A DNA stretch of 64,000 nt, from NCBI RefSeq assembly GCF_026341855.1, contig NZ_JAPENW010000001.1, positions 4,827,001 to 4,891,000 on the forward strand, written 5' to 3'. Position 1 is the stretch's first letter, and every line of letters begins with the position of its first letter. Both the position numbers and the translations under genes were made by a program. Source of the DNA: Streptomyces sp. NBC_00568. GTDB taxonomy: Bacteria > Actinomycetota > Actinomycetes > Streptomycetales > Streptomycetaceae. The notes below the pieces were generated by a model. That model saw nothing but the letters and a program-made list of their open reading frames with translations. It did not search any database and had not been told where the DNA came from. Shown here in pieces: positions 1 through 64,000 of this stretch.

Positions 1-414
1 GACAACCACGGCGCCACCGTGAAACTGTCCGACTTCCGTGGCGACAAGAACGTGGTGCTGCTCTTCTACCCGTTCGCCTTCACGGGCGTGTGCACGGGCG
101 AGCTGTGCTCCCTGCGCGACAACCTGCCGCAGTTCACCGACCGCGACACCCAGCTGCTGGCGGTGTCCAACGACTCCATCCACACCCTGCGCGTCTTCGC
201 CGAGCAGGAGGGCCTGGAGTACCCGCTTCTCTCCGATTTCTGGCCGCACGGCAACATTTCGCGCGCGTACGGCGTCTTCGACGAGGACAAGGGCTGCGCC
301 GTGCGCGGCACGTTCATCATCGACAAGGAGGGTGTCGTCCGCTGGACCGTCGTCAACGCCCTGCCGGACGCGCGTGACCTGAACGAGTACGTCAAGGCGC
401 TCGACACCCTGTGA
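1..414 (+). CDS. AhpE-like peroxiredoxin, 5' end outside window
   Basis: Thiol peroxidase that would reduce peroxides with an active-site cysteine. The visible 137 residues begin inside the protein (reading frame open at base 1) and show the peroxiredoxin active-site region FYPFAFTGVCTGELC, with the likely peroxidatic Cys in GVCTGE and a second Cys five residues later, followed by the FIIDKEGVVRW strand typical of AhpC/TSA proteins. The start codon lies upstream of the window. The short FTGVCTGEL motif points to the AhpE/bacterioferritin-comigratory group rather than to a 2-Cys AhpC. It precedes the TerD pair with a 114-bp gap, so an oxidative-stress context is plausible. The family call is firm; the subfamily is inferred. 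Confidence 0.9.
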   Translation, partial: DNHGATVKLSDFRGDKNVVLLFYPFAFTGVCTGELCSLRDNLPQFTDRDTQLLAVSNDSIHTLRVFAEQEGLEYPLLSDFWPHGNISRAYGVFDEDKGCAVRGTFIIDKEGVVRWTVVNALPDARDLNEYVKALDTL

Positions 415-528
415 TTGGTCGGTTCCAAGCCCTGCAAGGCGAGGGAACCCGTCACTAGGATCGAACCGTTGATCCGATACCAACGCACCTACGGGGCTCC
501 CCGCCCCTGAACACCATTGGGAGGACTC

Positions 529-1104
529 GTGGGAGTCAGCCTCAGCAAGGGCGGCAACGTATCGCTGTCGAAGGAGGCCCCGGGACTGACCGCGGTCATC
601 GTCGGTCTGGGATGGGACGCCCGGACCACGACCGGCGTGGACTTCGACCTCGATGCCAGTGCCATCCTCACGAACGCGGACGGCAAGGTCAGCACCGACC
701 AGAACTTCGTGTTCTTCAACAACCTGAAGAGCCCGGACGGATCGGTGGAGCACACCGGCGACAACATCACCGGTGAGGGCGAGGGCGACGACGAGCAGAT
801 CAAGGTCAATCTCGCCGCCGTTCCCGCCGACGTCACGAAGATCGTTTTCCCGGTGTCGATCTACGACGCCGAGAACCGCCAGCAGTCCTTCGGCCAGGTC
901 CGCAACGCGTTCATCCGCGTGGTGAACCAGGCCGGCGAGGCGGAGATCGCGCGTTACGACCTCTCCGAGGACGCCTCGACGGAGACCGCGATGGTCTTCG
1001 GCGAGCTCTACCGCAACGGCGCCGAGTGGAAGTTCCGCGCCATCGGCCAGGGCTACGCCTCCGGCCTGCGCGGTATCGCGCAGGACTTCGGCGTCAACGT
1101 CTGA
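529..1104 (+). CDS. terD: TerD family tellurium resistance / calcium-binding stress protein
   Basis: A 191-residue TerD domain protein. The domain fills the whole chain: an N-terminal [14 protein letters not shown] strand pair, the acidic DFDLDASA calcium-binding motif near residues 40-47, [13 protein letters not shown] near 78-90, and the C-terminal [15 protein letters not shown] block. TerD proteins are known to bind calcium and to take part in tellurite, phage and stress responses, and in Streptomyces TerD paralogues have been tied to calcium homeostasis. The GTG at 529 follows GGGAGGA at 519-525; an in-frame TTG twelve bases upstream overlaps that ribosome site and was not chosen. The next gene is a close paralogue, so this is a tandem duplication. 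Confidence 0.95.
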
Positions 1105-1128
1105 GCCTTCGGGCCTCGGACACTTCGG

Positions 1129-1161
1129 TCCGGTGCCGCACCTTTCCGGTGCGGCACCGGA
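1129..1161 (+). terminator. hairpin between the two terD genes
   Basis: A 14-bp perfect inverted repeat (arms 1129-1142 and 1148-1161, core CCGGTGCCGCACC) with a 5-nt loop lies 25 bp after the first terD stop. It has no T-tract, as is common in Streptomyces, and probably ends or attenuates transcription between the paralogues. Confidence 0.6.
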
Positions 1162-1205
1162 TCAGCCGTACCAAGTGAAGATCGACCTCGGGGAGGACCA
1201 GCATC

Positions 1206-1781
1206 ATGGGCGTCACGCTCGCCAAGGGGGGCAATGTCTCCCTCTCGAAGGCCGCACCGAACCTCACACAGGTGATGATCGGGCTCGGCTGGGACGCACG
1301 TTCCACCACCGGAGCCGACTTCGACCTCGACGCCAGCGCGCTGCTGTGCAACGGCGGCCGTGTGCTCGGGGACGAGTGGTTCATCTTCTACAACCAGCTC
1401 AAGAGCCCGGACGGCTCGGTGGAGCACACCGGTGACAACCTCACGGGTGAGGGCGAGGGCGACGACGAGTCGATCCTGATCGACCTCTCCAAGGTCCCGG
1501 CCCACGTCGACAAGATCGTCTTCCCCGTCTCCATCCACGACGCGGACAATCGCGGCCAGACCTTCGGCCAGGTCAGCAATGCCTTCATCCGTGTCGTGAA
1601 CCAGGCCGACGGCCAGGAGCTCGCCCGCTACGACCTCTCCGAGGATGCCTCCACCGAGACGGCGATGATCTTCGGCGAGGTCTACCGCTACAACGCCGAG
1701 TGGAAGTTCCGCGCGGTCGGTCAGGGGTACGCGTCGGGGCTGCGGGGCATCGCGCTCGACTTCGGGGTCAACGTTTCCTAG
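1206..1781 (+). CDS. terD: TerD family protein, second tandem copy
   Basis: A 191-residue TerD protein collinear with its upstream neighbour over the full length, carrying the same acidic motif (DFDLDASA), [15 protein letters not shown] and [29 protein letters not shown] at 1206 follows GGGGAGGA with good spacing. The two copies differ mainly in surface positions, so gene duplication with retained calcium binding is likely. A hairpin in the 101-bp gap suggests the copies can be expressed separately. Role by family: calcium-binding cytoplasmic stress protein of the Ter system. Confidence 0.95.
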
Positions 1782-1864
1782 GCCCACCTGCACCGGTCGA
1801 AGGCGGACCCTTAGACTTCGTGGTCAACAGTAGGTAAAGCCGAGTACGGCGCGGGGGCGACCCT

Positions 1865-1886
1865 CCCCCAAGCTAGCGCTTGGGGG
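1865..1886. repeat. intergenic hairpin CCCCCAAGC/GCTTGGGGG
   Basis: Perfect 9-bp stem with a 4-nt loop (TAGC), 31 bp before the downstream start. It belongs to the CCCTCCCCCAAGC...GGGGGTGCCCCC class of hairpins found between many Streptomyces genes. It may act as a terminator for terD. Confidence 0.5.
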
Positions 1887-1916
1887 TGCCCCCACCACAC
1901 GATGATTGGGTAGCCA

Positions 1917-3065
1917 GTGCTTCTGAAAACCTTCGGCTGGTCGTTCGCGATTACCGCGCTCGGTCTGGTCGCAGCGGCCTTCTACGGGGGGTGGACCGCC
2001 TTCGGCATCGTGGCGATCCTGGCCGTCCTGGAGATCTCGCTGTCCTTCGACAACGCGGTGGTCAACGCCGGGATCCTGAAGAAGATGAATGCCTTCTGGC
2101 AGAAGATCTTCCTCACCATCGGTGTGCTGATCGCCGTCTTCGGCATGCGCCTGATCTTCCCCGTCGTGATCGTCGCCATGAGCGCCAAGATCGGCCCGAT
2201 CGACGCGGTCGATCTCGCTCTCAACGACAAGGACCAGTACCAGCAGCTGGTGACCGACGCCCACCCGTCGATCGCCGCCTTCGGTGGCATGTTCCTGCTG
2301 ATGATCTTCCTCGACTTCATCTTCGAGGACCGGGACATTCAGTGGCTGCGCTGGATCGAGCGGCCGCTGGCCAAGCTCGGCAAGGTCGACATGCTGTCGG
2401 TCTGCATCGCCCTGATCGTCCTGCTGATCACCTCCATGACCTTCGCGGTCCACGCCCACCAGCACGGCGGCGGCCACGTCGACAAGGCGCAGACGGTGCT
2501 GATCTCCGGCGTCGCGGGCCTGATCACGTACATGATCGTCGGCGGCCTCTCCGGCTACTTCGAGGACAAGCTCGAAGAGGAGGAGGAGCGCGAACACGAG
2601 GCGGAGGAGGAGGCCGAGCGGACCGGCAAGAAGAAGCCGGCCGTCGTCCTCGCCGGCCAGGCCGCGTTCTTCATGTTCCTGTACCTGGAAGTGCTGGACG
2701 CCTCGTTCTCCTTCGACGGCGTGATCGGTGCCTTCGCCATCACCAACGACATCGTGCTGATGGCGCTCGGCCTCGGCATCGGCGCCATGTACGTCCGGTC
2801 CCTCACGGTCTACCTGGTCCGCCAGGGCACCCTCGACGACTACGTCTACCTGGAGCACGGCGCGCACTACGCGATCGGCGCCCTCGCCGTGATCCTCCTC
2901 GTCACCATCCAGTACGAGATTCACGAGGTCATCACCGGCCTCGTCGGCGTCATCCTGATCGCCTGGTCCTTCTGGTCCTCGGTGCGCCGCAACAAGGCCC
3001 TCGCCGAGGCCGAGGGAAAAGGCCCGACCTCGGACGAGAAGGCTGAGGTCTCGTCCGGGGTGTGA
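1917..3065 (+). CDS. DUF475/TerC-family integral membrane protein
   Basis: A 382-residue polytopic membrane protein of the DUF475 branch of the TerC superfamily. It shows the conserved LEISLSFDNAVVNAGIL segment near residues 39-55 (acidic residues inside a membrane helix, typical of TerC metal-handling proteins), a repeated motif VLDASFSFDGVIGAFA in the second half, and an acidic, charged cytoplasmic loop rich in E/R near 220-245. TerC proteins are thought to move or sense metal ions, including manganese, and to work with TerD at the membrane. GTG at 1917 is chosen because the hydrophobic N-terminus begins immediately. It sits directly after the terD pair and fits a Ter metal-stress unit. Confidence 0.9.
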   Translation: MLLKTFGWSFAITALGLVAAAFYGGWTAFGIVAILAVLEISLSFDNAVVNAGILKKMNAFWQKIFLTIGVLIAVFGMRLIFPVVIVAMSAKIGPIDAVDLALNDKDQYQQLVTDAHPSIAAFGGMFLLMIFLDFIFEDRDIQWLRWIERPLAKLGKVDMLSVCIALIVLLITSMTFAVHAHQHGGGHVDKAQTVLISGVAGLITYMIVGGLSGYFEDKLEEEEEREHEAEEEAERTGKKKPAVVLAGQAAFFMFLYLEVLDASFSFDGVIGAFAITNDIVLMALGLGIGAMYVRSLTVYLVRQGTLDDYVYLEHGAHYAIGALAVILLVTIQYEIHEVITGLVGVILIAWSFWSSVRRNKALAEAEGKGPTSDEKAEVSSGV

Positions 3066-3161
3066 CACCCCTCTGGTTGAGGAACGCTCTGAGCGGGGCG
3101 GTCGTGGAGGACGAGTCCTCGGCGGCCGCCCCGCCGCACATCGAGGAACGTGGGGGGCGGA

Positions 3162-3899
3162 ATGGGCATCTGGCAGGACCTGTGGCGCGGGCGCTCGGCG
3201 GACTTCGACTCCGGCAGCGCGGCTTCCAACTCCATCGAACTGACCAAGCGCAACCACACGGTCTCGCTCACCAAGCAGGGCGCGGCCACCGGCAACCTCC
3301 GCATCAACCTGTCCTGGCGGATGCGTACCTCCGACATCAGCGGGCCGCAGCGCGGGAGCCTGCTGCGCCACCCCTTCCGCACCTTCAAGCCGGAAGTGGT
3401 CCAGGCGCACACCCAGAGCATGGTCAACGTCGACCTCGACCTCGGCGTCATGTACGAGCTGACGGACGGCACCAAGGGCGTCGTCCAGCCGCTCGGCAGC
3501 TTCTTCGGCGAGCTCAACGGCCCGCCGTTCGTCAAGCTCAGCGGCGACGACCGCTTCGGTTCGGGCTCGGGCGAGACGGCCTTCGTCAACCTCGACCACC
3601 GCGACGACATCAAGCGGCTGCTGGTCTTCGTCTACATCTACGACCAGACCCCGGCCTTCGACCGTACGCACGCGATCATCACGCTGTATCCGAGCAACGG
3701 CCCGCGCATCGAGATCGGCCTCGACGAACGCCATCCGCAGGCCCGCTCCTGCGCCGTCGTCATGATCGAGTTCAACAAGGGCGTGGTGACCGTACGCCGC
3801 GAGGTGAAGTTCGTGTACGGCTTCCAGGCCGAACTCGACCGCCTCTACGGCTGGGGGCTCCAGTGGGGACGCGGGTACAAGTCGAAGGTCGACCGTTAG
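3162..3899 (+). CDS. TerA/TerD-like stress protein
   Basis: A 245-residue protein related to the TerA/TerD domain family. It starts MGIWQDLWRGRSADFDSG, carries the VSLTKQGAATGNLRINLSW strand pattern that resembles the TerD N-terminus, and ends with LYGWGLQWGRGYK, a TerA-like C-terminal signature. It lacks the DFDLDAS acidic motif of canonical TerD. ATG at 3162 is preferred because GGGGGG at 3151-3156 is well placed; GTG at 3150 overlaps that site. It follows the TerC-like gene by 96 bp in the same direction and is convergent with the next TerD gene, so it ends the Ter cluster on this strand. Confidence 0.8.
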   Translation: MGIWQDLWRGRSADFDSGSAASNSIELTKRNHTVSLTKQGAATGNLRINLSWRMRTSDISGPQRGSLLRHPFRTFKPEVVQAHTQSMVNVDLDLGVMYELTDGTKGVVQPLGSFFGELNGPPFVKLSGDDRFGSGSGETAFVNLDHRDDIKRLLVFVYIYDQTPAFDRTHAIITLYPSNGPRIEIGLDERHPQARSCAVVMIEFNKGVVTVRREVKFVYGFQAELDRLYGWGLQWGRGYKSKVDR

Positions 3900-3946
3900 C
3901 CGGTCCTCGCGCTCATCGGCCGGACGGCGCTCAGACCCGCCGGCCA

Positions 3947-4011
3947 GCCGGCGATCGCGCCCGCGGGACGGCCGGCGATCGCGCCCGCGGGACGGCCGGC
4001 GATCGCGCTCA
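3947..4011. repeat. 24-bp tandem repeat, about 2.7 copies
   Basis: Units GCCGGCGATCGCGCCCGCGG plus GACG at 3947-3970 and 3971-3994 are identical, followed by a partial third unit to 4011. The array fills the space between two convergent Ter genes, and its end contains the stop codon of the minus-strand gene. Confidence 0.8.
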
Positions 4012-4911
4012 GCGGCCGATGAACTGCGGCCCCTGCGGCGGCAGCCTGAAGTCCGGGTCCGGCCCCGCGCCCACCGCCTGCGGGAAGCCGTACGCGGGCT
4101 GCGTGGCCGGTGCCGTCTGGGGCTGCGGGTAGCCGTAGGCGGACTGGCCGCCCTGCTGGGCCGGCTGGGGGTAGCCGTACGCCGGCTCGGTCACCGCGGC
4201 GGCGGCCGGCTGCGGATAGCCGTACGCGGGCTGCTGGGGGACCGGGGCGGGCTGCTGCGTGACCGGGGCGGACTGCTCCGGCGGCAGCGGCACCGAGGTC
4301 TCGGGAGCCGTGGCGGGCGCGGCCCAGGCGGTGGCCTCCGGTGCGGAGCCGGCCGCCGCGGCGGCCTCGGACTCGTCCACCGAGATCCCGAAGTCGGTCG
4401 CGAGCCCCACCAGACCGTTGGAGTAGCCCTCGCCGAGCGCCCGGAACTTCCAGCCGTCACCGCGCCGGTACAGCTCGCCGCAGATCAGCGCGGTCTCCGC
4501 ACCGGTCTCCGGCCTGATGTCGAAGTACGCCAGCGGTTCACCGTCCGTGACGGCGGCGTCGTACAGCAGAATGCGCAGATCGCGTACGTGATCGAAGGTG
4601 ACGTCATCCGCCGAAGCGACCAGGAGAATGCGTCCGACACCGGACTCGACACCCGTCAGATCCGTCTGGATCGTGTCGGTGAGGCCCTCGGTGACCCGCT
4701 TCTTGCCGAGTCGCCACACCTTGCCGGACGGATGGCGGGGCTGGTTGTAGAAGACGAAGTCCTCGTCGGATCGCACACGACCGCCGGGGCCGAGGAGCAG
4801 CGCCGAGGCATCGACATCGGGGACACCCTGCCCGGGCGTCCAGCGCAGGACGGCGCGCACCGCTGTGGCGTCCAGCGGGACGTTCGACCCTTTCAGCATC
4901 GCGTGCGTCAT
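4009..4911 (-). CDS. TerD domain protein with Pro/Gln/Tyr-rich repeat tail
   Basis: A 300-residue protein. Residues 1-180 form a TerD domain ([25 protein letters not shown], then [42 protein letters not shown]). Residues 185-300 are low-complexity Ala/Pro/Gln with repeated GYPQPA units (at least four), a likely flexible cytoplasmic tail. The acidic calcium motif is shortened (DVDAS). Such tails can mediate clustering or partner binding, but that is inference. The gene is convergent with the TerA-like gene and divergent from the lyase operon starting at 5093. ATG at 4911 precedes [13 protein letters not shown], where the domain begins at once, so the start is reasonable. Confidence 0.9.
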
Positions 4912-5092
4912 GCGGTCATCCTGCCCTGTCGGTCCTGGTCACGACAATGCGGGGTCGTCCCGGAACCGGCGAGTGTTGGACACGGTGGAGTTACCTGAAC
5001 TTCATGCCTGGTGGGAACCTGTGACATGGATCCATACGTACTATTACCGGCCACATCACATCCGGCCGCCCTAGCCGCCACGGGGGAGTTTC

Positions 5093-6262
5093 ATGCGTCA
5101 TTTCGGTCACATCACCCCGGAACAGCGGCAGCGCCTCTTCCACCGGGAACCGGGCGTCTTCACGTCCGACTCCCCGGCCAGAGTGCTCGCCGCGGCCCTC
5201 GGAGCGACGCTGTACAGCCCGGCGACCCGGCCGCAGCTCGCCGACGACATCGTCAAGCAGACCGCGCGGGGCGTGGTCTCGATGGTGCTGTGCCTGGAGG
5301 ACTCGATCGACGACTCCGAGGTCGTGGGCGCCGAGGAGAACCTGGTCCGCCAGTTCACCGACCTCGCGGCACGCCCGGACGCCGGTGAGCCGCCGCTGCT
5401 GTTCGTGCGGGTCCGCCACCCCGAGCAGATCCCCGACCTCGTGCAGCGCCTCGGCCCCGCCGTCCGGCTGCTGTCCGGATTCGTGATGCCGAAGTTCACC
5501 GAGGAACGCGGCATGCCCTTCCTGGAGGCCCTCTCCTCCGCCGAGGCGGCGAGCGGCCGACGGCTCTTCGCCATGCCCGTCCTGGAGTCGCCCGAGCTGC
5601 TCTACCGCGAATCGCGCGTGGAGACCCTGGAGGGCATCTCCCGCGCCGTCGACAAGTACCGCGACCGGGTGCTCGCGCTGCGCCTCGGCGTGACGGACTT
5701 CTGCTCCTCGTACGCGCTGCGCCGGGCCCCCGACATGACGGCGTACGACGTCCAGGTGGTCGCCTCCGTGATCGCCGACGTGGTCAACATGCTGGGGCGG
5801 GCCGACGGCACCGGCTTCACCGTCACCGGGCCGGTGTGGGAGTACTTCCGCGTCCAGGAACGCATGTTCAAGCCGCAGCTGCGCCGCAGCCCCTTCCTGG
5901 AGGGACAGGCGGAGGAGCTGCGCGCCAGGCTGATCGAGCACGCCATGGACGGACTGCTGCGCGAGATCACCCTCGACCAGGCCAACGGCCTGACGGGCAA
6001 GACCTGCATCCACCCCTCCCACGTGCTGCCCGTGCACGCACTGTCCGTGGTCAGCCACGAGGAGTTCAGTGACGCCCAGGACATCCTGAGGCCGGAGCGC
6101 GGCGGCGGGGGTGTACTGAGGTCGGCGTACACGAACAAAATGAACGAGGTGAAGCCGCATCGCGCCTGGGCCGAGCGCACCCTGCTGCGCGCCGAGGTCT
6201 TCGGGGTCGCCCACGAGGACATCGGCTTCGTCGAGCTGCTCACCGCCGGGCTCCCGGCGTGA
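5093..6262 (+). CDS. HpcH/HpaI aldolase / citrate lyase beta-like (CitE-like) protein of a Ter-associated operon
   Basis: A 389-residue TIM-barrel protein of the HpcH/HpaI-CitE family. Conserved pieces are the early ATLYSPATRPQLADDI, the metal-site region VSMVLCLEDSI (acidic pair), VLALRLGVTDFCSSYALRRAPDMTAYD and the late TGKTCIHPSHVLPVHA, as in CitE/malyl-CoA lyases. It would cleave or form a C-C bond on an acyl or sugar-like substrate; the substrate is unknown. ATG at 5093 follows GGGGGAG. Its stop overlaps a GTG of the next frame, so translation is coupled to the phosphoribosyltransferase fusion. This gene order is the one described for Ter-linked predicted nucleoside-like metabolite biosynthesis. 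Confidence 0.88.
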   Translation: MRHFGHITPEQRQRLFHREPGVFTSDSPARVLAAALGATLYSPATRPQLADDIVKQTARGVVSMVLCLEDSIDDSEVVGAEENLVRQFTDLAARPDAGEPPLLFVRVRHPEQIPDLVQRLGPAVRLLSGFVMPKFTEERGMPFLEALSSAEAASGRRLFAMPVLESPELLYRESRVETLEGISRAVDKYRDRVLALRLGVTDFCSSYALRRAPDMTAYDVQVVASVIADVVNMLGRADGTGFTVTGPVWEYFRVQERMFKPQLRRSPFLEGQAEELRARLIEHAMDGLLREITLDQANGLTGKTCIHPSHVLPVHALSVVSHEEFSDAQDILRPERGGGGVLRSAYTNKMNEVKPHRAWAERTLLRAEVFGVAHEDIGFVELLTAGLPA

Positions 6263-6306
6263 GCCGGACCGGCCGAGCGACGCGCAACCCCGACAGCAAG
6301 GAACCG

Positions 6307-8802
6307 ATGAACACCCCAGCGCACGACCCGAACGACCCCGACGACAGGAACGCCCCGGACGCCGCGGACGACGCGGTGTGGACGGGTACCTGGGTCGCCG
6401 AGCGGCTCGGTGTCGAACTCGTCGGTGACGAGGGGCTGAGCGACCTCCTGGGGCTCGCGCTGCGGCGCAACCCCAAGCGCGCCCACCTGCTCGTCTCGAA
6501 CGTCCTGGGCAAGCACGTGCCGCAGTCGCCCTCCGTCGTCCACGGATACGGATTCGCGCTCGGCCGGCGGGTGCGCGCGCTGCTGGGCACCGACGACGCC
6601 CGCGCCGCCGTGGTCCTCGGGTACGCCGAGACGGCCACCGGGCTCGGCCACTCGGTCGCCGACGGGGTGGGCGTCGCGCCCTACCTCCACTCCACCCGCC
6701 GCCCGGTCCGCGGCGTCCGGCGGGCGGGCGGCTTCGAGGAGTCCCACTCGCACGCCACCTCGCACCTCCTTCTCCCCGAGGACCCGGACCTGCTCGCGGG
6801 CCCCGGCCCGCTGATCCTCGTCGACGACGAGTTCTCCACCGGCAACACCGTCCTCAACACCATCCGCGACCTGCACGAGCGCTACCCGCGCGAGCGGTAC
6901 GTCGTCGTCGCGCTGGTCGACATGCGGTCGGAGCCCGACCTGGTGCGCTTCGAGAAGTTCGCCGGGGAGATCGGCGCCCGCGTCGACCTGGTCTCGGCCG
7001 CGTCGGGCACCGTGCGCCTCCCCGAGGACGTCCTGGCCAAGGGGATGGCGCTCGTCGCCCGGCACGAACCGGCGGCGCCCGAGGCACCCGCCCCCGAGAG
7101 CGCGGGCCGTGCCGTCCGCGTCGAGCTCGGCTGGCCCCGCGGCCTCCCCGACGGCGGACGGCACGGGTTCACGCCCGGACACCGAATACGCCTGGACCGT
7201 GCCCTGCCCGCCATGGCCGCACGGCTCGCCGACGCCCTGCCCGAAGGGGCGCGCCGCGTGCTGGTGCTCGGCTTCGAGGAACTGATGTACGCGCCGCTCC
7301 GGCTGGCCCGCGAGCTGGAGCAGGTGGTGTCCGCCGAGGTGCGCTTCTCCACGACGACCCGGTCCCCGGTGCTGGCCCTCGACGACCCCGGCTACGCGAT
7401 CCGCAGCCGCATCGTCTTCCCGGCCCACGACAACCCGGACGACGGCCCCGGCGAGCGCTACGCCTACAACGTCGCGGGTGCCGGTTTCGACGCCGTCGTG
7501 GCGGTCGTCGACTCCACCGCCGACACCCCCGAACTGCACGCGCCCGACGGCCTGCTGGCCCAGCTGGCGGCGCACACCCCGCGAGTCCTGCTCGCCGTCG
7601 TCCCGTCGTACGTCCCCGCACGGCCGTCCACCGAAAGGCCCTTCATGCTGCCCGAGCCCCTCCGCGGCCCCGCCTTCTCCTCGTACGCCCCCGACGAGGT
7701 CGGCTGGCTGCTGCAGGACCTGTCGGACGTGACGCTGGAGGCGCCGACCGAGGAGCGCGAGGAGGCGATCCAGAGCGGCGGCGCCCACTACGCGGAGTCG
7801 CTGCCGGTCGAGTACCAGCCGAGCCCCCAGTACCAGGAGCTCTTCCACGCGGCCCTCGCCACCTCGGCCGCCCGGATCGCCGAGGCCGTCGGCGCCGTCA
7901 CCGAACTGGTGCTCGCCGAACGGTCTCCCCGCCCCGTCCTGGTGTCCCTGGCCCGGGCCGGCACCCCCGTCGGCGTCCTGATGCGCCGCTGGGCCGAGCA
8001 CCAGCACGGCATCGAACTGCCGCACTACGCCGTCTCCATCGTCCGCGGCCGCGGCATCGACGCCAACGCGCTTCGCTGGCTCGCCGCCCACCACGACCCG
8101 GCCGACGTCGTCTTCGTCGACGGCTGGACCGGCAAGGGCGCCATCACCCGCGAACTCGCCGACGCGATCGAGGAGTTCGAGGAAGCCGAGGGCATCACCG
8201 GCTTCGATCCGGAGATCGCGGTGCTCGCCGACCCGGGCTCATGCGTGCGGACGTACGGCACCCGCGAGGACTTCCTGATCCCCTCCGCCTGCCTCAACTC
8301 CACCGTCTCCGGGCTGATTTCGCGCACCGTGCTGCGCTCCGACCTGGTCGGCGAACACGACTTCCACGGCGCGAAGTTCTACCGCGAGCTCGCCGGCTCC
8401 GACGTCTCCGTCGAGTTCCTGGACGTCGTCGCCGCCCACTTCCCCGACGTCGCCGAATCGGCCCGCGACCGGGCGAAGGAACTGCTCGCCGCCGACCGCG
8501 ACCCCACCTGGGAGGGCTGGGCGGCGGTCGAGCGGATCAGCGAGGAGTACGGGATACACGACGTCAACCTCGTCAAGCCGGGCGTCGGCGAGACCACCCG
8601 GGTGCTGCTGCGCCGGGTTCCCTGGAAGATCCTCGCGCGCGCCGGAGCGGGCGCCGACCTCGACCACGTCCGGCTGCTCGCCGAACAGCGCGGGGTGCCT
8701 GTCGAGGAGGTCGAGGAACTCCCGTACACCTGCGTGGGGTTGATCCACCCGAAGTACACGCGCGGTGCGACCGGTGCCGACGGCAAGGCGGTGACCCTCT
8801 GA
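6307..8802 (+). CDS. double phosphoribosyltransferase fusion (PRTase_2-TRSP plus StiP/PRTase_1-like)
   Basis: An 831-residue protein that looks like two enzymes joined. Residues about 20-250 form a PRTase domain with the PRPP-binding loop LILVDDEFSTGNT at 169-181; residues about 270-460 match the TRSP-type C-terminal extension (LVLGFEELMYAPLRLARELE); residues about 470-831 resemble the StiP/PRTase_1 family, with PVLVSLARAGTPVGVLM near 543-559 and VVFVDGWTGKGA near 601-612. It probably transfers a phosphoribosyl group and processes the product. I chose ATG 6307 because AAGGA lies 6-9 bases upstream; a GTG at 6259 overlapping the previous stop would add 16 residues. It overlaps the downstream HAD gene by one base (TGATG). 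Confidence 0.85.
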   Translation: MNTPAHDPNDPDDRNAPDAADDAVWTGTWVAERLGVELVGDEGLSDLLGLALRRNPKRAHLLVSNVLGKHVPQSPSVVHGYGFALGRRVRALLGTDDARAAVVLGYAETATGLGHSVADGVGVAPYLHSTRRPVRGVRRAGGFEESHSHATSHLLLPEDPDLLAGPGPLILVDDEFSTGNTVLNTIRDLHERYPRERYVVVALVDMRSEPDLVRFEKFAGEIGARVDLVSAASGTVRLPEDVLAKGMALVARHEPAAPEAPAPESAGRAVRVELGWPRGLPDGGRHGFTPGHRIRLDRALPAMAARLADALPEGARRVLVLGFEELMYAPLRLARELEQVVSAEVRFSTTTRSPVLALDDPGYAIRSRIVFPAHDNPDDGPGERYAYNVAGAGFDAVVAVVDSTADTPELHAPDGLLAQLAAHTPRVLLAVVPSYVPARPSTERPFMLPEPLRGPAFSSYAPDEVGWLLQDLSDVTLEAPTEEREEAIQSGGAHYAESLPVEYQPSPQYQELFHAALATSAARIAEAVGAVTELVLAERSPRPVLVSLARAGTPVGVLMRRWAEHQHGIELPHYAVSIVRGRGIDANALRWLAAHHDPADVVFVDGWTGKGAITRELADAIEEFEEAEGITGFDPEIAVLADPGSCVRTYGTREDFLIPSACLNSTVSGLISRTVLRSDLVGEHDFHGAKFYRELAGSDVSVEFLDVVAAHFPDVAESARDRAKELLAADRDPTWEGWAAVERISEEYGIHDVNLVKPGVGETTRVLLRRVPWKILARAGAGADLDHVRLLAEQRGVPVEEVEELPYTCVGLIHPKYTRGATGADGKAVTL

Positions 8803-9629
8803 TGTCCGCGCCCAAGGTGCTCGTCGCCAGCGACCTCGACCGCACACTCATCTACTCCTCGGCCGCGCTCGCGCTGACCATGCCGGACGCGCGAGCGCCC
8901 CGGCTGCTCTGCGTCGAGGTGCACGAGAGCAAGCCGCTGTCCTTCATGACGGAGACGGCCGCCGCGCTGCTCACCGAACTCGGCGACCTCGCCCACTTCG
9001 TGCCCACCACGACCCGCACCCGCAAGCAGTACCAGCGCATCAACCTGCCCGGTCCTGCCCCGGAGTACGCGATCTGCGCCAACGGCGGGCATCTGCTCGT
9101 CGACGGTGTCTCCGACCTCGACTGGCACCGGAGCGTGACGGAGCGGCTCGCCTCCGAGTGCGCGCCGCTCGACGAGGTGCGGGAGCACCTGGCGGCCACC
9201 GCGGACCCGGTCTGGGTGCGCAAGCACCGGATCGCCGAGGACCTGTTCGCCTATCTGGTGGTGGAGCGGGAACTGCTCCCCGAGCAGTGGGTGAAGGACC
9301 TGGCCGTGTGGGCGGAGAACCGCGGCTGGACGGTCTCGCTGCAGGGCCGCAAGATCTACGCCGTGCCGAAGCCGCTCACCAAGAGCGCGGCCGTGCGTGA
9401 GGTCGCCCGTCGTACCGGAGCCGTCCTCACCCTCGGCGCCGGGGACTCGCTGCTCGACGCCGACCTGCTGCTCGCCACCGACCGCGGCTGGCGTCCGGGC
9501 CACGGTGAACTCGCCGAAGCCGACTGGACCGCACCGGCGATCACCGCGCTGCCGGAGCGGGGTGTCGCGGCGGGGGAGCGGATCCTCCGCGAGTTCCTGG
9601 GCGCCTGCGCCGGCCCCGTACCGGCCTGA
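8802..9629 (+). CDS. HAD superfamily phosphatase of the Ter-associated operon
   Basis: A 275-residue haloacid dehalogenase hydrolase. Motif I is DLDRTL at residues 10-15; motif II is the Thr-rich PTTTRTRKQYQRI region; Lys of motif III is in PLTKSAAV; motif IV is GAGDSLLDADLL. A cap insertion lies between motifs II and III, as in Cof/SPP-like phosphatases. It would dephosphorylate the product made by the upstream lyase and PRTase fusion. ATG at 8802 overlaps the preceding TGA by one base, which signals strict translational coupling. A strong hairpin 18 bp after the stop closes the operon. Confidence 0.9.
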   Translation: MSAPKVLVASDLDRTLIYSSAALALTMPDARAPRLLCVEVHESKPLSFMTETAAALLTELGDLAHFVPTTTRTRKQYQRINLPGPAPEYAICANGGHLLVDGVSDLDWHRSVTERLASECAPLDEVREHLAATADPVWVRKHRIAEDLFAYLVVERELLPEQWVKDLAVWAENRGWTVSLQGRKIYAVPKPLTKSAAVREVARRTGAVLTLGAGDSLLDADLLLATDRGWRPGHGELAEADWTAPAITALPERGVAAGERILREFLGACAGPVPA

Positions 9630-9646
9630 CGGACAGAGGGGACCTC

Positions 9647-9680
9647 GGTTCCGGCCCCGCCGTGTCATGGGGCCGGGACC
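9647..9680 (+). terminator. operon terminator hairpin
   Basis: Inverted repeat of 12 bp (GGTTCCGGCCCC at 9647-9658 and GGGGCCGGGACC at 9669-9680, one G-U pair) with a 10-nt loop, 17 bp after the HAD stop. Confidence 0.65.
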
Positions 9681-10012
9681 ACCGGGCCCATGACGCCCGG
9701 CGCCGGACCGGTCCGGGCGATATGCCGGACGTGGTCCCGGTCCCGCCCTCTCGGGGGTGCCCAGGATGCTGGGCACCCGACGCGCTCACCCCGGGTCCGG
9801 TCTGCGTGGTTTTGTCGAACTAGGTTCCGGTTCCGCGCCGTTGAGGGCGCTTGAGGCCGCTCCGCCCCGGACGCGCCGGTCTCGGGGTCACCCGAGCGAT
9901 ATGTGGAACTTGGTGCCGTTACCGCCCTGTTGGGGCGACCGGAACCGTTCCGCCGCGACACGCCGGAGCCGTTTCGGGCATAGCTGAAGAGTTCCTGAGA
10001 AATCGCCCGGGA
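9681..10012. other. gene-free spacer with a perfect hairpin and a diverged direct repeat
   Basis: No credible gene. It holds a perfect 10-bp hairpin at 9755-9778 (GGGTGCCCAG, loop GATG) and two related tracts beginning GCGATATG at 9717 and 9896 that match at about three quarters of 43 positions, including a shared CCGCCCT. Both may be remnants of a mobile or regulatory element. Confidence 0.5.
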
Positions 10013-10240
10013 TCAGCCGCAGCAGCCGCCGCCGCAGCACCCGCCTCCGCCGCCTCCGGCGCGCGGCGCGGGCGCCGGCGCGGACGCCGATCCACCCTTG
10101 GCGACGGCGACCGTCGACAGGAGTTTGACGGTGTCGTCGTGCCCTGCGGGGCAGTCCGCGGGGGCGGCGGATTCGGCCATCGGTCGGCTCAGTTCGAAGG
10201 TGTCGCCGCAGGTCCGGCAGCGGTACTCGTAGCGAGGCAT
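10013..10240 (-). CDS. FmdB-type zinc ribbon protein
   Basis: A 75-residue protein starting MPRYEYRCRTCGDTFELSRP, the FmdB/CxxC_CXXC_SSSS zinc ribbon: Cys pairs CRTC and CPAGH, the second pair being Cys/His-like. The C-terminus is Ala/Pro/Gly-rich and ends in a CCGGGCCG tail with four extra cysteines. Function is unknown for the family; these small proteins are widespread and may act as metal-linked regulators. ATG 10240 is chosen because the conserved PRYEYRC begins there; a GTG two codons earlier is also possible. No clear ribosome site, so translation may be leaderless. Confidence 0.85.
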   Translation of the reverse strand: MPRYEYRCRTCGDTFELSRPMAESAAPADCPAGHDDTVKLLSTVAVAKGGSASAPAPAPRAGGGGGGCCGGGCCG

Positions 10241-10246
10241 GCGCAC

Positions 10247-10608
10247 AGGTTAGCCGGAATCGGCCGGCGTCCGTAGGGCTCGGGAGCCTTTCCCGGCGCG
10301 CCGGAGCAAGGCCCCGGCAGGGTGCGCGGGAGCGGTTCGTCCCCGGTCGACTGGTGAGCCCCGTTGACCTCTGAACTTTTTTGTCTGGTTGCTGATCGAA
10401 GAGATCTCATTGGTCGCTGATAATTTAATAGGGCCGCGACGAGCCGCAAGGTCGGGGAGGGGGGCTCGCAGCCGCGTAAGCGGCCGCTGCAACTATCCGC
10501 GCGCGCAATTCCGAAGTGCGGAGGGAGACGCAGTCGTGACCAAGACGTGGCATCGAAACGATGCTCCGAATCCCCTGTCTTTGGGCCGCCCACGCGCAGG
10601 AGCGTGCC
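10247..10608. other. upstream region of the penicillin-binding protein gene
   Basis: No gene. It contains an unusual AT-rich island (about 10375-10430, including TGATAATTTAATAG and a GAGATCTC palindrome) that stands out from its GC-rich surroundings and probably carries the promoters of the two divergent genes. GATAAT at 10419-10424 is a possible -10 element. Confidence 0.4.
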
Positions 10609-12642
10609 GTGGCTAGCACATCCGGACCGCAGCGCGGTCGCGGCTCTCGTCGCAAGCCCTCGCAGCCCACCCGACTGTCCCGCCTGGCCGCACGCCTCGT
10701 GCCGCTGGCCCGCCGCCTCAGACCGGCCTATCCACGCCCCGGCCGGGCCGGTTGGCGACGCTGGCTGCCCTCCTGGCGGCAGTGGCTCGGCGCCTTCGCG
10801 CTGTCCATCGGCCTGAGCGGTTCGCTGCTGGTCATCGCCTACGCCGCAACGGACATACCCCAGAACCTGAACACATATGCCACCCAGCAGGACAATGTCT
10901 ATTTCTGGGCGGACGGCAAGCCGATGGCCCGTACGGGCTGGGTGCGGCGCCAGGACATGCCGCTGAAGGACATACCCGAGGATGTGCGCTCGGCGGTCCT
11001 CGCGGCGGAGAACGAGAGCTTCTACTCCGACCCCGGTATCTCCGCCAAGGGTCTGGTCCGCGCCCTGGTGCGCACGGTCGGCCAGGGGGACACCCAGGGC
11101 GGCTCCACCATCACCCAGCAGTACGTCAAGAACGTCTATCTGACCCAGAACCGATCGGTGACCCGCAAGTTCACCGAGGCCATGATCGCCCTCAAGCTCG
11201 ACAACAAGATGAGCAAGGACAAGATCCTCGAGGGCTATCTCAACACCAGCTGGTTCGGGCGCGGCACCTACGGCCTCCAGCGGGCCTCCCAGGCCTACTA
11301 CGGCAAGGACGTGAGCAAGCTCAACGCCAGCGAGGGCGCGCTCCTCGCCGCGCTCCTCAAGGGCGCGGGTCTCTACGACCCCACCCTGAGCAAGGCCAAC
11401 CACGCCCGGGCGGTGGAGCGTTGGTCCTGGATCCTCGACCGCATGGTCAAGTCCGGCACGCTGTCGAAGTCCGAGCGGGCCAAGTACACGAAGTTCCCCG
11501 AGCCGGTCGAGCAGAGCGGGGCGTACGACACCGGTAAGCAGAGCGACTACCTCGTCGAGCTGGCGACCCAGTACGCCAAGAAGGCCGGGCACATCCCGGC
11601 CCGGGAGTTCGACCTGGGCGGCTACCAGATCTACACGACCTTCGACCGCGACCGCGAGACCGCGCTCACCGCCGCCGTGACCAAGGCCCGCAAGAAGGCG
11701 AAGAAGGACGACCCGGACAACGCGAAGGCCGCCCACTACGGAGCCGCCTCCATCGCCGCGAACGGGCGGATCCTCGCCGTCTACGGCGGCCCCGACCACC
11801 GCGAACAGGGCTACAACGAGTCCAACGCGACCACCGTCCAGGCCGGTTCGGCCTTCCTCCCCTTCGTCTATGCCGCCGCCCTGGAGCACGGCGTCACCAA
11901 GACCCGCGACAGCGCGGCCACGCCCGTCACCCCCGACTCGCTCTACGACGGCAACGACGGTGTCCCGGTCAGCACACCCGAGGGCCCCTACTGGGACCGC
12001 AGCGGCAAGAAGGTCGCCGCCCACAACGAAGGCAACAAAAACTACGGTCAGATCACGCTGCGTTCGGCCCTCGCCGCGAACGTGAACACGGTGTTCATGC
12101 AGCTCGGCATGGACACGGGCCTGGCGCAGGTGCGCAGGACCGCCGAGGCGTCGGGCCTGCTCCCCTCCAGCATCGGACCGCAGGTCCCCGGGCTCTCCCT
12201 CGGCACCTCCACGCCCAGCGCGATCCGCATGGCCAGTTCCTACGCCACCTTCGCCGCCGGCGGAACGCACATCGAGCCCTTCTCCGTGCGCCGCATCACC
12301 CGCAACGGAACCCGCGTCCGGCTGGACACGCCCGGACCCCATCGCGCGATGCGCGCGGAGGTGGCCCGCCAGGTCACCGAGGCGCTCTCGGACTCCTTCC
12401 GCACCGGTCACCCCGGCGCGGCCCCCCTCGGGGCGGAGGTGGCCGGCAAGAGGGGTTCCACACTGGACGACAAGGCCGCCTGGTACGTGGGAACGAACCG
12501 CTCCGTGTCGACGGCGGTGGTCCTCTACCGCATCGATCTGTCCAAGAGCCTCGAACCGCTGCCGCTCGAGGGGATCGCCGGCGCACCCGTCGCCGACGTG
12601 CCGTACGGCATCTGGTCCGGTGCCATGAGTCCGCTTCGCTGA
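10609..12642 (+). CDS. class A penicillin-binding protein with degenerate transpeptidase domain
   Basis: A 677-residue membrane-anchored cell-wall glycosyltransferase. A basic cytoplasmic tail (1-58) is followed by one membrane helix (about 59-81) and a GT51 domain with the catalytic Glu at 134 (AAENESFYSDPG), GGSTITQQYVKNVYL and NTSWFGRGTYGLQ. The C-terminal half has the penicillin-binding fold, but its three active-site motifs are changed: SxxK reads SAFL (414-417), SxN reads NVN (491-493) and KTG reads KRG (614-616). The enzyme should polymerise glycan but not cross-link. GTG 10609 follows AGGAG at 10598-10602. Downstream genes are also envelope enzymes. Confidence 0.9.
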   Translation: MASTSGPQRGRGSRRKPSQPTRLSRLAARLVPLARRLRPAYPRPGRAGWRRWLPSWRQWLGAFALSIGLSGSLLVIAYAATDIPQNLNTYATQQDNVYFWADGKPMARTGWVRRQDMPLKDIPEDVRSAVLAAENESFYSDPGISAKGLVRALVRTVGQGDTQGGSTITQQYVKNVYLTQNRSVTRKFTEAMIALKLDNKMSKDKILEGYLNTSWFGRGTYGLQRASQAYYGKDVSKLNASEGALLAALLKGAGLYDPTLSKANHARAVERWSWILDRMVKSGTLSKSERAKYTKFPEPVEQSGAYDTGKQSDYLVELATQYAKKAGHIPAREFDLGGYQIYTTFDRDRETALTAAVTKARKKAKKDDPDNAKAAHYGAASIAANGRILAVYGGPDHREQGYNESNATTVQAGSAFLPFVYAAALEHGVTKTRDSAATPVTPDSLYDGNDGVPVSTPEGPYWDRSGKKVAAHNEGNKNYGQITLRSALAANVNTVFMQLGMDTGLAQVRRTAEASGLLPSSIGPQVPGLSLGTSTPSAIRMASSYATFAAGGTHIEPFSVRRITRNGTRVRLDTPGPHRAMRAEVARQVTEALSDSFRTGHPGAAPLGAEVAGKRGSTLDDKAAWYVGTNRSVSTAVVLYRIDLSKSLEPLPLEGIAGAPVADVPYGIWSGAMSPLR

Positions 12643-12735
12643 CCCCGTCGGCCGGCCACCGGGCTCGGCCCCCAGCGACGGCCACCCGGTGGCCGCGCCA
12701 CGAACCTTCCACCCCCCTCGCAGAATGTGCCCCGT

Positions 12736-14034
12736 ATGAACTCGAAGCACAGCCGGCGCCGTCGCCGCGAGCCCGATCCCGGTTCTGCCGCCGCTTCCGC
12801 ACGCCAGGGCTTCGCGGCCATGACCGCCTTCCTCGTCGTCACGTCCATGGCCGCCACCTACCTGGCCCTGAACACGGACAGGGCCACACCGGCCGCGTCC
12901 GCCAGCGCGCACGCCTCCGGCGACGGCAAGGCGAAGAAGGAACCGGTCTGGGACGGGAAGACCAAGGTGCTGGGCGACGGCTCCACGTCCTACACCGGCC
13001 CGCAGAAGGGCGAGTTGAAGGCCGTACCGCTCAAGCCCGGTGAGAAGCCGCCCCAGTTCGTCGTCTTCTCCTGGGACGGCGCCCTCCAGGGCGACGACCA
13101 GCTCTTCTCGCACTACCGGGAGCTGGCCAAGGAGTACAACGCGCACATGACGTTCTTCCTGACCGGCATCTATCTGCTGCCCAAGGACAAGAAGACGCTC
13201 TACGAGCCGCCCATGCACGCGCCGGGATCGGCGGCCATCAGCTACGCCACCGACGAGCACATCCGCACCACGGTGGAGGAGCTCGGCAAGGCGTGGAAGG
13301 ACGGCAACGAGATCGGCACCCACTTCAACGGCCACTTCTGCGGCGACAAGGGCGGCGGGGACTGGAGCGTGGCGCAGTGGGAGAGCGAGATCGACCAGTT
13401 CTTCTCCTTCGTCGAGAAGTGGAAGACCAACACCGGCGACAGTGACCTTCCGGCGCTGCCCTTCGACCCCGCGCGTGCCGTCAGCGGCGGGCGCGCGCCC
13501 TGCCTCGAGGGCCAGAAGAACCTGCTCAAGGCCATGAAGGCCACGGCCAAGAAGTACGACTGGCGCTACGACGCCAGCTCCGCGGGCGACTTCCAGATAT
13601 GGCCCGTCAAGAAGGAGGGCATCTGGGACTTCCCGCTCCAGATGCTCCCTTACGAGGGCGGCAAGTACCAAGGCCTGTCCATGGACTTCAACTTCCTCTA
13701 CAACCAGTCCGACGGTGAGACCGAGGGAGATCCGGCCAAGTACCCGCAGTGGGAGCAGGAGACCGTCAAGTCGTACATGGCCGGATTCGACCGCGTCTAC
13801 TACGGCAGCAGGGCACCGCTGTTCATCGGCAACCACTTCGAGGACTGGAACGGCGGCATCTACATGAAGTCCATCGACCAGGTCATCAAGAACGTGTGCA
13901 CGAAGAAGGGCGTTCGCTGTGTGTCCTTCCGTGAACTGACCGACTGGCTCGATGTGCAGAAGCCCGAGACCCTGGAGCGGCTGCGCAGCCTGGATCCCGC
14001 CCAGTCGCCGGACTGGGCGACCGTCGTGAAGTAG
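12736..14034 (+). CDS. secreted or anchored polysaccharide deacetylase-like protein with altered catalytic motif
   Basis: A 432-residue protein with a basic N-terminus and one hydrophobic segment (about 22-44) that anchors or exports it. The rest resembles NodB/CE4 deacetylases: motif 1 reads FSWDG (Trp113-Asp114) in place of the usual TFDDG, so the catalytic-base Asp is missing while the metal-site Asp remains; motif 2 HFNGH keeps both metal histidines (196, 200). It would act on a cell-wall or extracellular glycan, or only bind it. It follows the PBP gene by 93 bp on the same strand. The start is uncertain: ATG 12736, or GTG 12727 three codons earlier, with no obvious ribosome site. Confidence 0.8.
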   Translation: MNSKHSRRRRREPDPGSAAASARQGFAAMTAFLVVTSMAATYLALNTDRATPAASASAHASGDGKAKKEPVWDGKTKVLGDGSTSYTGPQKGELKAVPLKPGEKPPQFVVFSWDGALQGDDQLFSHYRELAKEYNAHMTFFLTGIYLLPKDKKTLYEPPMHAPGSAAISYATDEHIRTTVEELGKAWKDGNEIGTHFNGHFCGDKGGGDWSVAQWESEIDQFFSFVEKWKTNTGDSDLPALPFDPARAVSGGRAPCLEGQKNLLKAMKATAKKYDWRYDASSAGDFQIWPVKKEGIWDFPLQMLPYEGGKYQGLSMDFNFLYNQSDGETEGDPAKYPQWEQETVKSYMAGFDRVYYGSRAPLFIGNHFEDWNGGIYMKSIDQVIKNVCTKKGVRCVSFRELTDWLDVQKPETLERLRSLDPAQSPDWATVVK

Positions 14035-14228
14035 TGGTCGCGGACCGTGGTGAAGCGGTGGTCGCGGTGGGGCCGGTATGTCCGCGACAACCTTGAGCGT
14101 CAACTTACCTCCGACATAAGGGACTTGGTTGCGGTCGACGCGAACTCCCCCCGGATTCAGCACAGTTGAGTGGGACATGTAAAGATTCCCTTCCCCGGAG
14201 TCCGACCGGGGATCAAGGAGAATCGTCA

Positions 14229-15362
14229 GTGATATCGAAGAAGTTGAGCCGCAGTTGCTCGACCGTGGGGGCGATCACGCTCTCCGCCCTCCTGTTGCCC
14301 CTGTCCGCCGCCCACGCCGCGGCCCCCACTCCCCGGGTGACCGCGTCGACGGCCGACGCCTTCGGCCGCGTGGCCGATGCCGTGTTCACCGACCGCACGG
14401 CCGCCCTGCTGGACCGGGCCCCGACGGCCCGTACGGCCCTGAAGGCGACCACCGCGGGCATACGGGTCTCCGGCACCCTCGCGCACACCGAGAGCGCCGC
14501 GGTCTCCTCCCTGCACGGCACGCGGTCCCGCCTCGCGGCCCTCGGTGAGGCCTACAGCGCCGGCGACACCCGCGTCACCGTGAACAGGACCCGGGTGACG
14601 GGACAGCGGGCCACCGCCTGGGTCACCGAGACCACCACCCTCACCTACCGCAAGATCCGCGGAGACGAGCCCGCCACCACGGGCTTCCGCGCACACCATG
14701 TCCTGACCTTCGCCGCCCAGGCGGACGGCACCTGGAAGCTGACGGGCGAGCGCTCGACGGACAAGGGCCCCCGGCAGGTCAACGAGCCCGTCACCACCAC
14801 GCCCCGCAGGACCACGATGGCCGCTGTCGACGCCCCCCGGGCAGCGACCACGTATCCCGCGCCCGCCAACGCCAAGAAGCTCACCGGCGCCCCGTACGAC
14901 TACGCGGCCATGGCGACGTACGCCGAGACGTACTGGAAGAACTACAACCCCGCCTACCGGAGCTTCAACGCGGTCGGCGGCGACTGCACCAACTACCTGA
15001 GCCAGGTCCTGAAGGCGGGCGGCTGGGCGACGGTCACCAGCTCGGACGAGGAGTACGGCACCTGGAACTACGGCACGTCCTCGCAGACCGACACCTGGGT
15101 CGGCGTCAACGAGTGGTCCTGGTTCACCCAGACCGCCCGGCGTTCCACCCCCCTGGCGAACGTCTACCAGATGGACATCGGCGACGTGATGCAGATGGAC
15201 TTCGACAAGGACGGGTCCAAGGACCACTCCATGATCACGTCGTACCGGAGCTCCGGCGGTGTGCCGTATCTGACCTACCACGACGCCGACACCTACCGCC
15301 GATCGGTGTCGAGCCTCATCGCGTCGTACCCGAACTCGGCGTTCTACGCGTACCGCACCTGA
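14229..15362 (+). CDS. secreted amidase-domain (Amidase_6) protein
   Basis: A 377-residue secreted protein. A Sec signal (residues 1-31, cut near SAAHA-AAP) precedes a variable region and a C-terminal domain (about 215-377) matching Amidase_6, an NlpC/P60-like papain fold: catalytic Cys253 in GGDCTNYLSQ and His333 in SKDHSMI, with YHDADTYRRSVSSL after it. It probably cleaves peptide or amide bonds in the cell wall or in secreted proteins. GTG 14229 follows AAGGAGAA at 14215-14222, and this start gives a clean signal peptide. It lies downstream of the PBP and deacetylase-like genes, completing an envelope gene set. Confidence 0.88.
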   Translation: MISKKLSRSCSTVGAITLSALLLPLSAAHAAAPTPRVTASTADAFGRVADAVFTDRTAALLDRAPTARTALKATTAGIRVSGTLAHTESAAVSSLHGTRSRLAALGEAYSAGDTRVTVNRTRVTGQRATAWVTETTTLTYRKIRGDEPATTGFRAHHVLTFAAQADGTWKLTGERSTDKGPRQVNEPVTTTPRRTTMAAVDAPRAATTYPAPANAKKLTGAPYDYAAMATYAETYWKNYNPAYRSFNAVGGDCTNYLSQVLKAGGWATVTSSDEEYGTWNYGTSSQTDTWVGVNEWSWFTQTARRSTPLANVYQMDIGDVMQMDFDKDGSKDHSMITSYRSSGGVPYLTYHDADTYRRSVSSLIASYPNSAFYAYRT

Positions 15363-15587
15363 TCGTTTCCTGATCGGCACCTGATCAGCGGCTGATCGGG
15401 CCAGACCTGGGCAAGGCCCCGCGGCGCGAGTGACGCGACCGTCGCGGGGCTGCCGCCGGGGACCGTGACGGGGCTGCCGCCGGGGACGGGGACGGGGACG
15501 GGGACGGGGACGGCCGCTCGGACGGGCCGGGGACCTGCTGCTTCCAGGGGCTCCCGCGGGCATTCCCGCGAGCTCCCCTGATCGCCC
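15363..15587. repeat. spacer with GGGGAC hexamer repeat and convergent hairpin
   Basis: Holds about five GGGGAC hexamers at 15482-15511, two copies of a CGGGGCTGCCGCCGGGGAC tract before them, and an imperfect hairpin at 15545-15580 (CAGGGG...CCCCTG with GCGGG/CCCGC inside). It separates convergent genes and probably terminates both. Confidence 0.6.
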
Positions 15588-17045
15588 TCAGGCGCCGCCG
15601 CGCTCCTCGCGGATCTGCGCGACCACCCGTGCCACCGTCTGCCGCACCGCCTCGGTCTCGGTCAGGAAGTGCCAGTAGTCGGGATGCCGGCCCTCCAGCG
15701 TGGCGACCGCCCGGTCGAGCCGGGCCACGGAGTCGTCGAGGGGGCGGGCCTGCCGGGGATCGGGGGTGCTGCGGCCCGCCATGGCCAGCCGCTGCGCGTC
15801 CCGGATCGCGAACCGGGTGCGGTCGATCTCCTGCTGGGGGTCCTTCTGCACGGCGTTCAGCCGCCGCAGCCGGTCCCCGGCCGCCGACACGGCCTCGTCG
15901 GTGTTGTTCAGCAGCGCGCGCACCGTAGCCAGCAGCGAGGTCGCGTCCGGCCAGCGCTGCGCCTCACGCGCGGCCCGTGCCTCCTTCAGCTTCAGCTCGG
16001 CCTGCCGTACGTTCTCCTCGGCCTGATCCGGCACATGCTGGAGGTCCTGCCAGCACGCCGCGGAGAACCGCCGCCGCAACTCGCTCAGCACCGGCTCCAC
16101 CTGCCCCGACCGGGTCGTCAGCGCCTGTGCGCGGGTCCGCAGGGAAACGAGCCGGTGGTCGATCTCGGCGGCCCGCTCCGGCAGCCGCGCCGCCTCCGCG
16201 CGCACCGCCTCGGCCTCCCGTGAAACCCGCTCGGCGCGCTCCAGCGTCTCCGGCACACCGTGCTGTCCGGCGCCCTGGTTGAGCTTGGTCAGCTCGGGCC
16301 CGAGGGCGGCGAGCCGGGCGGCGAGGTCGTCGGCCCCGAGCCCCGACTGCCGTACGGAATCGAGGGCGTTCGAGGCGGCGAGCAGGGCCTGCCGGGCGCG
16401 CTCGACGGCCGGGGCCAGGCGGGCGAGCTGTGTCTCGGCCTTGCCGAGCAGTGGGCCGAGACCCTGCTCGAACCGGTCCAGCTCGGCCTTCACGCGGCCC
16501 AGTTCGTCCTTCGCGGCGGTGAGTTCGCCCCGGGCCTGTGCCGCGACCGACGCCTCCAGCTCGTCCCGGTCCAGATCGTGGGCGTCGACGGCGGTGATGT
16601 ACTTCTGGCTGGCCTCGTCGATCCGCCGCCCCAGCGCCTCGAAATCGGAGACCGCGCGCCGGGCGGCCGGGGAGTCGTCCACGGCCGTGATGGTCTCGAT
16701 CGAGATGCGCAGGTCGCGCTGGGCGGTGTCCAGTTCGTAGAACGCCGCCGCCGCGGCGTCCTTGGCGGCCTGCGCCTCGGCCCGCTGGCCCTCGGCCCGC
16801 CCGCCGAACCAGCGCCGGGTGCCGCCTCCCGCGAAGGCCGCGGGCAGCGCGAGGGCGGCGAGCAGGGGCAGCGCGACGAGAGTGAGCACGTCACGGGCGA
16901 CGTACGAACGAGGACGGCTCACCGGCCGCCGCCCGGGCGAGACGTTCCGCCGAGCGGGAAGAGGGTGTGCCGGCCGCGCGCGTCGCGCGAACGGCGAGTA
17001 CGGCTGCGAAGGTGTCGCCGTCACATCCCTCTCCCGTGCTGTCAT
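15588..17045 (-). CDS. coiled-coil membrane protein, unknown function
   Basis: A 485-residue protein with a basic Pro/Arg-rich N-terminus (1-48), one membrane helix (about 52-75, TLVALPLLAALALPAAFAGG) and a very long Ala/Glu/Arg-rich helical region (about 85-485) with heptad character. The C-terminal part contains RHPDYWHFLTETEAVRQTVARVV. It resembles PspA/IM30-like or EzrA-like coiled coils only in general form, so no function is assigned. ATG 17045 is preceded by AAGGCGG; a GTG at 17024 after GGGAGAGG is an alternative. The next gene upstream on the same strand is the DUF4097 lipoprotein. Confidence 0.75.
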   Translation of the reverse strand: MTARERDVTATPSQPYSPFARRARPAHPLPARRNVSPGRRPVSRPRSYVARDVLTLVALPLLAALALPAAFAGGGTRRWFGGRAEGQRAEAQAAKDAAAAAFYELDTAQRDLRISIETITAVDDSPAARRAVSDFEALGRRIDEASQKYITAVDAHDLDRDELEASVAAQARGELTAAKDELGRVKAELDRFEQGLGPLLGKAETQLARLAPAVERARQALLAASNALDSVRQSGLGADDLAARLAALGPELTKLNQGAGQHGVPETLERAERVSREAEAVRAEAARLPERAAEIDHRLVSLRTRAQALTTRSGQVEPVLSELRRRFSAACWQDLQHVPDQAEENVRQAELKLKEARAAREAQRWPDATSLLATVRALLNNTDEAVSAAGDRLRRLNAVQKDPQQEIDRTRFAIRDAQRLAMAGRSTPDPRQARPLDDSVARLDRAVATLEGRHPDYWHFLTETEAVRQTVARVVAQIREERGGA

Positions 17046-17099
17046 CCGCCTTGCCCGGCTGTCATTCTCCCACCGGTTAAGGACGAACACACGGGCCGG

Positions 17100-17915
17100 T
17101 CAGTTCGCGGTTCGTACTGTGATCTTTCCGTCGCCCGTGTGCGCGGAGACACGGTGGGCGCTCGTGTCGTCGCGGGGCACGTCCACGTCGACCGAACCGT
17201 CACCGCTCCCGGTCGTCACCCGGTAGGTGGCCCGGGGCAGCACGATCGAGACGGAGCCGTCCTGGCTGCGGGAGTCCACCAGGTCCGGCACGGCGCCGAG
17301 TTCGAGCCGTACCGAGCCGTCCTCGGTACGGGCGCGCACGCTCCGCGCGTCCACGCCGACCGCCCGGATCGAGCCGTCGCCGCTGCGCAGATCGAGCGGT
17401 CCCGAGGAGTCGCTGACCCGCACCGAACCGTCCGCCGTACGGATGCTCAGCGCCTCCTCGAAGCCCCGGGCGGTCACCCCTCCGTCCCCGTCCTCCACCT
17501 TGACGGCGGTCCCGCGCGGCACGACGATCCGGTGCCGGGCCGAGCAGTCGGCGATGACGCCCGAGCACTTCATCCGCAGCACCAGCCGGTCGTCGTCCTT
17601 CATCGCCCAGGTGACCTTCGGGTCCCCGCCGATGGCGACGTGTCCCTGGAACCACCGGGTGACCTGGACCTCACCGGCCTTCGCGGAGTCCGACACCACC
17701 AGATCGAGCGCGGAGTCGTCCGAGTCGACGGTCAGGGTCCGGCCCTGCAGCGCGAAGGACCGCTGCTCGGGCTCCTTGTCGTCCCCGGCGGACGCGCCGC
17801 ACGCGGTGGCGCCGAGGACGATCGCGATCACCGCACCGCCGACGGCGGCGGCACGGGTGCGCGAGGCACCACGGGTGCGGGTCCGGGTACCGCTGCGGGT
17901 GGGTGTGCGGGCCAT
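17100..17915 (-). CDS. DUF4097-like lipoprotein with DGSV repeats
   Basis: A 271-residue exported protein. The N-terminus has basic residues, a hydrophobic stretch and a possible lipobox ending in Cys (LGATAC near residue 39). From about residue 125 the chain shows a repeat of roughly 18-22 residues with a DGS/GDG core: TADGSVRVSD, SGDGSIRAVG, TEDGSVRLEL, SQDGSVSIVL, SGDGSVDVDV, TGDGKITV. This is the right-handed beta-helix pattern of DUF4097/DUF4098 adhesin-like proteins, often linked to envelope stress. ATG 17915 follows GGGGGAG. It is probably cotranscribed with the coiled-coil gene downstream, 54 bp away. Confidence 0.8.
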   Translation of the reverse strand: MARTPTRSGTRTRTRGASRTRAAAVGGAVIAIVLGATACGASAGDDKEPEQRSFALQGRTLTVDSDDSALDLVVSDSAKAGEVQVTRWFQGHVAIGGDPKVTWAMKDDDRLVLRMKCSGVIADCSARHRIVVPRGTAVKVEDGDGGVTARGFEEALSIRTADGSVRVSDSSGPLDLRSGDGSIRAVGVDARSVRARTEDGSVRLELGAVPDLVDSRSQDGSVSIVLPRATYRVTTGSGDGSVDVDVPRDDTSAHRVSAHTGDGKITVRTAN

Positions 17916-18403
17916 GATGATCTCCCCCTGGGACGGTCTGCGAGTCGCTTCGGCACCTCGACCGGAACCGGTCCGCGAAGCCTCTTCGACGTTAGGCACC
18001 AAGGGAGCCCGGCGGGATCCGGGCCGCTCCCGAATATGGGGTGGGGATAACCCCCGGGCCGAGCCCCGGGCCGCCCCGCCCGGCGGACAGCCGCGCCGTG
18101 GACGGCTCCGACGCCGACGCCGACGAGCAACCCTGGGCTGCCCCACCCGACAGCACCCCGACGTGGCGCCCGAGACCGGGCGCCAGCACTCCGCCGTCGG
18201 GCACCGGAGACCGGGCGACAACATCTGCTGCCTGCTGCACGGTGACCGCCCCGTCCGGGGCCCGCGCGTCGTCCTACCCGCTCCGTCCGTCACGGCCGGT
18301 CCCGGCCGGACCCGGCCTGTCCCGGGCAGGTCGGGGCCCGCCACTCGCCGGATACGGGTTTGCGGGGCATCCCCCCGGGCAATGTAGGCTGTCGACTCGT
18401 CCT
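17916..18403. other. gene-free spacer before tRNA-Val
   Basis: No credible gene on either strand; the possible reading frames are short and of biased composition. It should contain the promoters of the DUF4097 gene (leftwards) and of tRNA-Val (rightwards). Confidence 0.5.
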
Positions 18404-18478
18404 GGGCGCGTAGCTCAGTGGTAGAGCGCCGCCCTTACAAGGCGGATGTCGGCGGTTCGAAACCGTCCGCGCCCACCA
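18404..18478 (+). tRNA. tRNA-Val(TAC)
   Basis: Complete cloverleaf: acceptor GGGCGCG pairs with CGCGCCC at 18468-18474, D-arm with AGTGGTA, anticodon stem CCGCC/GGCGG around loop CTTACAA (anticodon TAC, valine), T-arm with GGTTCGAAACC, discriminator A, and CCA encoded at 18476-18478. Its 3' part is the integration site of the element that follows. Confidence 0.95.
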
Positions 18479-18479
18479 G
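18434..18479 (+). repeat. attL, 46-bp core in tRNA-Val
   Basis: From the anticodon loop (CTTACAAGG) through CCACCAG this stretch is repeated exactly at 24352-24397. It restores the 3' half of tRNA-Val next to the integrase, the standard arrangement for tRNA-targeting tyrosine recombinases. Confidence 0.9.
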
Positions 18480-18482
18480 GAA

Positions 18483-18516
18483 AAAGGCCCCCAGCCGATC
18501 ATGGCTGGGGGCCTTT
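18483..18516. terminator. bidirectional terminator after tRNA-Val
   Basis: Perfect 14-bp stem (AAAGGCCCCCAGCC / GGCTGGGGGCCTTT) with loop GATCAT, flanked by A- and T-rich ends, so it can serve tRNA-Val and the converging integrase. Confidence 0.9.
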
Positions 18517-18545
18517 GACATCCAGATCTGACATCAGTGCCGGTA

Positions 18546-19649
18546 CTACTCGCGCTGTAGCCGTCGCGTGAGCAGCCGATCCATGTGGCTGACGGCCTCG
18601 CGCTGCGTGTCCTGGACGACGTGAGCGTAGACGTTCATCGTCACGGCGATCTGGCTGTGCCCCAGGATCTCCATCACGACGCGAGGAGCCACGCCGGCCG
18701 CGGTGAGCAGGGTCGCGCAGCCGTGTCGGGCATCGTGCAGCCGGATGACCCGAAGGCCCGCGTTCCCGGCGACCCGGGTGAAGGAGCGGTACATGTTGCG
18801 CGGCTCGATCGGCCGACCTGTACGCGTGGTGAACACGTAGTCACTGTCCTCCCAGCTATCACCCGCCCGCTCGCGCATCGCGGTCTGGCGCATCCGCTGG
18901 TACCGCAGGGGTGCCACGCACATGGCCGGCAACGGCAGCACCTGCCGACGACGCCGACCCTTGGGATCGTCCTCGTACACCTCCCCTCCGACCCGCTGCC
19001 GCTGCTTCCGAACCCTGAGCTCGCGCTTGTCGAGGTCGACGTCCTGCCACCGGAGCCCGATGACCTCCCTGCGACGGAGACCGAGCGCGATGGAGAGCAC
19101 GAAGGCCGGGTAGAGCGGATCGCACCGGGCCGCGGCGAGGAAGTCGAGCGTTTCCTCCAGGCTCCAGGGATCGAGGCTGCGGGAGTCGACCCGAGGCGCG
19201 TCGACCAGGGTGACGACGTTCCTGGCGATCAGCTCCTCACGGCAGGCGGCCGAGAGGGCGGTGCGGAGAACCTTGTGCGTCTCCTTCGCGGTGGCCGCGG
19301 TGGTCTGCTGCTCCAGCCGGACGAGGAAGCGACGGACGTCGGCAACGCTCAACGACTCCAGCTTCTTCGTGCCGAGCATCGGCACCAGGTAGAGCCGGAC
19401 GTGGAACTCGTACTTGGCGTACGTGGTCCGCTTCCGCCGAGGCTTGATCATGTTCTCCAGCCAGTAGGGCAGCCACTCGGAGAGCTTGGCCGACCGTGTG
19501 GGCACGGGCACGCCCTGGTCGACCTTGGCGAGCAGCTCCCGACGCTTGGCGTCGCAGGGACGGCGAGCTTCCGGCAGGGGAGAAGCTCCCCTCAGAGGCA
19601 GAGCTGATGGCACTGCACTCCGTGTCGCGTACGGTCGCCCGCCAGGCAA
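18546..19649 (-). pseudogene. tyrosine integrase, N-terminus replaced by foreign sequence
   Basis: The catalytic domain is complete: box I Arg in ALGLRRREVIGLRW, HDARHG (H-x-x-R) and LGHSQIAVTMNVYAH with the nucleophilic Tyr. The core-binding domain (SEWLPYWLENMIKPRRKRTTYAKYEFHVRLYLVPMLG) is also present. The natural reading frame resembles other actinobacterial integrases only from about AKRRELLAKVDQGVPVPTRS; the preceding 30 residues are the antisense of the adjacent GntR fragment, so the arm-binding N-terminus has been lost at about 19557. It sits 66 bp from attL and reads towards it, as expected of the element's own recombinase. It may still be translated, but full function is doubtful. 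Confidence 0.8.
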
Positions 19650-19861
19650 TCTCGCGACTTCGCGAGGACGGGTACGCGGTCTCTCACCAGGGCAAGGGCA
19701 GCTTTGCGGCCCTGCCGGGTGAAGGCACCCCGGTCAAGCGCAGTCCCGAGTTCGAGCAGATCACGGAGTATCTGTCCGAGGTCCGTCGGGACGTGCGCCG
19801 TCTCGCCGAGCGGATGGACCAGCTTGAGGACCTGGTACGCAAGCAGGCCCAAGGGCGGTGA
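19557..19861 (+). pseudogene. GntR-family regulator, N-terminus missing
   Basis: The frame reads DGELPAGEKLPSEAELMALHSVSRTVARQAISRLREDGYAVSHQGKGSFAALPG, the second half of a GntR winged helix, and then a coiled C-terminal part (VRRLAERMDQLEDLVRKQAQGR). The first helix of the usual GntR domain (YRQVADxLRxxI...) is absent, and upstream sequence is antisense integrase. Such small GntR repressors control transfer genes in actinomycete integrative elements. An in-frame GTG at 19496 could give a hybrid product with 20 foreign residues. Confidence 0.75.
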
Positions 19862-19955
19862 CCAAGACGTCAGCTCGACGCGCGATCTCTGAAAGCTCCT
19901 CAACAAGTCCCCCTAACTGCTCGATCAGTTCGCGCTTCTCTGCCGGGGTCAACAC
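19761..19955 (-). CDS. possible small helical protein overlapping the GntR 3' end
   Basis: A 64-codon frame beginning MLTPAEKRELIEQLGGLVEELSEIARRADVLV, which looks like a natural amphipathic helix, with GAAAGGG eight bases before the GTG. Its codons are less GC-rich than the chromosome and include one TTA. The second half, overlapping the GntR gene, is low complexity, so this may be the start of a truncated gene. Function unknown. Confidence 0.3.
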   Translation of the reverse strand: MLTPAEKRELIEQLGGLVEELSEIARRADVLVTALGPACVPGPQAGPSARRDGARPDGPRTDTP

Positions 19956-19979
19956 GGTCGCAGCCCTTTCGTTGCCCTC

Positions 19980-19996
19980 ACGGCCTGAGAGGCCGT
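19980..19996. terminator. short hairpin after the GntR fragment
   Basis: ACGGCCT-GAG-AGGCCGT followed by TCTCTTTCC; 7-bp perfect stem. Confidence 0.5.
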
Positions 19997-20100
19997 TCTC
20001 TTTCCGAATCTCGTGTGCGGTTTCTGCTGGTCAGACATGGGATTGCGGGTGCGGCGGAAGCCTCGGTTCGTTGCTGATCGAGTTGCCGTGGGGGTGGCGG

Positions 20101-20616
20101 ATGCCGTCGATGCGGGCGGTTCTGGAAGCGCGGCGGAAGGCCGCGGTCGTGCGGGTGGAGGAGCTCGAAGCCGAACTCGAGCGGGTTCGGGCGGACTTGG
20201 CGGACGCCGAAGAAGTCCTCAGGCGTCGGGTGATCGGTCTCGAGCAGTATCTGGAGGCGCTGGCCGAGGAGGAAGCGTCGGCCGTGGTGGTCGGCGGGGT
20301 GTCGCGGAGGAAGCCGGTGGGCCCGCGCCGTGCGGTGCCGCATCGGGAGAACGCGGCCGGGGTCGAGGATCTGTCGGTGGACTACCAGGCGGTGATGGCT
20401 GCCGCGGCGGAGGCCGGAGTCGAGGGATTGGGCGCCCGGCGGACAGCGCTGGTACTCGGCTGGGACAGTGCCTCCGCCTCACGCGTCGAGGGTGCGAGAG
20501 CACGGTTGAAGAGGCTGGTGGAACGGGGCTGGCTGGTGGAGGCGAAGCCGGGAAAGTTCACGACGCCGCCGTCGGAACAGGTTGATCATGTCGGGCGGCC
20601 AGACGGCGGTTCATGA
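20101..20616 (+). CDS. helical hypothetical protein, 3' end disrupted by IS
   Basis: A 171-residue frame starting MPSMRAVLEARRKAAVVRVEELEAELERVRADLADAEEVL, a clear coiled coil (residues 4-60), followed by a linker and a helix-turn-helix-like C-terminus (GARRTALVLGWDSASASRVEGARARLKRLVERGWLVEAKPGKF). The winged-helix look suggests a DNA-binding or plasmid-related protein, but I do not recognise it. The last residues overlap the converging transposase gene, so the natural C-terminus was probably cut by IS insertion near 20560-20580. ATG at 20101 follows a GGGGGTGGCGG tract. Confidence 0.6.
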   Translation: MPSMRAVLEARRKAAVVRVEELEAELERVRADLADAEEVLRRRVIGLEQYLEALAEEEASAVVVGGVSRRKPVGPRRAVPHRENAAGVEDLSVDYQAVMAAAAEAGVEGLGARRTALVLGWDSASASRVEGARARLKRLVERGWLVEAKPGKFTTPPSEQVDHVGRPDGGS

Positions 20617-21364
20617 GTGCGATCATCGACCAGCGGATGACGGCCTCGCTCGTGTCGGTGCGTCGCTCGTAGTCCCGGACCAGGCGCCGGCTGCGCAGGA
20701 GCCAGGCGAAGGATCTTTCGACGACCCAGCGGCGGGGCAGTGCCTGGAAACCTTGGACGTCCTCATGGCGGTGGACGATGTCGAGGACGAGCCCGAGATG
20801 CTGGCTGGTCCAGTCGGTGAGGTGGCCGGTGTAGCCGCCGTCGGCCCAGACCCGCACCAGCCGTCGGAAGTCCTTCTTTGCCGCGGGCAGAAGCGTCCGG
20901 GCGGCGTCCCGGTCGGTCGTGGATGCCGGTGTGACCAGCACGTTCAGCAGAAGTCCGAGCGTGTCGGTGAGCAGATGCCGCTTGCGCCCGTTGATCCTCT
21001 TGCCCGCGTCGAACCCGCGTGAGGCGTGGGCGACGGTGGCGTCCGCCTTCACCGACTGCGAGTCCACGACCGCGGCACTGGGTTCCGGGCCGCGGCCCTC
21101 GCTGGTGCGGACGGCCTCACGGAGCCGTTCGTACAACTCGGCCACGAGGCCGGCGTCCCGCCAGCGGGCGAAGAAGGCATAGACGCGCGGCCAGGGCGGG
21201 AAATCGGACGGCATCGCCCGCCACTTGATGCCGTTGTCGACGAGGTAACGCACCGCGTCGATCATCTGCCGGTGGCAGTAGCCCTCCGGTCGGCCGCCCC
21301 GGCCCGCCAGCCAGCCCGGAACCGGCAGCAGATCCTTCACCAGAGCCCACTCGAAATCGCTCAT
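20558..21364 (-). CDS. IS5-family transposase
   Basis: A 268-residue DDE transposase starting MSDFEWALVKDLLPVPGWLAGRGGRPEGYCHRQMIDAVRYL. Catalytic residues lie in AAVVDSQSVKADATVAHASRG (first Asp), RVWADGGYTG (second Asp) and RRWVVERSFAWLLRSRRLVRDYERR (Glu). All three are intact, so it could be active if the ends are. The frame continues upstream, but ATG 21364 gives the usual family N-terminus. I could not identify the terminal inverted repeats, so the element is annotated by its gene only. Confidence 0.88.
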   Translation of the reverse strand: MSDFEWALVKDLLPVPGWLAGRGGRPEGYCHRQMIDAVRYLVDNGIKWRAMPSDFPPWPRVYAFFARWRDAGLVAELYERLREAVRTSEGRGPEPSAAVVDSQSVKADATVAHASRGFDAGKRINGRKRHLLTDTLGLLLNVLVTPASTTDRDAARTLLPAAKKDFRRLVRVWADGGYTGHLTDWTSQHLGLVLDIVHRHEDVQGFQALPRRWVVERSFAWLLRSRRLVRDYERRTDTSEAVIRWSMIALMNRRLAARHDQPVPTAAS

Positions 21365-21816
21365 GTCCGAGCCGTACCGGGGCTGGCGATCCGGCCGGTC
21401 GGCCGCGTTCCCGAACCTGTGGGCGAGACAGTCACACCCACGAGTGGACGAACTGGACTCGGCAACCGCAACCACGCGACACTTCGACAACAGGGCCTCT
21501 TGCTTCTCGCTGGACTCGACATCCGCGAGCTACCAAGAGGCCCTTCTTCCATGCACGCGGACCGGCCAACTCACCCGAACCAGGACGCTGTTCGAGCGCC
21601 ACCGACCACGCGAGCGGATAGAGAACAGCCAGTTAGCCAGCCATTTTGGGGCGAGCCTCTAAGATCACGGCCCAACGTCGTGCTTTAACGGGCAGGTCCA
21701 CAGACTGCCCGACTCGCCATCAGCTTAACGGGCCATGATCACTCGCCCCAAAGCAGCTCCACCCCAAAGCCGCTCCGCCGACCTCGTACCGCGTGCGCAC
21801 GGGCCACTCTGCCTAA
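21365..21816. other. IS-flanking spacer with long hairpin
   Basis: No credible gene. It contains an inverted repeat GGGCCTCTTG (21493-21502) / CAAGAGGCCC (21534-21543) with an inner CTCGC/GCGAG pair, and a second hairpin GGGCAG/CTGCCC near 21693-21713. These look like ends or scars of further transposable elements. Confidence 0.5.
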
Positions 21817-22701
21817 GAGGCCCTAACAGAAGCTGTTGATCATGTGACCTTCGGCTTGGACGGTCGTTGGTCTGATCGTGGGAACACGTCAGTCGAGGCC
21901 GTGGATCGTGTCGGATGAACTGTGGTCACTCATCGAGCCGTTGCTGCCCGAGCCGGCACCGAAACTGGTGGAGGGCAGACCACGGGTGCCGGACCGGCAG
22001 GCCCTGTGCGGGATCCTGTTCGTGCTGCACACCGGCATCCAATGGGAGTACCTGCCACAGGAGTTGGGCTTCGGCTCGGGCATGACCTGCTGGCGGCGCC
22101 TGGCCGCCTGGAACGAAGCCGGCGTGTGGGATCAACTGCACCTGGTGCTGCTGAGGAAGCTGCGGGCCGCGCAGAAGCTGGACTGGTCGCGGGCGGTGAT
22201 CGACTCCTCCCACGTGCGGGCGGCCCGACGGGGCCCAAAAGCGGACCCAGCCCCGTCGACCGCGCGCGGCCGGGCAGCAAGCACCACGTCGTCACCGACG
22301 CCCAGGGCATCCCGCTCGCGGTGTCGCTGACCGGCGGGAACCGCAACGACGTCACCCAGCTCCTGCCCCTGATCGACAAGATTCCGGCCGTCGCGGGAGT
22401 CGTCGGCCGACCCAGACGCAGACCCGACGCCCTCCTCGCCGACCGCGCCTACGACCACGACAAGTACCGGCGCCTGCTATGGCAGCGCGGCATCCGACCG
22501 GTCATCGCCGAACGCGGCGTCGAGCACGGCTCCGGCCTGGGAACTTTCCGTTGGGTCGTCGAGCGCACCATCGCCTGGCTCCACGGCTTCCGCCGCTTAC
22601 GCATCCGCTGGGAACGACGCGACGACATCCACGAAGCCTTCCTCGGCCTCGCCACCTGCCTCATCACCCACAGACACGTCCAACGCCTTTGTTAGGACCT
22701 C
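21817..22701 (+). mobile_element. IS5-family (IS427-like) insertion sequence, 885 bp
   Basis: Ends are imperfect inverted repeats: GAGGCCCTAACAGAAGC on the left and, reverse-complemented, GAGGTCCTAACAAAGGC on the right. Both sides are flanked by TAA (21814-21816 and 22702-22704), a 3-bp target duplication typical of this IS5 group. It contains one transposase in two frames. Confidence 0.8.
21878..22695 (+). CDS. IS5-family transposase made by programmed -1 frameshift
   Basis: Two overlapping frames encode one 272-residue DDE transposase. The first (from GTG 21878) starts MGTRQSRPWIVSDELWSLIEPLLPEP and runs to RAARRGPK; the second continues SGPSPVDRARPGSKHHVVTDAQG to the end. The join is at CCCAAAA (22234-22240), read C CCA AAA in the first frame: a canonical X-XXY-YYZ slippery heptamer, and a -1 shift there fuses the two frames exactly. 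Catalytic residues: Asp in AVIDSSHVRAA, Asp in ALLADRAYDHD, Glu in FRWVVERTIAWLHGFRRL. Intact and probably functional. Confidence 0.85.
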
Positions 22702-23021
22702 TAAATGTGCCAAGCCCCAAAAGCAAGGAGGCCCGACCCGGCGGCCGCCAAGATGTAGAGGGCCATGAGCATCCTAGGAGCCCAGATTTCGCGAGAGGTG
22801 AAGGATCGGTACACCTTTGGATTCTGCCCGCGCTCCAGCGCTTCCCATTCCGCGAAGAAGACCGCAGCCGGGAGGAATCTTTCGATGCGGTTGATTACCG
22901 CAAACTTTCCCGTATTCAGCTGCCCGAATGAGGTAACGCCGCCGTCCTCGACGAGTGACGGAACCGCCGGGGCCGCACCGTGCCGGGGGCCGAGCGGGGC
23001 GGGCCGCCCACCGACTAGCAT
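22701..23021 (-). pseudogene. membrane protein fragment truncated by the IS
   Basis: The frame reads GGVTSFGQLNTGKFAVINRIERFLPAAVFFAEWEALERGQNPKVYRSFTSREIWAPRMLMALYILAAAGSGLLAFGAWHI, an apparently natural protein with one membrane helix near the end. Its stop codon is created by the IS boundary, so the C-terminus was lost on insertion. No convincing start was found; ATG 23021 is the furthest plausible one. Function unknown. Confidence 0.45.
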
Positions 23022-23086
23022 CGCCGAGTTCGTGCCACCCACCGGCCCGGGCATCGCGGCACGGCGTACAGGGGAGCTGACACGGC

Positions 23087-24019
23087 ATGAGAACGAAGAG
23101 CGCAGCGGCGTGGGCGGTAGCGGTGCTGATGCTCGGCGCAGCCGTGGGCGGCTGCGCCGAGCAATCGGACAAGGGACCGTCCGGCAGCAGCGCGAAGCAC
23201 ACGAAGTCCCACCGCGAACCCGAGGACAAGCCTGATTCACGGGTCGTCGAGGACGACGACGACCACACCGTCCTCGAACTGTCCGACGGCCGGCAGGTGT
23301 CCCTCCGCTTCACTCGCCGCGGCCTGGAGGCACAGCATCACCACGCCTCTGACGACGCCTGGTCCGCCCGGAAGACGGTCTATGAGACCGGCACCAAACC
23401 GTGCCACGGCATCAGGGCAAAGGCGTACCGGGACACCGTGTGGCTCGCGGCCGGCTTCGGCGCGTACTGCAGGGACGGCGAAGAACCGCAAGAGGTGATC
23501 GCGGCCGTCGCCACCGGGGACCTCTCCTCCTGGACCACCGACCCGACCAAAAACACCATCGCCTGGCCGAAGGCCCGCATCCGCGACGGTGGCGCCCGAG
23601 TGGACTTCGTCGATCCCAGCATGCTGGAAACCACCACGCTGACCTGGCGCAAAGGCTCCGGATTCGCCGAGGTGGCCACGAAGTACAAGCGCATCCACCC
23701 CTGGTTCGTGGGCCGGTGGCGAGCCACGGACGGCAGCCAGCAGCTGACCCTCCACCAGGTCGAGCCGGGCAGACGCGCACGCGTGGTCATCGAGTCCCGC
23801 ACCGGCCCGCGATGCAAGGGCAGCGCCACTGTCTCCGGCATCGACCAGCACGACCTGTCCATGAGCAACTTCAAGCTCGATCAGGGCACCAGGACCGTCA
23901 ACTGCCCGCCGGAGGAGACCAAGTACTCCTTCGACGTGAAGTCCTCGGACGGCCCGCTGCGCCTACGCAAGATCGGCAACCACCCGAAGACCGTCCTTAC
24001 CTATGAGCGGGCGGGCTGA
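23087..24019 (+). CDS. secreted lipoprotein, unknown function
   Basis: A 310-residue lipoprotein: signal MRTKSAAAWAVAVLMLGAAVGGC with the lipobox Cys at residue 23, then an acidic, Ser/Lys-rich linker (24-60) and a globular region of mostly beta character (60-310) containing two Cys in the middle (CHGIRAK, AYCRDGE) and two late Cys (RCKGSA, VNCPP) that could form disulfides. No recognised domain. GGGGAG lies 9-14 bases before the ATG. It is the last gene before attR and may be a cargo gene of the integrated element. Confidence 0.7.
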   Translation: MRTKSAAAWAVAVLMLGAAVGGCAEQSDKGPSGSSAKHTKSHREPEDKPDSRVVEDDDDHTVLELSDGRQVSLRFTRRGLEAQHHHASDDAWSARKTVYETGTKPCHGIRAKAYRDTVWLAAGFGAYCRDGEEPQEVIAAVATGDLSSWTTDPTKNTIAWPKARIRDGGARVDFVDPSMLETTTLTWRKGSGFAEVATKYKRIHPWFVGRWRATDGSQQLTLHQVEPGRRARVVIESRTGPRCKGSATVSGIDQHDLSMSNFKLDQGTRTVNCPPEETKYSFDVKSSDGPLRLRKIGNHPKTVLTYERAG

Positions 24020-24351
24020 CGTACGACTGCGCATGAGGGGCGGCGGCGTGGTCGGGTCTCTACCGTGTGGGTGGAGGAGGCGACGCTGATGGGGTCTGGT
24101 GGCCTCGTACTCTCCGGGCGCGAGGACGACGGACGGCGGACCTGCCGATCACTGTGGCGGTGCGCCAGTCGGCACGTCTGGTGGAACTGGGCGGACCGGC
24201 CGGACGATCCCTTGGAGATCTGCCCAGTACCGGAGTTGTTCCGCTGACATCCAATGCTGACATCAACGACCACGCACAGCCGCAGCCTTGGACGGTTGCA
24301 GATGGCTTCTGCGCGCACAGGTGGGCCCAGCCAAGGCCGAGTCGGAGTGAA
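24020..24351. other. gene-free spacer before attR
   Basis: Short frames only, none with a convincing start and composition. I see nothing that can be named. Confidence 0.4.
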
Positions 24352-24397
24352 CTTACAAGGCGGATGTCGGCGGTTCGAAACCGTCCGCGCCCACCAG
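24352..24397 (+). repeat. attR, 46-bp core identical to the tRNA-Val 3' half
   Basis: Exact copy of 18434-18479 (CTTACAAGG...CCACCAG). The sequence upstream does not form the 5' half of a tRNA, so this copy is the displaced original end of the tRNA gene. Confidence 0.9.
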
Positions 24398-24412
24398 TCT
24401 CAGGACACGAAC

Positions 24413-24454
24413 AAGGCCCAGGTCAGCCGGTGTGAATCCGGATGCCTGGGCCTT
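24413..24454. terminator. hairpin between attR and the second integrase
   Basis: Stem AAGGCCCAGG (24413-24422) / CCTGGGCCTT (24445-24454) with an inner CCGG/CCGG pair. Confidence 0.75.
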
Positions 24455-24488
24455 GATCCTTCTCGGCTGCTCGGGGCCGTCGTGCCAC

Positions 24489-25382
24489 TCACGTGCCAGA
24501 TGGGCCGCGCGGAGGCCGCCGCACCTTCCTGATCTGACCGTCCACGTAGTCGGCGATCTGGTGGTCGCGCCCGTTGACGAGGTGCTGATAGACCAGCGCG
24601 GCCCGCACCGACGAGTGGCCCATCCGCTGCATCAGCTCACGGGTGGTGGCGCAGCCGGTCGCGGCGAGGGTGTTGCCCGTGTGCCGGAGATTGTGGAAGT
24701 GGACGTCACCGAGACCGGTCGAGGCGAGGGCGCGGAGCCAGATCCGCCGGAAGTCGGTCAGTCGCAGGACAGCACCGCGGGCGCCGACGAAGACGAGCCA
24801 GGATCGACCGGCCTCCGCGTGCTCGGCCAGGTGGTGCGCGAGCTCGGGCACGAGCGAGGCCGGGAACGCCAGGGTGCGCACACCCGCCGCACTCTTGGGC
24901 GCCTTGACCGTGAGGCCGTCCGTACGGGTCTTGGCGTACGAGCGACGGACGGAGACGGTACGGGCCTCCAGGTCGATGTCCCGGCGTTGGAGAGCGGCCA
25001 GCTCACCGAAGCGGAGCGCGGCGAACGCGGCCAGGAGCACCAGGGCGCGGCAGTGAGGAGGGACCGCGTCGGCGAGCCGGTACACCTGGGTACGGAGAGG
25101 AACGGCCGCTCGGTGTGGGTGACCGTGCCCGCCCCCCTTGACCCGGCACGGATTGCGCTCGATCAGCCCGTCATCCACGGCCGTGTTCATGATGGCCCGG
25201 AGGACCTGGTACGCCTCAGAAACGGTGGCCGGTCCGACCCCCGCGTCGAGGAGATCGGTACGCCAGCGCCGTACCTGCGGCGTGGTGATCTCCCGCAAGG
25301 GGATCGCGCGGAACGTCGGCAGGATGTGGTCGTACGCTGACCACCCATTCGCGAGAGACGGGATCAGCGCATGTCCGGCAGA
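24489..25382 (-). pseudogene. second tyrosine integrase, 5'-truncated
   Basis: The C-terminal catalytic domain is complete: Arg in AAFAALRFGELAALQRRDID, HNLRHTGNTLAATG, and MGHSSVRAALVYQHL with the Tyr. The frame is open upstream through WSAYDHILPTFRAIPLREITTPQVRRW, a typical core-binding segment, but meets an in-frame stop just past 25382 and has no ATG or GTG; only a TTG at 25298 is available. Actinobacterial integrases of this type are about 100 residues longer, so the N-terminus is gone. Its stop lies 92 bp from attR, in the same position and direction as the first integrase relative to attL, which suggests an older element that used the same tRNA-Val. Confidence 0.75.
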
Positions 25383-25835
25383 CCGTCAATCGGCGAAGCA
25401 GCAGACCTCCTTCGGGCGCAACTGCGCGTAGGTCAGCTGTCGAGTCCTGCAACGACTGAGGACGCATGGTCTGCCTTCATCCGCTTCGGCCGGATGCGGT
25501 TCAACACGGCGGATTCGCCCGACGCCGATGGTCTGCTGTTTCAGTATGGGGTGCACGCCTTCGACGGTCCGGAGGCGTTCTCACTCGACCTCGCGCGCCA
25601 ATTCGAAGTGCTGGGCGCGGACGGCGACTATGACCACTTCGTCCAGGTCCACTGCGAGCTGGTCTACGAACCGGTACCGGCTTTGGCCGCCCTGGGGGAC
25701 TTCAACTCATGGTTCTTTCACGACTCAGGTGAGGATCTGGGGCGGTGGCTAGGAGCCCTCACCGCGCGGGATGCCTGGGCAGTCATCCGGGAGCAGCGAC
25801 CAGTGAAGGTCGAGGTCTATCAAGAGGCCGTCTAG
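25371..25835 (+). CDS. hypothetical acidic protein
   Basis: A 154-residue protein with pI-lowering composition (many Asp and Glu), no signal peptide and no membrane helix. Visible stretches are EDAWSAFIRFGRMRFNT, DGLLFQYGVHAFDG and GDFNSWFFHDSGEDLGRWLGALTARDAWAVIREQRP. The compact alpha/beta look and regular codon use support a real gene, perhaps an immunity-like or accessory protein of the island, but I do not recognise it. It diverges from the truncated integrase with its start overlapping the integrase remnant. Confidence 0.65.
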   Translation: MSGRPSIGEAADLLRAQLRVGQLSSPATTEDAWSAFIRFGRMRFNTADSPDADGLLFQYGVHAFDGPEAFSLDLARQFEVLGADGDYDHFVQVHCELVYEPVPALAALGDFNSWFFHDSGEDLGRWLGALTARDAWAVIREQRPVKVEVYQEAV

Positions 25836-26543
25836 ACAGCGTGCCCCCTGCGTGCCCGGTCGAGCAGGTAGACACGGAGAATGGCTGTCGTCGGCGGAAC
25901 CGGGGCAGCAGAACAGCCCCTAACCGTATCGACTGGTCAGAGTCCGTTCTTGCCGGCGGTGGGTGTGGGATTTGAACCCACGGTGACTCGCGCCACGACG
26001 GTTTTCAAGACCGTTGCGATCTCGAGCGCCTTACCTCTTTGACCTGCAAGGCAACGCTTAGGGCGCCTCCGCAAGCCGCCCTCGGCCCATGCATGGCCCA
26101 CTGGGGAGGGATTCCTCCACCGCGAGCCTCCTGGTGGCCGCCCGGATCCCGGGCCTGTCGCCGAGCCCTGATCCGCCGGAATGGCCGAATTGTAGATTCA
26201 GCGCGAATCCTCCAGAAGATCCCTTTTGAGATGGTGTTGCGCTTTTCCGAGCCGGTGCTGTTGGGGCTCGCCGCGCTTGCGATTCGCGGACGGGTGAAGC
26301 GATGACGATGTGGCTCAGCGACCATTCCCGAAAATCGCTGGCAGACGACTATCTAGCGGTTTGGTCGCCTAGGGGTGCCTTCGCCCGCCGCACCGCACCG
26401 ACCTCTCCGCCTCGCGGGAGGCGGGGATTATCTGATGCCCCATTGTGATTCGCGGGTGTACAACCCTGTGTGGATGCCGGCTGTCTGTAGGGCGCTGGAG
26501 CGATGAGCCTTCGGTGCATTTCCGTAAGGAGATTGGGGATCAG
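25836..26543. other. 708-bp stretch without a gene, holding a tRNA-Ser remnant
   Basis: Apart from the tRNA-Ser fragment at 25956-26014 no coding sequence is convincing; the frames here are short or composition-biased. A GGGAGG tract at 26104-26109 has no start in the right frame. Confidence 0.5.
25956..26014 (-). tRNA. tRNA-Ser(TGA) 3' fragment, probable attachment site
   Basis: Read on the minus strand: anticodon arm ACGGT-CTTGAAA-ACCGT (anticodon TGA), a long variable arm, T-arm GTGGG-TTCAAAT-CCCAC and acceptor 3' strand ACCCACC with G. The matching 5' acceptor strand GGTGGGT and D-arm are missing; different DNA replaces them. This is what one end of a tRNA-targeting element leaves. Not a functional tRNA. 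Confidence 0.7.
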
Positions 26544-27308
26544 GTGGGGAAGCAGGTCTGGAGAGTCGTCGTGGCCGGTGGTGCGGCGGCGGTGTTCACG
26601 GCCGTGGCCGCGGTGCCGGCCGGGGCGGCCGAGGGTGGGGTCTCGTTCACCCGTGTCCAGGTGAACGGCGGCAAGCCGATTGTGATCGGGGTGTCGAAGG
26701 AGGTCGCGGCGCCCGCCTCCTTCCGGATGGCGACCACTCACCAGTGGAAGTGGCCAGCGGTGTTCCTGTACCGCGGTGGTGCGGGTGATCGGCTGTGGCA
26801 CGCCATCGAGACGAGCGACTGCATCAAGGTGAGCTCGGGCGTCTGCGACTTCAACGAGACGATGTACTTCGACCCGAGCGTGTGGGACATGCGTAACAGC
26901 GAGGCCGGGGCCTGGAAGGTCGGGGCCGAGGTGTACTTCGAGGGCGGCGGTGGTGACACCGACGACAAGGGTCTGACGGTCCACGTCAAGCGCAACTCCC
27001 GCCTGACCGTCAACGCCTCGCCCGAACCGGTGTCCAAGGACAGGACCATCACCGTGACCGGAAAGGTCACGCGGGCCAACTGGGAGACCAGGAAGTACGC
27101 CTCCTACGGAGACCGCCTGGTGAGCCTGCAGTTCAAGCCTGCCGGCACCGCCTCCTACACCACGGTGAAGAAGGTGTACTCGAACGGCTCGGGTGATCTC
27201 AGGACGACCGTGAAGGCCTCCAAGACGGGTACGTGGCGCTGGGTGTACTACGGCAACACCACCACCGGGCCGTCGACGTCGTCCGGGGACAACGTCGTGG
27301 TGCAGTGA
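26544..27308 (+). CDS. secreted beta-rich protein
   Basis: A 254-residue exported protein. Residues 1-31 form a Sec signal (GKQVWRVVVAGGAAAVFTAVAAVPAGAA). The mature part has two similar beta-sandwich-like halves; the second (LTVNASPEPVSKDRTITVTGKVTRANWETRKYASYGDRLVSLQFKPAG) resembles Ig-like or calcium-dependent fold modules of Streptomyces secreted proteins of unknown role. One Cys pair (SDCIKVSSGVCDF) may form a disulfide. GTG 26544 is chosen since the signal starts there; AAGGAG lies 13-18 bases upstream. It lies between two tRNA-Ser-like fragments. Confidence 0.75.
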   Translation: MGKQVWRVVVAGGAAAVFTAVAAVPAGAAEGGVSFTRVQVNGGKPIVIGVSKEVAAPASFRMATTHQWKWPAVFLYRGGAGDRLWHAIETSDCIKVSSGVCDFNETMYFDPSVWDMRNSEAGAWKVGAEVYFEGGGGDTDDKGLTVHVKRNSRLTVNASPEPVSKDRTITVTGKVTRANWETRKYASYGDRLVSLQFKPAGTASYTTVKKVYSNGSGDLRTTVKASKTGTWRWVYYGNTTTGPSTSSGDNVVVQ

Positions 27309-27634
27309 TGTCCGCGGTGCCGGCGGGCGGGTGGGGGCCGAGCCGGCGGTAACGGCTGCGACGGTCAAGGCGTCGGGTCCGTCGCGATCGCGACGGACCC
27401 GACGCCTTGCGTCCTGGCCGACCGCGAGCGGCCGTGCACGGGCCTCAGTGCAACGTGAGCCAGCGCGCCGTGCGGACCATGAGGCCGGTCACCGCTCTGG
27501 TGGGCAGGGCCGGATCTCGATGAGGCGACGACGACCACGGTTTTCAAGACCGTGTACCACTTGATTCGCTCGAGCCTGCAGTCCTCGGCGGTGGCCGTCA
27601 GGGACGGCCGCCCCGAACCTTCCCAGCGGAGGGG
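27309..27634. other. spacer with a second tRNA-Ser-like anticodon arm
   Basis: At 27537-27553 ACGGTTTTCAAGACCGT repeats exactly the anticodon arm of the fragment at 25998-26014; on the minus strand it is preceded by AAGTGGTAC, like a D-loop, and followed by a degenerate T-arm-like stretch ending CCCACCA. No gene is visible. Confidence 0.5.
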
Positions 27635-28315
27635 TCAACAGCTCGACGCGCAGGAGGCATCGACCTGGCCCTGACCGATCGCGACCAGCGCGCGGCCCAT
27701 GACCTCCTGGACCTGGCCGAGGGCCGAGATCGTGGTCACCAGACCCGGGGCCTGGTAGTGGTCGACGACCGGCGCCGTCTCACTGCGATAGACCTCCAGT
27801 CGCCTGCGAACAGTTGCCTCGCGGTCGTCATCGCGCTGGAACAGCTCACCGCCGCAGACGTCGCAGGTTCCTGCCACTTCGGGTGGGCTGTAGTCGACGT
27901 GGAAGATGTGTTCGCGGTCTTGACGGCACAGCCATCGTCCGGCGATCCGCCTGACCACCTCGGCCTCGGGAATCTCCAGGTCGAGCACGGCATCCAGCGT
28001 CGACTCCGAGTCGGCCAGGATGCCGTCCAGCGCCTCCGCCTGGGCAAGATTGCGGGGGAAACCGTCCAGCAGGAATCCGCGCTCGGTGTCCGGGCGGGCA
28101 AGGCGCTCTTTGATCACCCCGATCGTGACCTCGTCCGGTACCAGAAGGCCGGCGCGCATGTGCGTGTGGGCGTTCTGCCCGAGCTCGGTGCCCTGGTCGA
28201 TGTGCTCGCGGAACAGGTCACCGGCGGAGATGTGCTGGATCGACAGATGCGCGGCAAGGCGCACTGCCTGCGTGCCTTTGCCGGCTCCGGGCGGCCCGAG
28301 CAGGAGGATGCGCAT
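27635..28315 (-). CDS. adk: adenylate kinase paralogue
   Basis: A 226-residue AMP/ATP phosphotransferase. P-loop GPPGAGKGTQ is at residues 7-16, the AMP-site region HISAGDLFREHI at 29-40, LLDGFPRNLAQAEAL near 81-95, and a LID insert with WLCRQDREHIFHVDYSPP...CDVCGGELFQRDDD. The LID keeps three of the four usual zinc cysteines (C, C and C of CDVC) while the second of the first pair is Asp (CRQD instead of CxxC). Streptomyces carry an essential adk in the ribosomal protein cluster, so this is probably a second, accessory copy carried by the island. The C-terminal GQVDASCASSC tail is unusual. Confidence 0.88.
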   Translation of the reverse strand: MRILLLGPPGAGKGTQAVRLAAHLSIQHISAGDLFREHIDQGTELGQNAHTHMRAGLLVPDEVTIGVIKERLARPDTERGFLLDGFPRNLAQAEALDGILADSESTLDAVLDLEIPEAEVVRRIAGRWLCRQDREHIFHVDYSPPEVAGTCDVCGGELFQRDDDREATVRRRLEVYRSETAPVVDHYQAPGLVTTISALGQVQEVMGRALVAIGQGQVDASCASSC

Positions 28316-28793
28316 CGATGAGGTGTCCCTTCGTCATGCGTGGCCAGGGTCGATCCCACGGATTCGGAGCAGCTGGGCGTCGTGACTGCGTAGAAGCCCT
28401 TTGTGCATTCCAGCATGACGGGACTTCGCATGCAGCCACATCGGGGGCCTAGTCCGTGCAACCCAGAACCATCAGGCGCCCCCAACGGACACATCGGGAA
28501 GTACGGCAGCCCCAGCCACCGGTCCCGCCGGGCAAGGCTCGCTGAGGCCCGTTGAGCGACCGGTATGACCGCCGCCGACTGATCCTGTCGGCGCATTACG
28601 GGAGATGCGGTGCAGGGCGTGGCCGTCGTCGGCCCTAGGTGCCGAAGCAACACACCCGGGTTATCCGCGGTGCCGCTGTTCACCAGGCCGGATGGGGCCG
28701 GGAGCGTTGGACAGGTCACGGGAGGCCATGTTCGATGGAGCCTTGTTGGCTATCGGGGGAAGGTGCAGGAATCCGCGAGCGGAAGGAGCCCCC
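28316..28793. other. gene-free spacer
   Basis: No gene on either strand with a believable start and codon use. It separates the adenylate kinase gene from the metallo-beta-lactamase-fold fragment. Confidence 0.5.
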
Positions 28794-28919
28794 GTGCTGA
28801 GGCAGGTCGCGGAGGGTGTGCTGATCCACGGGAGCGATTTCGTGCAGAGCAACAGCAGCGTGTTGTCCCTCGTGCGTCACGGAGCTGGTGACCGGTCAGG
28901 CCGCCGATCGCTCTCGTGA
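28794..28919 (+). pseudogene. 5' fragment of a metallo-beta-lactamase-fold hydrolase gene
   Basis: A strong ribosome site GGAAGGAG (28781-28788) precedes GTG 28794, which opens MLRQVAEGVLIHGSDFVQSNSSVLSL, the N-terminal strand pair typical of MBL-fold hydrolases (usually ...VAxGVLVHxSEFxxSNAVVVQG). The frame then loses similarity and stops after 41 residues without the HxHxDH motif. The downstream part has been deleted. Confidence 0.6.
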
Positions 28920-28932
28920 AGCGGGTCAGAAG

Positions 28933-28966
28933 AAAGACCCCCAGCTGATCATGACTGGGGGCCTTT
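28933..28966. terminator. terminator related to the tRNA-Val terminator
   Basis: CCCCCAG (28938-28944) and CTGGGGG (28955-28961) form the core; AAAG/CTTT flank them with one mismatch. The whole 34-nt tract differs from 18483-18516 at only about three positions, including the GATCAT loop. Confidence 0.7.
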
Positions 28967-29037
28967 CGCATTCGGGGCCGACAGCGGCGCCGGGACCACG
29001 CGCGCAGGCGCCTCGTGGGTGCCCCGGCCTAGTCGAC

Positions 29038-30390
29038 CTAGTCGATGCGGGTGACGTCGGGGAGGTGCGGTGTGGGGTTGTCGAGCAGGGGGCGTCGGCG
29101 GTGCTTCAGGGTCCGGTCGAAGAAGGCGGTGAGGTAGGCGCGGCGGGCGTCGGTGCCGCTGACCGGGTCGATGTCTCCGACCATGGCCGCCACGACAGCG
29201 GGCGGTGGGGTGCCGAAGCGGGCGGCGAGCGCGGGGACGAGTATCTGGAAATCGCAGTAGGACTGGTGCCGTGCCCGTGCGGTCCACAGGTCGCGTTTCC
29301 AACCGGGGGAGTTCTTCCACAGAGCCTGCCAGGCGGCTACGTGGGTGTGGGTGAAGGGGAGCTCAGGTGTGTACGAGCTGCCCGCCAGGAGGAAGGGCTG
29401 CCGCAGTCCCGTACGCGTGACCGGTGCGAACAGTTCAGGGTCGTCCGGGCCGTAGCCGAGCGGCCCCTCGAGGACCGCACCGGCGCTGATGCCCCGGTCC
29501 AGACGCATCGCCTCGGCTGCGGCCGTGCCGCCCAGGGAATGGCCGAAGACTCCGACCGACCCGATGTCGAGCGCGGCTCCGAGTCCGGCCGGGAGGGTGC
29601 GGCCGTCGGCGTCGGGGTTGCCGCCGCGAGCGAGCAGGCGCAACTGGTTCAGCACGAAGCGCAGGTCGGCCACCCGGCAGTCCACCGCGGCCTTCATGAC
29701 CTGGGGTGACAGCTCGCCCGCCAGAGCGGGGGCGGGGGTGATGACACGGCCGCCGGGGAACTCGACAGCGAGCGATTCGTAGGTGTGGTCGACGGCCACG
29801 ACGGCGTACCCGTGACTGGCCAGCTCGGCGGCGACGGTGGTGTCGAGGAACCGCGGGTTGAGCCGGCCGGGCGTGTAGAGCACGACGGGCAGCCGCCTGG
29901 CCGCGTGCGCCACCGGGGCGCCCACGGTCGTATGCGTGCCGATGCCGGTCCAGTCGACGGAGCCGGCGGGGATGCCGAGGGACCCCGCGAAGGTGTCGAA
30001 GGCCGGACCGAGGCCGGGCGTGGCGTAGGGCGTCGCCGGTGCCTCGGCGTTCCGGCGCGCGGGATACCAGACGGTGATCATCAGCTCACGTGGCCGGGAG
30101 TCGTCCTCGGCCCACGGGTCGCTTCGCCGAGTGTCGACAAGGTGCAGGTCGACGGTGCCGACCGGGTGCGGTCCGGTGGGCGCGGGGAGGTCGCAGCGGA
30201 AGAGGCCACCGTCCGGGTCCGTTGCGGCCACCGGGTTCGTCGCGCCGCCCGGGTTCGTCGCGCCGCCCGGGTTCGTCGCGGCGCCCGCGGAGGAAGACAG
30301 CGCGAGGGTGGCAGCCGTGGCTGTGAGCCCGCCGAGGACTAACCGGCGGGAAACGGGGCGACCTGTTGTGCCTGCTGATGATCGGATCAT
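29038..30390 (-). CDS. secreted alpha/beta hydrolase, PAF-acetylhydrolase-like
   Basis: A 450-residue exported hydrolase. The N-terminus has a twin-arginine signal (SRRLVLGGLTATAATLALSSSAGA) followed by a short ATNPGG tandem repeat. The catalytic domain carries the nucleophile elbow GVFGHSLGGTAA, the oxyanion-region LPVVLYTPGR, and late DIDP and ARHQSYCDF regions that supply acid and histidine, as in platelet-activating-factor acetylhydrolase-type lipases/esterases. It probably cleaves ester-linked lipids outside the cell. ATG 30390 has no clear ribosome site. The next gene to the right diverges. Confidence 0.85.
   Translation of the reverse strand: MIRSSAGTTGRPVSRRLVLGGLTATAATLALSSSAGAATNPGGATNPGGATNPVAATDPDGGLFRCDLPAPTGPHPVGTVDLHLVDTRRSDPWAEDDSRPRELMITVWYPARRNAEAPATPYATPGLGPAFDTFAGSLGIPAGSVDWTGIGTHTTVGAPVAHAARRLPVVLYTPGRLNPRFLDTTVAAELASHGYAVVAVDHTYESLAVEFPGGRVITPAPALAGELSPQVMKAAVDCRVADLRFVLNQLRLLARGGNPDADGRTLPAGLGAALDIGSVGVFGHSLGGTAAAEAMRLDRGISAGAVLEGPLGYGPDDPELFAPVTRTGLRQPFLLAGSSYTPELPFTHTHVAAWQALWKNSPGWKRDLWTARARHQSYCDFQILVPALAARFGTPPPAVVAAMVGDIDPVSGTDARRAYLTAFFDRTLKHRRRPLLDNPTPHLPDVTRID
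30238..30291. repeat. 18-bp repeat inside the hydrolase gene
   Basis: Three near-identical 18-bp units containing GCGCCGCCCGGGTTCGTC encode ATNPGG repeats just after the Tat signal. Confidence 0.75.
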
Positions 30391-30715
30391 GACTCGATCA
30401 TGTCAGAGGTGATCGCCCGTGTTCCCGACCACGCGGACCACCTGACCGAGATCGGCCGGGCAGAACTCGGCCCCGCGTTCAGCGACTCCAGCCACCTCAC
30501 ACCGAGCAGGCGCCGGATGGCGCCGGATGGAGCCGGACGGGAGACGCGTACCCGGCATACGTGTTCCGCTCGCGGGTGCGCGGCTCCCCTGACGTGTCGT
30601 ACAGGAAGAAGACGTGACACGGATGGTGAAGATGGGGCACCGGCCGTGAAACGTGCAGGGGCATGGTCGGACGGCCCCGACGGAAGGTGTGGTGGCTGAG
30701 GTGGCGGAAGACTCG
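30391..30715. other. divergent promoter region with an inverted repeat
   Basis: No gene. CGTGTC (30593-30598) and GACACG (30616-30621) form an inverted repeat spaced 17 bp, a possible operator or promoter-associated site for the permease gene. Confidence 0.4.
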
Positions 30716-32176
30716 ATGGAGAGTCAGGCGAGCGAGCGGGTCGAGACCTCCGTGGAGCTCGGGGGCTACCAGCAGGAGCTGAAACGGACGCTCGGCTCCT
30801 TTCAGGTGTTCGCGATCTCGTTCGCGTTCATCTCGGTGGCCGTCGGCATCTTCGCGACCTATGACGACGTACTGCAGACCGCGGGGCCGGTCGGGATCTG
30901 GCTCTGGGTCATCGCGGCGGTGGGGCAGGTCCTGGTGGCGCTGGTGGTCGCGCAGCTCGCCGCCCGCATCCCGCTCAGCGGCTCCTCCTATCAATGGGCG
31001 TCCCGGCTGACCAACCCGAAGATTGGCTGGGGGTTCGGCTGGCTGGCCTTCTGTTATCTGGCGATCGGCGTGGTGGCGGTCGACAACGCGCTGGCGAGCC
31101 AGGCGTTCATGCCGCTCGCCGGCATCGAGCCGGACGAGGGCACCGCGCGCCTGATCACGGTCGTGGTGCTGCTCGTCCAGGCCCTGCTCGCAGTGGCCTC
31201 GACACGCCTCGTCAGCCTGATCAACACGGGCGCGGTTGGGATCGAACTGGCGCTGGTCGTGGTGGTGGCGATCGCGCTCACCATCGCCGTGGTGGTCACG
31301 GGTGATGGCGCGGCCGACAATCTCGTCTCGCGCGGTGTCACCGAGAACGCCCCCGACTACTTCGCCGTCGGCGGCGGGTTGATGCTCGCGATGATCATGG
31401 GCCTTGCGACGCTCGTCGGCTTCGACGCCGCGGCGAACCTGGCCGAGGAGGCCAAGGACCCCCATCGCAGCGTGCCGCGGGCGATCGTGGGGTCGGTGGT
31501 GGCGGCCGGACTGCTCGGCATGCTGTTCCTGATCGCGCTCACCGCCGCGATCGATGACATCCCCAAGGTCACCGCCAACGGCTCACCGGTCGCGGCGATC
31601 ATGCGCGATCAGCTCGGTCCGGTGATGGAGAAGGTGCTGCTGGTCGCGATCACCTTCGCGTTCTTCGGCGCCGGGATGGTCGTGATGGTCGCTTGCTCGC
31701 GGATGATTTTCGCGATGTCGCGGGACTCACGCTTCCCTGCCCACCGGCTGATGCGACGGGTCAACCCACGCACACAGACGCCGATCCCGGCGACGGTCCT
31801 GATCTTCACCCTGGGGGTCGTCCTGATGGTCGCCCTGCCGGGTGCCGCACTCCTGGAGCTGATCACGGCGTCGACGATCCTCCCCGCGCTCACCTACGGC
31901 TCGACGGTCGTCCTCTACCTGGCGGTGCGGGGTGGACTGGATCGCAAGAAGGGCGCATTCGACCTCGGGCGCTTCGAGCTCCCTGTCGCGATCTGCGCGC
32001 TGGTGTGGACGCTCGTGGCACTGTTCGTCCTGGTGGCACCCCGGGAAGCGCTCGTCTCCGTCGTGATCGTGGTCGGCCTGCTCGCCGCGGGCGGGCTGTA
32101 CTTCCTCTTCATGCTGAAATTCGACCGCGAGGCGCTGGAGACCGAGCCCGGAGACGTGGGTGCCTTCAAGTACTGA
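30716..32176 (+). CDS. APC-family amino acid permease
   Basis: A 486-residue transporter with about 12 membrane helices and the APC pattern: a cytoplasmic start GGYQQELKRTLGSFQVFAISFAFISVAVGIFATY, the early helix-1 kink region GSFQVFAISF, IPLSGSSYQWASRLTNP, and LATLVGFDAAANLAEEAKDPHRSVPRAI in the loop after helix 6. It probably takes up amino acids or polyamines by proton symport. ATG 30716 follows GGAAG with 5-bp spacing; GTG 30692 after GGAAGG would add eight residues. A strong terminator and repeats follow the stop. Confidence 0.88.
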   Translation: MESQASERVETSVELGGYQQELKRTLGSFQVFAISFAFISVAVGIFATYDDVLQTAGPVGIWLWVIAAVGQVLVALVVAQLAARIPLSGSSYQWASRLTNPKIGWGFGWLAFCYLAIGVVAVDNALASQAFMPLAGIEPDEGTARLITVVVLLVQALLAVASTRLVSLINTGAVGIELALVVVVAIALTIAVVVTGDGAADNLVSRGVTENAPDYFAVGGGLMLAMIMGLATLVGFDAAANLAEEAKDPHRSVPRAIVGSVVAAGLLGMLFLIALTAAIDDIPKVTANGSPVAAIMRDQLGPVMEKVLLVAITFAFFGAGMVVMVACSRMIFAMSRDSRFPAHRLMRRVNPRTQTPIPATVLIFTLGVVLMVALPGAALLELITASTILPALTYGSTVVLYLAVRGGLDRKKGAFDLGRFELPVAICALVWTLVALFVLVAPREALVSVVIVVGLLAAGGLYFLFMLKFDREALETEPGDVGAFKY

Positions 32177-32200
32177 CCTTCCGGGATCTTCCGGGATTCT

Positions 32201-32270
32201 TCAGATCCGCCGAACCGGAATCCCTCAGATCCGCCGAACCGGAATCCCTCAGATCCGCCGAACCGGATCC
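32201..32270. repeat. 24-bp tandem repeat, about 2.9 copies
   Basis: Units TCAGATCCGCCGAACCGGAA plus TCCC at 32201-32224 and 32225-32248, and a third of 22 bp to 32270. The array lies just after the permease stop and before its terminator. Confidence 0.85.
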
Positions 32271-32277
32271 GGATGAC

Positions 32278-32311
32278 GAAGACCCCCAGCCGTGGCCGGC
32301 TGGGGGTCTTC
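32278..32311. terminator. bidirectional terminator
   Basis: Perfect 14-bp stem (GAAGACCCCCAGCC / GGCTGGGGGTCTTC), 6-nt loop GTGGCC, between convergent genes. Confidence 0.9.
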
Positions 32312-32328
32312 GTTCTGGTGGGCGGGGA

Positions 32329-34509
32329 TCAGGCGAGCGACGCCCATGTCTTCCAGTACGTCGAGTCTCCGGCCTGGACGCGGTTCTTGAAGGTGCCGGT
32401 GCCGGTACCCGTGTTGAGCCAGAGGTTGTCGGAGGTGTCGCGGGAGACGAGGTCGTTCCTGCCGTCGCCGTCGATGTCCCCGGCGCCGATGACGTCCTTG
32501 TAGGTGCGGCCCCAGTCCTTGAAGATCTGGACGCGGTCCTTGAGCTTCCCGGTGCGGGTGCCGTCGTAGCGCCAGAGCTTCCCGGAACTGTCGAGGGCGA
32601 GGACGTCACCGAGGCCGTCGCCGTTGAGGTCGCCGGCGCCGATGACGCGCTTGTAGCCGGTCCAGGCGGAGCGGATCTTCACGCGCGGCAGGAAGCCGTC
32701 GGTGCCGTTGTGGGCGTAGAGGTAAAGATCGCCGGAGGCCGCGTTGCGGGCCAGCAGGTCCGGGCGGCCGTCGCCGGTCTGGTCGCCGCTGGAGAGCAGG
32801 GTGTTGTAGGCGCTCCAGTCCCGGGACAGGCGCCGGTAGGCGGAGTCGGGCGTGGGCAGTCCGCCGCACACGGGGGTGTAGAGACGGGTCTCGCCGCCGG
32901 GCAGCCGCACGACGAGGTCGTTGCAGCGGTTGCCGTCGAAGTCGCCGAACGGCACGAGCCGGGTCTCGTCCGCCCAGGGGCGCGCCTGGAAGGTGCGGAG
33001 GGGGTTGGCGGTGTCCTGCGTGAGCAGGTTCATTGTGTCGCTGCGACCCGTGCCCAGGATGTCCGAGCGGGTGTTGTCGGCGTAGTCGTGCCACTTGGGC
33101 AGGGACCGGGTGGACGTGGTCGCGGTGAACGCGGCCCGCGAGGAACCGTCCGCCGCCGACTGGGTCCAGACGGCCACCGGGCGTCCCTTGTCGTCGGTGG
33201 CCACCCGGCCCGTGCTGGTGGTCCCGTCCGTCAGGGAGTTCAGGGTGCGAGGCTTGGAGACGCTGCCGACCCCCACCGTCTGGGCGACGAAGTCGCGGCG
33301 GACGGTGCGGCTCGAGACGAATCGCTTCTGCGTGTACGTGACGACGAGCGAGCCGTCCGCGGTCCGCGTGTAGCCGAACGAGTCGTCCTCGGTGGACCCG
33401 GCCAGGTCCTGCCGGGCGTTCCAGCCGCCCCCGGCGGCGAGGCGCGTGGCGACGGCCGGGCCGCTCGCCCCTGAACCGACCGCCGTGACATCGCCGTTCG
33501 GGGCCGTGAGCAGCTCGGCGGGCTGGGAACCGTTCGCGTAGATCCCGGTGCTCTCGGCCGGACCCCAGTTCGCCGCCCCGGCCGGTTTGCGGGCGTAGTT
33601 GTTGAAGGAGAGCAGCTGGAACCCGCCCTGCGGGTGGGCGGCCAGCGTGACCAGCCGGGGCTTCTCGCCCAGTTGCGGCAGATCCCGCGGCGCGGTCCAG
33701 GACGCCGCCCCGGCCGGCTTCTCCAGGTACTTGTAGTGCCACTGGTACGCCGTCGGGTCCGGGTCGACCCCGTCACCCGTGTAGTAGCTGTCACCGCCCC
33801 AGATCAGCCCCAGGGCGCCGTCCTTGGCGACCGCGAGGCGCAGATCCCGCAGGTGGTAGTCGTAGACGTTGTCGGGCCGGACGATCGGCTCCGGGAGCCG
33901 GTCGAGGGCCACGGGCGCGGACCAGGTGCCCGTCGGACCCGAGCGCTCGACCACGGTCAGCCGGTGGTCCTTGTCCATCCAGGCCACGGCCTGGCGGCCC
34001 GTGGCGCCGGCCGCGACGGCGGTGACGCGCGTTCCCCGGTAGTAGCCGTCGGTCGCCGACGTGCCCTTCGCGACGACCTGGGCGGGCCCGAAGGCGGTGC
34101 TGTCGGGCGCCAGCCGGGACATCCGCAGTGTGGCGGTCGTCGCGTCGGTGGCCTTCTCCCACCACAGGAGCGTGAGCGCGCCGTCGTCCGTGCGGTGGAG
34201 TGTGGCGCCGGGCGCGGGCTCGGCCGACTGCCATGTGGTGCTGCCCGCGGGCCTGACCGAGAGCACGGTCTTGCCGCCCTGCTCGAAGAGTCCCGCCAGG
34301 GTGCCGTTGCGGGCCGACTGGAGGTCGATCACCGCGGTGACGCCGGGCAGTTGCTTCGGCGTGCTCCACGGGCCGATTCCGACGGCGACCGCGGAGGTGG
34401 TGGCGGTGCCGGCGGCGGACGGAGCCGCGTGCGCGCTCGGCACGGTGACCGCCAGCGCGAGTACGGGAGCCAGCGCGCTCCCCAGAAGCGCGCGCGACTG
34501 CATGATCAT
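32329..34509 (-). CDS. secreted FG-GAP/VCBS-repeat protein
   Basis: A 726-residue secreted protein. Sec signal at residues 1-29 (MIMQSRALLGSALAPVLALAVTVPSAHAA). Residues about 40-480 resemble a beta-propeller-like sensor region (repeated TAVAAGATGRQAVAWMD-type strands); residues about 510-726 contain FG-GAP/VCBS repeats with calcium motifs: FGDFDGNRCNDLV, SGDQTGDGRPDLLA, AGDLNGDGLGDVLA, AGDIDGDGRNDLVS. These repeats bind calcium and often mediate adhesion or carbohydrate binding. ATG 34509 follows GGGGGG. Function beyond secretion is unknown. Confidence 0.85.
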   Translation of the reverse strand: MIMQSRALLGSALAPVLALAVTVPSAHAAPSAAGTATTSAVAVGIGPWSTPKQLPGVTAVIDLQSARNGTLAGLFEQGGKTVLSVRPAGSTTWQSAEPAPGATLHRTDDGALTLLWWEKATDATTATLRMSRLAPDSTAFGPAQVVAKGTSATDGYYRGTRVTAVAAGATGRQAVAWMDKDHRLTVVERSGPTGTWSAPVALDRLPEPIVRPDNVYDYHLRDLRLAVAKDGALGLIWGGDSYYTGDGVDPDPTAYQWHYKYLEKPAGAASWTAPRDLPQLGEKPRLVTLAAHPQGGFQLLSFNNYARKPAGAANWGPAESTGIYANGSQPAELLTAPNGDVTAVGSGASGPAVATRLAAGGGWNARQDLAGSTEDDSFGYTRTADGSLVVTYTQKRFVSSRTVRRDFVAQTVGVGSVSKPRTLNSLTDGTTSTGRVATDDKGRPVAVWTQSAADGSSRAAFTATTSTRSLPKWHDYADNTRSDILGTGRSDTMNLLTQDTANPLRTFQARPWADETRLVPFGDFDGNRCNDLVVRLPGGETRLYTPVCGGLPTPDSAYRRLSRDWSAYNTLLSSGDQTGDGRPDLLARNAASGDLYLYAHNGTDGFLPRVKIRSAWTGYKRVIGAGDLNGDGLGDVLALDSSGKLWRYDGTRTGKLKDRVQIFKDWGRTYKDVIGAGDIDGDGRNDLVSRDTSDNLWLNTGTGTGTFKNRVQAGDSTYWKTWASLA

Positions 34510-34730
34510 GTGGAATGCCCCCCCGGGCTTGATCTCATGAAAGTAGTCGCAGCGTATATCAGCCAAGATCACGAAAATGGGTGTGCCCGGGTTCGTGCCG
34601 ACGCGGGATCCCACACGGGGCGTACCCGCACGGGGCGTACCGACGCGGGCAGGCGGTGACCTCGCTTCCGCGGGGGCCAGGACCCGCGCAGGTCCGCCGG
34701 GTCGGCGGCGTCCACGGACCGTCCGCTCCG

Positions 34731-35177
34731 CTATCCGGCGTCCAACGGCCTTTCGAAGAAGGTCTCCAGGACCACCGTGGCCTGCGTCCCGCTGACCCCG
34801 TCGATCGCGTACAGGCGGCGCAGCACGTCCTGGAGCCGCTCGGTGGTCGCCGTGCGCACCTTCACCAGGACGGCGGCGCTGCCCGCGATGACGTGGGCCT
34901 CCTGGATCTCCGGCACGGCGGCGAAGTCCTCGGCCCGGTCGCCCATCCACGCCGTCGAGTCGACCAGCACGAAGGCGAGGACCCCGCGGTCGAGCGCCGC
35001 CGGGTCGACGTCGACCGTCGTGGCCCGGATGACCCCCTGTTCGCGCAGCTTGCGCACGCGTTCGTGCGCGGCGCCCGCTGAGAGGCCGACCGCCTTGCCC
35101 AGAGCGGCGTACGGCTGGGTGGCGTCCTGCTGGAGCAGCGCGATCAACCCACGGTCGATGGCATCAACTGACTTCAT
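34731..35177 (-). CDS. Lrp/AsnC-family transcriptional regulator
   Basis: A 148-residue regulator. Residues 1-60 form the Lrp/AsnC winged helix (KSVDAIDRGLIALLQQDATQPYAALGKAVGLSAGAAHERVRKLREQGVIRATTVDVD); residues 65-148 form the RAM/ligand-binding ferredoxin-like domain (AVPEIQEAHVIAGSAAVLVKVRTATTERLQDVLRRLYAIDGVSGTQATVVL). It binds amino acid-like effectors and forms octamers. ATG 35177 has no ribosome site and is likely leaderless. It diverges from the lactonase gene over 76 bp that contain an inverted repeat, so it probably regulates both. Confidence 0.9.
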   Translation of the reverse strand: MKSVDAIDRGLIALLQQDATQPYAALGKAVGLSAGAAHERVRKLREQGVIRATTVDVDPAALDRGVLAFVLVDSTAWMGDRAEDFAAVPEIQEAHVIAGSAAVLVKVRTATTERLQDVLRRLYAIDGVSGTQATVVLETFFERPLDAG

Positions 35178-35191
35178 GCAAAGACCATATC

Positions 35192-35223
35192 TGATTCGGT
35201 GCACTGCGTGTTACGTTGAATCA
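35192..35223. promoter_or_regulatory. inverted repeat TGATTC-N20-GAATCA in the divergent promoter
   Basis: Perfect 6-bp arms at 35192-35197 and 35218-35223 in the 76-bp space between the AsnC-type regulator and the lactonase gene; a plausible operator for the regulator. Confidence 0.5.
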
Positions 35224-35253
35224 CATCTTGGTCAGCCACTTCGAGAGGATGCC

Positions 35254-36162
35254 ATGTCCGTCGACGGCCCGTACGAGATCCTGGACGACCGCTTCCGCAC
35301 CGGACGCTGTGCGAACGGCGACAGCCGGCTGGAGGTCCTGTACGACGACTGCCGCTGGGCCGAGGGGCCGCTGTACCTCCCCGCCTGGCGCCAGGTGATC
35401 TGGAGCGACATCCCGAACGACCGCATCCTGCGCTGGGACGAGGCCACGGGCGAAGTCGGCGTGTTCCGCTCCCCGGCCGGCCACAGCAACGGCAACACGC
35501 TCGACCGGCAGGGCCGCCTGGTCACCTGCGAGCAGGGCAACCGCCGCGTCACCCGCACCGAGCCCGACGGGACGGTGACCGTCCTCGCCGACCGGTACGA
35601 GGGCAAGCGGCTCAACAGCCCGAACGACTCCGTCGTACGTTCCGACGGCACCGTCTGGTTCTCCGACCCGGACTTCGGTATCACCAGCGACTACGAGGGT
35701 CATCGCGCCGCGTCCGAGATCGGCGCGTGCAACGTGTACCGGATCGATTGCGCGACGGGGGAGGTGCGCCTCGCCGCCGACGGGTTCGCGGGACCGAACG
35801 GCGTCATCCTGTCCCCCGACGAGCAGCGGCTGTACGTCTCGGACTCGAGGGCCGCCCGGATCCATGTGTACGACGTCCGGGAGGACGGCACGCTCTCCGA
35901 CGGGAAGGTCTTCGCGGAGGCGCGCGGCGACGTCCACTTCGACAACATCCGCTTCGACGACGAGGGCCGCCTGTGGGCCGCCGCGCTGGGGGACGGCGTC
36001 CACTGCTACGACCCCGACGGCACGCTCATCGGCCGGCTGCGCGTACCGGAGCCCGTCTCGAACATCGCCTTCGGCGGCCCGAAGAACAACCGCCTGTTCA
36101 TCACGGCCACCACCTCGCTGTACTCGCTGGTGATGTCGGTGACCGGGGCGCCACGGCTCTAG
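35254..36162 (+). CDS. SMP-30/gluconolactonase/LRE-family hydrolase
   Basis: A 302-residue six-bladed beta-propeller lactonase of the SMP-30 family. Conserved parts are DDCRWAEGPLYLP (metal Glu), HSNGNTLDRQGRLVTCEQGNRRV, KRLNSPNDSVVRSDGTVWFSDPDFG (Asn-Asp of the metal site), GPNGVILSPDEQRLYVSDS and HFDNIRFDDEGRLWAA. It probably opens sugar or organic lactones using a divalent metal. ATG 35254 follows GAGAGGAT. Divergent from the Lrp/AsnC regulator. The stop lies inside the tandem repeat that follows. Confidence 0.9.
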   Translation: MSVDGPYEILDDRFRTGRCANGDSRLEVLYDDCRWAEGPLYLPAWRQVIWSDIPNDRILRWDEATGEVGVFRSPAGHSNGNTLDRQGRLVTCEQGNRRVTRTEPDGTVTVLADRYEGKRLNSPNDSVVRSDGTVWFSDPDFGITSDYEGHRAASEIGACNVYRIDCATGEVRLAADGFAGPNGVILSPDEQRLYVSDSRAARIHVYDVREDGTLSDGKVFAEARGDVHFDNIRFDDEGRLWAAALGDGVHCYDPDGTLIGRLRVPEPVSNIAFGGPKNNRLFITATTSLYSLVMSVTGAPRL

Positions 36163-36252
36163 AACCCGACGGGCGCTGCGGCTCTGGAACCCGACGGGTG
36201 CCGCGCTCTGGGACCGGACGGGCGCTGCGGCTCTGGAACCCGACGGGCGCCG
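36154..36252. repeat. 25-bp tandem repeat, four units
   Basis: Units of about 25 bp around CGGCTCTGGAACCCGACGGG at 36154, 36179, 36204 and 36228, with small differences; the first unit contains the lactonase stop codon. Confidence 0.75.
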
Positions 36253-36257
36253 CCTTG

Positions 36258-36326
36258 TGACGGTGTCTCACGCGTGCTCATGGCGGTGTCTTACGCATGC
36301 TCGTGACGGCGTCTCACGCATGTTCG
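36258..36326. repeat. 23-bp tandem repeat, three units
   Basis: Units TGACGGTGTCTCACGCGTGC plus TCA at 36258-36280, 36281-36303 and 36304-36326, about 80% alike, immediately after the 25-bp array. Confidence 0.75.
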
Positions 36327-36409
36327 CCGGATGGGGCCCAGGCGTGCATGGCCAGGTTTCACGGGCGCTCAGGGAAGGTTCTCGCGTGCCCGTGGAGGGC
36401 CCCGCGCAC

Positions 36410-36742
36410 CTACGCCGGGGTCTCGCGCGTGTGCTTCAGCCGCATCCGTGCGTCGACCTTCTCCGGAGGGGTGACCTCCGACCAGAAGCGGTGGCCGGAG
36501 ACGAACACGGCGAGCTCGCGTTCGCGCTGCCGGAGCTTCTCGACCTCGGCCTGTTCGTCGTCGGTCCAGCCGGGGGAGGCGGGGCGTTCCACCTTGCGCC
36601 AGCCGCCGGTGTCGCTGAAGCCGTCCAGCGGTTCCACCGACCAGGGGAGTCGTTTCAGCAGGGCCAGTAGCTCGGCCCGGACCTGATGCAGCTCCTCCTG
36701 ACCGGCGAGGAGGTCACTCGGAAAGTCATAGGTCGCAGCCAC
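36410..36742 (-). CDS. small hypothetical protein
   Basis: A 110-residue soluble protein, MAATYDFPSDLLAGQEELHQVRAELLALLKRLPWSVEPLDGFSDTGGW..., with a helical N-terminal half and a charged C-terminal helix (DEQAEVEKLRQRERELAVFVSGHRFW). No motif recognised; similar short Streptomyces proteins are annotated as hypothetical. ATG start with no strong ribosome site. Confidence 0.65.
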   Translation of the reverse strand: MAATYDFPSDLLAGQEELHQVRAELLALLKRLPWSVEPLDGFSDTGGWRKVERPASPGWTDDEQAEVEKLRQRERELAVFVSGHRFWSEVTPPEKVDARMRLKHTRETPA

Positions 36743-36893
36743 GCGGCAATGCTACGCCTGTTCGATTTTGTGATGCGAGTTCCTTCCGGGACTTCACGCG
36801 AACGGGTGTTCCGGACCCCTCTGACCTGGGGAGGACCACGCCGTCCCGGCGTGTGGCGCCGGGTGCCGGGACGGAAGTGTTCAGGCAAACTGC

Positions 36894-36921
36894 ACAGCCT
36901 GAACTGGACAGTCTGGGCTGT
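36894..36921. promoter_or_regulatory. inverted repeat ACAGCC/GGCTGT before the MarR gene
   Basis: Arms at 36894-36899 and 36916-36921, 18 bp before the MarR start, with a TAATTT -10-like box at 36923-36928. A likely autoregulatory operator. Confidence 0.45.
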
Positions 36922-36939
36922 CTAATTTACGGTGGCCGT

Positions 36940-37404
36940 ATGGATCAGAGCGGCAGCCACCGGACCGACGCGGGCGTCTCGGATTCCGCCGCCCGTGCCG
37001 CGCAGGATCTGCGGGTCGCGTTCAGCCTGCTCCGGCGGCGGATCCGTGAGGTCTCCGAGGCGCAGGACCTCACGCCCTCCCAGGTCTCCGCGCTCACCCT
37101 GGTGAGCAAGAGCGGGGCCGCCACGGCCAGCGCGCTGGCGGCGACCGAAGGGGTGCGCCCGCAGTCGATGGCCGCCACGCTCGCGGCCCTCGACCAGTAC
37201 GGACTCATCCAGCGCAACCCGGACCCCGGGGACGGCCGGAGACAGCTGGTCACCCTCACGGACGCCGGGCGCGAGCGCGTCGAAGGCACCCGGCAGGCCC
37301 GTTCCGAGTGGCTCGCCCGAGCCTTCCAGGAGCGCTGCACGGAGGACGAGCGGCAGACGGTCATCGAGGCCATGGCCCTGCTGGAACGGCTCACCCGGCC
37401 GTGA
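36940..37404 (+). CDS. MarR-family transcriptional regulator
   Basis: A 154-residue MarR regulator: dimerisation helices at both ends and the winged helix LTPSQVSALTLVSKSGAATASALAATEGVRPQSMAATLAALDQYGLIQRNPDPGDGRRQLVTLTDAG in the middle. ATG 36940 precedes MDQSGSHRTDAG. Its stop overlaps the GTG of the MFS gene, so the two are translationally coupled, and it probably controls that exporter in response to a small molecule. Confidence 0.9.
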   Translation: MDQSGSHRTDAGVSDSAARAAQDLRVAFSLLRRRIREVSEAQDLTPSQVSALTLVSKSGAATASALAATEGVRPQSMAATLAALDQYGLIQRNPDPGDGRRQLVTLTDAGRERVEGTRQARSEWLARAFQERCTEDERQTVIEAMALLERLTRP

Positions 37405-38975
37405 TACCTGCGCTCCGGGAGCGGTTCCGGCAGCGCCTCACCCTGGCGCACCGCCGTCCGCCCGACCGCTTCGACCGCCGGCTGATCGCCCCGATGGTCC
37501 TCGGTTCCGTGCTGAACCCCGTCAACTCCTCCATGATCGCGGTGGCGTTGGTGCCGATCGGCAGCGCCCTCGGAGCGCCTCCCGCGGAGACCGCGTGGCT
37601 GGTCTCCGGGCTGTATCTCGCCACCGCGGTGGGGCAGCCCGTCGTCGGACGGCTCGTCGACATGTACGGCCCGCGACGCCTCTACCTCGCCGGTACGGCG
37701 ACGGTGGGCATCGCCGGACTGCTCGGCGCCCTCTCCCCGAACCTCGGCGCGCTGGTCGCCGCCCGGGTCCTGCTCGGATTCGGCACCTCGGCCGCGTACC
37801 CCGCCGCCATGCACCTCACCCGGAGCGAGGCCGAACGCACCGGGCAGGACAGCCCGGCCGGAGTGCTGACCGCGCTCGCGGTCCCGGCCCAGACCGTCGC
37901 CGTGGTCGGGCCGACCCTGGGCGGCCTGCTCATCGGTGCGGGCGGCTGGCGCACCATCTTCCTCGTCAACGTGCCGCTGTCGCTGGCCTGTCTGGTCCTC
38001 GGCGCGCTCCGGCTGCCGAAGGTCCGGAAGCCGACGCCGCACCCGGCCGGTAAGCCCCCGGCTCACCCGGTCCCGCCGACGCCGGGCACGACCGCCGCGG
38101 CGCATCCGAACTCCATCGCCCCGGAGCCACCCGGCCCGAACACCACCGCCCCGAACACCCCTGCCCCGGAGCCCGCCACCCCGCGGGGCGAGGCGCACGC
38201 CTCCGTCGCGCGCAGGATCGACCTCGTCGGCATGGCGCTCTTCGCCGCCCTGCTGGTCTCGCTGATGCTGTTCCTGATGGAGCCGCGGGCCGCCGACTGG
38301 TATCTGCCGGTGCTCGGTCTCGTCGCCGGAGCCGGCTTCGCGCGGCGGGAACTCCGGGTCCCGGAGCCGTTCATCGACCTGCGGGTACTGGGCGGCAACA
38401 GGCCCGTGCTTGCGACCTATCTGCGCCAGTTCCTCAGCTACACCACGGCCTACGCCTTCCTCTACGGGTTCACGCAGTGGCTGGAGGAGGGGCGGGGACT
38501 GCACGCGGCCGCCGCCGGACTCGTCCTGCTGCCGCTGTCGCTGAGCGCGCTGGTCGTCTCCGGCGTCACCGGACGGCGGGAGGCCGTCCGCGGCAAGCTG
38601 GTGATGGGCGGTCTCGTCCAGATCGCCGGATGCGTGGGGCTGCTGACCGTGCACGCGGGCAGCGCGATCTGGCTGCTGGCCGCCTTCGGAGCCCTCATGG
38701 GTGTGCCGCAGGGCCTCAATGGCCTGGCCAATCAGAACGCCCTCTACCGGCAGGCCGACCCCGCCCGGATGGGCTCCGCGGCCGGACTGCTGCGCACCTC
38801 CACGTACCTCGGCGCGATGGCGGCCTCCGCCGCCGGCGCCGTCTTCTTCACGCACGGCGCCGACACCGGCGGCCTGCACCGGCTGACCCTCTTCATGCTC
38901 GCCGGAGCGGTGCTGCTCCTGGCGGTGACCCTCATCGACCGATCCCTTCGCGAACTCACCCCCCGAAAGGCCTGA
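37401..38975 (+). CDS. MFS drug exporter with Pro-rich cytoplasmic insert
   Basis: A 524-residue DHA2-like major facilitator transporter with about 14 predicted helices. Motif A appears as GRLVDMYGPRRLY. A Pro/Ala/Thr-rich low-complexity insert of about 60 residues (roughly 213-272, e.g. KPTPHPAGKPPAHP) lies in the central cytoplasmic loop, unusual for the family. Probable proton-coupled efflux of a toxic compound. GTG 37401 overlaps the MarR stop (GTGA). The isochorismatase-like gene starts 3 bp after its stop, completing an operon. Confidence 0.85.
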   Translation: MIPALRERFRQRLTLAHRRPPDRFDRRLIAPMVLGSVLNPVNSSMIAVALVPIGSALGAPPAETAWLVSGLYLATAVGQPVVGRLVDMYGPRRLYLAGTATVGIAGLLGALSPNLGALVAARVLLGFGTSAAYPAAMHLTRSEAERTGQDSPAGVLTALAVPAQTVAVVGPTLGGLLIGAGGWRTIFLVNVPLSLACLVLGALRLPKVRKPTPHPAGKPPAHPVPPTPGTTAAAHPNSIAPEPPGPNTTAPNTPAPEPATPRGEAHASVARRIDLVGMALFAALLVSLMLFLMEPRAADWYLPVLGLVAGAGFARRELRVPEPFIDLRVLGGNRPVLATYLRQFLSYTTAYAFLYGFTQWLEEGRGLHAAAAGLVLLPLSLSALVVSGVTGRREAVRGKLVMGGLVQIAGCVGLLTVHAGSAIWLLAAFGALMGVPQGLNGLANQNALYRQADPARMGSAAGLLRTSTYLGAMAASAAGAVFFTHGADTGGLHRLTLFMLAGAVLLLAVTLIDRSLRELTPRKA

Positions 38976-38978
38976 ACC

Positions 38979-39566
38979 ATGGCAGTCACCACGCTCGACC
39001 CCCGCACCGCGCTCGTCCTCATCGACCTCCAGAACGGCATCGTCGGCAACCCGGGCCTCGCCCCGCACGCCGCCTCCGACGTCGTGCCGCGGGCCGTCCG
39101 GCTCGCGGAGGCCTTCCGCGGCCACGATCTCCCGGTCGTCCTCGTACGGGTCACCGCCGCCGCCGACGGCGCGGACGCCGTACGGGGCCGCATCGACGGC
39201 CCGAGCCGTGGCCGCGCCTTCCCGGAGGGCTGGGACGTCATCGTCGAGGAACTCGCCGGGCACCCCGGGGACATCACCGTGACCAAGCGGAACTGGGGCG
39301 CCTTCTACGGCACCGACCTCGACCTGCAGCTGCGCCGCCGCGGGATCACCCAGATCGTGCTGGCCGGCATCGCCACCAGCATCGGCGTGGAGTCCTCCGC
39401 CCGCGCCGCCCACGAGCACGGCTACCACGTCACCCTGGCCACCGACGCCATGTCCGACCTCGACCCCGAGACGCACCGCAACAGCGTCGAGCGGATCTTC
39501 CCCCGCCTCGGTGAGACCGGGACGGCCGAGGAGATCGTCGAGCTGCTCGACAAGACGCGGGCCTGA
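38979..39566 (+). CDS. isochorismatase-family hydrolase lacking the nucleophilic Cys
   Basis: A 195-residue cysteine-hydrolase-fold protein. The Asp of the triad is in ALVLIDLQNGI and the Lys in VTKRNWGAFYGTDL; at the Cys position the sequence reads GIATSIGVESSARAAHEHGYHV, with Gly where nicotinamidase-type members have Cys. True isochorismatases such as PhzD and EntB also have Gly there and work as vinyl-ether hydrolases, so this may be isochorismatase-like in mechanism. It is the third gene of the MarR-MFS operon, starting 3 bp after the exporter. Confidence 0.85.
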   Translation: MAVTTLDPRTALVLIDLQNGIVGNPGLAPHAASDVVPRAVRLAEAFRGHDLPVVLVRVTAAADGADAVRGRIDGPSRGRAFPEGWDVIVEELAGHPGDITVTKRNWGAFYGTDLDLQLRRRGITQIVLAGIATSIGVESSARAAHEHGYHVTLATDAMSDLDPETHRNSVERIFPRLGETGTAEEIVELLDKTRA

Positions 39567-39604
39567 ACGAAGGCCTCCGACGGGCCGCCGCTACCTTGGG
39601 GTCC

Positions 39605-40519
39605 GTGACCCTGGATGATCTTCGCGTGTTCGTCGCCGTCTGCCGGGCCGGGAGCCTGAGCGCCGTGGCCCGGGAGCTCGGCTGCACGCAGTCGGCGGTG
39701 AGCCAGCACGTACGCCGGCTGGAACGGGAGGTCGGGGTCGGGCTCGTCGAGCGGCGGGCCCGGGGTGTGGTGCCCACCGGCGCCGGGCGGATCCTCGAAC
39801 GGGCCGCCGCCGACGGGATGGCCGGCCTCGACCTCGCGCTGCGCCGGCTCGACGAGCTGGCGCGCGGGGGCGGCGGGGCGGTGCGGATCGCCACCGGCGG
39901 CACCACCGTGCGGCACTTCATGGCCGAGGCCGTGGTCGAGTTCCGGCGGCACCATCCCCGGGTGAGCCTGGAGTTCCGGACCGAGAACTCCAGCCGGAGC
40001 TGTTTCGAGGCGCTGGCCGACCACGGCCTCGACCTCGCCTGGATCACCCTCGGCCCGCCCGTACGCGGGGTCGAGCAGCGGCCCGTCGCCGAACTCCCCT
40101 GGGTGCTCGCCGTACGCGCCGACGACGAACTCGCCGGGCGGGAGCGGATCGAGGGGGAGGAGCTGGCCGGGCTGCGGACCGTCGGGCTGCCCGAGAACTC
40201 CACCTCGCGCGCCCATCTCGACTCCGCATACCGGGAGTTGGGGATACCCGCGAGCACCTCCGACACCAGCGTCGCCGACTGGGACACCGCGATCCTGCTC
40301 GCCGAACTCGGCCTCGGCCACGCCGTCGTCCCCGACCTGCCCGGCCTGCGCGGCCCCGGCCGCCCCGGCCTCCGCTTCCTCCCGATACCCGCCCTGCCGC
40401 CCCTCACGGTCGGCTGGGCGGTGCGCCGGTGGGACGCCCTGTCACCTGCGGCGCACGCCTTCGCCGACACGGTGGCCAGGCACCGCGCGGGCGGCGCCGG
40501 GACCGTGGCGGGGGACTGA
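39605..40519 (+). CDS. LysR-family transcriptional regulator
   Basis: A 304-residue LysR protein with the N-terminal HTH LDDLRVFVAVCRAGSLSAVARELGCTQSAVSQHVRRLEREVGVGLVERRARGVVPTGAGR (residues 3-62) and a C-terminal periplasmic-binding-like effector domain (AVRIATGGTTVRHFMAEAVVEFRRHHPRVSLEF...). GTG 39605 is chosen to begin MTLDDLRVF; a TTG nine bases upstream is possible. It follows the isochorismatase gene in the same direction by 38 bp and may regulate the operon. Confidence 0.9.
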   Translation: MTLDDLRVFVAVCRAGSLSAVARELGCTQSAVSQHVRRLEREVGVGLVERRARGVVPTGAGRILERAAADGMAGLDLALRRLDELARGGGGAVRIATGGTTVRHFMAEAVVEFRRHHPRVSLEFRTENSSRSCFEALADHGLDLAWITLGPPVRGVEQRPVAELPWVLAVRADDELAGRERIEGEELAGLRTVGLPENSTSRAHLDSAYRELGIPASTSDTSVADWDTAILLAELGLGHAVVPDLPGLRGPGRPGLRFLPIPALPPLTVGWAVRRWDALSPAAHAFADTVARHRAGGAGTVAGD

Positions 40520-40731
40520 CGCCGGTACCGGTCCCGTAAGCCCGGGCATGCCCCCCGGATGCCGCCGGATGGTGCCGCTCGGTCTCGTAGGCCCCGGACG
40601 GCATCGGGCGCCGCCCGGATCCCGCCGGCCCGGGACGCTGCCGACCGCCGCCCCGGTCCCGTAGGCCCGGACGTCGTCGACCGCCGCCCCGATACCGTGA
40701 GCCGTGGACGGCATCCGGCGTCGCCCCGCCT
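40520..40731. repeat. GC-rich spacer with imperfect repeats
   Basis: Repeated tracts such as GACCGCCGCCCCGGTCCCGT (near 40649) and GACCGCCGCCCCGATACCGT (near 40679) and several CCGGATGCCGCCGGATG-like pieces fill this gap between convergent genes. No gene. Confidence 0.55.
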
Positions 40732-41646
40732 TCAGCCGTCCGTGCCGACGGCCGGTGTCAGCTCCCGCACCAGCGCGCTCGCCACCGGTACCGGTACCCC
40801 GGACCGCTCCGCCGCCCGCAGCAACGCACCGCCGATGGCGTCGAGTTCGAGCGTGCGGCCCGCCTCGGCGTCGCGCTGCATGGAGGACTTGGTGCCCGCG
40901 GGGAACGCGTCGTAGCGGGCGAGGGCGGCCGCCGCGTCGACCGGGGCGCCGCACGCGCGGCCGACCGCCGCCGTCTCCTCGACGAGAGCGGTCAACTCCT
41001 CGCGGTGCAGCGTGCGTACGTCGCCCACCGGCACCCCGTACCGCGTCGTCAGCAGCGCGAACGGCGCGAGGAACGACATCTTCGCCCAGAGAGTCGCCGC
41101 CTCGCCGTCCTGGACCCGGGCCCGCACCCCGGCCCACTCCAGGGCCCCGGCGAGCGCGTCGACCGGCGCCCGGGGCGCCGTGTCGCCGGTCAGATCGACC
41201 TCGGCGAACGGACTGCCGTGCTCGATCACCCCGGGCGCGATCCGCGTCGACTCCACGCGGATCACCGCGGGGGCCACCTGCTCGGGGCGGTAGCGCTCCC
41301 GCAGCAGCGCCGGGTGCTCGACGCCGTTCAGGAGCGGGACGAGCAGAGCCTCCTCGCCCAGCGCCTTCGCCGGAACACGCTCCAGGGCGGCGTCCAGGGC
41401 CGTCGCCTTGACCGCGATCAGGCACACGTCGACCGGCTCGCGCAGCTCGGTGTCCGCCTCCACCCGCGCCGTGAAGTCGCCGAAGTGGCCGCTGCGCACC
41501 TCGATGCCGTCCGCGGCCAGCGTCCGCGCGGTCTCGTCCCCGGCGAGGCAGATCACCCGGTGGCCGGCGCGGGCCAGAAGAGCGGCGAGCAGCCCGCCGA
41601 TACCGCCCGGACCCAGCACCGCCACCGTCGGCCGGTCGTTCGCCAT
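40732..41646 (-). CDS. 2-dehydropantoate 2-reductase (ketopantoate reductase) family protein
   Basis: A 304-residue NADP-dependent reductase. GxGxxG-type dinucleotide motif AVLGPGGIGGLLAALLARAGHRV at the N-terminus, VCLIAVKATALDAAL in the middle and the C-terminal catalytic region with Lys in TLWAKMSFLAPFALLTTRYGVPVGDV and YDAFPAGTKSSMQRDAEAGRTLELDAI, as in ApbA/PanE. It would reduce ketopantoate to pantoate or act on a related 2-oxoacid. ATG 41646 follows GAGGAGCGAGGAC. Stand-alone gene; a main panE elsewhere is possible. Confidence 0.9.
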   Translation of the reverse strand: MANDRPTVAVLGPGGIGGLLAALLARAGHRVICLAGDETARTLAADGIEVRSGHFGDFTARVEADTELREPVDVCLIAVKATALDAALERVPAKALGEEALLVPLLNGVEHPALLRERYRPEQVAPAVIRVESTRIAPGVIEHGSPFAEVDLTGDTAPRAPVDALAGALEWAGVRARVQDGEAATLWAKMSFLAPFALLTTRYGVPVGDVRTLHREELTALVEETAAVGRACGAPVDAAAALARYDAFPAGTKSSMQRDAEAGRTLELDAIGGALLRAAERSGVPVPVASALVRELTPAVGTDG

Positions 41647-41786
41647 ATGTCCTCGCTCCTCTCGGCGGGACCCCGAGCGGGCCCCGGTGATGATCACAAG
41701 CGGCGGTCACCCGAGTCAATCCTCGGAGAAGCTTGCCCAAATCCAAGGATTCACTTGGGTGTTGCGGGGCGGGGCGGGTTGCGCGG

Positions 41787-42560
41787 CTACGGCACCCGTA
41801 CCGAGGCTCCCGGTTCCGGCAGACGCAGCCGGTCCGTGAGACCGGCCTCCGCGAAGGCCTTCGTCAGCGTCGAACCGTCCTGGGTGAAGTGCCCCCAGTG
41901 CTCGAAGTGCAGCGGGACGACCCGGTCGGCGCCGAGGATCTCCGCCGCCCGGGCCGCGTCCTCGCTGGTCAGGGTCAGCGGAGCGTCCGGCACCAACGGC
42001 GTGCGCGCCGCCCCCGCGAACAGGACGGCCACGTCGAAGGGGCCCTCCCGGCCCGCGATCTCCCGTACGACGTCCAGGGACGCGTTGTCGCCGCTCACGT
42101 ACACCCGGGGCAGCCCCTCCCCGGACAGCACGAAGCCGGTCACCTCGCCCACGAGGGGCAGCGAGCCATCGGGTCCGTGCTGCGCCGGGACGGCCGTCAC
42201 GCGCAGCGCTCCGCCGTCCGGACGCGCCAGTTCGACGGACTCCCAGGGGCGTACGGCCCGTACGGGTGCGCCGATCCGCTCGTACGCCGACGCCGTCGAC
42301 AGCGTCACCGGGGCGTCCTGGAGATACCCGCGCCCGGACGTGTCCAGGTTGTCCGGGTGCTGGTCGTGGGAGAGCAGCACGGCGTCGACCGGGCCGAGCT
42401 CCTCGGCCCGCAGCGCGGGCCCCGCGGTCTTCACCAGCGTGCGTGCGCCGACGGGGTACTCGCCGGGAGCGTCGAAGGTCGGATCGGTGAGAAGCCGCAG
42501 GCCGCCGATCGCGATGAGGGCGGTCGGGCCGCCGACGTAAGTGATCTCCAATGAGGTCAT
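41787..42560 (-). CDS. metallo-beta-lactamase-fold hydrolase (UlaG/YcbX-like)
   Basis: A 257-residue MBL-fold protein: TYVGGPTALIAIGGLRLLTDPTFD, the metal motif LLSHDQHPDNLDTSGR (HxHxDN, a variant of HxHxDH), GPDGSLPLVGEVTGFVLSGEGLPRVYVSGDNASLD with the bridging Asp, and late LHFEHWGHFTQDG. Probably a two-metal hydrolase of phosphodiester or lactone substrates. ATG 42560 has no clear ribosome site and is close to the divergent DUF2277 gene. Confidence 0.87.
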   Translation of the reverse strand: MTSLEITYVGGPTALIAIGGLRLLTDPTFDAPGEYPVGARTLVKTAGPALRAEELGPVDAVLLSHDQHPDNLDTSGRGYLQDAPVTLSTASAYERIGAPVRAVRPWESVELARPDGGALRVTAVPAQHGPDGSLPLVGEVTGFVLSGEGLPRVYVSGDNASLDVVREIAGREGPFDVAVLFAGAARTPLVPDAPLTLTSEDAARAAEILGADRVVPLHFEHWGHFTQDGSTLTKAFAEAGLTDRLRLPEPGASVRVP

Positions 42561-42662
42561 GCTCTGCTCAATCCGCCGCGTCGGCGGCGGTATTCCCCGG
42601 CCGGGGCGGCCCGCTTCCGCGAGAAGTGACCATGACGGCGCCGTACGCGCGAGACTGGAGTC

Positions 42663-42893
42663 ATGTGCCGCAGCATCAAGACGCTTCGTCCGCCCGCGAT
42701 CCCCGAGGAAGCCACCGAGGAGGAGATCCGTGCCGCCGCTCTGCAGTACGTCCGCAAGGTCTCCGGGTTCCGTGCCCCGGCCGCCCACAACCGTGAGGTC
42801 TTCGACCGTGCCGTCGAGGCGGTGACGGCGGCCACGGCCGAACTGCTGGACAGCCTGGAGGTGCGCGGGGCGGCGGCCCAGCGCGCCGGATAG
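42663..42893 (+). CDS. DUF2277 family small protein
   Basis: A 76-residue protein starting MCRSIKTLRPP, the family hallmark, followed by a helical ATEEEIRAAALQYVRKVSGFRAPAAHNREVFDRAVEAVTAATAELLDSL. Unknown function. It has a conserved MCRxIKxL start and sits 102 bp from the divergent MBL-fold gene. Confidence 0.85.
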   Translation: MCRSIKTLRPPAIPEEATEEEIRAAALQYVRKVSGFRAPAAHNREVFDRAVEAVTAATAELLDSLEVRGAAAQRAG

Positions 42894-42906
42894 CGCGGCC
42901 GGCGGC

Positions 42907-43539
42907 TCAGCCGCCGGTGGCCGGCTGCCGTCCCGCGGGGCGGCGCACGAGATAGGCCGCGCCCGCTCCCGCGGCGAACAGCGCTCCGAAGGAGACGCCC
43001 GTCGCGAGCCAGGTGGCGCCCAGCCACTGGCCGCCGAAGTAGCCGAGGGCGACGCTGTACCCGGCCCAGGCCAGTCCCGCGAGGACGGACCAGGGCAGGA
43101 ACTCGCGGACCCGGCGGTGCGCCGCGCCCGCGCCGAGCGAGACGACCGAGCGGCCGGCCGGTGCGAAACGGGCGACGACGACCAGCACGCCGCGGGCCCC
43201 GCCGCCACGCGCCAGGACTTCGCCGAGACGTTCCTGCGCCCTGGTCAGACGGCGGGAGCGGGCGATGGCGCGGTCCAGGCGGTCGCCGCCGCGCCAGGCG
43301 AGGCGGTACGCCGCCATGTCGCCGAACACGGAGGCCGTGGCCGCGCAGAGGGTGAGCACCAGGATGTCGGGCACGGCGTGCGGAACGGCGCCGGTGGCGG
43401 AGCCCGCCGCGGCCGTCGCCGCCGCGATCACCAGGACACCGCTCGGCAGGACCGGCAGGAACACATCGAGAAGGACGGACACGGCGACCGCCGCGTAGAT
43501 CCATGGGCTGCCTGTCAGCGACCCCACACTCTCCAGCAC
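42907..43539 (-). CDS. DedA-family membrane protein
   Basis: A 210-residue polytopic membrane protein of the DedA/SNARE-associated family, with TMs around SPWIYAAVAVSVLLDVFLPVLPSGVLVIAAA and the family signature AAYRLAWRGGDRLDRA, VARFAPAGRSVVSLGAGA and SVLAGLAWAGYSVALGYFGGQW. DedA proteins move lipids such as undecaprenyl phosphate or respond to membrane stress. The GTG start at 43539 follows GGGGGAGAG. Confidence 0.87.
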   Translation of the reverse strand: MLESVGSLTGSPWIYAAVAVSVLLDVFLPVLPSGVLVIAAATAAAGSATGAVPHAVPDILVLTLCAATASVFGDMAAYRLAWRGGDRLDRAIARSRRLTRAQERLGEVLARGGGARGVLVVVARFAPAGRSVVSLGAGAAHRRVREFLPWSVLAGLAWAGYSVALGYFGGQWLGATWLATGVSFGALFAAGAGAAYLVRRPAGRQPATGG

Positions 43540-43842
43540 CGAAACTCTCCCCCGCTATCCCCCGTGGACACGACCGCGCCGCGACTCGCGGAGGAGTGGC
43601 GGGGCGTCGTGTGACAGCCATACAGCGTACGCCGCGGGTGTGACAGGAGATCCGCTGGGGCCGCAGGTGTCGATCACATCACGTTCACGCCCCCGCACGC
43701 TCCGGTACGGGTACGACTCCGATGTGTCCGCTATGGGCGCGGATGCGGGGCCCGGGTGAGCGGCGCGTGGACGGGGGCGAGCCCGTCCGGACGCGCGGGC
43801 GCCCGCCTCCGTGGGCGGGAGGCGGGCGCTCTCGTGCGGGGG

Positions 43843-44298
43843 TCAGGCGGTGACGGGCTCCGAGGCGCGCTGCTCCTCGGCGGCCGGGGAGGTGCGGGCG
43901 GCGAGCAGCCGGTCGAGGCCGAGTGCGCCGGAGCCCGTGAAGACGAGCAGGAGCATGGTCCAGCAGAACAGCGCGGAGAGCTCGCCGCCGTTCTGGATCG
44001 GCCACAGGGCCGCCGACTGGTGGACGTCGAAGTAGGCGTACGCCATCGAGCCCGAGGCGATGAACGCGGCGGCGCGGGTGCCGAGGCCGAGGAGCACGAG
44101 CGCTCCGGCGACGAGCTGGATGACGGCCGCGTACCAGCCGGGCCAGGTGCCCGCGTCGATGGTGCCGCCGTCGGTGCCGATCGCGCCGCCGAGCACGCCG
44201 AAGAGCGAGGCGGCGCCGTGCGCGGCGAAGAGCAGGCCGACGACGATGCGGAACAGGGCGATGGCGTACGGCTGGGCGCTGTTGAGGCGTCCGGTCAT
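43843..44298 (-). CDS. DoxX-family membrane protein
   Basis: A 151-residue protein with four membrane helices (ALFRIVVGLLFAAHGAASLFG, YAAVIQLVAGALVLLGLGTRAAAFIASGSMAYAYF, ALFCWTMLLLVFTGSGALGLD). DoxX proteins are linked to redox and membrane stress. ATG 44298 follows GAAGGAGTT. An iron-box-like site lies 70-90 bp upstream, so expression may be iron-controlled. Confidence 0.87.
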   Translation of the reverse strand: MTGRLNSAQPYAIALFRIVVGLLFAAHGAASLFGVLGGAIGTDGGTIDAGTWPGWYAAVIQLVAGALVLLGLGTRAAAFIASGSMAYAYFDVHQSAALWPIQNGGELSALFCWTMLLLVFTGSGALGLDRLLAARTSPAAEEQRASEPVTA

Positions 44299-44368
44299 GT
44301 GGGGGAACTCCTTCGGTCTGGTTCGGTCCGGGCAGGGCCGGACCGTGGGACGGAACCGAGTGAGCCAC

Positions 44369-44387
44369 CAAGGTTAGGTGCCCCTAA
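44369..44387. promoter_or_regulatory. DmdR/IdeR iron-box-like site upstream of doxX
   Basis: CAAGGTTAGGTGCCCCTAA matches the 19-bp DtxR-family consensus TTAGGTTAGGCTAACCTAA at 13 positions, with TTAGG and CCTAA arms. It overlaps the stop codon of the upstream FAD gene and a possible -10 (TAACCT) for doxX. Confidence 0.5.
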
Positions 44388-46339
44388 TCTATGCTTGCAA
44401 GTTCAACATTCAGCCATGGCCGGGATTCCGTTTGCCGTTCCGTTTCGGTCGTCGCCGCACGTAGCGCGGCTCGCGCCACGGCATCGGCGTCCGAAAGCGT
44501 GACCGAATCCACTCCGGGTCGGGCGCCCGCCGCGGTCACCCAGTGCACGCCCTCCGTGGGCACCCCGAACGCGAACCGCCGTGCGTGCGGGCGGCCCTGA
44601 CGGCTGATCAGGCGATAGGGCCGCGGCGTCACGTCCAGCCCCCCGGTCTCGTAGCCGTCGACGGTGTGCGGGCGGCACTGCCCCGTGCTCACCAGCCGGG
44701 CCAGGAGCTCGTCCGCGGTCCGTCGCACATCCGGTTCCGGTAGCCGTGCCTCCACGAGAGTCCTCGCGCGGACGGCCGACCCCGGAACATCGGGTGAGTG
44801 CGCCACCCATGCCCCGTCCTCGGCCCGCACCTCGAGCCTCGGACCGAGCACCTCCACGACGCCCGCCTCGATCAGCGCGGCCAGCTCCTCGATGCGCCGC
44901 CGGGGCGGGCCGATGGAGAGGAAGGCGTTCAACGGCGTGTACCAGCGGTCCAGATGGGCCCGGCGCGAGTCGCCCTTCAGCCCGCGGTGATCCACGATCC
45001 GGCGCAGCTCGTTGCGCAGATCCCGCAGCACGTCCAGGGCGGCCTTGTGCGGCCCGTCCACATTGCCGAGCGCGGCCTGCGCGGCGTCCTGCCGCAGATG
45101 GCCGAGCAGCCACTCCCGCCAGCCGCCGGGACCGGCGAAGGCCTGTCCCGCGTACGGGCGCGCCATCCGGTCCCAGGACCAGCGCTCGGTGTCCGCGACG
45201 CCGAACTCGTCCAGGACGCCGGCCTCTTCGGGATCGCGGTGCGGGACGGCGAGGAAGCGGTCCCGGAAATCGACAGGATCGCCGCGCCACCCGGAACGCG
45301 CCAACAGGCTTTCGTAGTAGACCGATTCCACCTCCTTGGCGACCAACGGCCATATCTCGCGCAGGAAGTCCGGCGCCTCACCGGAGTCCGCTCGCTCGCG
45401 GAAGCGGGAGACCACCTCTTCGGTCAGGACGAGCGGTGCATGACGGCCGTACGGGCCCTTCGCGTTGTCGCCGCGGGCCCGGTACGGGACCCCGCGCCGG
45501 GAGCCGGCGTACAGACGCGGCTCGTCGCCCGAGGGCAGATAGCGCAGGCCGCCGTCGGCCCGGACGAAGCGGCCGCCGCGCCCGGTCGTCAACAGGGCCG
45601 TGTGGTCGAAGAAGTTGAGCCCGAGGCCGCGCAACAGGACCGGCTCGCCCGGAGCGAGCGGGGAGAGGTCGACGTCGGCGGGGCTGGCCGGCGGAATGTG
45701 GCGCAGGCCGTGCCGCCCGGCGTACGCGGTCAGGCGCCGCTCGGCCTGGTCCGGGAGCACCGGCAGATGGCCCTGCGTGAGGACCACGGCGGAGAGCCCC
45801 GCCAGCGCGCGGCCGGTGGACAGGGCGAGTGCCTGGCGGCCGTCCGGTTCGTCCGTGAGCCGGAGCGCGCGGGCGGTGTGCACCTCGACCCGCACCTCGG
45901 GCGGGGCCTCTCGCACCACTTCGCCGAAGACCCACTCCAGATAGCGGCCGTACTGGGCGCGGGTGGGATAGGCGTCCGGGCCGAGTGCGCCGCCCGCCCA
46001 CGCGTGCAGGCTCGGCCCCGGGCGGACCGGCCCCGAACAGTCCACGCTCTCGTCGGTGAACAGGGTCACCTGCGAGGCCACGGTGTTCATCAGCAGATGA
46101 GGGGACTGCGCGGTGCGCCAGACGCGGCCGGGTCCCGGCGGGTCCGGATCGACGACATGGACCGTCAACCGCCCGCCCGGTGCGAGGAGTTCGGGCGCGG
46201 AGGCGCAGAGGCGCTCCAGGACGCTGGTGCCCCGCGGGCCCGCGCCGACCAGGGCGACGGAGGCGTGGGGCCCGGCGGGTGACGAGGACCTCTGCGGGGC
46301 GAGGGCGGCGGAGCACTGGGGGGAGGGCTCTGCGGACAA
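44384..46339 (-). CDS. FAD/NAD(P)-binding protein (N-hydroxylase-like oxidoreductase)
   Basis: A 651-residue protein with an FAD-binding start (ASVALVGAGPRGTSVLERLCASAPE, residues about 26-50), a second half with NAD(P)-like segments, and a pattern (MNTVASQVTLFTDESVDCSGPVRPGPSLHAWAG...YPTRAQYGRYLEWVFGEVV) resembling the FAD-NAD(P)-binding family related to L-lysine/L-ornithine N-monooxygenases. The substrate is unknown. The TTG start at 46339 follows GGGAG; a different start is possible. It is downstream of the PhoD gene on the same strand. Confidence 0.8.
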   Translation of the reverse strand: MSAEPSPQCSAALAPQRSSSPAGPHASVALVGAGPRGTSVLERLCASAPELLAPGGRLTVHVVDPDPPGPGRVWRTAQSPHLLMNTVASQVTLFTDESVDCSGPVRPGPSLHAWAGGALGPDAYPTRAQYGRYLEWVFGEVVREAPPEVRVEVHTARALRLTDEPDGRQALALSTGRALAGLSAVVLTQGHLPVLPDQAERRLTAYAGRHGLRHIPPASPADVDLSPLAPGEPVLLRGLGLNFFDHTALLTTGRGGRFVRADGGLRYLPSGDEPRLYAGSRRGVPYRARGDNAKGPYGRHAPLVLTEEVVSRFRERADSGEAPDFLREIWPLVAKEVESVYYESLLARSGWRGDPVDFRDRFLAVPHRDPEEAGVLDEFGVADTERWSWDRMARPYAGQAFAGPGGWREWLLGHLRQDAAQAALGNVDGPHKAALDVLRDLRNELRRIVDHRGLKGDSRRAHLDRWYTPLNAFLSIGPPRRRIEELAALIEAGVVEVLGPRLEVRAEDGAWVAHSPDVPGSAVRARTLVEARLPEPDVRRTADELLARLVSTGQCRPHTVDGYETGGLDVTPRPYRLISRQGRPHARRFAFGVPTEGVHWVTAAGARPGVDSVTLSDADAVARAALRAATTETERQTESRPWLNVELASID

Positions 46340-46521
46340 GGATGTGACTCCCGGGCGTGGGGGGCGCAGGGCGGCGGACCGCCTACTGGAAGCGGACGGT
46401 CCGCCTCATCATGCCCGTCGCGTGCCGCGCGGGCCGAGCCCCGGGGCGCGTGATCGGCACCGGGTGTGGGATGCCTCACGCCCATCGGGGACGACACGCG
46501 CAACAACCATGGGGAATGGCC

Positions 46522-48189
46522 CTATTGCGGGGCGATCACGGACTCCTCCACCGTCGCCAGCCGGGCGGCTCCCCCCGCGCGGCCGCCTCCGCCTCGCGTC
46601 TCCCGCGCCTGTTCGAGGCGCAGCGCGGCCGAACGGCCGTGCAGCGTCAGGGTCATCAGCTGATTGCCGAACCAAGGGCCGCCGGCCTTCCGCCAGTCGA
46701 CCGACGGGCGCCCGCGGCGGCCGTGCCGGGCGAGGAGCCCGCCGAGCATCCGGGCCGGGCGGCTCCAGCCGAAGCGGAAGCCGAGCCGTATCGAGAGGGG
46801 GATGGAGTTGTGGACGGGGGAGCAGGTCAGCTGGAGAACCCGGGCGGCGGGCTGCCGGGCGGGGTCGGCCCAGACCGGCTCGGCGACGTAGGCGTGGTGC
46901 ACGTCTCCCGACAGCACGCACACCGTCGCCGGCGCGTGCTCTCCCGATCCGGCCTCGGCGATCAACTCCGCCAGCTCCTCGAACGACTCCGGGAAGGCCG
47001 CCCAGTGCTCCAGATCGGCCCCGCGGCGCAGCCGCTCGCCGAACCGCGCCCATCGAGCGCCGCGTTCGCCCCGGCACAGCACGGCGTCCCAGGTCTCGGC
47101 CTGGTGGATCAGCGGGGGCAGCAGCCAGGGCAGGGAGGTGCCGATCAGGAGATGGTCCCGGGAGTCCGGGGCGTCCAGGGCCTGCTCGCGCAGCCAGGCC
47201 GACTCCCCGGGATCGAGCATCGCGCGGTGCTGCTCGTCCAGGACGCGGGCCGAGCGGGTGTCGAGCATCAGGACCCGGGTCCGGCCGAAGTCGCGGCGGT
47301 AGCTCCAGCGGACCGAGGCCGGGTCGGCGTCGGCCTGTGCGGCGAAGGCGCGCAGCACGTCGGTGCCGTCGGGTGTCTCGCGCACGGCGGCGTACAGCAG
47401 GTCCCCGGCGAGCTCGCCGGGCGAGAGGTTGCCGAGGTGCTGGTGGACCCAGTACGACATCAGACCGCTCAGCACCCGCTCGCGCCACCACGGGGTCGCC
47501 CGGATCTCCTTGAGCCAGGCCGCGCTGGTGTTCCAGTCGTCGATGACGTCGTGGTCGTCGAAGATCATGCAGCTGGGCACCGTGGACAGCAGCCAGCGGA
47601 TCTCGGGGTCGAGCCAGGATTCGTAGTAGAGGCGGGTGTATTCCTCGTAGTCCGCGACCTGATGGCCCGGGGGGTCCGCCAGGCCCCGCCGCGCGGCGAT
47701 CCAGGCACGGGTCGCGTCCGAGACCTCGTCCGCGTACACCTGGTCGCCCAGCAGCAGCAGCACGTCCGGGCGTTCGCCGTCCGGGGCCGCGGCGATCCGG
47801 GCGGCGAGGGTGTCCAGGGCGTCCGGTCCGACCGGGTCCTTCTCGTCCGCGGGCGGTGCCGCCCAGCGGCAGGAGCCGAAGGTGACGCGGACGGCGGTGT
47901 CGTCGCCCTCGGGAGTGCGGACGACCGACGGGGGGAATCGCGAGCCGGGCAGGGGCCAGACGGTCGTGTCGTCCAGCAGGACCTCGTACGCGGTGACCGT
48001 GCCCGGTGTCAGTCCGCTGACCGGCACCAGCGCGTAGTGGTGGCCCGCGACCTGGAACGTACGGGCCTGTCCGCGGGAGCCGTCCGCGCAGCGCACCTCG
48101 GCGGTGCACGGGCGGCTCGCCTCGACCCAGAAAGTCGCCGACGAACCGTCCACGTACCTCAGCAGCGGTCCCAGGCGCAGTTCCGCCAT
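46522..48189 (-). CDS. PhoD-family alkaline phosphatase/phosphodiesterase
   Basis: A 555-residue PhoD-like metallophosphatase without an evident signal peptide (MAELRLGPLLRYVDGSSATFW). N-terminal PhoD_N-type beta domain (1-95), then the catalytic core: FGSCRW, LLLLGDQVYADE, MIFDDHDVIDDWN and CVLSGDVHHAYVAE, i.e. metal-binding Asp, Asp/His and His positions. Probably cytoplasmic, unlike secreted Tat-dependent PhoD. ATG 48189 follows GGGGGATC. Confidence 0.9.
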   Translation of the reverse strand: MAELRLGPLLRYVDGSSATFWVEASRPCTAEVRCADGSRGQARTFQVAGHHYALVPVSGLTPGTVTAYEVLLDDTTVWPLPGSRFPPSVVRTPEGDDTAVRVTFGSCRWAAPPADEKDPVGPDALDTLAARIAAAPDGERPDVLLLLGDQVYADEVSDATRAWIAARRGLADPPGHQVADYEEYTRLYYESWLDPEIRWLLSTVPSCMIFDDHDVIDDWNTSAAWLKEIRATPWWRERVLSGLMSYWVHQHLGNLSPGELAGDLLYAAVRETPDGTDVLRAFAAQADADPASVRWSYRRDFGRTRVLMLDTRSARVLDEQHRAMLDPGESAWLREQALDAPDSRDHLLIGTSLPWLLPPLIHQAETWDAVLCRGERGARWARFGERLRRGADLEHWAAFPESFEELAELIAEAGSGEHAPATVCVLSGDVHHAYVAEPVWADPARQPAARVLQLTCSPVHNSIPLSIRLGFRFGWSRPARMLGGLLARHGRRGRPSVDWRKAGGPWFGNQLMTLTLHGRSAALRLEQARETRGGGGRAGGAARLATVEESVIAPQ

Positions 48190-48356
48190 GATGATCCCCC
48201 TCCTCCGTCGCCCCGTACGGTACGGAACGACGGAGGTCGGTGGGGAGGTTCCGGAAACCGTGGTGAATACCGTGGGGGGCGATGTCCGGAACCCGGGGGA
48301 CCGGAGGCCGCCGACCGTGGGGGACCGGCGGCCGCCGGTGGGTGGGGCGGCGCGGG

Positions 48357-49001
48357 TCAGCAGCCGCTCAGGACCGAGGTCAGCTTGGACTTCTCCGCGG
48401 AGTCGACCTTGAGGTTGTAGTAGTACTTCACCTGGACCCAGGCGCGGACGTAGGTGCACGCGTACGCGGTGCGCGAGGGCATCCACGTGGCCGGGTCCTG
48501 GTCGCCCTTGGCCTGGTTCACGTTGTCGGTGACGGCGATGAGCTGGGGGCGGGTGAGGTCGTTGGCGAAGGCCTGGCGCTGGGCGGTGGTCCAGGCGGAG
48601 GCGCCGGAGTCCCATGCCTCGGCGAGCGGCACGAGGTGGTCGATGTCGAGGTCGGAGGCGGCCGTCCAGGTGGCGCCGTCGTAGACCGAGTACCAACTGC
48701 CGCTGGTGGAGGCGCAGGCGGAGTCGGTGACGACGCCGCTGCCGTCGCGCTTCAGGACCGTCTCGCGGGTGTTGCAGGCGCCGGAGATGGTGATCCAGTG
48801 GGGGAAGAGGTCGCGGTCGTAGCCGGTGCGGTTCTCCGTCGCGACGGTGAGGGACGCGAGGTAGGTGCGGGCGGTGGCCGCGCTGACCGGGGTGGGGAGG
48901 GCCGCGGAGGCGGTCGGGCCATTAAAAACACTGGCCATGGCTATGAGACCCGTGATGGCTGCGAGTATGCTCAGCCGTCGACGCGCGTAGACCTTTGGCA
49001 T
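48357..49001 (-). CDS. secreted HNH endonuclease (DUF1524-like)
   Basis: A 214-residue secreted nuclease. Signal peptide (residues 1-31, ILAAITGLIAMASVFNGPTASAA), then a DUF1524/HNH domain with SDLDIDHLVPLAEAWDSGASAWTTAQRQAFANDLTRPQLIAVTDNVNQAKGDQDPATWMPS, containing the DHxxP metal His and the downstream Asn-rich segment. Probably degrades extracellular DNA or RNA for nutrition. ATG 49001 follows GGGAG. A conserved disulfide pair (ISGACNTR, DSACAST) is likely. Confidence 0.9.
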   Translation of the reverse strand: MPKVYARRRLSILAAITGLIAMASVFNGPTASAALPTPVSAATARTYLASLTVATENRTGYDRDLFPHWITISGACNTRETVLKRDGSGVVTDSACASTSGSWYSVYDGATWTAASDLDIDHLVPLAEAWDSGASAWTTAQRQAFANDLTRPQLIAVTDNVNQAKGDQDPATWMPSRTAYACTYVRAWVQVKYYYNLKVDSAEKSKLTSVLSGC

Positions 49002-49483
49002 GCGAACTCCCTTGGAGTGGGGGGGCGTTGGAGAGCGAGCGAACACATGCTCGCGGCGTCGTATTGCCGGGAGGTAAGTGCGCGGTTAGAAGCTAGTGAC
49101 GCGTACATGACATGACAAGGTTCATGACAGAACTTTCGGTTCCGTGGGGTATTCCGGTCCGGGGACCTTCGGCCCTGTGGGGCCGCTGCGGGGGTCGCGT
49201 ACCATGGACGGCGCAGAAGGGGAGTAGCTCTTCGCCGGACCGTCGACATACTGCTCAGCTCGTCTGAGCCGGCGCCCGGAGGCAGGTCTCGTTCCACGAG
49301 GCCGGCCAGCGAGACCTTCGGCAAGCAGTGCACTTGCCCGTGCCGGGCCCTTCCGGCGTGGGTACTTCTGCCCGCGCCTCCCGGTGCGGGTATCGCTGTG
49401 TGCTGCCGTGCCGAGGTGTCGCGCAGTCACAGCACGCGCAGTCGCAACACTCTCGGCGGGGCAGCCCGACCGATTGAGGAATT
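49002..49483. other. non-coding region with riboswitch
   Basis: No gene. The left part holds the promoter of the nuclease (leftwards); the right part is the leader of the TMEM165-family gene, with the riboswitch at 49214-49330 and GC-rich hairpins after it. Confidence 0.8.
49214..49330 (+). promoter_or_regulatory. yybP-ykoY manganese riboswitch
   Basis: Starts with the conserved GAAGGGGAGTAGC element (49216-49228), continues with CCGTCGACATACT and closes with CGAGACCTTCGGCAAGC (49310-49326). These are the conserved junction boxes of the yybP-ykoY aptamer, which binds Mn2+. The transporter gene starts about 160 bp downstream, the usual context. Confidence 0.8.
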
Positions 49484-50065
49484 TTGATCAGCTTCAGCGT
49501 GATGGCGCTCGTCTTCGGTGTCGTCTTCCTTGCCGAACTGCCGGACAAGACCGCCCTCGCCGGCCTCGTCCTCGGCACGCGCTACCGCGCCTCGTACGTC
49601 TTCGCCGGTGTCGCCGCCGCGTTCGCCGTCCATGTGACGCTCGCCGTCGCGGCGGGCAGTGTGCTGACGCTGCTGCCGCAGCAGATCGTGCACGCCGTCA
49701 CTGGTGTGCTGTTTCTCGGCGGGGCCGCGGTGCTGCTGATGAAGAAGGACGAGGACGAGGGGGAGATCCGCAAGCCGGAGAACCAGAGCTTCTGGAAGGT
49801 CTCCGGGGCGGGCTTCATGCTCATCCTCGTCGCCGAGTTCGGCGACCTCACGCAGATCATGACGGCGAACCTCGCCGCGCGGTACGACGATCCGCTGTCG
49901 GTGGGGCTCGGTGCGGTGCTGGCGCTGTGGGCTGTCGCGGGGCTGGGGATCGTGGGCGGCAAGGCGCTGATGAAGCGGGTGCCGTTGTCGTTGATCACCA
50001 AGGTGGCGGCGGTGCTGATGCTGGGGCTGGGGGTCTGGAGCCTGTACGAGGCTGTCGCGGGCTGA
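49484..50065 (+). CDS. TMEM165/GDT1 (UPF0016) manganese/calcium transporter
   Basis: A 193-residue membrane protein with six helices and both family signatures: FLAELPDKTALAGLVLGTRY (ExGDK-type) near residue 16 and LVAEFGDLTQIMTANLAARY near 122. UPF0016 proteins export Mn2+ or exchange Ca2+/Mn2+ for H+. TTG 49484 follows GAGGAAT. The manganese riboswitch upstream fits a role in Mn2+ export. Confidence 0.92.
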   Translation: MISFSVMALVFGVVFLAELPDKTALAGLVLGTRYRASYVFAGVAAAFAVHVTLAVAAGSVLTLLPQQIVHAVTGVLFLGGAAVLLMKKDEDEGEIRKPENQSFWKVSGAGFMLILVAEFGDLTQIMTANLAARYDDPLSVGLGAVLALWAVAGLGIVGGKALMKRVPLSLITKVAAVLMLGLGVWSLYEAVAG

Positions 50066-50678
50066 GCCCGGCGGGGTCGCTGGCGCTGGCGTTCCGGGTG
50101 TGGGTCCGGTGTCCGGCCGGCCACCGGACAGCTGGGTCGGGTGCCGGTCAGCTGGGTCGGGTGCTGGTCCGGTGGGTGGGTCGGGGCCGTGCCGGTACAT
50201 CCCAGTCCGTCGCCGCTGGATCAGACGTGGGCTACCTGTGCGAACCGCTGCTCGATCCGAACGTAAGCGACGGACATAGGGATGTACCGGCACGGCCCCT
50301 CCCGTGCGCCGCCGACTGCGGGTGCTTCGTGGTGTGGGAGATGTCCCGCCCGCGATGTAAGGCCCCTGCTGTGTGTGGACGGGGGTGGGTGCTTCGTGGC
50401 TCGGGGGGCGTCTCGCTCGCGAGGTGTGGCGCCTGTCGTGCGCTGTGGTTGCGGGTGCTGCGTGGCTTGGAGGTTGTCGTCCCGCCCATGCGTTCATCTC
50501 GTCCGTTTCAAGCGTTTCGACCATTTCGTGTGCAGGGGGTGGTGGCGCTGGGGGAGGTAGTTTTGTATGTTGTAGGAACAAAGTGGCTCCCGCCCGCACA
50601 TCCCTGACCGGCGGGCGGGGCCGCCTTGTTTCCCGGGGGGCATGTTGGACCTCCCTATCTGCGCCTTGGAGCATGCCG
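50066..50678. other. 613-bp spacer with hairpin element and leader
   Basis: No gene. It contains the first candidate MITE (50183-50299) and, before the HAD gene, a hairpin region CCCGCC...GGCGGG near 50591-50618 followed by GGGGCC, perhaps the end of the upstream transcript. Confidence 0.6.
50183..50299. mobile_element. candidate MITE, copy 1 (117 bp)
   Basis: Terminal inverted repeats of at least 21 bp (GGGGCCGTGCCGGTACATCC... and its complement), plus inner arms GTCCGTCGC and GCGACGGAC, so the whole element can form a hairpin. No coding capacity. A near-identical copy lies at 51532-51649 in opposite orientation. Confidence 0.75.
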
Positions 50679-51341
50679 ATGACGACGGCCATCACCGTTC
50701 TGACCGCCCGCGCCTTCCTGCTCGACATGGACGGCACCCTCGTCAACTCGGACGTCGTCGTCGAGCGCTGCTGGCGCGGCTGGGCCGACCGGCACGGGCT
50801 GGACGGGGACGAGGTCATGAAGGTCGTCCACGGCAGGCAGGGGTACGCGTCGATGGCGGTCCTGCTGCCGGACCGGCCCATGGAGCAGAACTACGCGGAC
50901 AACGCGCGGATGCTGGCCGAGGAGACCGCCGACATGGACGGCGTCGTCGCGATTCCGGGAGCGCCGGAGTTCCTCGCCTCCCTCGCCGGAGTGCCGCACG
51001 CGCTCGTCACCTCCGCGGACGTGGCGCTGTCGACCGGGCGGATGGCCGCGGCCGGGCTCGGACTTCCCGACGTGCGTGTCACCGCCGAGTCGGTCGGTGC
51101 CAGCAAGCCCGACCCCGCGGGCTTCCTGAAGGGCGCGGCCGAGCTGGGCGTCGCGCCCGAGGACTGTGTCGTGTTCGAGGACTCCGGGGCGGGGATCGCG
51201 GCGGGGCGGGCCGCCGGTATGAGGGTCGTCGGGGTCGGTCCTCGGGCGGGATTCCACGGGCCGGATGTCCTTGTACGGGACCTGACCGAGGTACGGGTCG
51301 AGGCCCTCGCGGACGGGACAGTTCGCCTTCACATCGGCTGA
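50679..51341 (+). CDS. HAD-superfamily phosphatase (GPP/phosphoglycolate-type)
   Basis: A 220-residue HAD subfamily IA hydrolase. Motif I FLLDMDGTLVNSD (residues 13-25), motif II PHALVTSADVAL, Lys in GASKPDPAGFLKGA and motif IV VVFEDSGAGIAAGRAAGM. Helical cap after motif I (subfamily IA). Probably dephosphorylates a sugar or glycerol phosphate. ATG 50679 follows GGAG; ATG 50673 two codons earlier is possible. Flanked on both sides by the hairpin repeats. Confidence 0.9.
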   Translation: MTTAITVLTARAFLLDMDGTLVNSDVVVERCWRGWADRHGLDGDEVMKVVHGRQGYASMAVLLPDRPMEQNYADNARMLAEETADMDGVVAIPGAPEFLASLAGVPHALVTSADVALSTGRMAAAGLGLPDVRVTAESVGASKPDPAGFLKGAAELGVAPEDCVVFEDSGAGIAAGRAAGMRVVGVGPRAGFHGPDVLVRDLTEVRVEALADGTVRLHIG

Positions 51342-51531
51342 GGGCTGACCTTCGCATCGACTGAGTCGCCGGGCGGGGAGGGGGCTGGGGCGGGGATTCT
51401 CGCCCCCTCCGCCCCTACCCGACCCGTACCCGGGGCTCCGCCCCGGACCCCGCTCCTCAAACGCCGGAGGGGCTGAAACCGGAGGGGCTGGATCTTCGCC
51501 ACGTGCGACCCGCAGCCGGGATGCGGCGGGA
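51342..51531. other. spacer with Streptomyces-type hairpin
   Basis: Contains CCGGGGCTCCGCCCCGG near 51432-51448 and CTCAAACGCCGGAGGGGCTG near 51456, a motif that recurs between genes in Streptomyces, probably a terminator. Confidence 0.5.
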
Positions 51532-51649
51532 GGGGCCGTGCCGGTACATCCCGAATGTCCGTCGCTTACGTTCGGATCGAGCAGCAGTTCGCACAGATAG
51601 CCCACGTCTGATCCAGCGGCGACGGACTGGGATGTACCGGCACGGCCCC
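51532..51649. mobile_element. candidate MITE, copy 2 (118 bp, inverted)
   Basis: Reverse-complement copy of 50183-50299 with only about four differences. Flanking bases outside the terminal repeats are also alike, so similarity extends about 15 bp further on each side. Confidence 0.75.
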
Positions 51650-51681
51650 GACCCACCCACCGGACCCAGGCCCGACGCCGG

Positions 51682-52953
51682 TCACGGCTCGGTCGTCTCC
51701 GCCTCCAGGCTTGCCCGGGTGGCGGTGCCGTAGACCCCCGGCTCGTCACCCGAGATGCCCCGCGCCCACTGGTACCAGCGCACCGCGTCCTCGAGGCGGC
51801 GGTCGAACCGGCCGTCGGCGTTGCGCATGTACATCCTCAGCTGGGTCATCCGCAGCTGGAGTTCGGTCACCTCGGGGCCGCTGTCGCCGCGTCGCAGGGT
51901 CTGCGCTGACACGCCGTTCGAACCGCTGCCCGTGGACGCCACCGATCCCGTCGGGGTCGCCTTCGCGCTCGGGGACGTGGACGCGGGTGCCGACGTGGCC
52001 GACCGGGACGGTGATGCCGAGGTGTCGGACTCGGACGCCGACGGCGACGGGCTCGCGCTCAGGGAGGAGGCCGGAGCCGACGGCGCCGAGGACGTGGCGG
52101 ACGTGCTCGCGGACGGCGACCCCGAGGTCTTGTCGGACAGCACCTCCGGCGCGCTCGCGCGGACGTCCTTCGGCAGTGCGCCGTCCCGCGCGGGAGTGTC
52201 GTACGACAGCAGTCCGCTCGCGAACCCCGCCGCGGCCACCATCGTGACCACGACTCCGGCGACGGCGATGACCCCGGTTCGCCGGCCGCGCCCCGGCCGA
52301 TCGGAGGCAGGGGCCCCCGATCCGGGCTCGGGGGAGCGGTCCTGGAAGAGGCGGACGTCGGTGGCCCGCGCCTCCGACGGAAGTGCCTTCAGCCGCATGG
52401 TCGCGTCGGCGGGAACCGTGGCCGGTCCCCTGGTCGCGTCGGCCGGAACGGCGTTCAGCCGCATCGTCGCGTCGGCCGGAACGGCGTTCAGCCGCATGGT
52501 GGAAGAGGCGGCGTCCTCTCCGTTCGCCGGCGGCATCGGTATCCCGCCCGCCGGCGTGACCCCGTTCGGCCACGTGTCGTCGCCGTTCACCGGCGCCGTG
52601 CCGTGCGGAGGCGCTCCAGGGCCGTCCAGCGGCGTGGAGGCGCCCTCCGGGGCCCAGGAGCCCGCCTCTGCGGTCCAGGCGGCGGGGCCGGGGTCGCCCG
52701 GGGCCGCCTGGTCCGGATGCCCCGCGTTCGCACCGGGCAACTGGCCCCCTCCGGGATGCCCGGAACGCTCCGGGCCCAGCTCCACGTAGGGCCGGATGCG
52801 CAGCGGGTTGAAGTCCTCCGTCGCCGCGGCCTCCGCCGTGCGCGCGTCACGCAGGGCGTCGGACGCCCTGCTGGTGCAGGCGCAGGACGGGGTGCCGTCC
52901 TGCGCCCGGTGTGCGGCGCACTCGGGGCAGACATGCCCGGTCGGTTCAGTCAC
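51682..52953 (-). CDS. membrane-anchored peptidoglycan-binding protein
   Basis: A 423-residue protein. The N-terminus has a zinc-ribbon-like start ([25 protein letters not shown]). A Pro/Ala-rich part includes three [11 protein letters not shown]-type repeats, then a membrane helix near 228-250 ([22 protein letters not shown]), a Ser/Thr/Ala-rich linker and a C-terminal peptidoglycan-binding domain ([48 protein letters not shown]). It probably links the cytoplasmic zinc ribbon to the cell wall. GTG 52953 follows GAGGGA. Confidence 0.85.
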
Positions 52954-53119
52954 GAGTGGGTCCCTCCCCCTGAGATTTCCAGAGATTATCCGGACGACCT
53001 TCATACAACCTTCAAGCAGCCCCCCGGAATCCAGGATTCCGGTCGGTTCGACAGGCCATAACCGGACACACCGATCAGGATGGAGGGTGACCGGGACCCT
53101 CGGGGCTCAGGGAGGCCGC

Positions 53120-55294
53120 ATGACCGGGGACGCGCACGGTTCGGACACGCCCGCCGGCCGGGGGACGGAAGGCGCGGACGAGTCGACCGGCGTCGGCACG
53201 GGCGGTCCGACCGGCCTGCACGAGTCGATCGAGGTGAGCGAGTCCGCGGTGCGGCGCCGCACCGCGGCCGCCACCGACGCCCGGGACACGGTGCACGGCA
53301 GCGTCTTCGTGTCCATCGGCGCGCTGCTGCTCGGCATGCTGCTCGCCGCGCTGGACCAGACGATCGTCTCCACAGCCCTGCCGACCATCGTCAGCGATCT
53401 CGGAGGCCTGGAGCATCTGTCCTGGGTGGTCACGGCGTATCTGCTCGCGTCGACGGCGGCCACCCCGCTGTGGGGCAAACTCGGTGACCAGTACGGCCGC
53501 AAGAAGCTGTTCCAGACGGCGATCGTGATCTTCCTGATCGGATCGGCGCTGTGCGGCATGTCCCAGAACATGGGCGAGCTGATCGCCTTCCGGGCGTTGC
53601 AGGGACTCGGCGGCGGCGGGCTGATGGTGCTGTCGATGGCGATCGTCGGCGATCTCGTCCCGCCGCGTGAACGGGGCAAGTACCAGGGGCTGTTCGGCGC
53701 GGTGTTCGGTGCGACGAGTGTGCTGGGGCCGTTGCTCGGCGGACTGTTCACGGAACATCTCAGCTGGCGCTGGGTCTTCTACATCAACCTCCCCGTCGGC
53801 GTCGTCGCGCTCGCGGTGATCGCGGCGGTCCTGCACATCCCGAAGAAGTCGGCCCGGCACGTCATCGACTACTTCGGTACGTTCCTGATCGCCGCCGTCG
53901 CCACCTGCCTGGTCCTGGTGGCCTCGCTGGGCGGCACCACCTGGGACTGGGGCTCGCCGCAGATCATCGCTCTCGCCGTCCTCGGCGTGGGTCTCGCCGT
54001 CGCCTTCGTCGTGGTGGAGCGGCGCGCGGCCGAACCCGTGCTGCCGCTCAAGCTGTTCCGTGTCCACACGTTCACGCTCTCCGCGATCATCAGCTTCATC
54101 GTGGGCTTCGCGATGTTCGGCGCGATGACCTACCTGCCGACGTTCCTCCAGGTCGTGCAGGGCGTGTCGCCCACGATGTCCGGCGTGCACATGCTGCCGA
54201 TGGTGTTCGGGCTGCTGCTGTCGTCCACGGCCTCCGGCCAGATCGTCAGCCGTACCGGCCGCTGGAAGGTGTTCCCGATCACCGGCACCGGGGTCACCGC
54301 CCTCGGCCTGCTCCTGCTCCATCAGCTGGACGAGAACAGCAGCACGGGGGAGATGAGCGCGTACTTCTTCGTCTTCGGCCTGGGCCTCGGCCTGGTCATG
54401 CAGGTGCTGGTCCTGATCGTGCAGAACGCCGTGTCGTACGAGGATCTGGGCGTCGCCACCTCCGGCGCGACCTTCTTCCGGTCCATCGGCGCCTCGTTCG
54501 GCGTCGCGATCTTCGGCACGGTCTTCGCGAGCCGCCTCGGCGACAACCTGACGAAGACACTGGGCGGGCAGCAACTGCCCCCCGGCATCACCACGGACTC
54601 CCTGAAGGCCGACCCGAAGGGGATCGGCCAGCTGCCCGCCGATCTGCAGCAGCCCGTCCTGCACGCGTACGCGACGTCGATCACGGACGTCTTCCTGTAC
54701 GCCGCCCCGGTGGCCCTGCTCGGCTTCGTCCTGGCCTGGTTCCTCCGCGAGGACAAGCTGCGCGCCTCCGTTACGGCCCCCGATGTCACGGAGACGCTCG
54801 CCAGCAACCCGGTCGAGCGGTCGTCGTACGACGAGGTGTGCCGGGCGCTGTCCGTGCTCGGCACCCGGGAGGGGCGCCGGGAGATCTACGAGAGGATCAC
54901 CGCGCGCGCGGGCTACGACCTGCTGCCGGCGGCGAGCTGGCTGCTGCTGCGGATCAAGAAGTACGGGTGGGCGGAGCCCTCTGTCCTCGCCGAGCGCAGT
55001 GTCGTGCCCCTGGACGTCGTCCTGGCCGCCACGCGGCAGGTCGAGGAACGCCGGCTCGCCCGCCGCGAGGGCCTGGACCTGGTCCTGACCGACGCGGGCC
55101 ACGAGGCCGCCGGGAAGCTGTCCCGGGCCCGCGAGGAGTCCCTCGCCGAGCTCCTCGGCGACTGGTGGGGGCCGGACCGCCCGACCGACCTCACCCAGCT
55201 GGTGGCGGAGCTGAACGACGAGATGTGCGGCTCCGACGCGGAGCGGCCCCACGAGCGCACGCTGCTCGGCCGGCCCCAGGGAGAGATGGGCTGA
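53120..55294 (+). CDS. DHA2-family multidrug exporter fused to a winged-helix domain
   Basis: A 724-residue protein. Residues 60-560 are a 14-helix DHA2 (EmrB/QacA) transporter: [23 protein letters not shown] (motif D1-like), [14 protein letters not shown] (motif A) and [24 protein letters not shown] (motif C-like). Residues 568-724 form a MarR-like winged helix ([29 protein letters not shown]...[36 protein letters not shown]). A sensor-transporter fusion that may regulate its own gene is possible. ATG 53120 follows GGGAGG. Confidence 0.88.
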
Positions 55295-55297
55295 GCG

Positions 55298-55828
55298 TCA
55301 GCCGGTCAGGTCCTTGCGGAACCAGTGCTCGGCGTAGGCCTCGTCGTTGTGCGCCGCGGTCTCCTCGTAGCCGTGCCGGGCGTACAGCGTCCGCGCCTCG
55401 ACGAGGTCGCCGCGGGTGTCGAGGACCAGCCGCCGGGCGCCCAGGCCGCGAGCGGCCTCCTCGGCCGCCGCCAGCAGAAGGGGCGCGCCGCCCTTGCCGC
55501 GCAGGTCCTCCCGGACGAAGACGCGGCGCAGCTCGCCCGTGGTGGCGTCGACCATCCGCACCCCCGCCGTGCCGCCGGGCTCACCGTCGTACCGTGCGAC
55601 GAGCAGCACACCCGTCGGCGGCGCGAACTCGCCGCCGGTGTGCGCGGCGATCTCCCGCTCCAGCTCGCCGGGATCCGTCGTACGCCCTTCGTGCAGCAGG
55701 TACCACCGGTCGCTGACCTCCGTGTAGTACGCCCGCCAGAGCGCGGCGGCGACGGGGGAGTCGAAGGGTTCGGGGGCCACGCTCCAGGAAGCGGGCGTGC
55801 CGGAAGGCGATCGGGTCATGCGGGTCAT
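55298..55828 (-). CDS. GNAT-family N-acetyltransferase
   Basis: A 176-residue acetyltransferase. GNAT core: DATTGELRRVFVREDLRGKGGAPLLLAAAEEAARGLGARRLVLDTRGDLVEARTLYARHGYEET, with the acetyl-CoA pyrophosphate loop RGKGGAP. It probably acetylates a small amine. ATG 55828 or the internal ATG 55819. Confidence 0.88.
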   Translation of the reverse strand: MTRMTRSPSGTPASWSVAPEPFDSPVAAALWRAYYTEVSDRWYLLHEGRTTDPGELEREIAAHTGGEFAPPTGVLLVARYDGEPGGTAGVRMVDATTGELRRVFVREDLRGKGGAPLLLAAAEEAARGLGARRLVLDTRGDLVEARTLYARHGYEETAAHNDEAYAEHWFRKDLTG

Positions 55829-56057
55829 TGTCGTCAGGCGCCGCCCCCGGCCCGCAACCGGATTGCGGCGCGGTCCCGAACAGCCCCACGCGGGGCGGGC
55901 GTTGCCGGTGCTGTCGGGTGGGCGACGGACGGGTCGCCGGCGTGCGGCCGGTTCCGGGTCGCGGCGGTCGGGGCGTGCGCAGGCCGTTTGAGGAGCGCCT
56001 TCCGGGCAACCCGGTCCAGGAACCGGCCCGTTGGGTCGAGAACCCCGGAAGGCACCC

Positions 56058-56867
56058 ATGTCCACAGGCGTGATCATCGCTCTGATCGTGATTGTGGCGG
56101 CCGTTGCCGTTGTCGCGGCCGCCCTGCTGCTCCTCAACCGAAGGCCGCCCGGCGGGCGCACCCTGCGGCGGCGCTTCGGACCGGAGTACGACCGGACCGT
56201 CGCCCGGCACGACGGCGACACCAAGGCCGCCGAACGCGACCTCACCGAGCGGGTGAAGCTGCACGGTTCGCTGCGCGAGCGGCCGCTCGAACCCGCGGCC
56301 CGCGAACGGTACGCGGCCGGCTGGACGGCAGCCCAGGAACGCTTCGTCGACTCGCCGCAGGAAGCGGTCGCCGAGGCCGACCGGCTGCTCGGTGAGCTGG
56401 CCGGTGCGCGCGGGTTCCCCGACGAGGGCCGTTACGAGGAGCAGGTCTCCGCGCTCTCCGTGCACCACGGACACCATGTCCACGGCTACCGCCGCGTGCA
56501 CCGTGCCGCGCTGGCCCGTACCGGCGGAGGCCAGAACGGCGGCGCCGACACCGAGCAGATGCGCGAGGCGATGCTCGAGGCCCGCGCCCTCTTCGACGAC
56601 CTGCTGACCCCGACCCGTGAGGACACCTCCCCCGACCGTGCACGCGGCACGGACGACGTGAGCGAGCCCCGGCCCGCCCACCCGGAGCGCACCAGGCGGT
56701 TCGGCATGAGCAAGGACGCCCGGAGCCCCGAGCCCGCGGAGACGACGGAGAGCACCGCGCGCGCCCAGCGCACCGAGCGCACCGAGACCACGGAGAACTC
56801 CACCCCCGACACCCGCTCCCGCCACCTGCCCTGGTCTTTCACCAGGCGTCAGGCGAAGGGGAGTTGA
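56058..56867 (+). CDS. membrane protein with shared helical domain (unknown)
   Basis: A 269-residue protein with an N-terminal membrane helix (STGVIIALIVIVAAVAVVAAALLLL), a basic stretch, a helical domain at about 95-183 (ERFVDSPQEAVAEADRLLGELAG...DTEQMREAMLEARALFDDLL) and a disordered acidic C-terminus. The helical domain recurs in the next gene. No family recognised. ATG 56058 follows GGAAGG. Confidence 0.75.
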   Translation: MSTGVIIALIVIVAAVAVVAAALLLLNRRPPGGRTLRRRFGPEYDRTVARHDGDTKAAERDLTERVKLHGSLRERPLEPAARERYAAGWTAAQERFVDSPQEAVAEADRLLGELAGARGFPDEGRYEEQVSALSVHHGHHVHGYRRVHRAALARTGGGQNGGADTEQMREAMLEARALFDDLLTPTREDTSPDRARGTDDVSEPRPAHPERTRRFGMSKDARSPEPAETTESTARAQRTERTETTENSTPDTRSRHLPWSFTRRQAKGS

Positions 56868-56881
56868 GGAAGGTGAGCACC

Positions 56882-57691
56882 ATGAAGCCAGACCAGGATC
56901 CCGAGCGGACCCCCTCCCGCGAGCCGGGTGCGATGAAAGGCCGTGTGACCCCTGTACCCGCCGAGCGCTCCCGGGACGACCGGGCGATGGCCGGCGAGGG
57001 CACGGCGGACCGCGCGGACGAGAACCGCGGGGAGGCCGAGGAAGTGTCGCGCCGCGAGGCTCTGAAGGGCCATGTCGATCCCGCGTCCGCCGACTCCGCC
57101 CCGGGCGACCGGGCGGGGACCGGCGACGGCGTGGCGGCCCGGACGACCGGGACCGGTGTGCCGGACCGCGAGGCCGCGGGTGTCTCCTCCGACGAGCGCG
57201 CGAAGCCGCGTGCCGACCGGAGCCGTGCGGGTGCCGGCGGCACGTCGCGCGAGACCGGCAGCCCCGCAGTGCCTCCCATGCCCCGTGGCGCCGACGCGGT
57301 GCGCCGCGACGGTGAGCGGCGGGACGCCGGGGGAGCGCTCCCCAAGGGCGGCCCGGCGGACACCGAGGGCCGCGCGGACGCGCGGGCGGAAGGCGGCTCC
57401 GGGCACGGCGAGCGGCTGCTGCCGTTGGACGAGCACGACAAGTTCTCGCTGCGGATGCGGCACGCGGTCGGCGGGTTCGTCGACGGGCCGCAGGCATCCG
57501 TGGAGGAGGCCGACCATGTGCTGGAGGAGCTCGCGGGCCGGTTCACGGAGGCCGTGACCCGGCGGCGGCGCACCCTGCGTACGTCCTGGCAGTCCGGCGG
57601 CGAGGGCAAGGCGACGGACTCCGACACGGAGCAACTCCGGCTCGCCCTACGGGACTACCGCGAGATGACCGAGCGGCTCCTGAAGCTCTGA
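56882..57691 (+). CDS. soluble protein with the same C-terminal helical domain
   Basis: A 269-residue protein: a highly charged, probably disordered 1-190 and a C-terminal helical domain (199-269, FVDGPQASVEEADHVLEELAG...DTEQLRLALRDYREMTERLLKL) that parallels the domain of the preceding gene. ATG 56882; a GTG at 56873 is an alternative. Unknown function, probably a partner of the upstream membrane protein. Confidence 0.7.
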   Translation: MKPDQDPERTPSREPGAMKGRVTPVPAERSRDDRAMAGEGTADRADENRGEAEEVSRREALKGHVDPASADSAPGDRAGTGDGVAARTTGTGVPDREAAGVSSDERAKPRADRSRAGAGGTSRETGSPAVPPMPRGADAVRRDGERRDAGGALPKGGPADTEGRADARAEGGSGHGERLLPLDEHDKFSLRMRHAVGGFVDGPQASVEEADHVLEELAGRFTEAVTRRRRTLRTSWQSGGEGKATDSDTEQLRLALRDYREMTERLLKL

Positions 57692-57862
57692 GCGGGCTCG
57701 GACACCTCCGCGCTCGCCGGTGAGGCCGCGCCCCGGACCATGTTCCGGGGCGCGGCCTCACGGCGTTCGCGCGGACCGTCGTGTCCCTGGGTGCCGCGCG
57801 GCTCATCATGCAGCGGGACTCCGCCGGATTCCGTCCGGTGTTCCCGCGGTCCCTCCGCGGCC

Positions 57863-58318
57863 TCAGGCGGCTCCGCCGTCTCCCCGCTCCCCGGGGGGCC
57901 GGGCCTCGGGGGCCGGGTCCGCCCGCGCCGCGTGCCACTCCCGCACGATCTTCTCCACGTCGTAGGGCTTGAGCCCGAGGGGAGGTCCCGGCGGCGGCTT
58001 GAACATGACCTCGCGGATCTTGGCGTTGATGTCCTCGACGATCCGCCGTACGGCCCGCTCCGAGGGGGCCACCGACGCCGCGACGAGGGCGTCCTCCGCC
58101 TCCTTGCGCAGGGCCAGGGTGGGCGGCAGGACCGACAGCCCCTCACGGACCATCTTCCGCTTGATCCACCAGAGTTCGTCGTACGGCGTGTCGGTGATCT
58201 CCGGCAGCGGCTTGCCCGCGCCGGGGAGTTCCGCGAACTCGCCGCGGGCCTCCGCCTGTCGGATCTGCCGGTCGACCCAGGACTCGAAGCTGACGCCGGG
58301 TGGCTTGCGCTCGGTCAT
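57863..58318 (-). CDS. DUF1992 (DnaJ homologue subfamily C member 28-like) protein
   Basis: A 151-residue protein with the DUF1992 pattern: FESWVDRQIRQAEARGEFAELPGAGKPL near the N-terminus and WWIKRKMVREGLSVLPPTLALRKEAEDAL in the middle, as in DNAJC28-type proteins. Function not established. ATG 58318. Confidence 0.87.
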   Translation of the reverse strand: MTERKPPGVSFESWVDRQIRQAEARGEFAELPGAGKPLPEITDTPYDELWWIKRKMVREGLSVLPPTLALRKEAEDALVAASVAPSERAVRRIVEDINAKIREVMFKPPPGPPLGLKPYDVEKIVREWHAARADPAPEARPPGERGDGGAA

Positions 58319-58437
58319 GGGTCCATTGTGCCGGAGGTCGCACCACGAGGGGAAAGGTCGAATTATCATGCGGCGGCGGCGAAGCAACGACGTTTCGCGT
58401 CGGCACCATTGGACCAGCACCTCACGAAGGAGCGCGC

Positions 58438-58833
58438 GTGCTCGAACTCACCATGGCCTCGGTGTCCGGGGCGGACGCCGGCGCGACGGCCGGGATGCTG
58501 ATGGCCGACGCGCCGAGCGACCCCGGAGCCATGCTGCGGGTGGGCCGGGACCGGGCCGTGTGCCGTCTCGCGACCCCCGACGACTGGCTGTTCGTGTCCC
58601 GGGTCCACCTGGAGTTCCTCTGCGGCCCGGACGGCTCCTGGCAGGTGACCTGGCTCCGTGGCTCCCACACGGAGCCGTCCTCCGAGGTCCGGCTGATCCT
58701 GGCGGGGCTGGCGGCCCAGCCGCTTCCGTACGGCGGGACGGCCAAGTTGCCGACGGGCGGCTCCGGCGAACTCGTCATCCACGACCGCACCGGCCCCCGC
58801 ACCGTGAACGTGGGCTTCTACCACGAGGCCTAG
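58438..58833 (+). CDS. FHA-like domain protein
   Basis: A 131-residue protein that resembles an FHA phosphothreonine-binding beta-sandwich: MLRVGRDRAVCRLATPDDWLFVSRVHLEFLCGPDGSWQVTWLRGSHTEPSSEVRLILAG, with the Arg of GRD, the SRVH signature and a following strand pair. It could bind phosphorylated partners. GTG 58438 follows AAGGAG. Confidence 0.7.
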   Translation: MLELTMASVSGADAGATAGMLMADAPSDPGAMLRVGRDRAVCRLATPDDWLFVSRVHLEFLCGPDGSWQVTWLRGSHTEPSSEVRLILAGLAAQPLPYGGTAKLPTGGSGELVIHDRTGPRTVNVGFYHEA

Positions 58834-58920
58834 GACCGGCTCCGGCACGGAAACCGGTGCGAAGGCCCGGGCGAAGGGCCGAGGGCCGGTGCGGGTGGGC
58901 GGCCGGGCGGGACGAGGTGA

Positions 58921-59592
58921 TCAGGCGAGTACGCGTGCCAGCGCGAACCCGTCGTACCCCTTGCTGCCCACCGTCTGCACCGCCGTGCCGTTCAACTTCG
59001 GGTGGGAGGCGATCAGTTCGAGTGCGGCCCGGGTGCCCAGCACGCTCGGGTCGGTGCTCGTCCCGTCGGTGACCGCTCCGCCGCGGACGACGTTGTCGAG
59101 GACGATCACGCTGCCGGGCCGGGTGAGCCGGACCGCCCACTCGATGTAGTGGGCGTTGTTCACCTTGTCCGCGTCGACGAAGACGAAGTCGAACGGCTCC
59201 GGGTTCTCGTCCGCCAGCTTCGGCAGCGACTCCAGGGCGGGCCCCACCCGCACCTCGGTGATCTCGCCGAGCCCGGCCCGGGCGAGGTTGGCGCGCGCGA
59301 CCTCGGCGTGCCGGGGGTCGTACTCGAGGGTGATCAGCTGCCCGTCGGCGGGCAGGGCGCGGCCCAGCCAGATGGTGCTGTAGCCGCCGAGCGTGCCGAT
59401 CTCCAGGATGCGGCGGGCGCCCTGGATCTCGGCGAGCAGCTGGAGCAGCTTGCCCTGGTTCGGCGCGACGTTGATGGGGGGCAGTCCGGCCGCGTCGCTG
59501 TCGCGCAGCGCGGCGGCCAGGGTCTCGTCGGCGGGGGCCAGGAGGGTGGTGAAGTGGTCGTCGACGTCGTTCCAGACCTGCGACTCGCTCAT
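58921..59592 (-). CDS. O-methyltransferase, class I (CCoAOMT-like)
   Basis: A 223-residue SAM-dependent methyltransferase: RRILEIGTLGGYSTIWLGRALP (motif I), ITLEYDPRHAEVARANLARAGL (Glu at the ribose site), DFVFVDADKVNNAHYIEWAVRLTRPGSVIVLDNVVRGG (metal-binding DAD and DN of family 3). Mg2+-dependent catechol-type methyl transfer is likely; the substrate is unknown. Confidence 0.93.
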   Translation of the reverse strand: MSESQVWNDVDDHFTTLLAPADETLAAALRDSDAAGLPPINVAPNQGKLLQLLAEIQGARRILEIGTLGGYSTIWLGRALPADGQLITLEYDPRHAEVARANLARAGLGEITEVRVGPALESLPKLADENPEPFDFVFVDADKVNNAHYIEWAVRLTRPGSVIVLDNVVRGGAVTDGTSTDPSVLGTRAALELIASHPKLNGTAVQTVGSKGYDGFALARVLA

Positions 59593-59701
59593 GCACCGGG
59601 CCTTTCGTATGCCTAGTTAGATGCGCTAAGGACTTCCGGGGACGAACTTAGTCCTCGACGCCGGTGCCTGCCAGCTCGATTCGGGCGCCCGGGGCCCGGT
59701 C

Positions 59702-60844
59702 TCAGCCGATCGGCGGCGGGATCCGCACCGGAGGGGGAGGCGGGACCGGCCGGCGGCCGCGGGCCCGCACGAACGCCCCCACTACCACCGCCGTGAGCAG
59801 CAGCGCCCCGCCCACCGTCAGGAGCCACACCGGAGTCCCGCCCACCCTCAGCAGCCGGTCCTCGTGGATCACCCGCCGATGGGCGGCGTCCGTCGCGGTG
59901 CGGCGCAGATGATGGTCGCCGGAGATCAGCGACGGCCGGGGGAACTCCTGGTCGATGGCGGTGAGGTAGTCGGTGCCGCCTTCGGTGAACCGGGCCAGCG
60001 GGTCCGAGGCCGCCTCGACGCGGCCCGCGTACACGACCTCGGGCCGGTCGCCGCCGATCGCCGTGCGCGGCTCCATGCGGTGCGCGGCGAGGACGTACAG
60101 GCCGAGCGACTGCGGGGTCTGCGCAAGCCGGGAGAGCCGCATCGGGTAGATCAGCTCGTCGCTGGCGAAGGTGAGGTGCAGGGGATCGAGGGTGCCGCCC
60201 AGCGGAGTGCCGGACTTCTCGGGGGCCAGCCGGATCGCCACGTACTCCCAGCCCAGGTCGACGTACGGGCGCAGCGCCCGGTCGAGCCGGGACGGCAGGC
60301 GGAATCCGTTGTCCGCGAGCCAGTCGCCGAGGGCGCCCGAGTCGGTGGCGGTGAGACGGGCGACGTCGAAGGGGCCCAGGCGCTCGCGGCCGACCACGTC
60401 CACCGAGGGAGCCGTCGCGCCCGCCCGAGGAGCCGCCGCGGTGTCGGTGTCGTGGGTGAAGGGCCAGTCGCCGTCGTGCGGCCAGAAGTGGTGGCGGGTC
60501 CGGTGCTCGGGCGCGGTCGCCCCGGTGAGCTGGTCGAACAGGGCGCTGCTGCCGAGTTCCACGGTCGCCCGGTGCGGGACCGGCATGATCCACGCGGCCT
60601 CGCGGGCGTCGCCGGTGACGGTCAGGGACATCACGATCTGTTCCTCGCGGCCGTCCCAGCGGACGGCGGACAGCTCGCGGCCGACGCCGACGTGCCGCCG
60701 CGCCTCCGGCACCATCGCGCCGCACCCGCAGGCATAGGCGGGTGCCACCAGGGACCCCAGCTGGAGCATCAGCAGCGTCAGGAGGACGGCCGGCAGCCGC
60801 CCCCGTGTCCGCCCTCGTTCGCCATTCGGCAGCCGCGCGCGCAT
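59702..60844 (-). CDS. DUF2330 secreted and membrane-anchored protein
   Basis: A 380-residue protein with a signal (RLPAVLLTLLMLQLGSLVAPAYACGCG, Cys at the end), a DUF2330-like domain (ACGCGAMVPEARRHVGVGRELSAVRWDGREEQIVMSLTVTGDAREAAWIMPVPH...) and a C-terminal membrane helix followed by a basic Pro-rich tail. Unknown function. ATG 60844 follows GGGG. Confidence 0.85.
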   Translation of the reverse strand: MRARLPNGERGRTRGRLPAVLLTLLMLQLGSLVAPAYACGCGAMVPEARRHVGVGRELSAVRWDGREEQIVMSLTVTGDAREAAWIMPVPHRATVELGSSALFDQLTGATAPEHRTRHHFWPHDGDWPFTHDTDTAAAPRAGATAPSVDVVGRERLGPFDVARLTATDSGALGDWLADNGFRLPSRLDRALRPYVDLGWEYVAIRLAPEKSGTPLGGTLDPLHLTFASDELIYPMRLSRLAQTPQSLGLYVLAAHRMEPRTAIGGDRPEVVYAGRVEAASDPLARFTEGGTDYLTAIDQEFPRPSLISGDHHLRRTATDAAHRRVIHEDRLLRVGGTPVWLLTVGGALLLTAVVVGAFVRARGRRPVPPPPPVRIPPPIG

Positions 60845-60950
60845 CCCCCGTAGCCCTTCCGTCGTGCCGTCGGACAGGGACTCAGACGACACGACGGAGG
60901 CCGCGGTTCCAGGGCTGGGCGGGGGAGGGCGCGCCGCGGGAGGCGCGGCG

Positions 60951-62336
60951 TCAGTGCCGGGCGGGCTCCACCGCGGGCGCGGAACCCGGCAGCGGGCGGC
61001 CCGCCGACTCCGTCATGAACCACACGGCGACGCCACCGATCACGGCCGCGGCCATCATGTAGTAGGCGGGCATCATCATGTTCCCGGTCGCTCCGATGAG
61101 GGCCGTGACCACCAGCGGGGTCGTGCCGCCGAAGAGCGATACCGAGATGTTGAAGCCGATGGACAGCGAGCCGTAGCGGACCCGGGTCGGGAAGAGCGCC
61201 GGGAGCGCGGCGGGCATCGCGGCGGTGAAGCAGACCAGCAGCAGGCCGAGGGCGCCCATGCCGAGCGCGATCGCGAACAGGCTGCCCTGGCGGATCAGCA
61301 GCAGCGCCGGGACGGACAGGGCGAGGAAGCCCACGCAGCCGGCGGCGATCACCGGGCGGCGGCCGATCCGGTCGGTCAGCGCGCCCGCGAAGGGCTGCAC
61401 GATCATCATCAGCGCCATCACGCCGAGGACCACGAGCAGACCGTGCGTCTCGTCGTACTTGAGCTCACTGGTCAGGTAGCTCGGCATGTAGGACAGCAGC
61501 ATGTAGTCGGTGACGTTGAAGACCAGCACCAGGCCCACGCACAGGAGCAGGGCGCGCCACTGGCCGGTGATCATCTCGCGCAGCGGCACCTTCGGGCGGT
61601 CGGCCTCGGACTTCTCGATCTCCGCGGCGAACGCCGGGGTCTCCTCGAGCCGCATTCGCAGATAGAGGCCGATGATGCCCATCGGGCCCGCGATCAGGAA
61701 CGGCACGCGCCAGCCCCAGGACAGCAGGTCCTCGGTGGACAGCAGGGCGGTCATGAGGGTCACCAGGCCCGCGCCGCCGATGTAGCCGGCGAGCGTGCCG
61801 AACTCCAGCCAGCTGCCGAAGAAGCCGCGCTTCTTGTCGGGCGCGTACTCGGCGATGAAGGTCGAGGCGCCCGCGTACTCGCCGCCGGTGGAGAAGCCCT
61901 GCACCAGACGCGCCGCGAGCAGCAGGATCGGAGCGCCGACGCCGATGGCGGCGTACGACGGGATCAGGCCGATCGCGAAGGTGCCCGCCGCCATCATGAT
62001 CATGGTGAGCGCGAGGACCTTCTGGCGGCCGATCCGGTCGCCGAGCGGGCCGAAGACCATGCCGCCGAGCGGGCGGACGAGGAAGGCCGCGGCGAAGGCG
62101 CCGAAGGTCGAGAGCAGCTGGGCGGTCGGGTTGCCGGAAGGGAAGAAGACCTTGCCCAGGGTCACCGCGATGTAGCTGTAGACACCGAAGTCGAACCATT
62201 CCATCGCGTTGCCGAGCGCTGCCGCCTTCACGGCGCGCTTGACCAGTGCGGGGTCGGTGACGGTGACCTCGGGGGAGGCCGGGCGGGCGGGGGTCGGGAC
62301 GGGTGCCGCGGGGGCTGTCGGGGTCGCGGTCGGCAA
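60951..62336 (-). CDS. MHS-family metabolite:proton symporter
   Basis: A 461-residue MFS protein of the metabolite:H+ symporter group (ProP/KgtP/ShiA-like): ALGNAMEWFDFGVYSYIA (the MHS signature near residue 40), LGGMVFGPLGDRIGRQKVLALTM (motif A), ARLVQGFSTGGEYAGASTFIAEYAPDKKRGFFGSW, 12 helices. Proton-driven uptake of an organic acid or osmolyte. TTG 62336 follows GGAAGG. The longer antisense-crossing frame upstream is not used. Confidence 0.88.
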   Translation of the reverse strand: MPTATPTAPAAPVPTPARPASPEVTVTDPALVKRAVKAAALGNAMEWFDFGVYSYIAVTLGKVFFPSGNPTAQLLSTFGAFAAAFLVRPLGGMVFGPLGDRIGRQKVLALTMIMMAAGTFAIGLIPSYAAIGVGAPILLLAARLVQGFSTGGEYAGASTFIAEYAPDKKRGFFGSWLEFGTLAGYIGGAGLVTLMTALLSTEDLLSWGWRVPFLIAGPMGIIGLYLRMRLEETPAFAAEIEKSEADRPKVPLREMITGQWRALLLCVGLVLVFNVTDYMLLSYMPSYLTSELKYDETHGLLVVLGVMALMMIVQPFAGALTDRIGRRPVIAAGCVGFLALSVPALLLIRQGSLFAIALGMGALGLLLVCFTAAMPAALPALFPTRVRYGSLSIGFNISVSLFGGTTPLVVTALIGATGNMMMPAYYMMAAAVIGGVAVWFMTESAGRPLPGSAPAVEPARH

Positions 62337-62759
62337 GGGCCTTCCTTTCGCCGGGGACAGGGACGGGTCCGCCCGGGGGCGGACCGGAGGCCCACCCGGA
62401 GGCGGACCGAAAAGCGACCTTAGGCCGGATCGTCCGCATGACGTACGGTGCGCGACCCGCAGCACAGCGCACCTAAAAGCGGCGTACGCAGGCGCGACGC
62501 GGCGGCCGGGGGTGCCCCTTCCCGGCCCCGCCTGTGATCTATGTCCCCAGCCCGGAGCGGAACCGGAGCCTTCGTGCGCCGCGGCCTTCCGGGTGGAGCC
62601 GTGGCCTTCCTGGTGAAAAGCGGGCAAGCGTCCGCTGAAGTGGGGGTTTCCAGCTCTTTTCGACGGAAGCGGCAGACGCCCCATAAGGTCCTGATATGGA
62701 GTGACGTAAGGGATGCACAAGACACACCGGAACCAATGGGTCGGGAGGGCCGACGGGGC
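62337..62759. other. divergent intergenic region
   Basis: Separates the symporter and mannosyltransferase genes. No gene; it should contain both promoters. AT-rich patches near 62630 and 62685 (ATAAGGTCC, TGATATGGAG) look promoter-like. Confidence 0.4.
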
Positions 62760-64000
62760 GTGGCGAACGTGGAGCACGGCGGACGAGCGGGCGATGCCTT
62801 CAGGGGGGCGGCGGAGACCGCGAGAACACGGGTGCGCGCGCTCCGTGTCGGGCTGTGGATGATCGCCGCGATACTCGCCGTACGACAGGTCGCCGCCGTC
62901 CTCAGTACGCCTACTCCGGAGCGGCTGACGGACCTGGAGACCTGGGTCGGACCCCACGGCGTGCTCCACGTGAAGGGCTCGCTCTACGACTCGACACGGT
63001 TCACCGGCACCCCGTTCGGCGGACTCGTCCTCAAACCCCTCACCCGGTCGGCCGAACAGGCCCTCGGCTATGGCTGGACCTTCGGCACCCTGCTGCTGGT
63101 CGTCGCGCTCGGACTGGTCGCCGCGCGCGCCCTGCCGCACCCCGTGAGCCGCCGTACGTCGCTGCTCGCTGCCCCCGTCGCCATAAGCCTGCTCATGCTG
63201 TCGCTGCCGGTGCGCAACGCCCTCTACCTCGGCCAGACCAGCATCATCCCGGTGCTGCTCGTCCTGCTCGGCTGCTTCGCCGTCCGCGGGGAGTGCGTCT
63301 GCGGGGTCCTCATCGGCCTCGCGGCGGCCCTCCAGCCGACCGTGCTGCTCTTCGCGCCGCTGCTCTGGTTCACCGGCCGCCGCCGTGCCGCCGCCTCCAC
63401 CGGGATCACCTTCGCCGCCCTCACCGCGCTCGCCTGGGCCGCGATGCCCCACGACTCGAACACCTACTGGGTGCACCACCTGGGAGGCGTCGGCCTCGGC
63501 AAGGACGCCGACGACCTCGCCAACCAGTCCCTGCACGGCGCGCTGCTGCGGTTCGGCCTCAGCGGGCCGCTGGAGATCGGCCTCTTCCTGGCGCTCGGCG
63601 TGGCCGTCGCCGTCTTCGGACTCCGTCGCGCGGTGCGCTACGCGCGCGACGGGCAGCTGCTGCTCGCCGTGGCGATCACCGGCTGCGTCGCCGTCGCCGT
63701 CTCGCCCACCACCTGGCAGCACCAGCTGCTGTGGGTGCTGCTCGCGCTCGTCGGCCGGGTCGGCAGGAAGACCTCGGACCGCCCCATGTGGCCCGTCGCC
63801 GTCATCCTCGTCATGACACTGCCGGCCAGGATGATGCTGCCGGGCACACCGGCGCTCTCGCCGGTGCGCGACGACGTGGTGCTGATCGCCGCGCTGGCCG
63901 CCGCCACCGTCGTACCGTTCCTGTCCCGCACCTCGGAGTTCTACCGGGCACCGATCCCCACCTGCTACGCGGAGCCCGTCCCCGCCCGGTGGAAGCAGGT
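62760..64000 (+). CDS. GT87-like polyprenol-phosphate mannosyltransferase, 3' end outside window
   Basis: At least 413 residues of a polytopic membrane protein with about ten helices. Family-like features are a charged N-terminus, the extracytoplasmic stretch after helix 1 (VLHVKGSLYDSTRFTGTPFGGLVLKPL), LGQTSIIPVLLVLLGCF and the large loop HDSNTYWVHHLGGVGLGKDADDLANQSLHGALLRFG. This matches the GT87 (PimE-like, DUF2029) mannosyltransferases that use a lipid-linked sugar. The GTG at 62760 follows GGGAGGG; ATG 62736 in the same frame is an alternative. The gene runs past the window end. Confidence 0.82.
   Translation, partial: MANVEHGGRAGDAFRGAAETARTRVRALRVGLWMIAAILAVRQVAAVLSTPTPERLTDLETWVGPHGVLHVKGSLYDSTRFTGTPFGGLVLKPLTRSAEQALGYGWTFGTLLLVVALGLVAARALPHPVSRRTSLLAAPVAISLLMLSLPVRNALYLGQTSIIPVLLVLLGCFAVRGECVCGVLIGLAAALQPTVLLFAPLLWFTGRRRAAASTGITFAALTALAWAAMPHDSNTYWVHHLGGVGLGKDADDLANQSLHGALLRFGLSGPLEIGLFLALGVAVAVFGLRRAVRYARDGQLLLAVAITGCVAVAVSPTTWQHQLLWVLLALVGRVGRKTSDRPMWPVAVILVMTLPARMMLPGTPALSPVRDDVVLIAALAAATVVPFLSRTSEFYRAPIPTCYAEPVPARWKQ

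What the first reader, a model, noticed from the sequence alone, without database searches (positions are those of the whole stretch)
50183..51649. Pair of inverted MITE-like hairpin elements flanking a HAD phosphatase
Two 117-118-bp elements with 21-bp terminal inverted repeats and inner complementary arms are near-identical (about four differences) and lie in opposite orientation around one gene. The arrangement resembles a composite unit that could mobilise the gene or let the region invert; homology extends beyond the terminal repeats. I know of no name for this element.
Basis: seen in the sequence. Interest (0 to 1): 0.65.

Follow-up and report, generated by a model that had tools for sequence, protein, structure and literature searches.

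The report
Self-homogenising hairpin repeats in Streptomyces
The two mirror-image hairpins beside one gene belong to a family of short DNA hairpins that sit just after genes in many Streptomyces chromosomes; they stay at the same places between species, yet copies within one genome come to look alike, so they do not appear to be a device that moves or flips that gene.

Summary
In detail: two hairpins (50183-50299 and 51532-51649) with perfect 21-bp inverted arms, 3 substitutions and 1 indel apart, in opposite orientation around a HAD gene. The composite or invertible unit is not supported: the same pair, in the same order and orientation, flanks the orthologous HAD gene in four other Streptomyces genomes.

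The host genome holds 21 copies. A covariance model finds the family in 40 of 295 Streptomyces genomes. No other genus was hit in the scans made. Copies are intergenic, mostly tens of bases after a stop codon.

Many sites are shared between species, but sequences follow the genome. At 82-86% flank identity, copies at orthologous sites are no more alike on average (0.806) than copies at different sites (0.803), while paralogs in G000 are 0.94 alike. A tree groups copies by species, not by site. Copies in two of six genomes tested are clearly mosaic. This is concerted evolution, most simply by gene conversion. No REP-associated transposase reaches cut-off in 16 carriers, and no longer element with these ends was seen in three genomes. 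A transcript-end role is inferred only.

The parts
50183..50299 (+). Hairpin element copy 1 (117 bp), GTGGGTC side towards GDT1 gene 3' end
   Evidence: CM R1 hit at G000:C4:4877171-4877307
50183..50203 (+). Copy 1 outer left arm, 21 bp
   Evidence: (I3)
50279..50299 (+). Copy 1 outer right arm, 21 bp
   Evidence: (I3)
50205..50213 (+). Copy 1 inner arm GTCCGTCGC
   Evidence: read; pairs in fold
50267..50275 (+). Copy 1 inner arm GCGACGGAC
   Evidence: read; pairs in fold
50166..50182 (+). Constant left flank of the repeated unit (GGTCCGGTGGGTGGGTC)
   Evidence: shared, with variations, by most of the 21 copies; inverted run 50166-50202 / 51630-51666
50300..50324 (+). Right flank of the unit (TCCCGTGCG..CTGCGGGTG), partly homogenised within the genome
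   Evidence: R25 identity 0.82 within G000 against 0.68-0.74 for G000 orthologs in other species
51532..51649 (-). Hairpin element copy 2 (118 bp), GTGGGTC side towards PG-binding gene 3' end
   Evidence: CM R1 hit G000:C4:4878524-4878661 minus
51532..51552 (-). Copy 2 outer arm, 21 bp
   Evidence: (I4)
51629..51649 (-). Copy 2 outer arm, 21 bp
   Evidence: (I4)
51557..51565 (-). Copy 2 inner arm
   Evidence: read
51619..51627 (-). Copy 2 inner arm
   Evidence: read
51650..51666 (-). Constant GTGGGTC-side flank of copy 2
51507..51531 (-). TCCCG-side flank of copy 2
49484..50065 (+). GDT1-family cation/proton antiporter gene; stop codon 117 bp before copy 1
   Evidence: PF01169 7.2e-37
50658..51341 (+). 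HAD-family hydrolase gene between the two copies (start codon uncertain)
   Evidence: PF00702 7.2e-23, PF13419 1.7e-19
51682..53004 (-). Gene with peptidoglycan-binding domain; stop codon 32 bp before copy 2
   Evidence: PF01471 3.5e-09

Best explanation
The two hairpins are members of a dispersed intergenic repeat family of Streptomyces: a unit of about 160 bp made of a G-rich left flank (..GTGGGTC), a DNA palindrome (86-124 bp in the set; about 19-21 bp outer arms, inner arms mostly 9-10 bp, variable loop) and about 25 bp of right flank. SHOWN: it sits between genes, mostly tens of bases after a stop codon and in a preferred orientation; many sites are shared between species; in the well-sampled genomes copies resemble one another, and at about 15% flank divergence they keep on average no memory of which site they are orthologous to; copies in at least two genomes are mosaics. 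INFERRED: old, vertically inherited sites are rewritten from one another by gene-conversion-like copying. A plausible start is breakage or stalling at the extruded palindrome with repair from another copy. The arms stay identical because the hairpin itself is the object copied or corrected. INFERRED, weaker: sitting at transcript ends, the hairpin acts there as a terminator or a 3'-end stabiliser, which keeps the sites. The pair around the HAD gene is two such transcript-end copies belonging to two neighbouring genes, not a mobile or invertible unit.
For: Family: 21 places in the own genome (loop-blind arm pattern); 74 loci, all Streptomyces, in the genome collection; 40 of 295 genus genomes. 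Position: of 143 elements none lies wholly inside a called gene; of 134 with a gene called on both sides, 61 tandem with the 3' end at the GTGGGTC side, 26 tandem the other way, 43 convergent, 4 divergent, against 128 tandem, 122 divergent and 33 convergent in other gaps of 150 bp or more of the same loci. Shared sites: 16 of 21 G000 copies, 15 of them by both flanks; 11 of 13 M41 and 11 of 12 G208 copies held are at G000 sites (5 and 9 by both flanks). Concerted evolution: flanks 82-86% alike, 48 ortholog pairs at 0.806 against 0.803 non-orthologous; within G000 0.94. Tree: species label 28 changes (shuffles 75-90, 0 of 200 as low); site label 63 (shuffle mean 63.9, 77 of 200 as low; shuffled within species mean 64.4, 44 of 200). 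Mosaics: PHI 0 of 2000 permutations as low in G000 and M41, p 0.05 in NBC_00620. DNA-level symmetry: 53 two-sided and 2 G-U cells of 1053; arm position 17 is A-T in 99, G-C in 43, asymmetric in 1 of 143.
Against: Conversion was not seen happening; repeated insertion at preferred sites could mimic it, and 5 of 21 G000 copies have no orthologous copy in the loci held. The PHI test was not significant in S. albiflavescens (0.21) and G040 (0.23) and borderline in G208 (0.06). Orthologs do beat non-orthologs by more than 0.02 in 42 of 111 pairs, 13 of 48 of them in the 82-86% bin; S. albiflavescens against G040 (93% flanks) has 0.941 against 0.854 (n=6), and G109 against dioscori, tauricus, apricus and BV286 (87-91% flanks) 0.87-0.92 against 0.80-0.82 (5 pairs). 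Not every genome is homogeneous: G024 0.72, G109 0.81, BV286 0.83, albiflavescens 0.84 within. No termination or RNA data were available. The right flank has no U-run of the classical kind.
Confidence: 0.6

Rival explanations
1. A non-autonomous mobile element (MITE- or REPIN-like) that repeatedly inserts at the same preferred sites, such as terminator hairpins after genes, with old copies lost and replaced by the current lineage type.
For: Near-identical copies within genomes and lineage-specific subfamilies; patchy presence at one site: element after the parE-like gene in 7 of 29 assessable genomes; G024 looks like an empty site at the HAD locus, with flank-like motifs kept (by eye); G095 has a plain GC-rich hairpin after parE instead (by eye).
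Against: Would need the same target to be chosen again in most cases (11 of 13 M41 copies at G000 sites); no target duplication seen; no longer element with the same ends: in G000, G040 and G208 exact and one-mismatch arms pair at 81-97 bp start to start, apart from a lone arm in G000 and an extra arm in G208; no flank-only target in G000; mosaics within the unit; no transposase-like family recurring beside the sites.
Confidence: 0.23
2. True REPINs moved by a RAYT transposase.
For: Same architecture: two conserved inverted ends, variable spacer, extragenic, compensatory changes (REPIN features in passages of PMC3116915).
Against: RAYT model NF047646 reaches its cut-off in 0 of 16 carrier genomes, with weaker matches in 5; carriers G109, G207, G239, G262 and G032 are not among the 99 genomes with a Y1_Tnp match; the two Y1 proteins of G000 are IS200/IS605 TnpA (NF033573, 1e-43 and 2.7e-41).
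Confidence: 0.05
3. A conserved structured RNA (terminator, riboregulator or 3'-UTR stabiliser) under selection as RNA, with species-specific sequence chosen by a co-evolving protein.
For: Placement after stop codons with an orientation preference; strong folding; compensatory pairs.
Against: Two-sided changes almost without G-U intermediates; mismatches show no clear wobble excess (outer stem G-T 17, A-C 11, other 28; inner stem G-T 0, A-C 3, other 6); the loop is homogenised within G000 too (loop 0.89 within against 0.75 for G000-M41 orthologs); no Rfam match.
Confidence: 0.1
4. One reading: two inverted copies that mobilise or invert the HAD gene.
For: Inverted arrangement.
Against: Same gene order and orientation in all six loci compared, five with the pair; the HAD gene is present without hairpins in 28 of the 30 best HAD loci (two of the 30 cut short).
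Confidence: 0.01

Closest known systems
REPIN (REP doublet forming hairpin) with RAYT
   Same: Two conserved inverted ends, variable spacer, extragenic, lineage-specific sequence populations, compensatory changes between arms (passages of PMC3116915 and PMC8049555)
   Different: No RAYT over cut-off in 16 carriers; copies counted here 21 in G000, 30 arm pairs in G040, 16 in G208; many sites shared between species while sequence tracks the genome
ERIC / intergenic repeat unit of enterobacteria (recalled)
   Same: About 120-bp imperfect palindrome between genes, no known transposase, in transcribed regions
   Different: Sequence not compared by any search; here a near-perfect 19-21 bp outer palindrome and lineage-specific loops
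E. coli REP/BIME and Higgins et al. 1988 'evolution by gene conversion?' (title seen in a reference list; otherwise recalled)
   Same: Palindromes after genes; gene conversion proposed for their upkeep
   Different: Here the proposal has cross-species evidence: shared sites with little or no orthology signal
MITE
   Same: Short, non-coding, terminal-looking inverted repeats, many near-identical copies
   Different: No target duplication seen, asymmetric flanks belong to the unit, no long partner element in three genomes
U-lacking (I-shaped) GC-rich terminator, S. clavuligerus Term-seq (passages of PMC8269248)
   Same: Strong GC hairpin after genes without a U-run
   Different: Far longer loop and a repeated, homogenised sequence

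Membership tests
MITE | Terminal inverted repeats | tested here: inconclusive
   21-bp arms perfect, but the repeated unit extends past them
MITE | Target site duplication | tested here: not met
   By eye, no direct repeat abuts the arms in the 21 copies; flanks are constant and asymmetric
MITE | Autonomous partner with the same ends | tested here: not met
   In G000, G040 and G208 exact and one-mismatch arms pair only at short spacing, apart from a lone or extra arm (the G040 list was cut within the three-mismatch rows); other genomes not tested
REPIN | Two inverted conserved ends with hairpin-forming spacer in extragenic space | tested here: met
REPIN | Cognate RAYT transposase in the genome | tested here: not met
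   NF047646 over cut-off in 0 of 16 carriers; weak sub-cut-off matches in 5; G000 Y1 proteins are IS200
Structured RNA family | Match to a known Rfam family | tested here: not met
   3 matches at E up to 1 in window 49500-52500, E 0.2 to 0.98, below gathering score and outside the hairpins
Structured RNA family | Wobble-tolerant covariation | tested here: not met
   53 two-sided against 2 one-sided cells of 1053; the exact 12-base arm pattern favours paired outer arms in part of the set
Composite transposon or invertible segment | Segment moves or inverts between strains | tested here: not met
   Order and orientation constant in 6 of 6 loci compared
Intrinsic terminator | GC hairpin at gene 3' end | tested here: met
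   104 of 134 have a gene 3' end on the GTGGGTC side; median 59.5 bp
Intrinsic terminator | Transcripts end there | not testable with these tools
   No RNA data
Concerted evolution by gene conversion | Paralogs within a species closer than orthologs at conserved sites | tested here: met
   met for G000, M41, NBC_00620 and albicerus against distant species; not for G024
Concerted evolution by gene conversion | Mosaic copies | tested here: met
   PHI: G000 and M41 0 of 2000 permutations as low; NBC_00620 0.05, G208 0.06; not significant in albiflavescens and G040

The most novel reading that the evidence does not exclude
A transposase-free selfish or structural DNA hairpin that spreads its sequence by biased conversion into copies already present ('conversion drive'): the palindrome provokes its own breakage or stalling and is rewritten, both arms at once, from sister copies across the chromosome, so that sites are inherited vertically but the sequence sweeps through the genome.
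Probability: 0.2. Interest if true: 0.85.

Novelty: new variant of a known kind. Interest (0 to 1): 0.6.

Why it matters
Whether bacterial extragenic palindromes persist by transposition or by gene conversion has been asked since the REP sequences of E. coli. Here is a family with sites shared between species, lineage-specific sequence, measurable mosaics and no detectable REP transposase, in genetically tractable soil bacteria. It offers a direct test of concerted evolution among very short dispersed repeats. It also warns that near-identical inverted repeats around a gene are not evidence of mobility.

Tried and rejected
Composite mobile or invertible unit: rejected by constant gene order.

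RAYT/IS200 partner: Y1_Tnp matches in 99 of 295 genus genomes, including 11 of the 16 genomes with six or more hits (one of them, G068, only at 2.2e-4). This is higher than the background, but 5 of the 16 are absent from that list, the two G000 proteins are ordinary IS200 TnpA, and RAYT is under cut-off in all 16. The excess is unexplained and may follow genome size or kinship.

Autonomous partner with the same ends: none in three genomes. Flank-only target: none in G000; 1 match in 7 genomes, in G040, that reads like chance. Shared neighbour gene: at most 5 same-genome paralogs near other sites, not identified further; nine genes at or near the sites run through Pfam show no common theme. Rfam: nothing credible. 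IMG/VR viral contigs: 0. Right-hand repeat module CTGCGGGTGCGTGGGGGCTTGG with up to 3 mismatches: 9 places in G000, 7 of them beside the hairpin (backward control 2).

Literature: searches (by arm sequence, 0 papers) listed no description of the family; this covers only the open-licence PMC library. Papers seen as passages only: PMC3116915, PMC8049555, PMC8269248, PMC2267715, PMC1590033. The others were seen as search listings.

Rows dropped before counts: of 75 pattern matches in 74 loci, 69 were used and 6 lay within 20 bases of a locus end. Nine earlier loci were replaced by longer or re-called versions. Nine of 143 elements had no gene called on one side. For G040, G208, G024, G236, G109, G128, G239 only part of the copies were fetched. 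The parE count leaves out G032 (locus cut); the other 29 loci were run with the model. Labels albiflavescens/G212 and populi/G221 share identical flanks and one identical element each and are probably the same genomes, so 2 of the 7 pairs in the 97% bin are probably self-comparisons and at least 2 of the 143 elements are duplicates; G212 and G221 are not in the tree. Gene calls are my own crude codon-score caller, and orthologous loci are not independent.

Full report
OBSERVATION. Two elements, 50183-50299 and 51532-51649, lie in opposite orientation around a HAD hydrolase gene. Each has perfect 21-bp outer arms and 9-bp inner arms. They differ by 3 substitutions and 1 indel. The fold of one strand is far stronger than that of shuffles (z -9.8).

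COPIES. In the own genome (G000) BLAST finds 21 full-length or nearly full-length places. A loop-blind arm pattern with up to 3 mismatches finds both arms of 20 of them and one arm of the 21st (whose other arm has a deletion), no further pair at hairpin spacing, one lone exact arm at C4:3438583 and three single three-mismatch sites. The similarity between copies is therefore not an effect of searching with the window's loop. The copies carry constant, asymmetric flanks with small variations (left GGTCCGGTGGGTGGGTC, right TCCCG..CTGCGGGT) and no target duplication that I can see at the arm ends. Further right the sequence breaks into other intergenic repeat modules that differ from site to site.

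DISTRIBUTION. A pattern of two 12-base arms 58-88 bases apart hits 74 loci in the collection of one genome per species, all Streptomyces, and none in viral contigs. A covariance model from 39 diverse copies finds 40 of 295 genus genomes; only 11 candidates per genome were scored, so counts are floors. Across 245 genomes of the order, 21 have hits, all in this genus, 1 of 8 genera. By arms with at most a few mismatches, G040 holds 30 pairs and G208 16; spacing start to start is 81-94 in these two and 95-97 in G000.

STRUCTURE. Of 27 consensus pairs, 6 show two-sided changes; 53 cells are two-sided, 2 are G-U, and 98.8% of 1053 cells are paired (slid controls 30-41%). Arm position 17, left free by the search pattern, is A-T in 99 and G-C in 43 of 143 copies, with 1 asymmetric copy, which has a deletion in the arm. 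Perfect 19-bp arms are found in 107 of 143. Mismatches show no clear wobble excess (outer stem G-T 17, A-C 11, other 28, eight of these 56 from the one copy with a deletion; inner G-T 0, A-C 3, other 6). This looks like symmetry kept in DNA rather than an RNA helix. The pattern required exact 12-base arms, which biases the outer-arm counts for that part of the set, but not the inner stem.

POSITION. With my own gene caller, none of 143 elements lies wholly inside a gene. Of 134 with genes on both sides, 61 are tandem with the 3' end at the GTGGGTC side, 26 tandem the other way, 43 convergent and 4 divergent. Other gaps of 150 bp or more in the same loci are 128 tandem, 122 divergent and 33 convergent. 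The median distance from a stop codon to the GTGGGTC side is 59.5 bp (n=104). In G000 alone 16 of 21 copies have a gene's 3' end on that side.

SHARED SITES, UNSHARED SEQUENCE. In the first set of loci 15 of 21 G000 copies have a copy at the orthologous site, in the same orientation, in another species; in the larger set 16 of 21, 15 of them by both flanks. 11 of 13 M41 copies and 11 of 12 G208 copies held are at G000 sites, 5 and 9 of them by both flanks. Yet G000-M41 orthologs are 0.84 alike and non-orthologs 0.84, while G000 paralogs are 0.94; loops 0.75, 0.73 and 0.89. Over 111 ortholog pairs by both flanks: flanks under 82%, 0.817 against 0.814 (n=10); 82-86%, 0.806 against 0.803 (n=48); 86-90%, 0.822 against 0.811 (n=26); 90-93%, 0.851 against 0.796 (n=10); 93-97%, 0.906 against 0.849 (n=10); 97% and above, 0.957 against 0.888 (n=7, two of them probably the same genome twice). 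So site memory is kept at short distance and on average gone at about 15% divergence. The pace differs: in M41 against G208 (96.5%) it is already gone (0.926 against 0.922, n=7); in S. albiflavescens against G040 (93.1%) it persists (0.941 against 0.854, n=6), and also between G109 and dioscori, tauricus, apricus and BV286 (87-91%; 5 pairs). In all, 42 of 111 pairs are more alike than their non-orthologous mean by over 0.02. Within-genome likeness is high in albicerus 0.97, G000 0.94, G208 0.93, M41 0.92, NBC_00620 0.90 and G040 0.90, lower in dioscori 0.85, albiflavescens 0.84, G236 0.84, BV286 0.83, G109 0.81 and G024 0.72. On a tree of 117 copies the species label needs 28 changes (shuffles 75-90); the site label on 75 rows needs 63 (shuffle mean 63.9, 77 of 200 as low; shuffled within species 64.4, 44 of 200; distant species only, 34 rows, 30 against 29.8). 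The homogenised tract is the hairpin plus about 25 bp of right flank; segments further out show little or no difference.

MOSAICS. The pairwise homoplasy test on the unit gives 0 of 2000 permutations as low in G000 and M41, p 0.05 in NBC_00620, 0.06 in G208, 0.21 in S. albiflavescens and 0.23 in G040. Centre types and right-flank types reassort in G000.

ONE SITE IN DETAIL. After the parE-like gene (gyrase B domains) the model finds the element in 7 of 29 assessable genomes, in the same orientation, each with a sequence of its own. In G267 the outer arm there is rewritten over several bases and still pairs perfectly. In G221 the copy is decayed, with 5 arm mismatches. G095 has a plain GC-rich hairpin instead (by eye).

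THE HAD PAIR. G000, G040, G208, M41 and S. albiflavescens all carry GDT1 - hairpin - HAD - inverted hairpin - PG-binding gene in the same order and orientation. G024 has the genes without the hairpins, with flank-like motifs left; whether that is loss or a state before insertion is open. In G040 the second copy is of another subfamily (0.64 alike to the window's).

PARTNERS. No RAYT over cut-off in 16 carriers; weaker matches in 5. The Y1 proteins of G000 are IS200/IS605 TnpA. No long element with the same ends in three genomes. No gene family recurring beside more than a few sites.

READING. Vertical inheritance of sites with within-genome rewriting explains shared sites, weak or absent orthology signal, mosaics and two-sided arm changes together. 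Conversion is inferred, not observed. The transcript-end role rests on position only.

KNOWN KINDS. It works most like REPIN, ERIC or REP palindromes. It fails the RAYT test of REPINs and the target-duplication and partner tests of MITEs as far as tested. Higgins et al. 1988 proposed gene conversion for REP sequences (title seen in the reference list of PMC2267715). No description of this family was found in the ten literature searches listed in Tried and rejected.

Noticed in passing
window 50317-50478: Three decayed direct repeats (about 66 bp apart) of the TGCGGGTGCTTCGTGG-type module right of copy 1; the same kind of module follows other copies and sometimes stands in tandem in other genomes (L065).
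   Followed up: partly
window 51430-51475 (minus strand) and right flanks of other G000 copies: A second intergenic repeat (CAGCCCCTCCGGCGTTTGAGGAGCGGGG.., window 51448-51475); its first ten bases or a one-base variant lie within 200 bp right of 17 of 21 copies. It looks like its own widespread module; not counted genome-wide.
   Followed up: partly
window 27366-27409: A 44-bp perfect palindrome (CAAGGCGTCGGGTCCGTCGCGATCGCGACGGACCCGACGCCTTG), unrelated to the finding; possibly a terminator.
   Followed up: no
window 52369-52500: 33-bp repeats inside the 440-aa gene with the peptidoglycan-binding domain.
   Followed up: no
G000:C4:3438583-3438603 (L054): A lone exact 21-bp arm, by eye shortly after a stop codon, without its partner: probably a remnant.
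   Followed up: partly
G208:C1:7063591-7063608: A third arm beside a complete element (7063388-7063496), suggesting partial duplication.
   Followed up: no
genus genomes: IS200-type Y1 transposases are commoner in genomes rich in the hairpin (11 of 16 with six or more hits) than in the sample (99 of 295); cause unknown, possibly genome size or kinship.
   Followed up: partly
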